IMG/VR virus record: IMGVR_UViG_3300006790_000046
Span: 1-38,194 of that record
Reading direction: 5' to 3' (one strand)
Length of the DNA: 38,194 nucleotides
Source of the DNA: a virus
A program made the position numbers and the translations under genes. The number at the start of each line of letters is the position of its first letter. Positions within the stretch are counted from its first letter, which is position 1. Positions 1 through 38,194 of this stretch are shown here, piece after piece. The notes under the pieces were generated by a model. The model searched no databases, was not told the origin of the DNA, and saw nothing but the letters and a program-made list of their open reading frames with translations.

Positions 1-77
1 GTCTTGCCGTCCACGACCAGCTCACGCCGGCACACTTTGCCGTCCAGCATCGTCACGCGAATATGCGCCTTCGTCAT
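1..77 (-). CDS. Partial hypothetical protein (N-terminus only)
   Basis: The minus strand opens with an ATG at 77 and reads MTKAHIRVTMLDGKVCRREL and onward without a stop until the window edge, so only about 25 codons are visible. A purine-rich AGAGAAGG stretch precedes the start and serves as RBS. It follows the metallophosphoesterase gene with a 63-bp gap and probably belongs to the same leftward transcript. Too little is present to assign a family. Confidence 0.5.
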   Translation of the reverse strand, partial: MTKAHIRVTMLDGKVCRRELVVDGK

Positions 78-140
78 GGCCTTCTCTTTCTAAGGTAGTA
101 GCGCGCGACACGCCAGCGAATGAAGATGGAGATGAGCCGG

Positions 141-1361
141 TCAAGCATTGACCGCCACCCGCTGAATTTCGCCACGGAACTTGTGATAGGTAATCGCCTG
201 CATCTGCGCTCGGGCGCTGTAGGCATGGCTCACGGCGTAAGCATCGCGCTCCGCTACGGCGCGCAACTGCTCCCATTTCATGCCGCCGATGTCCTGGCTC
301 TTGTGGTGGTGGAGGTGTCCGGTGAACAGGAAGCGATGCTTCGTGCGGCCCCAGATTTCCGAATACTCGTCGGCCACGAAATGAACGAGCCGGTCGGCCT
401 TGGCCTTGTCGCCGTGATGGCCGGCAATCATCACCTTTCCGAACTCATGGACGAAGAATTCGCCAGGCTTCTTGTGGACGATGACTCGTGGGTTATCCCG
501 GTAGCGCTCGGCTATCGAAAACAGGATCGCGAGGTAGATCGTGGAATTGTGGTTTCCGGGAAGAACGACGACGCGGACTTCCTGGTGCTTTGTCAAAGCG
601 CTTTCAACGGCTGAAGCGAGAGTGGCAACGCCGATTTCCAGCGTGCGGAACATGCGCGTATCGACATCCAGAACATGCTTCGAGGTAGGCGTCTGGTTCG
701 TGTCGTCATTGGCATGGAAGTAGTCGCCCACGTCCATGATGATGCCCGTATGAGCCGCAGGAGAGGCCGCTACGCATTGCGCGACCCAATCCTTCACCCG
801 CTCAGCGGCAAGGTCCGTGTCGTAGCTGGAGCCCGTTTCATGGTGCCAGGAACGCAGGCCGATATGGGCGTCGGCAATCCCGTAGACCGTGCATAGCTCG
901 CCAAGGACGATTGCGGGCGCTTCGACAGGTGTAGCAGGGACGATGTCCGCAAGGGCTGCTTTGATGCGCTCGACAATCTCAAGCGGGTCGGGTTCGCCCT
1001 GCTTCGTCTTGACCCATTGAGCTGAGACGTTGCCGTTCGCGTCGAGTAGTGCGGAGACACCCTTGACGGTGTGCCCTTCAGGAAGGCTGAACGGGCCACG
1101 GTCTTCTGCCGGCTTCTGCCTGACGTATTCGCGGGTAAGATTGCCGTGCGGGTCCAGAACGGACGTTGTGGCGACAATCTCGAAACCGGGCATGACCGGC
1201 TTGCGGTTCACCAGCCCGCGTGCGGTTGCCATCATGAGATGGCGGCGAAGGGTGGCTTCCGATTTGCCGGTTGCACGAGCAGCATACGAGGCGGTGCCGT
1301 GCTGCTGGATGATGTCCACGCTCTCAAGGAGCGCTTCGTCTGTCATTGGCGGTGTCGGCAT
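141..1361 (-). CDS. Phage metallophosphoesterase with N-terminal HTH
   Basis: A 406-residue calcineurin-like phosphoesterase. The metal-binding motifs appear in the family order: DAH (about 164-166), GDYFH (212-216), GNHN (269-272), GHHGD (314-318) and GHLHHH (348-353). The first 50 residues form a predicted HTH (AARATGKSEATLRRHLM), so the protein may bind DNA or control expression as well as hydrolyse phosphoester bonds. The substrate (nucleotide, nucleic acid or phosphoprotein) cannot be read from the sequence. The ATG at 1361 lies just downstream of the protease stop (1362), so the two are probably co-translated; Met-6 is an alternative start. The catalytic motif set is complete. Family assignment is firm, the biological role is not. 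Confidence 0.85.
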   Translation of the reverse strand: MPTPPMTDEALLESVDIIQQHGTASYAARATGKSEATLRRHLMMATARGLVNRKPVMPGFEIVATTSVLDPHGNLTREYVRQKPAEDRGPFSLPEGHTVKGVSALLDANGNVSAQWVKTKQGEPDPLEIVERIKAALADIVPATPVEAPAIVLGELCTVYGIADAHIGLRSWHHETGSSYDTDLAAERVKDWVAQCVAASPAAHTGIIMDVGDYFHANDDTNQTPTSKHVLDVDTRMFRTLEIGVATLASAVESALTKHQEVRVVVLPGNHNSTIYLAILFSIAERYRDNPRVIVHKKPGEFFVHEFGKVMIAGHHGDKAKADRLVHFVADEYSEIWGRTKHRFLFTGHLHHHKSQDIGGMKWEQLRAVAERDAYAVSHAYSARAQMQAITYHKFRGEIQRVAVNA

Positions 1362-2006
1362 TCAGACACCACGCGCCATCAGGTCGCAGATGACCGAGGA
1401 CGGAACGCCGAAGCTCATCCCGACATAGGAACCGCCCATTCCGACCGGAGCGATGCGGGCGCCAACGAAGATGGCGATGACGCGGTTCTTGGCGTCGTAG
1501 ACCGGGCCACCGGAAATGCCAGGGCCACCCGAGATGTCCATGACGACGACCGACTTCCACGGCCCCATGGAGCGCGTCTTGCCTGATAGCCAGCCCCGGA
1601 ACGAGATGAACTCGACACCGAGCGGGCTGCCGCGCGCAACGAGGCTCGTCCCCTCGGGAATGTCGCCACAGGCAAGCGGAGAAAAGGACAGGCGGCTGGT
1701 GCGCTCGATACGCACGAGGGCCACGTCATAGACCGTATTGACCCAGAGCACTTCGCCCTTGCGGGTGATGCCTCGATCGTCCACAATCTTCGCCGTGGTT
1801 TCCTTGCCGATGACATGGGCGGCGGTGAGAATGTAGCCCCGCCCGATGTGGACGCCGGAACCTTGGCCCATCTGCATCGTTACACGCACGACAGGGCCGG
1901 CCTGCGTCAATGGGACGTCGATGGTCTTGTTCACCGCCACATAGGCAGCGAACGCGGCAAATAGGACGAGGCCGCACAGCATCGCCATGGCGCGCATGTT
2001 TTTCAT
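1362..2006 (-). CDS. Membrane-anchored trypsin-like serine protease
   Basis: A 214-residue chymotrypsin-fold protease of the HtrA/trypsin-like type without PDZ domains. A hydrophobic N-terminal segment (about residues 5-25) looks like a signal anchor that would place the catalytic domain in the periplasm. The catalytic triad is visible in order: His64 in TAAHV, Asp94 in YDVAL and Ser165 in GISGGP. The start at 2006 has a good RBS (AAGGAAAG). It lies between the metallophosphoesterase and a string of small lysis-type membrane genes, so a role in lysis timing, envelope processing or superinfection is possible but is inference. A protease at this locus is unusual for a podovirus-like phage. Proteolytic family assignment is confident, substrate unknown. 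Confidence 0.85.
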   Translation of the reverse strand: MKNMRAMAMLCGLVLFAAFAAYVAVNKTIDVPLTQAGPVVRVTMQMGQGSGVHIGRGYILTAAHVIGKETTAKIVDDRGITRKGEVLWVNTVYDVALVRIERTSRLSFSPLACGDIPEGTSLVARGSPLGVEFISFRGWLSGKTRSMGPWKSVVVMDISGGPGISGGPVYDAKNRVIAIFVGARIAPVGMGGSYVGMSFGVPSSVICDLMARGV

Positions 2007-2044
2007 GGCGCTTTCCTTTTCTGGAACGAGGGAAAGGGTCGTGT

Positions 2045-2362
2045 CTAGGACCGGGGATTTGGGCGCTTGGGAGAGTGGTCGAATGCCCGGTCCAGTCGCT
2101 CATTGAGGCGGTTGATGGCCTCAAGGATTTGCTCGGTGCTTTCGCGATGGCCTGATTTGGAGACGTAGGTTTCCGCAACATGCACACGAAAAGCGCTTAG
2201 TTCTTCACGAGCTAGGGAAGCGCTCGCTTGAGCCGCAGAAGCCAAGACGGCGCTGTCCTTCTTCGCCGTGTCCACCTTGCTCTCAATCCTCCACCAGATG
2301 CCCCAAAGGGTGCCTGAGACGAGAATGAAAAAGCCGATCGCGGCCATGAGTTCGTTGGTCAT
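2045..2362 (-). CDS. Small membrane-anchored coiled-coil protein of the lysis cassette
   Basis: A 105-residue protein. The ATG at 2362 is chosen because it overlaps the upstream stop as ATGA. One N-terminal transmembrane helix (about residues 5-23, AAIGFFILVSGTLWGIWW) is followed by a long charged helical region. This N-in, single-TM, coiled-coil layout resembles inner-membrane spanins (Rz-like) or accessory holin-like proteins, but no family signature is decisive. The neighbours (two other membrane proteins and the endolysin) support a lysis role. No embedded lipoprotein o-spanin frame was identified. Confidence 0.6.
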   Translation of the reverse strand: MTNELMAAIGFFILVSGTLWGIWWRIESKVDTAKKDSAVLASAAQASASLAREELSAFRVHVAETYVSKSGHRESTEQILEAINRLNERLDRAFDHSPKRPNPRS

Positions 2363-2766
2363 TTGCGCCCCCGAATTGCCGACGCAATCGCAGTGACGCT
2401 TTGCCCAACTACCTGAACGCCGAAGAAGGAAAGAAGGATTGCCCCCTGCCAATCATCGAAGGGAGCCGGGAATGCCGGTATGCGCCAGCCAAGCTTGAAG
2501 CACGTGTCGAGCGTGACCAGCAGGAGATGAAACGAGAAGCAGCCGGCGATGATGAAGGTGACCAGCCGCATTTCCCAGAAACCCGCCGTTGCCATGCGGA
2601 TTTCCGTTGCCTGCTTTCTCGCCTCTATCTTCGCCTCGATGTCCTTGGCGACCAGATCCGCGACAAGCCGTTGCCCGTCGTTCCTGGCCGATAGCCGCGC
2701 CTCGTATGCCTTGGTGAGTTGCCCGACCAGATCACCTGTGATCCATCGGATTATCGCGCCCCACAC
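2359..2766 (-). CDS. Holin-like membrane protein
   Basis: A 135-residue protein starting at a GTG (2766), three bases beyond the stop of the preceding small membrane gene. A helical N-terminal half (1-60) is followed by two to three hydrophobic segments (around residues 68-88 and 105-130). The architecture recalls the 3TM phage/GTA holin-like proteins, which have a soluble amphipathic start followed by membrane helices, but I cannot confirm the family by eye. It overlaps the next gene by 4 bp and sits directly downstream of the endolysin and the 56-residue membrane protein, as expected for a lysis cassette. The RBS is weak, consistent with translational coupling. Confidence 0.6.
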   Translation of the reverse strand: MWGAIIRWITGDLVGQLTKAYEARLSARNDGQRLVADLVAKDIEAKIEARKQATEIRMATAGFWEMRLVTFIIAGCFSFHLLLVTLDTCFKLGWRIPAFPAPFDDWQGAILLSFFGVQVVGQSVTAIASAIRGRK

Positions 2767-2769
2767 GGT

Positions 2770-2940
2770 TCAGACGCTTTCGTTCCGAACGCCATAGACG
2801 CCCGCAGCAGTGAGGGCCGAAACGACCAGTTCGAGCACGACCGTATCGAGGCCGAGGATTTCGATTTCCAGATAGCGCAGTGCCATCAGGGCAGAGACGC
2901 CCGCCAGTGCAGCCACGAATTTCCGATATGGAGCGAGCAT
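2770..2940 (-). CDS. 56-residue putative holin
   Basis: A short ORF (MLAPYRKFVAALAGVSALMA onward) whose ATG at 2940 overlaps the endolysin stop as TGATG, so it is translationally coupled to the endolysin. It has a basic start, a first hydrophobic stretch (about 8-20) and a second one (about 30-50) ending in VYGVRNESV. This pattern is typical of very small phage holins of the kind that begin with 'YRKAIVA' and end with 'TALGVYGVPN'. Location immediately after the endolysin strongly supports a lysis function. Holin activity itself is inference. Confidence 0.7.
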   Translation of the reverse strand: MLAPYRKFVAALAGVSALMALRYLEIEILGLDTVVLELVVSALTAAGVYGVRNESV

Positions 2941-3530
2941 CAGCGTTCCTTTCCGAACAGCTTGAGGATTGCGGCGATGATTGAGGCCCAGAAACCGCCA
3001 CGCGGGGCTGCTGGAGCGGGTTTCGGGGTTGGACGGGCTGGCGTGTCCACGCCGTAGCCTTCGGCCTTCAGGAGGGCGTCGTAGCGCTTGGCGATGTCGG
3101 CAATCTCGGCCGCCTTGTCCTTGCCGTTGATGATGCGGCGCGCGTTGACGAAATCGGACTTCTGAAGCGTCATGTAGTCGGACAGCTTCTTGCCGGTGAA
3201 CCAGCCGTCCCGAGAGCCGACAACGAGGATTTCCGCCGCATACTTCGGCTCAAGCAGCTTCTTCGGGTTGTTGACGAAATCGACGCCCAACTCGCGGGTG
3301 GCGCGCTTGTAGTTCTCCAGCCAGGTTAGCTGGGCGTAGCCCATCCCGACGTAGGGGTAGTATTTCTTCGACCGCAGATACTTTTCGCCGCCATACTCGC
3401 GAACCGGCTTCATGGTTCGGGCGGTTTCCCACGCGGTTGTAGCCAAAACATATGCGGCTTGGTTTCTTAGAAGGCCATGCTTCTTGCAGGCGTCAATAAT
3501 CAGCCGAGTGTCGCCAATCTCTAGGTTCAA
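2940..3530 (-). CDS. Endolysin, GH19-like, with C-terminal hydrophobic tail and substituted 5' end
   Basis: A 196-residue peptidoglycan hydrolase. The core (about 8-160) contains a helix-rich glycoside hydrolase 19/lysozyme-like domain with the candidate catalytic Glu35 in TTAWETA and the GMGYAQLTW segment. A proline-rich linker (about 163-178) leads to a hydrophobic, basic tail (GGFWASIIAAILKLFGKER) that may hold the enzyme at the membrane. The start is TTG at 3530, with AGGAG eight bases upstream. The reading frame remains open further upstream, but homology begins exactly at this TTG. Codons 1-31 duplicate, in a different codon choice, the older start now stranded at 4021-4140 beyond the HNH gene. 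The first 31 codons are richer in A/T third positions than the rest of the gene. Confidence 0.8.
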   Translation of the reverse strand: MNLEIGDTRLIIDACKKHGLLRNQAAYVLATTAWETARTMKPVREYGGEKYLRSKKYYPYVGMGYAQLTWLENYKRATRELGVDFVNNPKKLLEPKYAAEILVVGSRDGWFTGKKLSDYMTLQKSDFVNARRIINGKDKAAEIADIAKRYDALLKAEGYGVDTPARPTPKPAPAAPRGGFWASIIAAILKLFGKER

Positions 3531-3580
3531 AAATCCGTCTCCTATTGATGCTGTCGCCCAACTCTGATAAGCATCTTCGG

Positions 3581-4072
3581 ATGAAGACGATAGAAGAGCG
3601 CCTGTGGGCGAAAGTTGAAGTGCGAGGTGAGGACGAATGCTGGCCTTGGTTAGGCTACAAGCATGCCAATAGTGGACATGGACAAATTGGTCGGGGCCGT
3701 CGAGGCGAAGGCCAAACCTACGTCCACATCGTTTCATGGGAGGTAGCGAACGGTGCCAAGGTTCCGGAAGGCATGTGCGTTTGCCATAGTTGCGACCACC
3801 CGCCATGCGTGAACCCGAAGCATCTGTTTCTTGGTTCGAAAGCGGACAACACGGCAGATATGGTGAAGAAGCGGCGTCATAAGTTTGGGCAAGACGCGCC
3901 TTGGGCTAGGCTTACCGATAGTGACATCCTTGCTATCCACCATCGTTACGAACAGAAGGCGACCCAGCAGGAAATCGCCCGCGAATTTAAGGTCTCTCGG
4001 TCCCTTGTGGGACTAATCCTTCAAGGGAAGCGCTGGCCACATTTAGCAGTCGCGAGGACGTATGCCGCCTGA
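3581..4072 (+). CDS. HNH homing endonuclease inserted at the endolysin 5' end
   Basis: A 163-residue HNH endonuclease from the ATG at 3581; in-frame starts at 3545 (TTG) or 3548 would add 11-12 residues, and the family usually begins near 'MKTIEERLWAKV'. The order ECWPW (19-23), H49, CHSCDH (68-73), CVNPKH (76-81) and LGSKADNTADM is characteristic of phage HNH enzymes of the HNH_3 kind. A C-terminal HTH (about 127-150, QQEIAREFKVSRSLVGLIL) would aid site recognition. It is on the strand opposite to the surrounding lysis genes and divergent from the endolysin. Its last codons (VARTYAA-stop) are read from the antisense strand of the endolysin remnant, so insertion supplied its stop codon. Base composition is lower in GC than the neighbours. 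Confidence 0.85.
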   Translation: MKTIEERLWAKVEVRGEDECWPWLGYKHANSGHGQIGRGRRGEGQTYVHIVSWEVANGAKVPEGMCVCHSCDHPPCVNPKHLFLGSKADNTADMVKKRRHKFGQDAPWARLTDSDILAIHHRYEQKATQQEIAREFKVSRSLVGLILQGKRWPHLAVARTYAA

Positions 4073-4140
4073 TTGCGCAGGAGCCCATGCCGCTTGCAGC
4101 ATTCGATGATCAGGCGTGTGTCGCCGAGCGCCAGGTTCAT
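4021..4140 (-). pseudogene. Truncated remnant of the original endolysin 5' end
   Basis: ATG at 4140 with a good RBS (AAGGAAG) opens a 39-codon frame. Its first 31 residues match residues 1-31 of the intact endolysin at 26 of 31 positions (by hand count), after which it runs into the antisense of the HNH gene (AKCGQRFP-stop). Nucleotide identity between the two copies is only about 70% (65 of 93), with most differences at synonymous positions. This is what is left of the start of the endolysin gene after the HNH element entered. The remnant could still make a 39-residue peptide, but no function is expected. Confidence 0.8.
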
Positions 4141-4215
4141 AGGCACTTCCTTTTTCAGTTGTGGGAGAAGCGCGTCAGCTTTTGGGTTGTCGTTAAAAGA
4201 ATGACGGCCTAAGAG

Positions 4216-4231
4216 TTCTCCAAACGGAGAA
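4216..4231 (+). promoter_or_regulatory. Hairpin covering the RBS of the kelch gene
   Basis: TTCTCC-AAAC-GGAGAA is a perfect 6-bp inverted repeat with a 4-base loop. Its right arm GGAGAA is the Shine-Dalgarno sequence of the gene starting at 4237. In the mRNA the hairpin would hide the RBS, suggesting low or conditional translation. The hairpin is read from the sequence; the regulatory role is inference. Confidence 0.5.
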
Positions 4232-4236
4232 TTCAG

Positions 4237-5412
4237 ATGAAGAAGCTCGCAGCGGTGTTCGCCACCGTTATCGCCATTGTTGCTCTCGCGGGCTTCGCGA
4301 AACCTCAAATCATCAATGCCGGCGACTTTCTGGTTCGCCAGCCGCTTCTCAGCATCCGCGCCGAAATGGCAGCGATTACATCCGAGGTTTCGACCCTTCG
4401 AGCCGAGATGGCGGTTGCATTGGCCCCACCTCCGCCACCCGCCCCTATGCAAGTGCAAGAGGTTGCCGAACCGGCCGTGAGCGATGGGTGGGAACTGGTC
4501 ACTGATGACGCCCCATTCCGCCCCCGCGATGGGTCTTTCGTCGCGTCCTTCAAGGGCTACCTTTGGCTTGGCAATGGCTGGCCGGGTTCTTCCGACAACA
4601 TGCCGACTTCAATCTGGCGTTCCCGCGACGGCAAGGATTGGGAGCGTGTCGTTGACAATGCCCCGTGGAAGGGCCGGCACATCGGCAACTTTGTCGTCCT
4701 CAATGACCGCATGTACATGTACGGCGGCGACAACATGACCGACGTCTGGTCATCCGCCGATGGGATTAACTGGCAGCTCGAAATAGCAGAGGCACCGTGG
4801 GGCAAGCGCTATAACCCCTACATGGGCGCGTTCAACGGCAAGCTCTGGCTGATGGGCGGGCAGAACGAACACTGGACCGGCGCCTATAATGATGTCTGGT
4901 CTTCTGTGGATGGCAAGACGTGGGTGCGCGAGGTTGAGAACGCGCCGTGGCCGCGTCGTAGCCTAGTCTCCGGGTTCGCGGTTCACGACGGGCACATGTG
5001 GGTTATGGGCGGCGGAAGGAAGATACCCGACCCGCGCTGCAATGGATGCGGCCAGACCATCTATGACCTGAACGATGTCTGGAAATCCGCAAACGGCGTC
5101 GATTGGGAACTCGTCATTCCCCGCGCTGAATGGGCACCCCGAACGCATATGAGTGTGGTCGGCTACGACGGCAATCTTATCGTGACCGATGGCTCTGTCG
5201 GTACGCAGGCGGGCATGTCGAGCGAAGCATGGTTCTCGAAAGACGGTATCGAGTGGCACCCTATCGGCGGCATCCCTGACCAGAAGTTCAGCCCCCGCCA
5301 TGCATCAACGCTGGTTGAGCACGACGGGACGCTGTTTATGGTGACGGGCTATCTTCGCAACGATGTCTGGAAGCTGAACCCGGAAGCTCTTACCGTGCCT
5401 CCAACGCAGTGA
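4237..5412 (+). CDS. Secreted/anchored kelch-type beta-propeller protein
   Basis: A 391-residue protein with an N-terminal hydrophobic signal or anchor (1-22), a short coiled coil (about 40-60), a proline run (APPPPPAP, 63-70) and then a repeat domain. Five repeats carry a recurring 'DGxxWxxxxxxAPW' element (DGKDWERVVDNAPW, DGINWQLEIAEAPW, DGKTWVREVENAPW, NGVDWELVIPRAEW, DGIEWHPIG) alternating with kelch-like 'GYLWLGNG', 'RMYMYGGD', 'KLWLMGGQ', 'HMWVMGGG' strands, indicating a beta-propeller. It stands on the plus strand between lysis genes and the tail fibre, both minus, and its 3' end overlaps the tail fibre 3' end by 23 bp. This suggests an independently expressed accessory (moron-like) gene; an envelope or surface-binding role is inference. 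Confidence 0.7.
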   Translation: MKKLAAVFATVIAIVALAGFAKPQIINAGDFLVRQPLLSIRAEMAAITSEVSTLRAEMAVALAPPPPPAPMQVQEVAEPAVSDGWELVTDDAPFRPRDGSFVASFKGYLWLGNGWPGSSDNMPTSIWRSRDGKDWERVVDNAPWKGRHIGNFVVLNDRMYMYGGDNMTDVWSSADGINWQLEIAEAPWGKRYNPYMGAFNGKLWLMGGQNEHWTGAYNDVWSSVDGKTWVREVENAPWPRRSLVSGFAVHDGHMWVMGGGRKIPDPRCNGCGQTIYDLNDVWKSANGVDWELVIPRAEWAPRTHMSVVGYDGNLIVTDGSVGTQAGMSSEAWFSKDGIEWHPIGGIPDQKFSPRHASTLVEHDGTLFMVTGYLRNDVWKLNPEALTVPPTQ

Positions 5413-7711
5413 GGCGTTTGCGCACGTTCCGTGCCTCGTGCATCAGCACGGCAACGATGCGCTCGTACATCAGGCCTTCTATGTTTTCCTTCTTGAACGA
5501 ACCATCTCCGCCATAGTGGACGAGGAAGTGCAGGCCGGCGTCATGGAAATGGTCAGCCGCCAAGCCGATGTAGAGCCGCCTCGTCTCGTCGTTCTTGGCG
5601 CTATAGATGAAGCCAACCATCCCAAGCACGGCATCGACTATCTCGTCTGTGATTTCGCCCTCGACGTTCTTGTGTTTCAGCGCCGAGGTCGAGCGGGCAA
5701 GCAGGCCGTCAGTCCCCACGAACACGTTTGCGGCGGCAGCGGTCGTTTGGCTATAAACGATAGGAGAATAGAACACGCCGTCGTGCCTGATCTCGACCAT
5801 CTTCGTCCCGGCGCTATTTTGCCAGATCGTGGATGTGCTGCCCGAGCTACCGCTCAACTGGATAACATTGGGGATACGGTCGGGATAGCGCGCCGTGACG
5901 TTCAAATTAGTGTCAACAAGCAGACAGTTTCGCGTCGTGATCTTGGAAACACCCGCCCCTGTGAACCCAAGGCTCACATTGTCCGAGAGCCGCACGCTGT
6001 CGAAATCGGACGCGACGACATTCGAGAACAACTCCACATGCCGCCAAATGCCGTTGATGAACTTCTGCCCCTGTCCGCCCAGGGAGGCCGACGGGCTGGA
6101 GCTGGACGACTGCGAACGGCAATTGATCCATGTCGTCCCATTGCCCTGGTCGGACACGTCGCGGGTGCTGTTCGCCTCCATCCAGACGGAGATAAAGCAG
6201 ATGTTATCGCAATCCGCGCTGACGAAGATGCCTTCGTTCACGGCCTCCGGCGTACCGCCCATGAACTGACAACCGCGCGCGTTTTTGCAGTAGTAGCCGG
6301 TCCCGTTGAAGCCTTCCATGATGGCGTTGATGAACGTGCAGTCCGCCGTGTAGTAGGCCGCATCGCCATCATTATCGAGCGTCAGGCCATAGCTCGGCTC
6401 GGTCGTGAATGCGCCGTAGTTGTCGGAACAAACGAGGTTGTTGAAGACTGCGGCCACGCAGTAGCGAACATGGATTGCGTACTGCGTGCATTCCCGCGCT
6501 TCGATGTGGTCAATCCAGCAGCCCTGCGCCAGGCCGCGCAACTCAACGGCGGTCGTGATGGTCGGGCTACCGATGACGCGGACCTTGCCCATCGTCTTGA
6601 AGTCGCGGATGACGGCACCAGCCGTTTCAATCGGCGTCGACAGCTTCAAACCAACGCCGGACCCGACAAGCTGAATAACCGGCTTGCCGACGAACTGGAC
6701 AGTAAGGCCATTCGCACCGAGGTTCGTATTGGCGTTGACTGGATATGCGCCCGCACCTTCCGCCATGATGATGTGCTTTGCGCCATACCCAGCGAGCGCG
6801 AGTGAGCGAGCAGCAAGAAGCGCCGTCGTGGTGGCCGAAGCATCGCCCGTATCACCGGAGGCCAGCGCGCCAAACCAACGCACGTCAAAGCCCTGAATAG
6901 CCCATGAGCCGACGCGCACCCACGCTCCAGCCGAAGCCGCAATTGCGTCAGCCTTGATGAACACGCCTTCCTGCGGGTCAGCGGTGATGTGGGCGCTATA
7001 GTCGCCAGCGCGCCAGACGAACTGCCCTTCGCGGCCAGTCTCGTGCAGGAAGGCAAACATGTCCTTTGTCGTATCGAGCGCCTTGAGAGCCGTCCGCGTC
7101 GCGATATAAACGGGTGTGTCGAGCCTGTCGCGCACGTCGTCGTAGCCTAAAGGTTCGAAGGCAGTGCCTGCTGAATTGCGATGCAGGAACCGGCTTGCCG
7201 TCGTCGGCAGGGTTTCGGCACCGTCAGACACAGCCGCATTCTCGATCCCATTCGCGTTGGCGTTCCAGCGCAGCACTTTCCCTGCCTCGGGGTCCGGGTA
7301 GGTCAGGCTCGAAAGCGAGGACGACTCCTTGAACAGGATGGCACGGTTCAGCCTTTCCTCGCGCCGCTGGATCAGCATCGTCAGCTTGTCGAGCGCGCGT
7401 TCATGGCTGGAGGCCGGGAACGGGTCCTGGTTGTTGTAGGCCGTCAACTGCGTGGTTGGCGGGTCACGAACAATAACGACGGTCGTACCGCTTGCCGGGG
7501 CCGTAACGAACGTCACCGTGCCGCCATTTGGGTTCCCCGCTCCCGAAACGGTGTAGTGCGTCCCCAGCGTCTGCACCGTATCGACGCCGGCCGAACTGCG
7601 GACGATCACGCGCAGATCGCCATTGACGAGGAAGTAGAAATTGACGCTGAACGCGGTGGTCGTGCCGTCGCCGGAATAGCTGATGCGCGAGACGCTGGAT
7701 TGAACCGTCAT
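5390..7711 (-). CDS. Tail fibre/tailspike with S74-type C-terminal chaperone
   Basis: A 773-residue receptor-binding protein. Residues 1-130 form a T7-like tail-fibre adaptor (ISYSGDGTTTAFSVNFYFL, LTAYNNQDPFPASSHERALDKL) that attaches the trimer to the tail. The middle (about 230-620) is a glycine/asparagine-rich region consistent with a right-handed beta-helix, possibly with polysaccharide depolymerase activity, though no catalytic residues are obvious. The last about 110 residues (from about STSALKHKN) resemble the intramolecular chaperone domain of peptidase family S74, ending in a coiled coil, so self-cleavage near that serine is likely. It lies downstream of an intrinsic terminator (7729-7753), so it probably has its own promoter or depends on readthrough. 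RBS GGAG sits about 10 bases before the ATG. Confidence 0.85.
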   Translation of the reverse strand: MTVQSSVSRISYSGDGTTTAFSVNFYFLVNGDLRVIVRSSAGVDTVQTLGTHYTVSGAGNPNGGTVTFVTAPASGTTVVIVRDPPTTQLTAYNNQDPFPASSHERALDKLTMLIQRREERLNRAILFKESSSLSSLTYPDPEAGKVLRWNANANGIENAAVSDGAETLPTTASRFLHRNSAGTAFEPLGYDDVRDRLDTPVYIATRTALKALDTTKDMFAFLHETGREGQFVWRAGDYSAHITADPQEGVFIKADAIAASAGAWVRVGSWAIQGFDVRWFGALASGDTGDASATTTALLAARSLALAGYGAKHIIMAEGAGAYPVNANTNLGANGLTVQFVGKPVIQLVGSGVGLKLSTPIETAGAVIRDFKTMGKVRVIGSPTITTAVELRGLAQGCWIDHIEARECTQYAIHVRYCVAAVFNNLVCSDNYGAFTTEPSYGLTLDNDGDAAYYTADCTFINAIMEGFNGTGYYCKNARGCQFMGGTPEAVNEGIFVSADCDNICFISVWMEANSTRDVSDQGNGTTWINCRSQSSSSSPSASLGGQGQKFINGIWRHVELFSNVVASDFDSVRLSDNVSLGFTGAGVSKITTRNCLLVDTNLNVTARYPDRIPNVIQLSGSSGSTSTIWQNSAGTKMVEIRHDGVFYSPIVYSQTTAAAANVFVGTDGLLARSTSALKHKNVEGEITDEIVDAVLGMVGFIYSAKNDETRRLYIGLAADHFHDAGLHFLVHYGGDGSFKKENIEGLMYERIVAVLMHEARNVRKRLTALEAR

Positions 7712-7728
7712 TTAGGGATGCTCCATAG

Positions 7729-7753
7729 AAAAAGCCGCCTCAAAGGGCGGCTT
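7729..7753 (-). terminator. Intrinsic terminator upstream of the tail fibre gene
   Basis: On the minus strand an 8-bp stem AAGCCGCC/GGCGGCTT with a short loop is followed by five T residues. It would stop leftward transcripts of the structural operon just before the tail fibre start codon at 7711. Stem and T-tract are read directly; efficiency is unknown. Confidence 0.75.
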
Positions 7754-7810
7754 GCGGTCAGTCGATTTTGATGATGCTATTGGGACGGGGATTTTGGAGG
7801 GCTAAGCGAA

Positions 7811-8176
7811 ATGAAGACGATTATTGCCTTGTTGGGCGTCGGGATTGCATTGGCAGGATGCGGTTCAATTACCGTGCCGGTAGCGGTCATATCCGCCAAT
7901 GGCGATGTCATGCGGGGAACCGCAACGGCCGCCATGTCCGGGGGTGAATTCCGGGCCGCCGGGGCGCTGAATGGGAGGCCGACGACCTGTGCCGGAACCT
8001 ATGACGCGATGAGCACGTCGCTGACAATTTCAATGCCTGTGCTTTGCAACGATGGGCGAAAGGGCTTCGTGATCGCTACGCGCGAGTCGAACGGGGTAGA
8101 TGGATCAGGCCGCGTCCGTCTCGATGACGGCACGGAGGCCGATTTCGTATTCGGCAAAGCGGCGGCTGCGTTTTGA
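7811..8176 (+). CDS. Small lipoprotein
   Basis: A 121-residue protein with a lipoprotein signal: Lys-3 charged start, hydrophobic core and lipobox LAGC with Cys17. The mature part (ITVPVAVISANGDVMRGTAT, then CAGTYDAMS and CNDGRKGFVIATRES) has two cysteines and a beta-rich pattern similar to small outer-membrane lipoproteins. The RBS GGAGGG lies about 9 bases before the ATG. It is on the plus strand between two minus-strand virion genes and is coupled by a TTGA overlap to the following membrane protein. This layout suggests a moron cassette expressed from the prophage that could change the host envelope. Function not assigned. Confidence 0.7.
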   Translation: MKTIIALLGVGIALAGCGSITVPVAVISANGDVMRGTATAAMSGGEFRAAGALNGRPTTCAGTYDAMSTSLTISMPVLCNDGRKGFVIATRESNGVDGSGRVRLDDGTEADFVFGKAAAAF

Positions 8177-8436
8177 AAGACTTTCTCCGCTTCATCATTT
8201 CCATAATGGTCTGGGCAGTCATCGGCCGGTTTGTCCTCCAAACCGGCATCGCTCACCCAATGGCAATCGGTATCGTCTGGATCGTCGGCTTTGTCTGGAT
8301 CACGGGATGGGTCGCAGGCGGCGACGTGAGCTACGGCGACGAGCAGCTTAAGGTGACACTGATTGGCTTTGGTGGCGCGCTTGGCTTTGGCGCTGTTGTT
8401 GTGTCCTTTGTCGAACTTTGGAAGTTCGTTACCTGA
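8173..8436 (+). CDS. Small two-to-three-helix membrane protein
   Basis: An 87-residue protein starting at TTG 8173, which overlaps the lipoprotein stop (TTGA), so translation is coupled. Hydrophobic segments at about 5-22, 30-47 and 62-80 indicate a polytopic membrane protein. There is no charged catalytic pattern. Its 3' end overlaps the 3' end of the large internal virion gene by 8 bp (convergent). Paired with the lipoprotein it may act in envelope alteration or superinfection exclusion; that is inference from gene arrangement only. Confidence 0.6.
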   Translation: MKDFLRFIISIMVWAVIGRFVLQTGIAHPMAIGIVWIVGFVWITGWVAGGDVSYGDEQLKVTLIGFGGALGFGAVVVSFVELWKFVT

Positions 8437-11062
8437 ACCAGCCCGGAAGGCCGGGGAACGCCTGCCGATCGACAAAGCTTTCCTGCCCGTAATCCGAACG
8501 GCGACGCGACTCTTGCCGGCTGAGATAGCCGGGGCTTGCCGCCTCGCGCAGCGAATTGAGAAACAAGTAATCCAGTGCCGGACGGGCATAAAACAGGTTC
8601 GCCCAAGGCGTGTTTTGCAGCCCGTAGGATAGTGCTGACGCGGCCGTCGCATCGCCATCGCGAAGCTTCAGGACGAGTTCCAATCCGTCCAGCGTCGTGC
8701 CGATGGTCGGACCGATCACCGTTTCCGCCAACCCGCCGCCAAAGCGGTTCGTCTGCGCGAACAAGAAGTCGCCATAGATGCCGAATGCACCGCCCTGCAC
8801 CATGGCCGCGCCCCAAGTCTTCGGGTCAGACGGATCGCGCGGCGGCCAGTATCCGCGCGCCATGTCCTTCAACGTCATCGACGCGTATCCCGCCATCGTC
8901 ATGCCGGCAACCAGCGCGCCGATATGGCCGGTCTTCTCCAAATAGGAAGCGTCTTTCCGATGCCCGAACAAGGCGCGCCCAAGCACCCGTTGCGTGAACG
9001 AAAACGGGAAGCCCTTGAACTGGCCGATGAACCGGATCGCCTCGCCGGCCACCGTGCCGGGTCGCAAGCCCAGCGTCATGGTGCGGCGGGTGCGGGCATC
9101 GACCTCAACCATGCCGTAGCTCGTCTCATCGGCCACGAACCGAAGCACGGACAATTCCAGATCGCGACGGCCATCTTCCATAATCGCCGCGCGCTTTTCT
9201 TCAAAATCGGTTTCGCGCTTGGCTCGCGTCGCATCCGACTTGGCCTCGTCCAGCTTGCTCGCCTTGCGCGCCAGTGCGATGCGCTCGCGCACCAGTGGCT
9301 CGATCGCATCGTCCGGCAATTCCCTGATCCGGTCCGGCGTGACATAGGCGGTGTCATTGACCTCCCGGAACTGCGCCTTGCGGATTGCGTCCCATTTCGT
9401 CGCGTCGATACCGTGCAGGCCCAGCACATGCCGGTAATTCGCCGGCAGCGCGCCATAGTCCGACTTAGCCCGCATTCCCATTTCCGCAGCGATGACGCGC
9501 CCCGCCGTTGCGCGATGTACGTCCGTCCACCACGACAGGCCATTCCAGCGGAAAAACTTCTCCTGAAGCCCTGCCATGCGCCCGACAGGGCCGTCTACAG
9601 CGGCGGCCGGGGCAACGATATGGCCGACCAGCCCGTCAAATCCCTCGCCCAGGATGAACGAGATTTCCGCGACCTCACCCTTGGGCCGCCCGCGTCGAAG
9701 TCCGTCAAGCTGTGCCGTCAATCCTTTGAAATACCCGCCGCCGCGAAACATCGAAGCCGCTGCCGCCGTCAGATTGTCGGACACGGATGACAAGACCGCC
9801 CCGCCCAGCTTCGCCATGGACTGCCATGCGCGAATGTCCGCTCCGATCTTTGCCGCCGTGACGCTGACCGGGCGCGATGACATGCCGGTTGCGATATCGA
9901 GCGCCTGCCGCAAGGCCCCGGCGTCCGTCTCAAGACCGGCCTGGCGCTTGATCTTTTCCTGGGGCGACAGTTTCGCGTCGTCACGAATGCGGCGCTTGAT
10001 GCCATCCACCAGCGATCCGAACATCAATTCCGGGTTCGGGCCGAGCGCTTCCATGTTGGCCGCTACGCGCGCCGCTCGGCGCAAATGTGCGACCATGCCG
10101 GAAACTGTATTGCCAAAGCCGAACTCGCTGCGATAGGCAAGCGCGGCTTCCGGGTCGCGGAAATGCAGCACCCGGCTCTTGCCGAGCGATCGGGCCATGT
10201 TCGCCGGGTTGATACGCTGGCCCTTTTCCTTCGGTGTCGTGCGGTTCGGCATTCCGGTGATGATCGTGTCGTAAACATCGCCCAGGATCGATACGACCTC
10301 GCTTTCGTCCGCCGCATCCGGGAACGTCCGCTCCATGTCCAGCTTCGGCATGACCGACGCGATCCAGTTGTCCTTGCCGGCCGCGATCATCCTGATGTCG
10401 TCGTGCGTCTGAGCGCCGGCCCAGCCGTCGAGCTTTCCGATCGATGCCCCGAGCTTGTTCAGGTCCGTGCGGCTCATTTCAGCATAGGACGCGAAAATCT
10501 TCGCCACGTCCTGCGCATCGCGATTGCCGGTAATCCCGGGCCTGCCGCCTTCCTTCAGTTCGCTCATCTCGCGCATGATGTCGGCGTCGAGTCGGGGATC
10601 GCGGATCGCATGAACGAGATGTGGCTTGGTCGCCTGCAATTCGCTGAACAGTCCGCCGAGATAACGCGCCTCATAGGCAAGGTTGAGCGCGGCGACCGAA
10701 TTGCGGCCGCCCTCCACTCCGCGCTGTGTGCCTTCCAAAACAGCCAGAAGCGCCTTCTTTGGCGTCATGCCGTCCCGCATGAAGCCGTCAACGGCCTGAT
10801 CCAGCCGATCCCGCACCAAAATGTTCAGCGCGGCGTGGCGGCGCTGCATGGCGGCGGCAATCTTGGTACGCTCGGCTTCACGCTCGGCAAAGTCGCGCAG
10901 GCGCTCGCCCATGCCGTCGATCTTGCCTTCGGCTTGAAGCTTCTGCTTGTAATCAGACACGCGCTGGAATGCGGCGTTGATTTCCTCGCGGTTGAGACGC
11001 CCCTTGGATGCGGTATTGGCGGCGTTGAAGCAATCGGCATCAGGCGTGTATTTACGGCTCAT
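8429..11062 (-). CDS. Large internal virion/ejection protein (877 aa)
   Basis: An 877-residue, mostly helical protein at the end of the structural operon. The N-terminal third is rich in charged helices (REEINAAFQRVSDYKQKLQA); the C-terminal half contains hydrophobic stretches (IGALVAGMTMAGYASMTL) and ends in SFVDRQAFPGLPGWFR. Size, position between the other internal proteins and the tail fibre, and the hydrophobic patches fit an ejection protein of the T7 gp15/gp16 functional class that leaves the capsid with the DNA and helps span the envelope. No enzymatic motif recognised. The start ATG at 11062 is ten bases below the upstream stop. Confidence 0.65.
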   Translation of the reverse strand: MSRKYTPDADCFNAANTASKGRLNREEINAAFQRVSDYKQKLQAEGKIDGMGERLRDFAEREAERTKIAAAMQRRHAALNILVRDRLDQAVDGFMRDGMTPKKALLAVLEGTQRGVEGGRNSVAALNLAYEARYLGGLFSELQATKPHLVHAIRDPRLDADIMREMSELKEGGRPGITGNRDAQDVAKIFASYAEMSRTDLNKLGASIGKLDGWAGAQTHDDIRMIAAGKDNWIASVMPKLDMERTFPDAADESEVVSILGDVYDTIITGMPNRTTPKEKGQRINPANMARSLGKSRVLHFRDPEAALAYRSEFGFGNTVSGMVAHLRRAARVAANMEALGPNPELMFGSLVDGIKRRIRDDAKLSPQEKIKRQAGLETDAGALRQALDIATGMSSRPVSVTAAKIGADIRAWQSMAKLGGAVLSSVSDNLTAAAASMFRGGGYFKGLTAQLDGLRRGRPKGEVAEISFILGEGFDGLVGHIVAPAAAVDGPVGRMAGLQEKFFRWNGLSWWTDVHRATAGRVIAAEMGMRAKSDYGALPANYRHVLGLHGIDATKWDAIRKAQFREVNDTAYVTPDRIRELPDDAIEPLVRERIALARKASKLDEAKSDATRAKRETDFEEKRAAIMEDGRRDLELSVLRFVADETSYGMVEVDARTRRTMTLGLRPGTVAGEAIRFIGQFKGFPFSFTQRVLGRALFGHRKDASYLEKTGHIGALVAGMTMAGYASMTLKDMARGYWPPRDPSDPKTWGAAMVQGGAFGIYGDFLFAQTNRFGGGLAETVIGPTIGTTLDGLELVLKLRDGDATAASALSYGLQNTPWANLFYARPALDYLFLNSLREAASPGYLSRQESRRRSDYGQESFVDRQAFPGLPGWFR

Positions 11063-11072
11063 CCAGCGGCCC

Positions 11073-12704
11073 CTAGATCATGCACGCGACGGCGGCACGC
11101 ATTGCCTCACCGTAGGCCGCGCCGTCTTCATAGCCCCGCGTGGCGACATCCAGTTCGATACGGTCGTCGTCGGTCAGGCGGCCCTCGGCTTCCAATTGCT
11201 GCAATTCGGCTTCCTCGATAAACGACCCCGTTTCGGGATCGACGCGGTATTGCTGTGCGATGGCGCGATAGTCGTCGGCGCGGGCGATGCGAATTTCCGC
11301 GTCCGCCCTGCCCTCCGGGATCGGATCGGGACGCGGCGGCGTCGCATCGACCTTCACGCGCGACTTGCCCTTGCGGCCTCTGGTACGACGCGCCTCTGGT
11401 TCCGCCACGACATCTCTGGCCATGCGGGCTTCATAGTCTGAACGCCATGCATCAAACTCTGCCTTCTGGTCCAGGCTGGGGATTTCAAGTTTGGCCTGCA
11501 CCGAACGAACAATTTGTTCGGGCGCGCGCGCCACCGCCGTACCCTCTATCTCGTCAAGCGGCCGGACGACTGACTGAAGCCGCTCGCCCATGTCCTCGAT
11601 AATCTGATTGGGGGTACGTCCCTGGGCCGTCAGTGCCTCGATTTCGTTCACGACCTGCGCTTGATTGGCAATGCGCCAGTCGGCTTCGATCTCTTGCTGG
11701 TCGGGCGCAAGCGTTGCGAATGTCGGATCATCGGCATTAAGGACAGGCGGACGCTTTGCGGCCTCCGTCTCAAGCTTTTCAGCAATCCTTGCCATCGGTT
11801 CGGTGGCGTTGGGCGACAGTCGCACCTCGCCGTCATGGACAAGGCCGGCCACCGCCTCATTGAGCGCGATGCGGGCTTCCTGCGTCGTCTGAAGCGTCGC
11901 CAGCCGCTGCTCCTGTTCCGCCTTGACCTTTTCCAGCCGTTGTACGGAACGGCGGCCGAGGACGCCTGCAACGGTTCCGAACGCGCCGCCGATCATCGCC
12001 GCCGTGGCGATTTCCGACACGGTTGCCTGCCAGGATACGTTATCGCCAAACCGGGCGCGCGCATCGCGGGTGGCAATGCCGAACACCGCCGTGTTCGCCG
12101 CCGCGTCGAGCGCTGCCGTGGTCGCCGTGCCTTTCACGGTGCCAAAGCGGGCAATGTTGGCCGCCCTGACCGCTGGCCCTGCAATCGGGATATAGTTGAT
12201 CGGATCGAGCGCCTGCCCGGCCAGATTGCCGACGATCGACGTAAACGGGCGCTTGACCCCGAAGTGATCGCGAACAGCTCGCACATCATACTGGGTCGCG
12301 AGCGCCGCCGCGCGGTCCTCGGTCATCGCCGCATCCCACGGAATGTTGTCGCGGAAGAACGGCGATGCTTCCCATCCCTCTTTCGTCATCGCGGGCGCGG
12401 TCGGTTCCGGCCGGTCGATGACGCCGAACCGTTCGAGAAGAGCGCGCCCCGAGGCGATGGGGTTCGGTAATGTTCCGCTTTGGCGCTGGATTCGTTCCGG
12501 CTCCGGCAAAGCCTCTAAATTGCCTTCGGGTATACGGGAACTGCGAATGGCCGTGCCGAGGCCGTAGCTTTGCACCGCCCCGCCTATGGTCTGGTCGAGC
12601 AACGTTGCGCCCATGCCCATCGGCATATCCATCGCGGCTTCAAACCTGCGCTGCGGCGACGACGCCCGATAGGTTGGGCCGCGCCCTAGACCGTGCGTTC
12701 TCAC
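11073..12704 (-). CDS. Internal virion protein (543 aa)
   Basis: A 543-residue protein starting at a GTG (12704) that overlaps the stop of the preceding gene as GTGA, so it is translationally coupled. An alanine/glycine-rich region with weak hydrophobicity (about 150-260, ending IATAAMIGGAFGTVAGVLG) is followed by a long charged coiled-coil segment (about 265-460) with a basic patch (RRTRGRKGKSRVKVD). This resembles internal core or ejection proteins of podoviruses. There is no recognised domain; the assignment rests on gene order (after the gp13/gp14-like genes and the transglycosylase-bearing protein) and composition. Confidence 0.6.
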   Translation of the reverse strand: MRTHGLGRGPTYRASSPQRRFEAAMDMPMGMGATLLDQTIGGAVQSYGLGTAIRSSRIPEGNLEALPEPERIQRQSGTLPNPIASGRALLERFGVIDRPEPTAPAMTKEGWEASPFFRDNIPWDAAMTEDRAAALATQYDVRAVRDHFGVKRPFTSIVGNLAGQALDPINYIPIAGPAVRAANIARFGTVKGTATTAALDAAANTAVFGIATRDARARFGDNVSWQATVSEIATAAMIGGAFGTVAGVLGRRSVQRLEKVKAEQEQRLATLQTTQEARIALNEAVAGLVHDGEVRLSPNATEPMARIAEKLETEAAKRPPVLNADDPTFATLAPDQQEIEADWRIANQAQVVNEIEALTAQGRTPNQIIEDMGERLQSVVRPLDEIEGTAVARAPEQIVRSVQAKLEIPSLDQKAEFDAWRSDYEARMARDVVAEPEARRTRGRKGKSRVKVDATPPRPDPIPEGRADAEIRIARADDYRAIAQQYRVDPETGSFIEEAELQQLEAEGRLTDDDRIELDVATRGYEDGAAYGEAMRAAVACMI

Positions 12705-15421
12705 TGGCCGCCACCCATGACGCCGAAGGACGCACGGTCCTCAATGAGCCGTTGTTCAAGGTCTTCGTCCGTTACTCCAATCGGGCGCTCTTGTGCGGGC
12801 GCATCTTCGATCATGAACACGAGCGGTTCACCATCGCCGCCCTCCAGCGCCTCTCCGTCCTTGGGCAGAATGAACACAAACCCCTCATCCGCATTACGGA
12901 AGTAGCCTTCCGACAACGCCTCTTCGATGTAGTTCTGTCGTGCCGCCTCAATGACAGCGCGCGTCCCGTCATGAACCGGTGCGTCGGGCGGTGTGAATGG
13001 CGACGCTTCAAGAGCCTTGCGCACACCCGGCAACTGCCGCTCAAGCCCGCCCAGAATGGCGGCTTCATCTGCCTCCTGTGGGATCAGGATTTGCGCATTG
13101 ACGGACCAGTTGCCCGACGACACGCGGACATCGCCGTAAAGGTCTTTTGCCACTGCATCGATCGCACTCGACAATCCTTCGCCCGCCCGAAGCCGAAGAT
13201 GGACCGCATTGCTGATCAGCTTTTGGTCGCGTTGAGCGCGGACGAAGTTCTCGGCCGTGCCATCGGAAAGGCCGTAATAGACATCGCCGATCTGACCCAC
13301 ATCCATCAGGCGCGCCTGCACGGCCGCGTCGATGTTCGCGGGTGTTTCGGGTGATTTGCCGGGGAGTTTTGACGGGTCGACCATCGCCGCCTGGAACAAG
13401 CGCCGCGCTGCTGCCTCGTCGCCCCGTGCCGCCGCGTCGACCGCCCCTTCGGTGATGTCCGGCAAGCCGGCCTCGACCAGTTGGTCGAACACCGCCTTTT
13501 GCTGGTCGGGATCGTCTGTGCTGAAAATCACGCGCATCATGGCGTCAACGCGCTCGGCTTCCGGTGCCTCTTCATTCTTGAAGCGCTCCACCAGATTGTC
13601 GGCCACGACGGTCGGCATCAGGCGCAGGTTTTTAATACCAAGTTGCGCTTGTGCATCCGCAGTGGCCGCCAGTGCCTCGCGATGGTTGCCGTCCTCGGAA
13701 GGCGTCTGCCATGCCTTGTCGACATGCGGGAACACCTGACGCGTATAGGCGACAGGATCGGCCTCTCGTGCCGTGATGGTTGCTTCGGCGGCTTTGCTCA
13801 GCGTCTCATAACGCTGCTGATCGAGGACGGCCGTGTCGCCCGATGCCGTAGGCTGGGCATTCCGGACAACATCCTGGATCGCATCTGCCGGCATGGTGCG
13901 GAAATCGTACGCCTGGCGGCTGACCTCGACATTGCTCTGGAACTGCGCATAGCGGGAAGCGCCTTCGACGGAGCCATAGGCGTCGAGAAACTGTTCTGCC
14001 GTGGGCAGTTCGTTTTCATATCGGCCCGTGTTCATGATCGCGGTCGGCGCATTGTCGGTCGCGATCTGGATCGACGCGCGGGTTTCGGCGTTGCGCTGGT
14101 TTCGCGCCGTGTCGATGGCCGAATAATTCTGGCTGGCCGCGTCCGCGTCGGGCATCAGCGCCGCGACGCGCGTGCCGCCTGACGAACCTCCGCCGGTTCC
14201 CATCTTGGCATAGGCGAGAAGCGTCGTGCCGTTGGCGTCGGCAGCATTGACCCTTCCGCCGCTCTTGAGCGCACGGGCGGCCCCACCGGCCCCGCCAAGG
14301 TGCATCATCGCATGGATGCCGTCGCGCGTGATCTGCACGCCGCCAACTGTCTGCCCGATAAACCCTTCAAGGCCCTGCCGCGTGATCTCCTGATCCATGC
14401 GCGCGCGGTGGATTTCGAATGCCTTGCGCTGCGCCGCCGGGTTGGCGAGGAAGTCCGCCAGTTTCCTGACTTCCGGGAAACCGGGGATGTTGAACGTCCC
14501 GGTCCATTTGCCCTGCGCGCCGGCTCGCTTGCTCCACCCCGACAAATTCTCGTTGCCGGGGTCATAGAGACCAAGGTCAGCCATACGCGGCGCGCCGAAC
14601 TGGTAAAGGCCGGCATAGCCCCATTTGTTGACGACGCCGGGACGGCCGCCGCTCTCGCGCTGGACAAGAGCGGCCTCAAACCCCTCGCCAACGGCCTGCG
14701 GCTTGGCCCCGAAGAACCTGGCCGTCATCGCCTCGGCTTCCTCGACGCGGCCCGCCTCTGTTAGTCCGTTGATGGCGCCTTGCACGATCGCGCGTTCGGC
14801 TTCCTTCTGCGCCTCGGCGAGACCGGCTTCCGGGATGATGCCGCGATAGGCTTCCGAGCTTGTCCGCAGGCTGGCAAGCGTCTGTTCGGGATCGCCGCTC
14901 GAATAGGCTTCCTGAGCTAGAAGTTGCGCCTGCTCGGAGTACTGCGTCCCAAGAAATTCGATGCGGGCGTTGTGCTCATAGGTCATCGCCCGCGTGGCAA
15001 AATCAGCACGGCGGCGAAGGACGTTCGCCTCGGCCGCTTCACGCGCCGAACGGGACATGTTCAGCCCGCGCTGTTCAAGCCTGCCCATGACGTTCGCCGA
15101 CATGTCGGACAGTTGCTTGTCGACGCCGGCCTGAAAGCCCTCCCCGCCGGCGGGAGCCGCAGCCTGGGCGTCAAGGTATGCCTGCTGCGCATCGCGCGTG
15201 TATTCGAAATCAAACGTATTCAGCGCGACCTTGTCTTCGGCCTCGCGGCGCTGATCGGCAAGCCGCGCGCCGATCTCGGCGACGTTCTGGATCGCGGCCC
15301 CTGCCTGCTGTTGCGCACGGCCGATCTGGGCGCCGAACGCATCCGCGTCGGCCCGCACACCGGGGTCGCGCGTCACGCCAACGGATGCGATATCGTCTAT
15401 GCCGGGAAGCCGGATTGCCAT
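12701..15421 (-). CDS. Internal virion protein with lytic transglycosylase domain (906 aa)
   Basis: A 906-residue virion protein. ATG at 15421 (MAIRLPGIDD) is preferred over an in-frame start 12 codons upstream because it directly follows the preceding stop. After about 240 residues of helical sequence comes a lysozyme-like transglycosylase domain: catalytic Glu256 in LVQRESGGRPG, then GYAGLYQFGAPRMADLGL (from about 268). The rest is helical with an alanine-rich character. By analogy with T7 gp16 and similar ejection proteins it would open the peptidoglycan during DNA entry. Overlaps the next gene by 4 bp. The muralytic motif is clear, the rest is inferred from size and context. Confidence 0.75.
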   Translation of the reverse strand: MAIRLPGIDDIASVGVTRDPGVRADADAFGAQIGRAQQQAGAAIQNVAEIGARLADQRREAEDKVALNTFDFEYTRDAQQAYLDAQAAAPAGGEGFQAGVDKQLSDMSANVMGRLEQRGLNMSRSAREAAEANVLRRRADFATRAMTYEHNARIEFLGTQYSEQAQLLAQEAYSSGDPEQTLASLRTSSEAYRGIIPEAGLAEAQKEAERAIVQGAINGLTEAGRVEEAEAMTARFFGAKPQAVGEGFEAALVQRESGGRPGVVNKWGYAGLYQFGAPRMADLGLYDPGNENLSGWSKRAGAQGKWTGTFNIPGFPEVRKLADFLANPAAQRKAFEIHRARMDQEITRQGLEGFIGQTVGGVQITRDGIHAMMHLGGAGGAARALKSGGRVNAADANGTTLLAYAKMGTGGGSSGGTRVAALMPDADAASQNYSAIDTARNQRNAETRASIQIATDNAPTAIMNTGRYENELPTAEQFLDAYGSVEGASRYAQFQSNVEVSRQAYDFRTMPADAIQDVVRNAQPTASGDTAVLDQQRYETLSKAAEATITAREADPVAYTRQVFPHVDKAWQTPSEDGNHREALAATADAQAQLGIKNLRLMPTVVADNLVERFKNEEAPEAERVDAMMRVIFSTDDPDQQKAVFDQLVEAGLPDITEGAVDAAARGDEAAARRLFQAAMVDPSKLPGKSPETPANIDAAVQARLMDVGQIGDVYYGLSDGTAENFVRAQRDQKLISNAVHLRLRAGEGLSSAIDAVAKDLYGDVRVSSGNWSVNAQILIPQEADEAAILGGLERQLPGVRKALEASPFTPPDAPVHDGTRAVIEAARQNYIEEALSEGYFRNADEGFVFILPKDGEALEGGDGEPLVFMIEDAPAQERPIGVTDEDLEQRLIEDRASFGVMGGGQ

Positions 15422-15422
15422 A

Positions 15423-15944
15423 TCAGCCCCAAACCTTTGCGGCCGTACCGAACGCATTGCCGAAGCCGGTCAGGAGTGTCGCCCCCGCCGCGCGAGGACC
15501 AGCCTCGCGCGCATTGCCGGCGCGCATCGTGTCGAGGGTAGCCGAATCTTCGAGGCGGCTTTCGCGCACGAAGCCCTGATGGCCGATGCGGGACGTGCCG
15601 AGCGCGATTTCGCGCAACATGGATTCTTCGACCAGAAGCGGCGACCCTGCATTTGTGATACCGGATGCACCGCCCGCCGCTCGACGCTCGGCCATGATGC
15701 GGCTTTGGCGGCGCTGATAGTCCTCGGCTTCCGCGCCGGCCGCGTCACGCTCCGACTCGGCCTGCTGGCGCGTGGCCTTGGCGTTGAACTCGTTGGCCTG
15801 TGCATCGGCCTCGGCCGCACGGCGCTGCCCGGACGCTTGCACGGCGCTGCCGATAAGGCCCACGGCCCCGGACGCGAGCGAAAGCGCACCTGATGCGCCA
15901 ATGCCCTTGACGAGGCCGGCGACTGCCGGAACGATAAAGCTCAT
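15423..15944 (-). CDS. Small internal virion protein, gp14-like
   Basis: A 173-residue protein from the ATG at 15944 (MSFIVPAVAGLVKGIG). It has a hydrophobic glycine/alanine-rich N-terminus (1-50) followed by a long coiled coil (about 50-100, AEADAQANEFNAKATRQQAE). This is the layout of gp14-type internal virion proteins ('AAGQ ... A..N...A...Q....Q...'). The start overlaps the end of the gp13-like gene by 4 bp. It sits immediately before the large ejection proteins, as in podovirus gene order. An upstream in-frame start exists but lies inside the previous gene. Confidence 0.65.
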   Translation of the reverse strand: MSFIVPAVAGLVKGIGASGALSLASGAVGLIGSAVQASGQRRAAEADAQANEFNAKATRQQAESERDAAGAEAEDYQRRQSRIMAERRAAGGASGITNAGSPLLVEESMLREIALGTSRIGHQGFVRESRLEDSATLDTMRAGNAREAGPRAAGATLLTGFGNAFGTAAKVWG

Positions 15945-16381
15945 CGATGTTTCCCCAGGAAGATCATGCGCACGAAGATTGTCCGGCCCAGAAGGACGGT
16001 CGGGTTGTCGGCGTCCATTTCGAAACCGAGCACGCGGCACCAACGCAAGGAGCGGTGAAAGCCGGCCTCGACAAAAGTTTCAATCCGCGCGAAGCGGTTG
16101 TTTCGCAGTTGCGCCAGATACGTCTTGTGCATCGCCACCATGCATTCTGCGGGAACCAGCGTCAGCGCGGCCCACGCATAGGCCAAGCCATCTCCCTGGT
16201 CCGTCAGCCCGCCGCTTGCGACCGGAACGCCGTCGACTTCCATCGTCATGGCGTGCGGGTCCTGCTCCAGATGATCGAGGCCGTCCGCTTCGAACCAGTC
16301 GCGCGCGAAAGTCTCGACGGCTCGTTCGCGATAGACTGCAAGATCGGAAAGGCGAAACCGCCTGACCTCAAAGCCGCTCAT
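15941..16381 (-). CDS. gp13-like virion protein with GNAT-type fold
   Basis: A 146-residue protein. The pattern of an N-terminal 'VRRFRLSDL', a central 'MTMEVDGVPVASGGLT' beta pair, 'AWAALTLVP' and a final 'RWCRVLGFEMDADNP' is that of the GNAT acetyltransferase fold found in phage gp13-type proteins. T7 gp13 is needed for correct internal core assembly. The acetyl-CoA loop is not clearly conserved, so catalytic activity is uncertain. It overlaps the large tail tubular protein gene by 14 bp and the gp14-like gene by 4 bp. Confidence 0.6.
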   Translation of the reverse strand: MSGFEVRRFRLSDLAVYRERAVETFARDWFEADGLDHLEQDPHAMTMEVDGVPVASGGLTDQGDGLAYAWAALTLVPAECMVAMHKTYLAQLRNNRFARIETFVEAGFHRSLRWCRVLGFEMDADNPTVLLGRTIFVRMIFLGKHR

Positions 16382-19322
16382 TGGTCCTCATATCGGGGGC
16401 GATCGCCAGGAGCGTGAATGGCAAAGGCAGATTGCCGCGCATGATCAACCTCGGGTCCGTATCGTACCCGCCGTCCATATCGAGAATTGTTTCCCCGGTG
16501 AACAACGGCACGGCCTCCCCCATCGGAACAGCGGCGTTGCGGAATGATTTGGCCCGAAGCGAGACCTTGTTGCCGACCTCGACGCCATAATCGAAACTGG
16601 CCGAGTCCAGAAGGGTCAGACCAATCCGCGTCACGGTCTTGGTTTTCGCCACCGCCGTACCGGCCTGCGCGCCATAGGGCAGCTTCATGCCCCTCAGCAC
16701 CCATTCATAGCCAAGTCCGACATGCGCGGTCATCGTCGCCCCAAGCCCGGCCTGATCGAGTGTGATCGACCCGCCCGTGACCACCTTGTCCTGCTGGACC
16801 GCGCCGTCGACCACAACCTTGACCGTCTGGCCTTCGAGATGGCTAAGTCCGGTCAGCGTCGAGGTTGACGCGCCCTTATAGGTCAGCCCGCTATCGACAT
16901 AGAATGCGTCCGCCTGGCTTTCCCGCATATCGGTCAGAAACAGATCATGATCGAGATAGCGCGCCCGGTTCGGTCCTTCGAAGATGCCTTCCATCATTTC
17001 AATGTAATGCACGGTATTCCCGTTGATGGTGCGGCGCACCACAAGCCACACTTCGTCGCGGCTGGTTGAGTCGTACACCTGCCCCGATGCGGCCGACCCG
17101 CCCGGAATGACCGCCATCGACGTGACAAAGCCCGCACCGCCAAGCGTCCGCGTTGTCCAGCCTACCACGCCTTGCGAGCGCTTGTAGGTCATGCAGGCAA
17201 GGCTACCGTCGTTCAGCCGGCACCAGGCCGTTGACAGGGGTTCGGCCTGATACTCTATCTGCTCGATGCCGAGCGTGTTCATGTGCTCCGACAGGATCGT
17301 CAGGTCAGATGCCCGGAAGCCTTCGATCTCGTAGGAGAACCCGATGTCATAGAGCGACCGTTTGGCGCGATGGACGTAAATGCCAACGTCATCGATCTGG
17401 ATCGCTTCGATATCGGCACAGTCGACCGACGTGTGCTGCGCGGCGGAAATATCCGTTGGCGACAGCGCCGCGCCCTGACTGGAAAATGCCCAGTTGCCCG
17501 ACGATGTGCCGACGACAAGTCGTCGGGTGCCGACGATCCACTGGATCGGGCTGATGCGTTTGGCCGCAAGCGTGGCGTTGATCGCGTCATCGGCCTCGAC
17601 CGTAACTGCTCCCGCCTGCCACGAGTCAGGCCGCATGTTTTCGAAGCCGCGCGTTTGCGTTGCCCAGATGGTCTGCGGCGAAGCGCCCGTCCCGCCCATC
17701 CACAAGCGCTGCTGAAAGAACGTTCCTGATTTCGGATAGCCGGTCGTCCCGGAGAAGGCTCCAAGCCGCCAGCTTTCAGTCGGCGTCGTTTCCGGCAACT
17801 CGCGGAGCACCTGAACGGTGACGATGTGGGTGGTCGTGACCGCCGTGATCATCCCGTATCCCGGCTCGCGCCCAGGCCATTCCAGCCGGATCAGTCGTCC
17901 GACATCTGTGGACCTGAACACATCGGAAACACTGCCGGTCACGGACAGCGTGATCGACCCGGTTTTCGCGCTCGGGGCAAGCAGCCGTGACTGCGCCTGA
18001 TAGCAGTAGCAGGCCCCGACGCCGCCGATGATCTCAAGGTCCTGATCGCCGGTGAAGCGCACGAAGAAGGTCGAAACGTCAGGCGTGAACGAGATGGAGT
18101 ACCACCCTGCGCCATAGGTCGCCGCCGCTACGATTTCAGCGCCCGTGGCCGTGCTGCCAATGGCAAGCCGTATCTCGCCGCCGCCGACGATCTGGAAATG
18201 CAGGACATGGACCGCGCCGGAATTGGCCGTCGAAGTCTGGTGCCGGATTTCCGCCGTACCGGCGTAATCGGCAGCCGAGGTCGGACTGATCGGAGAGCGG
18301 CGACGAAGAAACACAACACGCTGCGCCCGGTCATAATCGACATATCCGGTCCCGGTCACAACCTTGGTCCAGCCCGCAGCGCCGCTTTCGAAATTGAAGT
18401 TCGAAATGAGATTGGCTTCGCCCAGATTTACGCCGGGGTTGATGCCACCATAGGGGCCGTCCTCGAAAAAGACCTCGACCAAAGACCACGCCGCGTCGCC
18501 GCGCCGCTGAAGCTTGTGGACCGGCTTGTCCTCATGGAAAAGATACATCACGTCGAAGGACTGCGACGCCCGCAGTTTCTGCGCCTGATCGACAGTGTAG
18601 GGCGAGGCGATCTCGACCGGGACGTTCGACAGGAACATCACGTCATCAAAATAGACGGTGAACGCTTCCGCGTTGCGGAATTCGATGTGGACCGTTCCGG
18701 TTCCGGGGGTAAAGGCCACGGTATGCCAGCCGACGCCAAGTTCGGTCGCCACAGCAAGATCGGAAGTTCCGGCTGTCGTCCCGACGCGACAGGAGGCGCT
18801 GGCAAAGCTGTTGCCGAGCAGGCGGAAGCGCAGGACATGCACCGCGCCCTGAAACGACGCGCCGATGCTGATGGACTGACGCAGGGCCGAATAGCCGGAC
18901 GATGTGCCGTTGAGCTGCGCGGCGGCTCGGGTGGAGTCCCATGCGACGGCACCGCCCCCTGTCGAGGCGTTCGTCCAGCCGGAAATGTCGGCGTTGAACG
19001 TGCCGTTCGTGACCACGGCATCGGTCGTCGCGGCGACGATCTGGCCCTGGTTCTTGAAAAACCGCAGATAGCTTGTGCCGGCCTCGATGACATAGGAGCT
19101 TTCGGCGACTGGCTCAAAGCCGATCAGGCGCGCATTGCCGCTCTTGGTCTGGGCGATGTAGCGCGTTCCTGGTGCCGTCGTCAGGCCACCCTGCGGCAGG
19201 CAGATCAGGTTTTGCGCCCGCGAGACGGCCGCGCCGTACTTGTCGAAATCAACGCGCGCGTCCATGCGCGGCGACAGTTCCCCTGCGTTGAAAACATTCT
19301 GAAGCGGTGAGGCGCGCGTCAT
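16368..19322 (-). CDS. Tail tubular protein B-like (984 aa) with two inserted jelly-roll repeats
   Basis: A 984-residue nozzle protein of the T7 gp12 type. The start NVFNAGELSPRMDARVDFDKY and GLTTAPGTRYIA are hallmark features of this family, and the remaining beta-rich body fits it. Two domains about 140 residues long (about 100-235 and 303-445) appear to be inserted repeats: each has a 'NGTFN.DISGWT' or 'NFNFESGAAGWT' start, a 'GAVHVL.F' strand and a 'GWHTVAFTPG' or 'GWYSISFTPD' strand, like carbohydrate-binding jelly-roll modules. This makes the protein longer than T7 gp12 (about 790 residues). The gene overlaps the TTPA gene by 4 bp. Confidence 0.85.
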   Translation of the reverse strand: MTRASPLQNVFNAGELSPRMDARVDFDKYGAAVSRAQNLICLPQGGLTTAPGTRYIAQTKSGNARLIGFEPVAESSYVIEAGTSYLRFFKNQGQIVAATTDAVVTNGTFNADISGWTNASTGGGAVAWDSTRAAAQLNGTSSGYSALRQSISIGASFQGAVHVLRFRLLGNSFASASCRVGTTAGTSDLAVATELGVGWHTVAFTPGTGTVHIEFRNAEAFTVYFDDVMFLSNVPVEIASPYTVDQAQKLRASQSFDVMYLFHEDKPVHKLQRRGDAAWSLVEVFFEDGPYGGINPGVNLGEANLISNFNFESGAAGWTKVVTGTGYVDYDRAQRVVFLRRRSPISPTSAADYAGTAEIRHQTSTANSGAVHVLHFQIVGGGEIRLAIGSTATGAEIVAAATYGAGWYSISFTPDVSTFFVRFTGDQDLEIIGGVGACYCYQAQSRLLAPSAKTGSITLSVTGSVSDVFRSTDVGRLIRLEWPGREPGYGMITAVTTTHIVTVQVLRELPETTPTESWRLGAFSGTTGYPKSGTFFQQRLWMGGTGASPQTIWATQTRGFENMRPDSWQAGAVTVEADDAINATLAAKRISPIQWIVGTRRLVVGTSSGNWAFSSQGAALSPTDISAAQHTSVDCADIEAIQIDDVGIYVHRAKRSLYDIGFSYEIEGFRASDLTILSEHMNTLGIEQIEYQAEPLSTAWCRLNDGSLACMTYKRSQGVVGWTTRTLGGAGFVTSMAVIPGGSAASGQVYDSTSRDEVWLVVRRTINGNTVHYIEMMEGIFEGPNRARYLDHDLFLTDMRESQADAFYVDSGLTYKGASTSTLTGLSHLEGQTVKVVVDGAVQQDKVVTGGSITLDQAGLGATMTAHVGLGYEWVLRGMKLPYGAQAGTAVAKTKTVTRIGLTLLDSASFDYGVEVGNKVSLRAKSFRNAAVPMGEAVPLFTGETILDMDGGYDTDPRLIMRGNLPLPFTLLAIAPDMRTNERL

Positions 19323-19939
19323 TGGCGGTTGCCCCCGTGGTCACCGCCTCGGCTCATGGCCCACGAGCCGTCAGGCAGGCGCTCCGGATAGTCCTCGACG
19401 CCGTCAATCGACCGGGCATGGCGCATCGCCTCCTTCAACTCGCCATCGACCAATTGATAGAGGCTGTTGGAATTGGCGGATGCCGTCGCGAAGACCTTTG
19501 CCAGACGCAGGATCAGCACCTGCCGGAAGCCCGGCCCCATCAGGTTCACGTCGGTCACCTGACGAACATAGCGCAGCCATAGATCGGGCGAATTGCACAG
19601 GATCGCCGCGACATAGCCGTCCGTCTGGGCAAGGCTTTCCGCCTTGTACCGAACCGACCCGTGGCCGCCGTCATTGTCGTGGACGGAGACGATGCGCATA
19701 CAGTCGGATGGGGTCGTGAAGGCGTATTCGAACTCGAAGGGAGGCGCGTCGGACAGACGGGACAGCTTGCGCCGGGTGATGGCGAAGTTCCAGTTGTGCG
19801 AGCGCAGAAGATAATCGCGCTCCTGCGTCAGAACGTCGGACGCAATGCCCGCACTCGGAACCTCGTCGGCAATGTCGAGGATGCGCTGAGCGCCGATCTT
19901 GCGCAGGGCGCTGTTCACGAGTTCGGTTTCGGTCGCCAT
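19319..19939 (-). CDS. Tail tubular protein A-like (adaptor)
   Basis: A 206-residue protein with the gp11-type signature: 'TETELVNSALRKIGAQRI' at the start, 'LLRSHNWNFAITRRKL' (about 45-60), 'PSDCMRIVSV' and 'DLWLRYVRQV'. It forms the adaptor ring between portal and nozzle in short-tailed phages. The 4-bp overlap with tail tubular B and its position upstream of it match the T7 gene 11/12 order. The assignment is firm. Confidence 0.85.
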   Translation of the reverse strand: MATETELVNSALRKIGAQRILDIADEVPSAGIASDVLTQERDYLLRSHNWNFAITRRKLSRLSDAPPFEFEYAFTTPSDCMRIVSVHDNDGGHGSVRYKAESLAQTDGYVAAILCNSPDLWLRYVRQVTDVNLMGPGFRQVLILRLAKVFATASANSNSLYQLVDGELKEAMRHARSIDGVEDYPERLPDGSWAMSRGGDHGGNRQ

Positions 19940-19943
19940 TTGG

Positions 19944-20399
19944 TCAGGCCGCCTTGCCGTTGAACTGGGCCGCGAATTCTTCCGCCTCGGCCTTCGTCTT
20001 CAGTTGCTCAATGACGTTTCCGGCCGCGTCCTCGACCGCGAAGCCGCCGCCGAACTGCTTGCGCACGACATAGCCGGCAGAAGTCGCGGCGGTCGACTTC
20101 TGCTCTTCGTAATCAACCATGACGATGTCGCCGACACGGACGATCTTGACCGCATCCGGGGCGCTTGACGCCACGCGGAGGGTGACAAAGGCGAGAAGCT
20201 TGGCCCCGCGCGCATCAAACTTGTCGAACTGGCAGACGGTGATGGAGTCGCCGGCGCGCAGCATCGACTGCACGCTGCGAAAGAAGTCGTCATTGACGAC
20301 ATCCGCGATCGGCAGACACGTCCGGTACTGCCACGACTGCTGCCATGGCATCGCGTCGGACATGCACAGATCACCGGATTTCGCGCGGAAGTCGCTCAT
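19944..20399 (-). CDS. Hypothetical structural-region protein (151 aa)
   Basis: A 151-residue acidic protein with a beta-rich central part (VKIVRVGDIVMVDYEEQ) and the closing 'GGGFAVEDAAGNVIEQLKTKAEAEEFAAQFN', which looks like a small alpha/beta tail module. No family recognised. It sits between the head and tail genes and overlaps the next upstream gene by 4 bp, so it is probably a virion or assembly protein. Met-13 is an alternative start. Confidence 0.6.
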   Translation of the reverse strand: MSDFRAKSGDLCMSDAMPWQQSWQYRTCLPIADVVNDDFFRSVQSMLRAGDSITVCQFDKFDARGAKLLAFVTLRVASSAPDAVKIVRVGDIVMVDYEEQKSTAATSAGYVVRKQFGGGFAVEDAAGNVIEQLKTKAEAEEFAAQFNGKAA

Positions 20400-20704
20400 G
20401 CATCGTCTCTTTTCTTGATCTCAGCCCGGATGACGGCTTCCGCCACCTTGGCGTTGCGAATGGGTTTGTCGGAAAGGGATGCGGCAAGGGACCGCTTGGC
20501 ATTGCCGTCCAGCGCTTCCCAATCGTTCGGGATGGCGACGGCTTCCTGGTCCTCGCGCGGCTCGACCGTGTTGAGCGTCGGGAGCTTCGCGTGAATGAAT
20601 TCGAGTTCTTCGGGGGTAGCGGGCGTGATCAACTTGCCGCACCACACGAACAGCTCGTCCGTCGAGCGCTGTTGAAACACGCGATCAGCATCTACAGGCT
20701 GCAT
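20396..20704 (-). CDS. Hypothetical structural-region protein (102 aa)
   Basis: A 102-residue protein whose ATG at 20704 follows a GGAG RBS. The sequence (MQPVDADRVFQQRSTDELFV, then VAIPNDWEALDGNAKRSLAA) has a C-terminal helical part (RNAKVAEAVIRAEIKKRDD). Family not recognised. It is the first gene after an intrinsic terminator (20731-20758) and overlaps the following gene by 4 bp. Probably a head-completion or tail assembly factor by position only. Confidence 0.65.
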   Translation of the reverse strand: MQPVDADRVFQQRSTDELFVWCGKLITPATPEELEFIHAKLPTLNTVEPREDQEAVAIPNDWEALDGNAKRSLAASLSDKPIRNAKVAEAVIRAEIKKRDDA

Positions 20705-20730
20705 GGCGGGACTCCGCTTAATGGCAAAGG

Positions 20731-20758
20731 GAAAAAGGGCGAGGCCGAAGCCCCGCCC
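20731..20758 (-). terminator. Intrinsic terminator between head and tail gene blocks
   Basis: On the minus strand GGGCG-GGGC-TTCG-GCCT-CGCCC folds into a stem with a TTCG-type tetraloop and one mismatch, followed by TTTTT. It lies in the 62-bp gap below the small head gene at 20767-21180. It would reduce transcription of the tail genes relative to the capsid genes. Confidence 0.75.
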
Positions 20759-20766
20759 CTGTCGTG

Positions 20767-21180
20767 TCAGTCCTGGGCGTAAAGGAAGGTCAGCGCCATC
20801 GTGCCGGACGCCGGGAGGGCAGCCGTGCCGATGGTGATGTAGACTTCCTCTTCGGCCGTGGTGGCGACATTCATCGCCGCCGTTTCGCCGAACACTTCCG
20901 GGACGGTCGTGGTCTTGGCGGCAGCAGCGCGATACTTGCCGGTTGAGCCGGCAACACCGATCGCCACCGTTGCGGTCGCAGTCGAGGCGCTGTTGTTGAT
21001 CACGCCGCCAAGGAAGATCGAACCCTTCGGACGCTTCCACACGACGATGGTGTCGGCGGTGGTCTGCCCGGCGAAGGTGACGATCTCGGTGTGAACGCGA
21101 ACCGTGCCGGCGGTCTTGCCGGGGGCCAGCGTGGTCCCGGCGTTGAGCGCCGTCTGGTTGACGCCGTAGAGAACAGCCAT
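20767..21180 (-). CDS. Small head protein, probable decoration or head-fibre protein
   Basis: A 137-residue beta-rich protein (MAVLYGVNQTALNAGTTLAP) with many Thr/Ala/Val residues and short strands (VRVHTEIVTFAG, IFLGGVINNSASTATATVAI, EEVYITIGTAALP). The gene is directly downstream of the major capsid gene with a 12-bp gap and a good RBS, and followed by a terminator. High expression together with the capsid suggests a capsid-decorating or cement protein. No specific family can be proven by eye. Confidence 0.6.
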   Translation of the reverse strand: MAVLYGVNQTALNAGTTLAPGKTAGTVRVHTEIVTFAGQTTADTIVVWKRPKGSIFLGGVINNSASTATATVAIGVAGSTGKYRAAAAKTTTVPEVFGETAAMNVATTAEEEVYITIGTAALPASGTMALTFLYAQD

Positions 21181-21192
21181 GGTTCAGCTCCT

Positions 21193-22080
21193 TTACGAGG
21201 TCGGAAGGGCGGCGGTGTCGTCCACCGTGCCTTCAATGACGCCAGTGTCATCGATCAGTTTCGATCCACCAGACATCATATGGTTGACGAAGTGCGCGGC
21301 GCGGTCGCCGTGCCAAGTGATGTCCGCAGACACGGCCTGGTTCTGCGCCGCGTTGCCCGCATGGGCGCCGGTGGCGTAGCCAACGGACATCTTGTGCCAT
21401 GCGAACACCTTGGCCGTGGCAGTGCCGCGACCGGGGCAGCCGCTATGGACCGTCCACAGAACGCCGAGCCAGTTCTTGAACCGACCGATCGGCGCGCCTT
21501 CCGAGAAAGGAAGACCCGTTGACCCGACATAGTCGGCGCTGGCGAAAGACTCGACCTTCATCGCGAAAGCCCATGCCTTCGGCGTCAATGCGCCGTAGCG
21601 CATTCCGTCGTTCGGCACGTCATTGGCGTCGAGGGCCTGCACCATGTTGAGAAGCGCGTTCTCGATGGCAGCCTTCGACGTGACGGTCCAGGCAATCGCC
21701 GTCTGCGCGGTGGCGTCCAGTTCGGTGAAGATCTGGTCGTCAACCTTGCGGCCGAGAGCCGCAGCGCCGCCCATGGCGATCGCCATGCGCTCATCGATGT
21801 TGGTCTTGGCCTCGTCCAGCTTGTCGACCCAATCGCCGGCGTAGAAGTCGGCGAGCGTGCATTCAAGCGCGGTGTGGTCCTGGTTCATCGGCGTGATGAC
21901 GCCGTGACGGGCCTTGGTCGTCGCCGCACCCTTGCCGACCTTCTGGAAGGTGGTGGACTTGCCGACAACGTTGTCCTTCACGCGGACGGTCGGACGCAGG
22001 AAGCTGCCCTGCCTCTGGAATACCGCGTGGGTTTCCTGTTCGTATTGCCGCACAAAGGCGGCATCAATGCTCGTGCTCAT
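21193..22080 (-). CDS. Major capsid protein
   Basis: A 295-residue protein of the short HK97-like capsid type seen in this kind of podovirus. The start 'DAAFVRQYEQETHAVFQRQGSFLRPTV' is followed by 'PMNQDHTALECTLADFYAGDWVDKLDEAKTNIDERMAIA' (E-loop/spine region), and 'FKNWLGVLWTVHSGCPG' and 'GYATGAHAGNAAQNQAVSADITW' (P/A domains). It has a strong RBS (AAGGAGA). It follows the scaffold gene and a small head gene, the normal position for the capsid gene. Confidence 0.85.
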   Translation of the reverse strand: MSTSIDAAFVRQYEQETHAVFQRQGSFLRPTVRVKDNVVGKSTTFQKVGKGAATTKARHGVITPMNQDHTALECTLADFYAGDWVDKLDEAKTNIDERMAIAMGGAAALGRKVDDQIFTELDATAQTAIAWTVTSKAAIENALLNMVQALDANDVPNDGMRYGALTPKAWAFAMKVESFASADYVGSTGLPFSEGAPIGRFKNWLGVLWTVHSGCPGRGTATAKVFAWHKMSVGYATGAHAGNAAQNQAVSADITWHGDRAAHFVNHMMSGGSKLIDDTGVIEGTVDDTAALPTS

Positions 22081-22126
22081 CTCTTATCTCCTTGGTTGAG
22101 CAGGAGTGATCGGGATGGCAAAGCGT

Positions 22127-22160
22127 CAGTGGGCCGCCGCGCGGGGCACAGTGGGCCGCC
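22127..22160. repeat. Two 12-bp direct repeats upstream of the capsid gene
   Basis: CAGTGGGCCGCC occurs at 22127-22138 and again at 22149-22160, 22 bp apart (about two helical turns). They lie in the 206-bp gap (22081-22286) between the small head gene and the capsid start. The rest of that gap holds no convincing gene; near 22267-22283 there is also a 6-bp inverted repeat (TCCGTC/GACGGA). The repeats could be binding sites or chance repeats in GC-rich DNA. Confidence 0.45.
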
Positions 22161-22286
22161 TTGGGGCGGGTTGTGCCGTCGCTCGTCAGGGTGTCGCTGT
22201 GCTGGTGGGGGATGGCCTTCGCCGGGGCGCCGTTGAGGCGGTGGGCCGGCTACGGCCAGAAACTATCCGTCACGCGGACGGAATTC

Positions 22287-22715
22287 TTATTGCAGGACGC
22301 AGGCGGCGACGGTGGCCGTGACTGCCGGCGTGGTGCCGCCGATGACACTGATGACGCGCCATGAGCGCGGCAGAACGTTGTTGGCGACGACGTTGGCCGC
22401 CGCCGTCAGGCCGGGATAGATCGTAAGCACCGTCGTTCCCACAGCCGTCAGCGCGGCACTGGCGAGCAGCGTGTAATATTTGCCAGACACCGGGTCCTTG
22501 CCCTGAATGGTCACGGTCAACGTCGGGCTGGTGCCGGTGATCGCGGTAATGTCGATCACGAGAGCCATCCCGCGCCCGCGCCTGTTGGTCTGATCCGACC
22601 CGTTGACGCCGGCAGAGGCCGCCGAATGCGCGATCAGCGCAGTGGTCTCGACATGCCATGTCGGAAGAACCGTGCCATCTGCCTCGCACGATACGGACTG
22701 CGGGAACACTGTCAT
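22287..22715 (-). CDS. Small head protein between scaffold and capsid (142 aa)
   Basis: A 142-residue beta-rich protein (MTVFPQSVSCEADGTVLPTW, then ALVIDITAITGTSPTLTVTI and YYTLLASAALTAVGTTVLTI). The central pattern 'L.I.I.A..GTSPTLTVTIQ.KDP.SGKYYTLL' is common in small phage head or tail-decorating proteins. Gene position just before the capsid gene suggests a capsid decoration or minor head protein. It is followed by a 206-bp noncoding stretch, unusual in this compact operon. Confidence 0.65.
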   Translation of the reverse strand: MTVFPQSVSCEADGTVLPTWHVETTALIAHSAASAGVNGSDQTNRRGRGMALVIDITAITGTSPTLTVTIQGKDPVSGKYYTLLASAALTAVGTTVLTIYPGLTAAANVVANNVLPRSWRVISVIGGTTPAVTATVAACVLQ

Positions 22716-22727
22716 GGCGCGCTTTCC

Positions 22728-23729
22728 TTATACGCTGCGGCCAGCGGCGCCGACGATGGCCCCGTTGCCGTGAAGTTTCTCGCTCAGGTCGCGAATGCGT
22801 TTCTGGACGCCCGGATCGCGGTATTTCTCCGTTCCGGGCGGGTTGGCGCGCATGATCTCGTTGATCTGCTCCTGGATGGACGACCGTTCGTCCGCAGACG
22901 CCGCGCCGATAAAGCCGCTCTCGTCCATGCGCCGCCCCAGATTGCCAAACATGCGGATCAGGTCAGGGTGATCCCCGAGCTTCTGTCCGTTGACAATGGT
23001 GTTTTCCAGAAGGTTGATGAAGTCGGGCGAGGCATGGGATTTCACGACACGGCCGGCCAGATTGAAATTGGCGTCGTAATCCGCCCCCCATTCCTTGCGC
23101 AGTGTGGCCTGCGATGCCTCGCGGGCCGATGTGGCGACACGCTCGGCTTCGGCGGTGGCCTCGGCCGCAAGGTCGTTCCATGCCTTGTTCAGGGCCTTCG
23201 CCTGGGACGCAGGAACGCCGGTCTCGTGCATGATCGCCGCCATGCGGTCCTGAAACGCCTTGTCGGCCTCCGTCGCCTCGACGCCTTCGGGCATTTCGAA
23301 CTGGTAGCCGGTCTTGTCGTCGGGTACGCCGAGCGCTTTGCGGAACGCGGCCTTTTCCTCGTCGGACGATCCCTCGCCGGGAGGCTGGACGCCCTTGGAC
23401 AGCTTCTGCCGGAACTCGAACGCGGCTTTGGTCAGATCGGCGGCTGAGGCGAACTTGCCCGCGAACTCGCGCAGCTTCTCGTCCTCAATGCTGGCGCGCC
23501 AGTCCTGTTCCTGCGTCTTGCCAGCGTCGCCAGAGCCTTGACCCGCCTGGGATGCAGCCTCGCCCGTTTTCCCTTCGTCCGCCTTTCCGGCGTCCGTATT
23601 GGCCGCGTCGCCGGAACCTGCATCCCCGCCACCGCCCGCACCGTCTTCAGGGGCGAATACAATTCGCGGTCCTACGGTTGCGGACGCAAGCCACGCCAAT
23701 GAACCGCTCTGCTTGAGCTTTTCCGTCAT
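22728..23729 (-). CDS. Scaffolding protein
   Basis: A 333-residue, highly acidic and helical protein. It has a low-complexity Gly/Ala/Asp region (about 28-75), 'LREFAGKFASAADLTKAAFEFRQKLS' (about 85-110), a long helical middle (ATAEAERVATSAREASQATL) and a charged helical C-terminus (KRIRDLSEKL), the usual capsid-binding end of scaffolds. It lies between the portal/Bbp19 genes and the capsid gene, as expected. Overlaps the upstream small gene by 4 bp. Confidence 0.8.
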   Translation of the reverse strand: MTEKLKQSGSLAWLASATVGPRIVFAPEDGAGGGGDAGSGDAANTDAGKADEGKTGEAASQAGQGSGDAGKTQEQDWRASIEDEKLREFAGKFASAADLTKAAFEFRQKLSKGVQPPGEGSSDEEKAAFRKALGVPDDKTGYQFEMPEGVEATEADKAFQDRMAAIMHETGVPASQAKALNKAWNDLAAEATAEAERVATSAREASQATLRKEWGADYDANFNLAGRVVKSHASPDFINLLENTIVNGQKLGDHPDLIRMFGNLGRRMDESGFIGAASADERSSIQEQINEIMRANPPGTEKYRDPGVQKRIRDLSEKLHGNGAIVGAAGRSV

Positions 23730-24028
23730 GTGTCACCATTTGGTTGATCGGAGTCTTCGGGCGGCGGGACAGCGGCCCACGCCGATATGATTGCACCCAC
23801 GCGACGCATCCCGGCCCGGAAGGCCAGTTTCGCGTGGCTCTCTGCGTCCATCTCCGAAAGCAGCCCGCCTTCGGAATAGTCGATGATCTGCGAAAGCACC
23901 CGCTTGCCCTGCTCGGAGCCGAACACGGCCCGGAAGTCTCGGTAGCGGTCGAGACGGGTATAGCCGCCGCGTCCAACCCTGACCGGACGCAGCGCCTCGA
24001 TGAAATCGGCGATGTCCTGGTCGTTCAC
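23726..24028 (-). CDS. Bbp19-like small phage protein
   Basis: A 100-residue protein whose core 'YRDFRAVFGSEQGKRVLSQIIDYSEGG' followed by 'HAKLAFRAGMRRVGAIISAW' matches the Bordetella phage Bbp19 family pattern ('dFra.Fat.eGrrVL..l...'). The family is found between portal and scaffold or capsid genes in podoviruses; its role in the virion is not established. Overlaps both neighbours by 4 bp. Confidence 0.75.
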   Translation of the reverse strand: MNDQDIADFIEALRPVRVGRGGYTRLDRYRDFRAVFGSEQGKRVLSQIIDYSEGGLLSEMDAESHAKLAFRAGMRRVGAIISAWAAVPPPEDSDQPNGDT

Positions 24029-25668
24029 TGCGCCGCCGCCATGGAGATGTTCTTGTCCATTTCACTCAGCGTCTTGCCGGTTTGCGCCATCTGCCCAACA
24101 CCCGCCATGCCTGCCGCCTGCGCCTGCGCCTCTGCTCTCTGCTGGCGAAACGCCTCGACCTGATCTCGCGGCTTCAGCCATTTGTTCGGCGTCGAGAACA
24201 TGTCGGGAAGATCGCGCACGATTTCGTCGGCGTCGAAATTATCATAGACGGACGGGTCAATCGCTCCGATGGGGGCGATGAACTCAAGGCTTCGCGCCAA
24301 CGCCGCCGCCTCGATCTGCTTGCGGGCCTGCTGGATCGGACTCATATATTCGAAAGCCACGTCCTGCCCCTGCAAAGCTTTCGGAACGGGCGGCAGCGCG
24401 CCGGCGCGGAGCATGATGCCGAAGACGCGCTCGACCGTATGGCCGATATAGCTCGCCTCCAACTGCCCCATGACAGGGCCGATGGTACGCAGGAATTCTT
24501 CCTTGCGCTCCATCACTTCGGTCGCCGTCATCTGACGACCCTCGACCGGCAGATTGAATACATTCTTGAAGAACGCCGCCTCGACCATCGAGCGGTAGTC
24601 CATCTGCATGTCGCGGCCGATCGGGATGTTGGCCCCTACGTCAAGCTGTCCCATGGGTCGCCCGCCCGTCTGGCGAACGATCTCCGAGTCAACCACGGTC
24701 AAGCCGCCTGGAAAGGTGCGAACGGCCGACAGGACGCCATCATCGGCAATCCAGATCGGCGGATCGACGGCGCGTTGACCGCCGACGAGAAGCGTATGCC
24801 CCATCGCCTGAAGCGTGCGCGCATCGGGCAGCGCGATCATGGCCGGTGAACGGGGGTAGATTTCGCCCGGCGCGAGTTCCCATCGCGGCGTTGAAATGGG
24901 CAATTCGTCAAAGCCGCCGGTCTCGACAATCTCCTGGTCCTCGACGGAAACAATCTTCGAGGCGAAGCGCTTGTTCGGCTGATCCTTCTTGCGCGGGTCA
25001 TATTCGTGGCGCGGGGAAATGCACTGCACGAACTCGAATGTCTTCGGCGCGTTGCCCGCCTTGGCCGGGTTCTTGAGTTCCTCCGCGACCTTGGCCGGGA
25101 GTTGGTCGCCGAAACGCTGCTGCGCCTGACGCGCGGTAAAGCGCCGGGTCAGCGTATAGGTATCGACCAGGCCGTCCGAATTCTCATCGAACGCCACATC
25201 GCCAATGAACAGCGCCTTGAAGGTCAGCCCGTTGCGGGCCGCGTTTTCCACAATCCACAAGTGACCGAGACCGAACGTCGCAAGGTCGCTGTCCACGGCC
25301 CCGGATGCTTCGATGAACCGGGCGCGCGGGTTGTAGATCGCCCGCCACATGCGGTCCTGCACGTCATCGAACCACGTCTTGACCTCATCAAGGTCGTTCA
25401 ACCTTTCATCGCCGGCAGCCATCCAGAACCAGCGCGTGGTGGACGGCTTCAACAGCCCGTCGATCGCAGTCGCCAGTCCGCGACGCGCCTGCATCGGCGT
25501 GGTGTCGTAAAGCTCGCGCGACGACTCCCTGCCCGGAACCATCGGCATGGTGAACTGCGCCTGGTTCGGCAGGAATATCTGAGCCAATTCCTGCCACAGC
25601 GGCCGCCACTGGTCACGGCGCGCGGCAAGGCTCTTGTGGCGGTCCAGGATGTCAATCGCTTCGGACAA
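24025..25668 (-). CDS. Portal protein (head-tail connector type)
   Basis: A 547-residue portal of the T7-like head-tail connector family. Recognisable parts are the start 'ILDRHKSLAARRDQWRPLWQEL', 'FLPNQAQFT', 'LYDTTPMQARRGLATAIDGLL', 'WFWMAAGDERL' and the C-terminal 'TATEVMERKEEFLRTIGPVMG' and 'AFEYMSPIQQARKQIE'. The dodecameric ring forms the DNA entry channel. The start is a TTG at 25668; an in-frame TGA lies four codons upstream, so no longer start is possible, and a GGTGAG stretch serves as RBS. A terminator precedes the gene (25684-25711). Confidence 0.9.
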   Translation of the reverse strand: MSEAIDILDRHKSLAARRDQWRPLWQELAQIFLPNQAQFTMPMVPGRESSRELYDTTPMQARRGLATAIDGLLKPSTTRWFWMAAGDERLNDLDEVKTWFDDVQDRMWRAIYNPRARFIEASGAVDSDLATFGLGHLWIVENAARNGLTFKALFIGDVAFDENSDGLVDTYTLTRRFTARQAQQRFGDQLPAKVAEELKNPAKAGNAPKTFEFVQCISPRHEYDPRKKDQPNKRFASKIVSVEDQEIVETGGFDELPISTPRWELAPGEIYPRSPAMIALPDARTLQAMGHTLLVGGQRAVDPPIWIADDGVLSAVRTFPGGLTVVDSEIVRQTGGRPMGQLDVGANIPIGRDMQMDYRSMVEAAFFKNVFNLPVEGRQMTATEVMERKEEFLRTIGPVMGQLEASYIGHTVERVFGIMLRAGALPPVPKALQGQDVAFEYMSPIQQARKQIEAAALARSLEFIAPIGAIDPSVYDNFDADEIVRDLPDMFSTPNKWLKPRDQVEAFRQQRAEAQAQAAGMAGVGQMAQTGKTLSEMDKNISMAAAQ

Positions 25669-25683
25669 GGGCGCTCACCATGC

Positions 25684-25711
25684 AAAAAGGCCCCGCGTGA
25701 AACGGAGCCTT
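25684..25711 (-). terminator. Intrinsic terminator upstream of the portal gene
   Basis: Minus-strand stem AAGGC-T-CCG / CGG-G-GCCTT with a 7-base loop (TTTCACG) and one internal mismatch, followed by TTTTT. It separates the terminase block from the portal and head block, so head genes may need a separate promoter or readthrough. Confidence 0.65.
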
Positions 25712-25735
25712 GGGAAGTTCAGGAAAGATCGGGCT

Positions 25736-25969
25736 TTAGCTGCTGGCCGAACCGAGCAGTGTGGATCGCTTGACGGAGCCGGATTGCGAACCGACCGCGC
25801 CGAGGCCGGTCAGCATCGTGTCGTCTTCGCCATTGGGCGAGCGGCGGCGGCGTTCCTCGCGCACCATGGTTTCGCCGGCGCCGTCACTGACGCGGGGCGT
25901 TGCCGGGGTCGCTCGCGGCATGAACTGCGGGCGTTTGGCGGCAGAACCGCCTCCGAACATGAAGCTCAT
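25736..25969 (-). CDS. Small phage protein, glycine-rich start (77 aa)
   Basis: A 77-residue protein starting at ATG 25969 (MSFMFGGGSAAKRPQFMPRA) after a GGAG RBS. It has a basic middle (EERRRRSPNGEDDTML) and ends in STLLGSASS. Small proteins opening with 'MSFMFGGG' are common next to terminase and portal genes of podoviruses; their function is unknown. It is followed by the terminator at 25684-25711. Confidence 0.7.
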   Translation of the reverse strand: MSFMFGGGSAAKRPQFMPRATPATPRVSDGAGETMVREERRRRSPNGEDDTMLTGLGAVGSQSGSVKRSTLLGSASS

Positions 25970-25973
25970 GATG

Positions 25974-26159
25974 TCATCTCCAATAGCGATGGGGATTGTG
26001 CTGCAAGGTGTTTTCAATGCGGGGCAGTTGCCGGGGCCGCGTCCATTCCGTCACGACGTTGCCGCCGACAAAGGGCGTCGCCTCGTCGCGTTCGGCCCGG
26101 TAGCTGTCCAGAGAGTAACCGTCCCAGCCGTTGGCGCGTTCCTCGCGGGTCACGTCCAT
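25974..26159 (-). CDS. Hypothetical protein (61 aa)
   Basis: A 61-residue protein (MDVTREERANGWDGYSLDSY, ending RIENTLQHNPHRYWR), rich in aromatic and charged residues. Its ATG overlaps the stop of the preceding 158-residue gene, so it is coupled. Its position between TerL and portal is shared with many small unknown phage genes. No family recognised. Confidence 0.65.
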   Translation of the reverse strand: MDVTREERANGWDGYSLDSYRAERDEATPFVGGNVVTEWTRPRQLPRIENTLQHNPHRYWR

Positions 26160-26635
26160 CAGTGAACGGTCGCCTCACGAACGGCACGCATCGCAGCCTC
26201 GGGACCGATTTGGTTGATGATGCGGTCGCACTCGTCGTCCGTCAGAAGACCGCCATTATTGGCCTTGGCCCATACACGCCGCGTCACCTTGCGCAGCATG
26301 GCCAAGTCCTTCGGTTCCAGATCGAGCAGGAAGGACGACCCATTCCCGTCAAGACTGCGAAGGGCAACCACCGTCGCCTCCGCTAACATCAGACGCACGT
26401 CCGACCCTGAAACGTGGTCCGGCACCTGCGGCACACGATCCTCGCCCGGGCGCTTGATGGTGAACACAATCGGCCCGACCAGAACATCCTTGTCCGACGC
26501 CGCCTTGTTGAGCGAGTTCGGGCAGTCGACATCCTGCCAGCGCTTCACATGCTCTTCGCTCTCGGTTCCGGTCAGCCAGATCGCGCATTCGAGAACGTCG
26601 CCTACTTTGACATCAGCCACGGAAAGCTCCTGCAT
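26159..26635 (-). CDS. Hypothetical protein (158 aa)
   Basis: A 158-residue acidic protein. A '[20 protein letters not shown]' start and central 'VGPIVFTIKRPGEDRVPQVP' are followed by a helical C-terminus. The start lies 23 bp inside the 3' end of the TerL gene. It is probably co-expressed with the terminase; no family recognised. The C-terminal 'LLTDDECDRIINQIGPEA' could form a helix pair for protein contacts. Confidence 0.65.
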   Translation of the reverse strand: MQELSVADVKVGDVLECAIWLTGTESEEHVKRWQDVDCPNSLNKAASDKDVLVGPIVFTIKRPGEDRVPQVPDHVSGSDVRLMLAEATVVALRSLDGNGSSFLLDLEPKDLAMLRKVTRRVWAKANNGGLLTDDECDRIINQIGPEAAMRAVREATVH

Positions 26636-28001
26636 GGGGGTGATAGCCGCCGGCGTTCTGGTGGACGACCGCCTTGCCCGAATTGGACTTCTTCGTCATC
26701 TGCGGGAAGAGCTGGGTCAAAGCCCATACCAGAGCATCGACATGGTCCGGGGATGCATCCCCAGCCATCCCATTCGGGCCGAACATCACCATTTCATCTT
26801 CAAGCGCCGGGAAGGAACCGACATGGCTCACCCGGCCCTGCTCATAGAGCGCGGCAATCGGCTCGGCGCGAACCCATTTGCCTCGGCTTGCCGTAACCTC
26901 GCGGAACGGCACCGAAGGCCGCACCGAACGGATCGTCGCCTCGATCATATCGCCGCCATTGTTCGTCTCACCGACAATGCAATCCGCGTCATACCTGTCG
27001 AAGCACGCTATGGCCCGGCGCGCCCAGCCGTTCGGGCTTTCCCGGCATGTCGCATCATCGAGGACATAACCCCGGCCATCTTCGCCGACCCCGGCAACGA
27101 CGATACCTGTTGCAGCACCATCCTCGGCCATTTCGTTCTTCTTGGCGGCGGGGTCGATGGCGACAACAACGCGGCGCAGCGTCGGGATTTCCCCTGCCTT
27201 GCGCCGGTGCTGGTCGATGCCGGCACGCGTCCACAGAGCGTCCGGCACATCGTCCAAGATTTCGGCGGACAATTCCTGCCGGCCAAGTCGCGTCCCTTCA
27301 TATTTCGCAACGATCTGCGTCAGAAAGGACGGCGCCAGATTGGCCGCGTTTTCAAACGTCGATCCTTTCGTCGGCACCGTAGTCGGCGAGGCCAGTATCT
27401 CTTTCAGGACAGGGATCGGACGCGGCGTTGTCGTGACGACCTGCCTGGGGTCCTCGCCAAGACGAAGCCCGAATTGAAGCTGATCCCATGTCTCTCGCGC
27501 ATAGCGCCATTTCGCCAATTCGTCGCACAAGGCCGCGTCATGTTGCGGCCCGCGCAACTGGTCCGGCTCGACCGCGTTGTAGAGCGTGCCGACCGCGCCG
27601 TTCGGCCAAGCCAGCCGACGCTTCGATGGCTCGTACTGCGGCCGGAACTCAGGCGGGTGAACAGCAAGAATGCCGCTCTCCCCCTCAACCAGAACATCAC
27701 GCGCGTCTGCCGCCGTTTCGGCGACAATGGCGATGCGACGATGGCTCCCTGCCGCCAATGGTGTCGGGCCGCAGGCGATCGAACGGACCCACTCCGCGCC
27801 GGCCCGGGTCTTGCCGAACCCACGGCCCGCGAGCACCAGCCATGTCAGCCATTGGCCTTCTGGCGGCAATTGATTTGGACGCGCCCAGAACCGCCAGTCC
27901 CACAGAAGCGACGCCGCCTGGGTCTCTGAGAGAGACGCTAGAGCCTCATCCCTTTCGTGCTCGGGCAGCAAGGCCAGCGATGCGGCCAGCGATAAGTTCA
28001 C
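26613..28001 (-). CDS. Terminase large subunit
   Basis: A 462-residue DNA-packaging motor ATPase/nuclease. Walker A is AGRGFGKT (58-65), Walker B is AALCDE (156-161), a coupling motif 'TTTPRPIP' follows (about 190-197), and the RNase H-like nuclease domain begins with VVVAIDPA (Asp283) and continues through '[11 protein letters not shown]' and '[11 protein letters not shown]'. The start is GTG at 28001 with a GAGGTG RBS. It overlaps the TerS gene by 56 bp. Packaging strategy (pac or cos) cannot be read from this sequence. Confidence 0.95.
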
Positions 28002-28470
28002 GTGCGCTCACCTCTACCTTAACCGGATCGCCGTCCTTGCCGGTCAGTTCCGATCTGTCGGCAAGGCCCAGATCGCGGGCAATAATGTTGGCGTTCAGCA
28101 GGTCGGCGGCCGCGCCGGAGAACTTCTGGTCGCGGATGACTTCCTCCGCCCGCGTGACGACTGGGGTAAAATCGGGACGCTTGCCGTACTCAACCCACGT
28201 CTTGCGGTCGATATCGAGGAAGATGCACAGCCCCGAAATGGTCATGGCGCGCATCTTGGCGATAGTCGCCCTTACGATACCGTCCTTGCCGTTGAAGACC
28301 TTTTCCTCGCGAAGCGGGTTGGCCTCGGCCCAATCGAAATACTCGACACAGGCGGTCCACAGATCGTCAGGCGCTGCGAAGATGGGATTGCGGCCATGCG
28401 ACGAGCGCGCTTCCCAGAACCTGTTACCGGGGAGAAACTGCCCCGTGCCTTCGTCGCGTCCCTCACCCAT
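27946..28470 (-). CDS. Terminase small subunit
   Basis: A 174-residue DNA-recognition subunit of the phage packaging enzyme. ATG at 28470 gives [20 protein letters not shown], the typical start of this gp3-like family; a TTG four codons upstream is less likely. '[27 protein letters not shown]' and the DNA-binding '[22 protein letters not shown]' (HTH-like) are visible, with a helical C-terminal half that would oligomerise. It lies directly upstream of and overlaps TerL, and overlaps the preceding small ORF by 8 bp. Confidence 0.85.
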
Positions 28471-28690
28471 GACGATCCCCAAACACGATCTTCTCTTTGG
28501 CTCGTTCCATCAAGACGAGTGTCTCGCCACCGTTGGCATTACCAGCGATGTAGATCCCGCCGTCCACATATTCTGCGATGATTGCGAGCGTGACGAACTC
28601 AGCACCCTTTGCATCTTCGAGGATTTCGTCTGCGTCGAACCGATAGCCGTCACCTACGATTTCGGGCTTGAGTTTGTGGACTTCTGCCAT
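28463..28690 (-). CDS. Hypothetical protein, first gene of the packaging operon (75 aa)
   Basis: A 75-residue protein from ATG 28690 ([20 protein letters not shown]) with a purine-rich RBS (GGGGAGAGAG). It has an alpha/beta pattern with '[21 protein letters not shown]' and '[16 protein letters not shown]'. It is the promoter-proximal gene of the leftward packaging operon, starting beside the palindromic control region, and overlaps TerS by 8 bp. Similar small proteins occur in rhizobial phages; function unknown. Confidence 0.7.
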
Positions 28691-28754
28691 CTCTCTCCCC
28701 GCGTGTCTGATGCGCGCTGGATTGCGAGCGCGTCGGTATCTGCACGGATAATTC

Positions 28755-28801
28755 GTCAGATAATCTGACATTAGCGCTTGCATAATGTCCGATGGTCTGA
28801 C
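28755..28801. promoter_or_regulatory. Pair of 15-bp palindromic operators
   Basis: GTCAGATAATCTGAC (28755-28769) is a perfect palindrome with a central A. GTCCGATGGTCTGAC (28787-28801) is a related imperfect copy. Their centres are 32 bp apart, about three turns of DNA. A further single half-site GTCTGAT lies at 28705-28711. They sit in the 142-bp gap between divergent genes, exactly where a phage switch repressor would bind. The cognate repressor is not identified; the HTH protein at 29056 is one candidate. Confidence 0.7.
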
Positions 28802-28806
28802 ATATT
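28778..28806 (+). promoter_or_regulatory. Candidate rightward promoter overlapped by operator
   Basis: TTGCAT (28778-28783) and CATATT (28801-28806) are separated by 17 bp and fit a sigma-70-type promoter moderately (3/6 and 4/6 matches). The imperfect operator palindrome fills the spacer, so binding there would block polymerase. It would drive the three plus-strand genes from 28833. Confidence 0.5.
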
Positions 28807-28832
28807 GGTCTCAACAACAAAGGAGACCGGAC

Positions 28833-29033
28833 ATGAACGCCACCGACCTGAACACTATTCGCAACGCTTTCGGAAACCTGACCACCATGGACCCTGACGG
28901 CCCCGTCTATAAGAAGCTGTGCGAATTGCTCGACCGTTGCGATGATGAGGCTATCGTCGCCGCAAAAGACGCTGGCATCAAGTTCGTCTCGTCCTTGGCA
29001 CTTAACCGATGCATCCGCAGGGGCCTCGTCTGA
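28833..29033 (+). CDS. Small hypothetical protein, first gene of the rightward control operon (66 aa)
   Basis: A 66-residue protein from ATG 28833 (MNATDLNTIRNAFGNLTTMD) with a strong AAGGAG RBS. Mostly helical (YKKLCELLDRCDDEAIVAAKD) and acidic, ending in a basic tail (LNRCIRRGLV). It is the first gene after the operator/promoter and may be a small regulator or an anti-repressor type protein, but no family is recognised. Confidence 0.7.
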   Translation: MNATDLNTIRNAFGNLTTMDPDGPVYKKLCELLDRCDDEAIVAAKDAGIKFVSSLALNRCIRRGLV

Positions 29034-29055
29034 GGCTCCCACAAGGAGAAGCTGA

Positions 29056-29271
29056 ATGACCCCCGAACAATTCGCTCGCTGCCTCGCTGACCTTAAGTCG
29101 GCGGGGCGCATCCGCGACGGACACGGTGCGCACACAGACCTTGCCAACGCTCTCGGCGTGTCCCGGGACACTATTTACCGCTTCGAGCTGGACGGCACCA
29201 AATCAATCGCCACTGACCTTGCCCTCGCCGGCCTCTTGGCTGGCCTTCCTCCTTATGGAGTTGCCAAATGA
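29056..29271 (+). CDS. Small HTH DNA-binding protein (Cro-like candidate)
   Basis: A 71-residue protein with a clear helix-turn-helix (HTDLANALGVSRDTIYRFEL, about 26-45) followed by 'SIATDLALAGLLAGLPPYG'. RBS AAGGAG. It is the second gene of the operon controlled by the palindromic operators. Proteins of this size and layout act as Cro-like or excisionase-like phage regulators, and it is the only obvious transcription-factor-like product beside the operators, so it is the prime candidate for their ligand. This is inference; the family is not otherwise established. Confidence 0.7.
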   Translation: MTPEQFARCLADLKSAGRIRDGHGAHTDLANALGVSRDTIYRFELDGTKSIATDLALAGLLAGLPPYGVAK

Positions 29272-29498
29272 ACGACAGTGATCAGGAGAAGTTTGCGCGA
29301 CTAGTGGCGTTGTCCGCCATCCAGACCGCGCAGATAAAGGCAAACCCGCTTCCATTCTTAAATGAGGTGGCAGCGGAAAATCACCGCCTTCGCAAATGCA
29401 TCCAAGATGCGGCCATGGTCCTTAGTGGGGCTGACAATTTTGCGGCCTTATGTAGCAAAAGCACCAACCGCTTTTCGCTGCATTTGAGCCGGTCCTAA
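29268..29498 (+). CDS. Small hypothetical protein (76 aa)
   Basis: A 76-residue helical protein (MNDSDQEKFARLVALSAIQT) whose ATG overlaps the HTH gene stop as ATGA, so it is translated together with it. 'ENHRLRKCIQDAAMVLSGAD' suggests a short coiled coil. The gene ends inside a hairpin (29490-29509) that is likely the operon terminator. No family recognised. Confidence 0.6.
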   Translation: MNDSDQEKFARLVALSAIQTAQIKANPLPFLNEVAAENHRLRKCIQDAAMVLSGADNFAALCSKSTNRFSLHLSRS

Positions 29499-29509
29499 AG
29501 AAAGGACCG
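29490..29509. terminator. Hairpin between convergent operons
   Basis: CGGTCC-TAAAGAAA-GGACCG is a perfect 6-bp inverted repeat that contains the stop codon of the rightward operon in its loop. It lies between the rightward operon and the leftward gene ending at 29532. The T-tract (ATTTAT) is weak, so it may be a rho-assisted or bidirectional stop. Confidence 0.5.
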
Positions 29510-29531
29510 ATTTATGTCGCGCTATCTGAAA

Positions 29532-30536
29532 CTAGCTTTCCTCGCGGTCGTAGTTGTATTCCTCACCGCCCCATCGGCTGTAGTTGCCGCCCCATGCCGC
29601 GCTTGGTCTGAAGGCAAAGCCGAGCTTTCGCCTCTTGCCGAGAGGGTCAAGGTAAATGATCTCGCCAATGATTGGCGGGACGTTATGCCGGAGCGCCTTT
29701 CTCTCCTGCATTTCCATTCCGTTGAGCATGATAACCCCGAGGCGGGCGTAGTTGTGGCCGTTCAAACTAGGGGCCCCGGGGATGTCGGGGAGCCGTCTCT
29801 GATCGTGTGTCGGGGGGTTGGGATAGAAGGTATCTCCCCTTGTAAGGACCTCAAAAACTTCGGCGCCACCCCAGCCTCTGATTCCATGCAAACCGACTTC
29901 GCACCTTCGTATAGTCGCGGGCATGTCGCTAAAATTGGTGACTTCAATGGTGGCGAGAACCATCACCATCTTTACGGCGGGGTCGCTCAACCCTTGAACG
30001 TCGCGTTGCTCCAAGTAGGGGCCGCTGATCTTTACCAGCAGCCAGGGCTTGAACCCGGCTTCAAATTGTCTCGCGGCGATCTTGTTGGCGGCATGAGCGG
30101 CTTGAGCGCCGACCATAGCAGCGGCAGTGCCCTTAGCCGCTTCGCGGACCGCACTTTGGGTCGCGACCAGCGTTTCGCGAATGTAAAGAATGCCGATTAC
30201 CGTCGCCACCAAGGCAGCGAGGGCTATTACAGCCATCAGCAGGGCATAGACCGCCATATCTTCTTGGGCGGCAAGATCGCGTTCGGCACGCTTCTGCTCG
30301 TTTGTGGCCTGTATTATCTCATAAACACATTCCGCCTCAGCGGGCGGGTCCATCCCGATACAGGTGCTTTGTATGTCGGATTGTGCGCGCTCGGAATAGC
30401 TGGCGGACCTATAATCATCGTACTTAGCTTGCTGGGATTTTGAAGCGGCAACGAAGGCGAATACCGTAAATAACGAAAGCCCTACCGCTACGATTATCCA
30501 AGGTGCAAAGTCTGAGAATCGATAGCTTTTAGACAT
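29532..30536 (-). CDS. Two-TM membrane protein (334 aa), accessory
   Basis: A 334-residue membrane protein. The first TM helix is at about 11-30 (WIIVAVGLSLFTVFAFVAAS) and the second at about 95-118 (YALLMAVIALAALVATVIGI), followed by the coiled 'YIRETLVATQSAVREAAKGTAAAM' and a large soluble beta-rich C-terminal domain (about 160-334). Similar proteins with TM pair plus 'A..A...Q...' helix and a soluble domain are common and unnamed in alphaproteobacteria. It overlaps the upstream chimeric ORF by 43 bp. The antisense strand carries a nearly equally long open frame, judged a shadow. Confidence 0.65.
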   Translation of the reverse strand: MSKSYRFSDFAPWIIVAVGLSLFTVFAFVAASKSQQAKYDDYRSASYSERAQSDIQSTCIGMDPPAEAECVYEIIQATNEQKRAERDLAAQEDMAVYALLMAVIALAALVATVIGILYIRETLVATQSAVREAAKGTAAAMVGAQAAHAANKIAARQFEAGFKPWLLVKISGPYLEQRDVQGLSDPAVKMVMVLATIEVTNFSDMPATIRRCEVGLHGIRGWGGAEVFEVLTRGDTFYPNPPTHDQRRLPDIPGAPSLNGHNYARLGVIMLNGMEMQERKALRHNVPPIIGEIIYLDPLGKRRKLGFAFRPSAAWGGNYSRWGGEEYNYDREES

Positions 30537-30841
30537 TGAAGGAAGAACGCCGCCGTGAATTTGCCCCGAGAGAGCTTATTACGGATATTCACTTCCTTCT
30601 CGTCAACGCCTATTGCCGTTAGCCGCTCGACAAGCTGCGCGTAGGTGACGCCCTTCCGCTTCAACTGAAAGCGGTCGGCCGGTTGGCACCCGTACTGAGT
30701 ACCCCTACCATGCTGTTGAGAAGTCGTTTTTGCTACTACCGATATCCCCTCATGGGAGCCAAGAACGATGAAAAGTTTCTCCCCCGTCTCCCCATCATGA
30801 AAGACAAAATCCTCATCGAAAAATACCGACCCCGGGTTCAT
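30494..30841 (-). CDS. Chimeric ORF: PemK-like N-terminus joined to DUF6471-like C-terminus
   Basis: A 115-residue protein. Residues 1-58 (MNPGSVFFDEDFVFHDGETG, then EKLFIVLG, VVAKTTS, YGCQPADRF) resemble the start of a small PemK/MazF-like beta-barrel toxin family that I remember near Panacea proteins. Residues 59-115 (LKRKGVTYAQLVERLTAIGV, NKLSRGKFTAAFFLQCLKAI) resemble a DUF6471 domain. Both halves look abbreviated: the toxin-like part lacks its normal second half, and DUF6471 lacks its usual 'W..L...L' start. The frame is continuous, so it reads as a fusion, not a frameshift. It overlaps the Panacea gene by 29 bp. The toxin partner may be inactive. Confidence 0.6.
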   Translation of the reverse strand: MNPGSVFFDEDFVFHDGETGEKLFIVLGSHEGISVVAKTTSQQHGRGTQYGCQPADRFQLKRKGVTYAQLVERLTAIGVDEKEVNIRNKLSRGKFTAAFFLQCLKAIDSQTLHLG

Positions 30842-31391
30842 TCGGAATGCTCTCTAGCAATTCGCGACGCTCATTAGCGACTCGCATTATAGTTTCTCGC
30901 TCGTCTGTTCTAGCCGCAAGATCGTATGGAATTTCTTCCTGCTTCCTGCCCTCTTTGTTGTAAACCTGATCCCAAGGCAAATTCTCCAGGTGCGTCGCCT
31001 CAACCATCTCGTCAGCCGTTGCGTTTCGGTATTCTTTTGCCAACGAAGCTAAGAGGGCCAGTTCACGTTTAGAGAAAAATTTTGCAGAAAACTCCCGCCT
31101 GGGACGGACAACATACATCGTTCCGTTCTTGATCTCGGTTTCGTTGATCTCAACCGCTGATGCCAAGTCAGCTGCCGGTGCAGGCACTTCGTTGTGCAGA
31201 GCGACGGGCACAGGTCCCATCGGCCAAGCATAATACCTTAGGCCGGTTACGCTGCGTCCTGTGGCTTTAAAATGTTCAAAATCGAGAAAATACAGAAGCT
31301 TGAATAGCTTCGTTTTACCCAATTTCCGAGTGTTGTGCGCGAAATAAGAAATCGCCTCGACCAACTTTTCTCGGTCATGGTTTATCAACAT
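30813..31391 (-). CDS. Panacea/SocA-like antitoxin candidate
   Basis: A 192-residue protein from ATG 31391 (MLINHDREKLVEAISYFAHN), chosen over the start eight codons upstream because it follows an AAGGAC RBS and fits the domain. 'LGKTKLFKLLYFLDFEHFKATGRSVTGLRYYAWPMGPVP' is the signature of the Panacea (SocA-like) domain, and 'LALLASLAKEYRNATADEMVEATH' belongs to its second half. Panacea proteins act as antitoxins that neutralise varied toxin partners. Here the overlapping downstream ORF is the expected partner. Whether the module is active is unknown because that ORF looks chimeric. Confidence 0.8.
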   Translation of the reverse strand: MLINHDREKLVEAISYFAHNTRKLGKTKLFKLLYFLDFEHFKATGRSVTGLRYYAWPMGPVPVALHNEVPAPAADLASAVEINETEIKNGTMYVVRPRREFSAKFFSKRELALLASLAKEYRNATADEMVEATHLENLPWDQVYNKEGRKQEEIPYDLAARTDERETIMRVANERRELLESIPNEPGVGIFR

Positions 31392-31487
31392 TCCGGTTGT
31401 CCTTCCCCCAAGCACCCGGCTCGAATCAGCCTAGCACGCTGCCACGAGTACTGGAAACATTGCCTTAAGAGCGGAAAATAGGGCGGC

Positions 31488-37877: not shown

Positions 37878-38126
37878 TCAGACAGCCCCCGCCCTACGCG
37901 CCACGTCTTCAGGGCTGCGCATGGTGCAGCGGACGGCGTGGTATTCATCGCCGCTGAGTTCTATGTAGCCGGGACGCGCGCTCTGACGGGGCTCGCTGAA
38001 CATGCCCTTCCAGACAGTGCCCGCGCAGAAACCGGCATTGAACAGAAGCCAGCCGCCAATGAGCGCCATGCCGAGGACTTCGTAGCCAGTGAAAGAGCCG
38101 TTGAGGTAGGTGGTGATGGTTTCCAT
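37878..38126 (-). CDS. Small membrane protein (82 aa)
   Basis: An 82-residue protein (METITTYLNGSFTGYEVLGM) with one TM helix (about 17-38, VLGMALIGGWLLFNAGFCAG) followed by a soluble tail ending SPEDVARRAGAV. The start ATG at 38126 lies three bases after the stop of the preceding partial gene; the RBS is weak. An early phage membrane protein of unknown role. Confidence 0.6.
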   Translation of the reverse strand: METITTYLNGSFTGYEVLGMALIGGWLLFNAGFCAGTVWKGMFSEPRQSARPGYIELSGDEYHAVRCTMRSPEDVARRAGAV

Positions 38127-38129
38127 GGC

Positions 38130-38194
38130 CTATGCGTCCAGGTTGCGAACTGCGTCGAAGCGCTCGTCAGCCAGAACCTTCGCCATCGCCTCAA
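38130..38194 (-). CDS. Partial gene, C-terminus only
   Basis: The last 21 codons of a minus-strand gene (EAMAKVLADERFDAVRNLDA-stop) entering from beyond the window end. Helical, acidic; too short to assign. It confirms that the early operon continues to the right of the window. Confidence 0.55.
   Translation of the reverse strand, partial: EAMAKVLADERFDAVRNLDA

Follow-up and report, generated by a model that had tools for sequence, protein, structure and literature searches.

Organization of the endolysin locus

We analysed a 38,194-nucleotide stretch of viral DNA (IMG/VR record IMGVR_UViG_3300006790_000046), hereafter the window, in which an endolysin gene starts twice (Table 1). The open reading frames and the sequence place three elements flush against each other, namely a 33-codon remnant of an endolysin start, an HNH endonuclease gene, and an intact endolysin gene with a second, diverged start. 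The remnant reads MNLALGDTRLIIECCKRHGLLRNQAAYVLATAK from ATG 4140 and then continues into the HNH gene in antisense. The intact endolysin gene runs on the minus strand from TTG 3530 to 2940, begins with LNLEIGDTRLIIDACKKHGLLRNQAAYVLATTAWETARTM, and has an AGGAG motif 8 nt upstream of its start codon. The initial annotation, made from the sequence alone, had described these two starts, with the ribosome-binding site and the TTG codon, as we find them. The new start and the remnant form a direct repeat at the protein level (z = 32 against codon shuffles, the window being scored as L039). The endolysin matches the phrog_181 endolysin (5e-31) and phrog_29753, and its body matches Chitinase A among the solved structures (5e-4).

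The break in the first copy, which had been placed at codon 31–32 after a remnant of 31 codons, is real; as to its exact position, codon 33/34 is the probable end of the remnant (GCT AAA TG, compared with ATAKWET in locus L021). The insertion point lies between the AYVLAT block and Glu35, both of which are strongly conserved, even though this conservation is overstated, some of the homologues having been picked by part of the motif. We found no sigma-70-like promoter for the HNH gene. Rfam gave no intron match between positions 2800 and 4500 even at E ≤ 5, and no group I intron structure was found around the HNH gene. Within the HNH gene, positions 3994–4018 of the plus strand matched a CRISPR repeat family of Rfam below the threshold, in a single copy, which was taken as chance.

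Table 1. Features of the endolysin locus in the window
Feature	Position	Strand	Basis or remark
Endolysin body, GH19-like, codon 34 to stop, common to the putative native and the present gene	2940..3431	-	phrog_181, structure match
Replacement endolysin 5′ end, putatively imported (codons 1–33, TTG start)	3432..3530	-	Codon comparison, GC3, protein-level direct repeat
Spacer of 50 bp separating the divergent HNH and new endolysin starts	3531..3580	.	Contains AGGAG 3539–3543 (minus)
HNH endonuclease gene (HNH_3 domain and C-terminal helix-turn-helix)	3581..4072	+	Pfam, PHROG, alignment, C-terminal comparison
Putative native endolysin 5′ end, displaced (remnant, codons 1–33)	4042..4140	-	Frame of 38 aa, then stop
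RBS-like AGGAAG of the remnant	4146..4151	-	Sequence
Putative mobile unit: replacement 5′ end, spacer and HNH gene, ~611 bp	3432..4042	.	Window junctions; Jada/Emma1919 comparison

The HNH protein possesses an HNH_3 domain (PF13392, 3e-9, above the cut-off; phrog_1872, 1e-30) with the conserved Cys, His, and Asn positions, as C20, W23, H69, C71, C76, H81, and N90 are invariant in an alignment of 13 sequences. Because most homologues terminate at a W-x-H motif plus a few residues, the protein's own sequence comprises residues 1–154 (to position 4042), and the last nine codons (LAVARTYAA) and the stop codon are derived from the antisense of the remnant. This assignment places the end of the HNH gene flush with the junction.

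Divergence and composition of the two starts

The two starts share 25 of the 30 residues after the first one (26 of 31 if TTG is read as Met), and 17 of the 25 shared residues are encoded by different codons. At the DNA level, 63 of 90 bases (70%) are identical and 27 differ. The hand count in the initial annotation is correct in all three figures. The foreign third-position style ascribed there to the new start is also borne out by GC3, for which the counts are small: 16/31 for the new start and 89/152 for the HNH gene, against 134/165 for the body and 25/31 for the remnant. The new start differs from the body (Fisher, p = 0.0009) and from the remnant (p = 0.03) but not from the HNH gene (p = 0.55), and the remnant fits the late genes of the phage (p = 0.68). 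The maximum-likelihood GC3 change point in the endolysin gene falls at codon 31, although codons 31–56 fit nearly equally well (permutation p = 0.02). By composition, the new start and the HNH gene look like a single import, and the remnant and the body look native.

We rejected the idea that the new start was specially recoded. Among 1021 pairs of homologous endolysin starts with 20–28 of 30 identical residues, the share of different codons averages 0.60 (s.d. 0.15), and 32% of the pairs reach 0.68; the 17 of 25 codons in the window are ordinary against the family mean of 60%. The term “recoded” overstates the case, since the divergence of the two starts is typical of pairs within the endolysin family. 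Neither start is near any known one, and an attempt to pick the native start by its similarity to homologues failed, both being equidistant from the best homologue (67 vs. 66 of 90 bases).

Relatives of the window phage

A second endolysin start was absent from all 44 fetched endolysin loci without an adjacent HNH gene, each of which has a single start, so that the arrangement with two copies is not a feature of HNH-free relatives. A degenerate DNA pattern for LLRNQxAYVLAT was doubled in one of 80 viral stretches, which is the window locus itself. The locus recurs in a single further record, a 92-kb contig (G001, also L002); comparison of the first 20 kb showed 100% identity, and this record is possibly not an independent one. 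Searches of viral contigs, GTDB genomes, phage records, and 398 genomes from a single related bacterial order yielded neither an HNH-less close relative nor a donor of the new start; the direction of change in the window is therefore read from composition and analogy. One candidate for a similar case, L136, was rejected, as its HNH gene lies downstream of an intact endolysin gene in an ordinary arrangement.

As for the surroundings, the flanks of the window in the 92-kb contig (L131, L132) carry an integrase, two cI-like repressors, and RecT- and SSB-like genes. The window represents the morphogenesis region of a temperate podovirus-like phage, which perhaps lies next to a second prophage or belongs to a chimeric contig. 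Between the tail fibre and endolysin genes, on the opposite strand (4237–5412, plus), a gene encodes a Kelch-like protein with a hydrophobic N-terminus, which among viral contigs recurs in the identical one only and is a candidate moron gene.

Gene-end duplicates at other HNH loci

We surveyed 208 distinct loci of related HNH genes, in which the translations of the 165 bases to either side were compared with each other and scored against codon-shuffled controls. Nine loci reached p ≤ 0.01, compared with 2.1 expected from the codon shuffles, and some of the nine are noise. On reading, at least seven cases besides the window prove to have one gene end duplicated, with the copies anchored at the start or stop codon and directly abutting the two ends of the HNH gene. 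Five concern 5′ ends. Two of these are in ssb genes, both cut near codon 20: L278 (MSKGFSYAIVEGGLGRDPQ and MSGYINVTVVGSLGRDPE) and L349 (MSVNKVILIGRLGKDPETRY, fused to the HNH N-terminus, and MASLNQCNFIGNVGKIETRY). The other three are L282, a glycosyltransferase gene (PF13692; MRFHVPALPSPPPI, fused to the HNH protein, and MRFHIPSLPGRPVL), L295 (MSATGHKLLDVVLE, fused to the HNH protein, and MSTGHRLLDAVLD), and L303, a signal-peptide-like gene with the new copy fused to the HNH C-terminus. Two concern 3′ ends, namely L071, a tail completion protein gene (PF11367; VYELWAQPTS and VNELWAQPTT, each followed by the stop), and L364 (DWPRIVEILNDGRIAVD and DWWPVIVPTLNDGRIVL, each likewise followed by the stop).

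In three loci, the HNH frame (L282, 2450–2944; L295, 2438–3034; L349, ~1940–2001) has as its N-terminus the start codon and first 14–20 codons of the displaced target gene, so that the translation signals of the target may drive the nuclease there. In L303 (2393–3217), the rebuilt target protein, a signal peptide-like segment with a peptidase-like domain, is fused in frame to the HNH C-terminus.

The duplicates in L280, L312, L313, L316, L271, and L372 were not convincing on reading. Flank repeats in L056–L082 are Ig-like repeats of tail genes rather than gene-end duplicates, and other putative flank repeats were dismissed as Arg-rich antisense frames. A convincing duplicate was absent from about 200 of the 208 loci and from 17 of the 18 named isolates tested, among which SALSA (p = 0.02) was counted as negative without detailed reading. 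In BUCT566, the HNH gene precedes ssb, but there is no remnant. Because so many loci and isolates are without a convincing duplicate, gene-end replacement is either one of several modes or leaves duplicates that decay fast.

A base-exact insertion in Gilsonvirus

Occupied and empty sites can be compared directly in Gilsonvirus, a group of Streptomyces phages. HNH gene 168 of Jada (flank duplicate z = 36.7) lies at a site that is also occupied in Forrest; no HNH gene is present there in Gilson, Emma1919, or other Gilsonvirus members. Left of the insertion, in gene 167 of Jada, both Jada and Forrest agree with Emma1919 over all 396 bases. These bases are followed by a new 30-codon end, a spacer, the HNH gene, and the native end. 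The new and native ends share 61 of 90 bases (29 differ) and 28 of 30 residues. The native end behind the HNH gene is identical to that of Emma1919 at 90 of 90 bases, and at 300 of 300 over 300 bases from the start of the remnant. The block of 613 bp has a single insertion point, with target DNA neither lost nor duplicated, and no intermediate between the empty and the occupied state was found among the sampled relatives. Seven HNH-less relatives carry a native-type end (79–90 of 90 bases). Since the uninterrupted gene is the rule among relatives, the sequence comparison identifies the insertion as the derived state at this site.

Kenrey, which is HNH-less (L503, 354–827), carries an end identical to the new end of Jada at 78 of 90 bases (87%) and to the remnant at 60 of 90. 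The imported end of Jada is thus a natural allele of the same phage group, and Kenrey may belong to the donor lineage or have lost the element itself. In other Gilsonvirus members (L497, 818–1066; L498, 817–1068; L500, 752–988), a different small ORF (MSQSTTFEQLPLFS...) overlaps the end of the same target gene, which marks the locus as an insertion hot spot.

Read in the orientation of the HNH gene, the order is identical in Jada and the window: gene body, new end, HNH gene, remnant. The direction of the target gene is opposite, the new end being 3′ in Jada and 5′ in the window. The mobile units are of similar size (613 bp and ~611 bp), and both HNH proteins end on GKRWPHLA before reading into the remnant.

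Proposed mechanism and alternative explanations

We consider it likely that the locus in the window is a homing element that replaces a gene end, consisting of an HNH gene and a diverged copy of the end of its target, here the 5′ end. The insertion into a once continuous endolysin gene is inferred from the composition, the relatives with a single start, and the Gilsonvirus case. In the best reading, the logic is that of the WHO elements of yeast, but HNH-based and in phages, with cutting and transfer as predicted steps. The HNH enzyme would cut uninterrupted endolysin alleles near codons 32–34, between the AYVLAT block and Glu35. The break would be repaired from a phage bearing the element, with the remnant and the gene body serving as the two homology arms, and the HNH gene would be copied in together with the new 33-codon start and its ribosome-binding site. 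The gene would be rebuilt from the new start and the old body, leaving the native start as a remnant beyond the HNH gene. Given a start with about 30% of its bases altered, the rebuilt gene would probably no longer be a substrate. The initial annotation had proposed an HNH element with a recoded 5′ end; insertion and replacement are supported, but special recoding is not, given a divergence ordinary for orthologues and the similarity of Jada's new end to the natural allele of Kenrey.

On balance, we also favour, with less assurance, the broader view that phage HNH genes of this family have repeatedly spread as elements combining a nuclease with a diverged 5′ or 3′ target end, which enter a coding sequence, need no splicing, keep the gene, and leave the old end as a remnant. 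The window would then be a 5′ case with an antisense nuclease.

The alternative that survives best, albeit an unlikely one, is mosaic recombination, in which recombination at the conserved YVLAT motif brought in the lysis module of a second phage, where an HNH gene adjoins the endolysin start, and the HNH gene is a passenger rather than the driver. It would suit a new start as divergent as any other family member, and HNH genes are reported to sit at boundaries of genetic exchange between phages (PMC10448857). However, the flush duplicates recur at unrelated genes, always with the HNH gene between copy and remnant, the two ssb cases have a site in common, and the flanks of the single insertion point in Gilsonvirus were not exchanged. 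Origin of the start from another phage, which the initial annotation had held against homing, is probably part of the history; it does not decide against homing, because a WHO-like element does exactly that.

Even less probable is an ectopic insertion of the HNH gene that was later repaired by any start from a relative, the copy and the HNH gene not being one travelling unit. Homing endonucleases have been reported to enter new sites and split genes, e.g., mobE of Aeh1 (PMC2988022). Against such a two-step origin, the copy and the HNH gene are of similar composition, and in Jada the copy, spacer, and HNH gene form one block that is absent from Emma1919 and Gilson, with the intermediate state missing among the sampled relatives.

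A tandem duplication of the endolysin start within the phage, followed by divergence or deliberate-looking recoding of one copy, would agree with very similar peptides and mostly synonymous changes, but it is highly implausible, as the two copies resemble other family members (best 66–67/90 bases) at least as much as they resemble each other (63/90) and the new start matches the HNH gene in composition. Group I introns often house HNH genes, but an intron or another RNA-level device joining the remnant to the body, with the second start being incidental, is just as hard to sustain, given the negative Rfam search, the antisense HNH gene, and the intact reading frame with its own ribosome-binding site and start.

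Comparison with known systems

WHO elements at the yeast FBA1 gene are described as replacing the 3′ end, with the displaced fragment serving as a homology arm and resistance arising from the allelic difference (Coughlan et al., 2020; PMC7282813). The initial annotation had drawn this comparison, and it is supported by the layout common to both: as in the Torulaspora and Lachancea elements, the nuclease gene is flanked on one side by an intact gene whose end has been replaced and on the other by a piece of the former end, in the window and, base-exactly, in the comparison of Jada with Emma1919 and Gilson. The WHO elements described are LAGLIDADG-based, target mainly one host gene (FBA1) at its 3′ end only, and form clusters of old elements (PMC7282813). 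Unlike them, the phage element is HNH-based, with many targets, both 5′ and 3′ ends, an antisense HNH gene in the window, and resistance as a prediction. By its sequence, it falls outside the WHO family, because the nuclease is of the HNH_3 type and not LAGLIDADG of the HO/WHO lineage.

Mobile ORFs (mORFs) with foreign C-termini have been described in fungal mitochondria, i.e., in atp6, atp9, cox2, and nad3 of Glomus and atp6 of Allomyces (PMC3630166; Paquin et al., 1994, cited there). As in the phage loci, an endonuclease ORF arrives with a foreign gene end, creates a hybrid gene, and displaces the native end (PMC3630166). The inserted ends have 64–81% DNA identity to the native end of a close relative, with nearly identical proteins (PMC3630166). 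The mORFs differ in being mitochondrial, of the LAGLIDADG or GIY-YIG type, and confined to C-terminal ends in the cases described (PMC3630166).

Free-standing phage homing endonucleases such as T4 seg and mob are likewise nuclease genes in phage DNA with repair-driven spread and co-conversion of flanks, but they are usually intergenic, and the account cited describes no displaced remnant with a replaced gene end (PMC2988022). In HEG islands and at exchange boundaries, HNH_3 nucleases also adjoin phage genes that move along with them, but the cargo consists of whole genes or operons, gene-end replacement not being among the events described there (Barth et al., 2023; PMC10448857). We found no paper on gene-end replacement by a phage homing gene in the open-access literature. 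The remark in the initial annotation that no phage example was known holds for that literature but not for public data, where we find further phage cases with 5′ and 3′ ends.

Biological implications

The logic of WHO elements and mORFs, known from yeast nuclei and fungal mitochondria, is hereby extended to phages, where the enzyme is of the HNH type and the gene ends concerned are both 5′ and 3′. Annotators should be aware that a short, truncated start of a gene next to an HNH gene is possibly the scar of homing. With Jada and Forrest carrying the element and Gilson and Emma1919 the empty site, described isolates make cutting, resistance, and drive directly testable. The proposed mechanism accounts for how a nuclease, with neither intron nor intein, can enter an essential gene at its conserved core. 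If the broader view of repeated spread is true, it would explain short, apparently recoded patches at gene ends in phage genomes, and it would give phage nucleases a third way, after introns and inteins, of residing within essential genes.

Follow-up and report, generated by a model that had tools for sequence, protein, structure and literature searches.

The window, by which we mean the whole 38,194-base virus contig analysed here, has no terminal repeat and carries at positions 28691-28832 a gap of 142 bp. On one side of the gap a packaging operon is read leftward; on the other, three small open reading frames (ORFs) form a cassette read rightward, the second of them encoding a helix-turn-helix (HTH) protein. 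Two similar palindromes, which we refer to as O1 and O2, stand in this gap with their centres 32 bp apart. The features of the locus are as follows.

26613-28001, minus strand: terminase large subunit, phrog_979
27946-28482, minus strand: terminase small subunit, phrog_606, whose relatives include P22-type gp3
28463-28690, minus strand: first gene of the leftward packaging operon, 75 aa, PHROG match to phrog_11040 (unknown function)
28755-28769, no strand: O1, perfect 15-bp palindrome GTCAGATAATCTGAC with an odd centre, from sequence scan and shuffles
28778-28806, plus strand: likely cassette promoter, TTGCAT (28778-28783), 17 bp, CATATT (28801-28806), with TG before the -10 element
28787-28801, no strand: O2, imperfect 15-bp palindrome GTCCGATGGTCTGAC, 5 of 7 arm pairs, in the promoter spacer
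28820-28826, plus strand: likely ribosome-binding site of ORF1, AAGGAGA, read from the sequence
28833-29033, plus strand: ORF1, 66 aa
29056-29271, plus strand: HTH protein, 71 aa, likely cognate regulator
29268-29498, plus strand: ORF3, 76 aa
29490-29509, plus strand: terminator-like hairpin closing the cassette

An earlier note on this DNA had described one perfect and one imperfect palindrome at this spacing in the gap, one of them filling a 17-bp promoter spacer, and a check of the sequence bears this out, O2 covering 14 of the 17 spacer bases together with the first base of the -10 element. The window holds nine perfect palindromes of the 7+1+7 form, so that a lone one such as O1 is ordinary; the pair is not. 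When palindrome quality and similarity were combined into a single pair score, O1 and O2 reached 24, a value met in none of 5000 shuffles that preserved the dinucleotides of the 142-bp gap (maximum 22), and the tile that contains them ranks first of the 536 in the window, the next scoring 21. Matches to O1 with at most three mismatches number six over both strands (three places), against a mean of 0.51 expected, and no shuffle contained six. We hold it very probable that O1 and O2 are genuine operators, of a type that is in itself ordinary. The palindrome has a third and weaker copy, GTCAGATTGTCGGAC, at 9768-9782 within a leftward late ORF, and this copy is also present in the longer contig described below.

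The phage is temperate, and the cassette, which runs on the strand opposite to the neighbouring leftward lytic genes, separates those of the early region from the late (packaging) ones. For ORF1 and ORF3, comparison with PHROG and Pfam at E 0.1 gave no family. The HTH protein gave HTH and repressor matches that are weak and below the Pfam cut-offs, its AlphaFold model is all-helical and of low confidence (pLDDT 57.6), and comparison with solved structures returned one match, at E 0.91. The terminator-like hairpin is supported by its place and not by numbers, the count in the region being at chance level (one found, 1.3 expected).

Several other genes of the window may be recorded here. A DUF6471 gene overlaps a gene with a SocA/Panacea domain (30494-31415, minus strand) in the region of the early/late boundary, and the two form a possible toxin-antitoxin pair. 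The gene at 33362-34039 (minus strand) encodes a protein that has the helix-turn-helix domain known from the C terminus of DnaA. A 214-aa ORF at 1362-2006 (minus strand), towards the distal end of the late genes, looks by eye like a trypsin-type serine protease.

Operator and putative regulator in a second phage

The window is found whole and at 100% identity, at 45592-83785, in a longer contig, IMGVR_UViG_3300025093_000002 (G001, 92088 bases). Relatives of the HTH protein in viral contigs came to four loci, namely G001 itself, two loci of one phage (G002, which is L003, and L004/L023) and one distant relative (46%). As the L004/L023 contig is 100% identical to G002 across 5224 bp, the two are the same phage, and the independent phages that carry the module number only two. 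GTCNGAYNRTCNGAC has no exact copy in the contig of the distant relative (L005, G003). Among the genome_contigs 38 stretches fitted the search pattern and none was a true relative of the HTH protein, and the phages and plasmids collections yielded no match.

G002 (43.6 kb) has the same layout, with a leftward large terminase, a first cassette ORF unrelated to ORF1 of the window and an HTH protein that is 84% identical in amino-acid sequence and invariant over residues 9-39. It is otherwise a different phage. Its large terminase has phrog_38 as best family, against phrog_979 in the window, and it possesses cI and cro genes of its own, separate from the module. A blastn comparison of G001 with G002 (E <= 1e-4) gave only three matches. 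One, of 64 bp at 79.7%, covers the promoter and O2; another, of 205 bp at 75.6%, falls in the HTH gene; and the last is a run of 57 bp within what looks by eye like an SSB gene. The other tblastn matches of G002 ORFs (at least 50 aa) to G001 have identities of at most 51%.

O2 of G002, GTCCGATCATCTGAC, occupies the same spacer position as O2 of the window, within TTGCCA-17-CATATT, which agrees with the consensus at 9 of 12 positions and again has TG before the -10 element. This homologue supports the promoter of the window, which taken alone would be a weak call, since TTGCAT/CATATT has 7 of 12 consensus matches and a standard promoter scan of 28500-29700 found none at its threshold on either strand. 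Of O1, the centre and right arm (ATAATCTGAC) are kept in G002 and the left arm is changed, with GTAAAAT for GTCAGAT. The distance from O1 to O2 is 42 bp in G002, exactly 10 bp above the 32 bp of the window; at 10.5 bp per turn these distances correspond to four and three turns, so that the two sites would share one face of the helix in both phages.

Because ORF1 has been replaced between the operator and the HTH gene, the two appear to have been conserved together beyond mere adjacency, and this is the main argument by which operator and HTH gene seem to work together. The earlier note had found the sites to be without an obvious repressor gene; the conserved HTH protein of the cassette is instead their likely cognate regulator.

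We consider it probable that O1 and O2 serve as operators for a self-contained ORF1-HTH-ORF3 cassette that is autorepressed by its HTH protein. In the window and in G002 alike an operator overlaps the predicted promoter of the operon that encodes this protein. A dimer of the HTH protein would bind O2 within the -35/-10 spacer and would thereby shut off its own promoter, and a second dimer would bind O1 on the same face of the DNA, three helical turns upstream (four in G002), where it might strengthen the repression or, in the manner of an activator at about -51, tune it. Whereas the sites, their place and pairing and the fact that they are conserved along with the HTH gene are read directly, we infer that the HTH protein is the binder, that it acts as a cooperative dimer, which way the effect goes and where transcription starts. 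The weaknesses of this reading are the weak promoter of the window, the loss of the left arm of O1 in G002 and the number of independent phages, to which may be added an HTH protein that falls below the Pfam cut-offs and is poorly modelled, and the presence of other HTH-like matches in both contigs.

Possible packaging control and other candidate owners of the sites

A second possibility is that the cassette is one half of a two-way switch, in which the HTH protein at O1/O2 would regulate itself and would also repress or time a leftward packaging promoter overlapping O1. Control of packaging by the sites is possible, and we hold the two-way arrangement to be rather unlikely. In G002 one weak leftward match, CTGACA-16-TATTTT, has its -10 element inside O1, and the cassette again stands head-to-head with the terminase operon although the terminase families differ, an arrangement seen in two cases only. 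The G+C content of the gap is also low, only 30 of the 536 tiles being equal or lower. However, packaging control is unsupported within the window, where the scan of 28500-29700 gave no leftward promoter match near O1, and conservation with G002 ends inside O1, the sequence to its left having diverged. The match in G002 carries little weight, since 1.2 kb of that phage contains four promoter matches where 0.6 are expected.

The small terminases speak against the two-way arrangement as well. That of the window is a relative of P22-type gp3, and among its relatives (the best 80 of 335, with flanks of up to 3 kb and often shorter) an O1/O2-type pair was found near none of the 79 other than G001. 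A site with at most two mismatches occurs at 11 of these 80 loci, one being G001 itself (L027, with both sites); the other ten share an identical, single, unpaired site with two mismatches about 1.9 kb downstream of the end of the small terminase. Perfect palindromes of 14-15 bp upstream of 28 of the 80 relatives (up to 1500 bp each, 5 of the 28 being shorter) included none with the sequence of O1. ORF layouts were listed for 14 of the 80. A literature search for a repressor or operator at a terminase found nothing, the strict word combinations used making this weak evidence of absence in print.

It is improbable, in our estimation, that some other regulator, from the host or a further phage gene, owns the sites and that the HTH protein only travels with them. 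This would fit the further HTH-like matches found in G001 and G002 besides cI, cro and the cassette gene (for example at G001 49553-49678, below the cut-off), and also a locus in an AT-richer phage contig, L121, where a perfect 15-mer, TGCAGATAATCTGAC, and an imperfect partner, GTCAGATTATCTGAC, lie 31 bp apart at 2307-2352, in a gap that has a different HTH-like gene beside it and a cI/cro-like pair not far off. This locus emerged from a search with a paired-site pattern for which, by a rough estimate of our own, about one chance match would be expected; its sites match better than the pattern demanded, and it is a possible, unproven third case of paired sites. Against a different owner stand the joint conservation of HTH gene and operator, the other repeated sites of the cI region, with no GTCNGAYNRTCNGAC form in G001 past the window and around cI (83786-92088), and the result of a search of the genome_contigs with a strict form of site plus promoter, which gave two stretches, one from a Prolixibacteraceae MAG and one from Exiguobacterium.

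The promoter block itself gave one match in the phages collection, at E 3. The idea that the site is a widespread viral motif was rejected: TGTCAGATNATCTGACA occurs in 17 viral-contig stretches, and in 15 of the 17 it falls inside a mechanically called ORF of at least 60 aa. A further copy, that of L129, belongs to a hairpin with T's after it. A nearby partner with at most two mismatches is seen in L121 alone, the partner in L136 having four.

Less credible than a different owner of the sites would be a toxin-antitoxin-type cassette, with the HTH protein as autorepressing antitoxin and ORF1 or ORF3 as the toxin. The locus is a small operon with an HTH protein, and type II toxin-antitoxin cassettes repress themselves at a promoter/operator, according to PMC7730913; yet ORF1 and ORF3 belong to no recognised family at the threshold given above and the counterpart of ORF1 in G002 is unrelated.

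The immunity region beyond the end of the fragment

The earlier note had read the palindromes as a lysis-lysogeny or early-late switch placed at the terminase operon, in a window in which no CI-type repressor is seen. That last observation holds for the fragment and fails for the phage, since G001 continues past the right end of the window and there encodes a CI-type repressor (HTH_3 and Peptidase_S24) at 86478-87134 on the plus strand, 2.7 kb beyond that end, with an adjoining divergent Cro-like HTH gene at 86163-86405 on the minus strand, 2.4 kb beyond it. The 'missing repressor' is an effect of where the fragment ends. The sequence ATACCGATTTGGTAT is found at G001 86404 and, across cI, at 87624, with an imperfect copy at 86439, so that sites of the form ATACC-N5-GGTAT flank cI on both sides in what is evidently an immunity region at 86.2-87.6 kb. 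This form is absent from the window, in which a looser pattern of the CI site gave one imperfect match, in the late region (G001 67611). O1 and O2 correspond to G001 74346 and 74378, about 12 kb from cI. The immunity region thus lies elsewhere and uses different sites, the form GTCNGAYNRTCNGAC being absent from G001 83786-92088.

Two similar operators beside an HTH gene, in a 38-kb fragment where no CI gene is seen, do resemble an immunity region. To the extent that sequence can decide the matter, however, an immunity switch at the terminase is contradicted by the complete cI/cro with its own repeated sites some 12 kb away and by the separate cI/cro of G002, and we rejected it as extremely improbable. 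What survives of the earlier reading is the operator pair itself, by its look and its adjoining HTH gene.

G001 carries two related phages, with integrase matches at 3061-3540 and 44446-44862, and has an exact terminal repeat of 99 bp (bases 1-99 and 91990-92088); it is accordingly either circular, with the two phages joined in one ring, or an assembly into which both were merged. The second phage has an HTH and S24 gene of its own at 35.5-36.2 kb, and the S24 genes of the two are similarly far from the early stretch that they share (2.9 against 3.0 kb). At the DnaA-domain gene mentioned above the second phage has a 551-bp stretch of 93% identity.

Known systems and the meaning of the cassette

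Lambda-type Cro/CI systems combine a small HTH protein, short palindromic operators overlapping a promoter and near-integral helical spacing. The cassette shares these traits, but the immunity region of its phage is separate and has different repeated sites. Controller (C) proteins of restriction-modification systems are HTH autoregulators of about 70-80 aa with paired sites at their own promoter, and the HTH protein resembles them in size and paired sites; the cassette, however, is without a restriction or methylase gene, and the C-protein site differs in sequence from O1/O2.

Phage accessory (moron) loci are characterised in PMC7067206 by a promoter of their own and an antisense position, and the cassette is like such loci in its likely own promoter, in being antisense to the lytic genes and in its distribution. 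The second phage of G001, whose early stretches are 75-100% identical to those of the window phage, has the sites only unpaired and with three mismatches and has no convincing counterpart of the HTH gene (an 18-residue match at E 0.005). With its antisense position, the terminator-like hairpin and the lack of sites and HTH gene in this close relative, the cassette looks like a moron-type accessory locus, differing from such loci in that it carries a putative autoregulator and has a G+C content only slightly below that of the fragment (0.569 vs 0.613). A 391-aa ORF at 4237-5412 (plus strand), with a signal-like start and kelch-like repeats by eye, is antisense to the late genes and possibly another accessory gene.

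A more far-reaching proposal, which we regard as doubtful, is that the operator and regulator form a mobile module, acquired by phages of differing terminase at the head of the packaging operon, which would act there as a second, CI-independent late switch, its helical register kept by the 10-bp change in spacing.

For the analysis of viral fragments, the locus demonstrates that a contig end can produce a false 'switch without repressor'. For the phages themselves, it offers a small and clean example of an operator and a regulator that seem to have stayed associated from one phage to another although the intervening gene was exchanged. Should the module gate packaging as well, temperate phages would have in it a second decision point.
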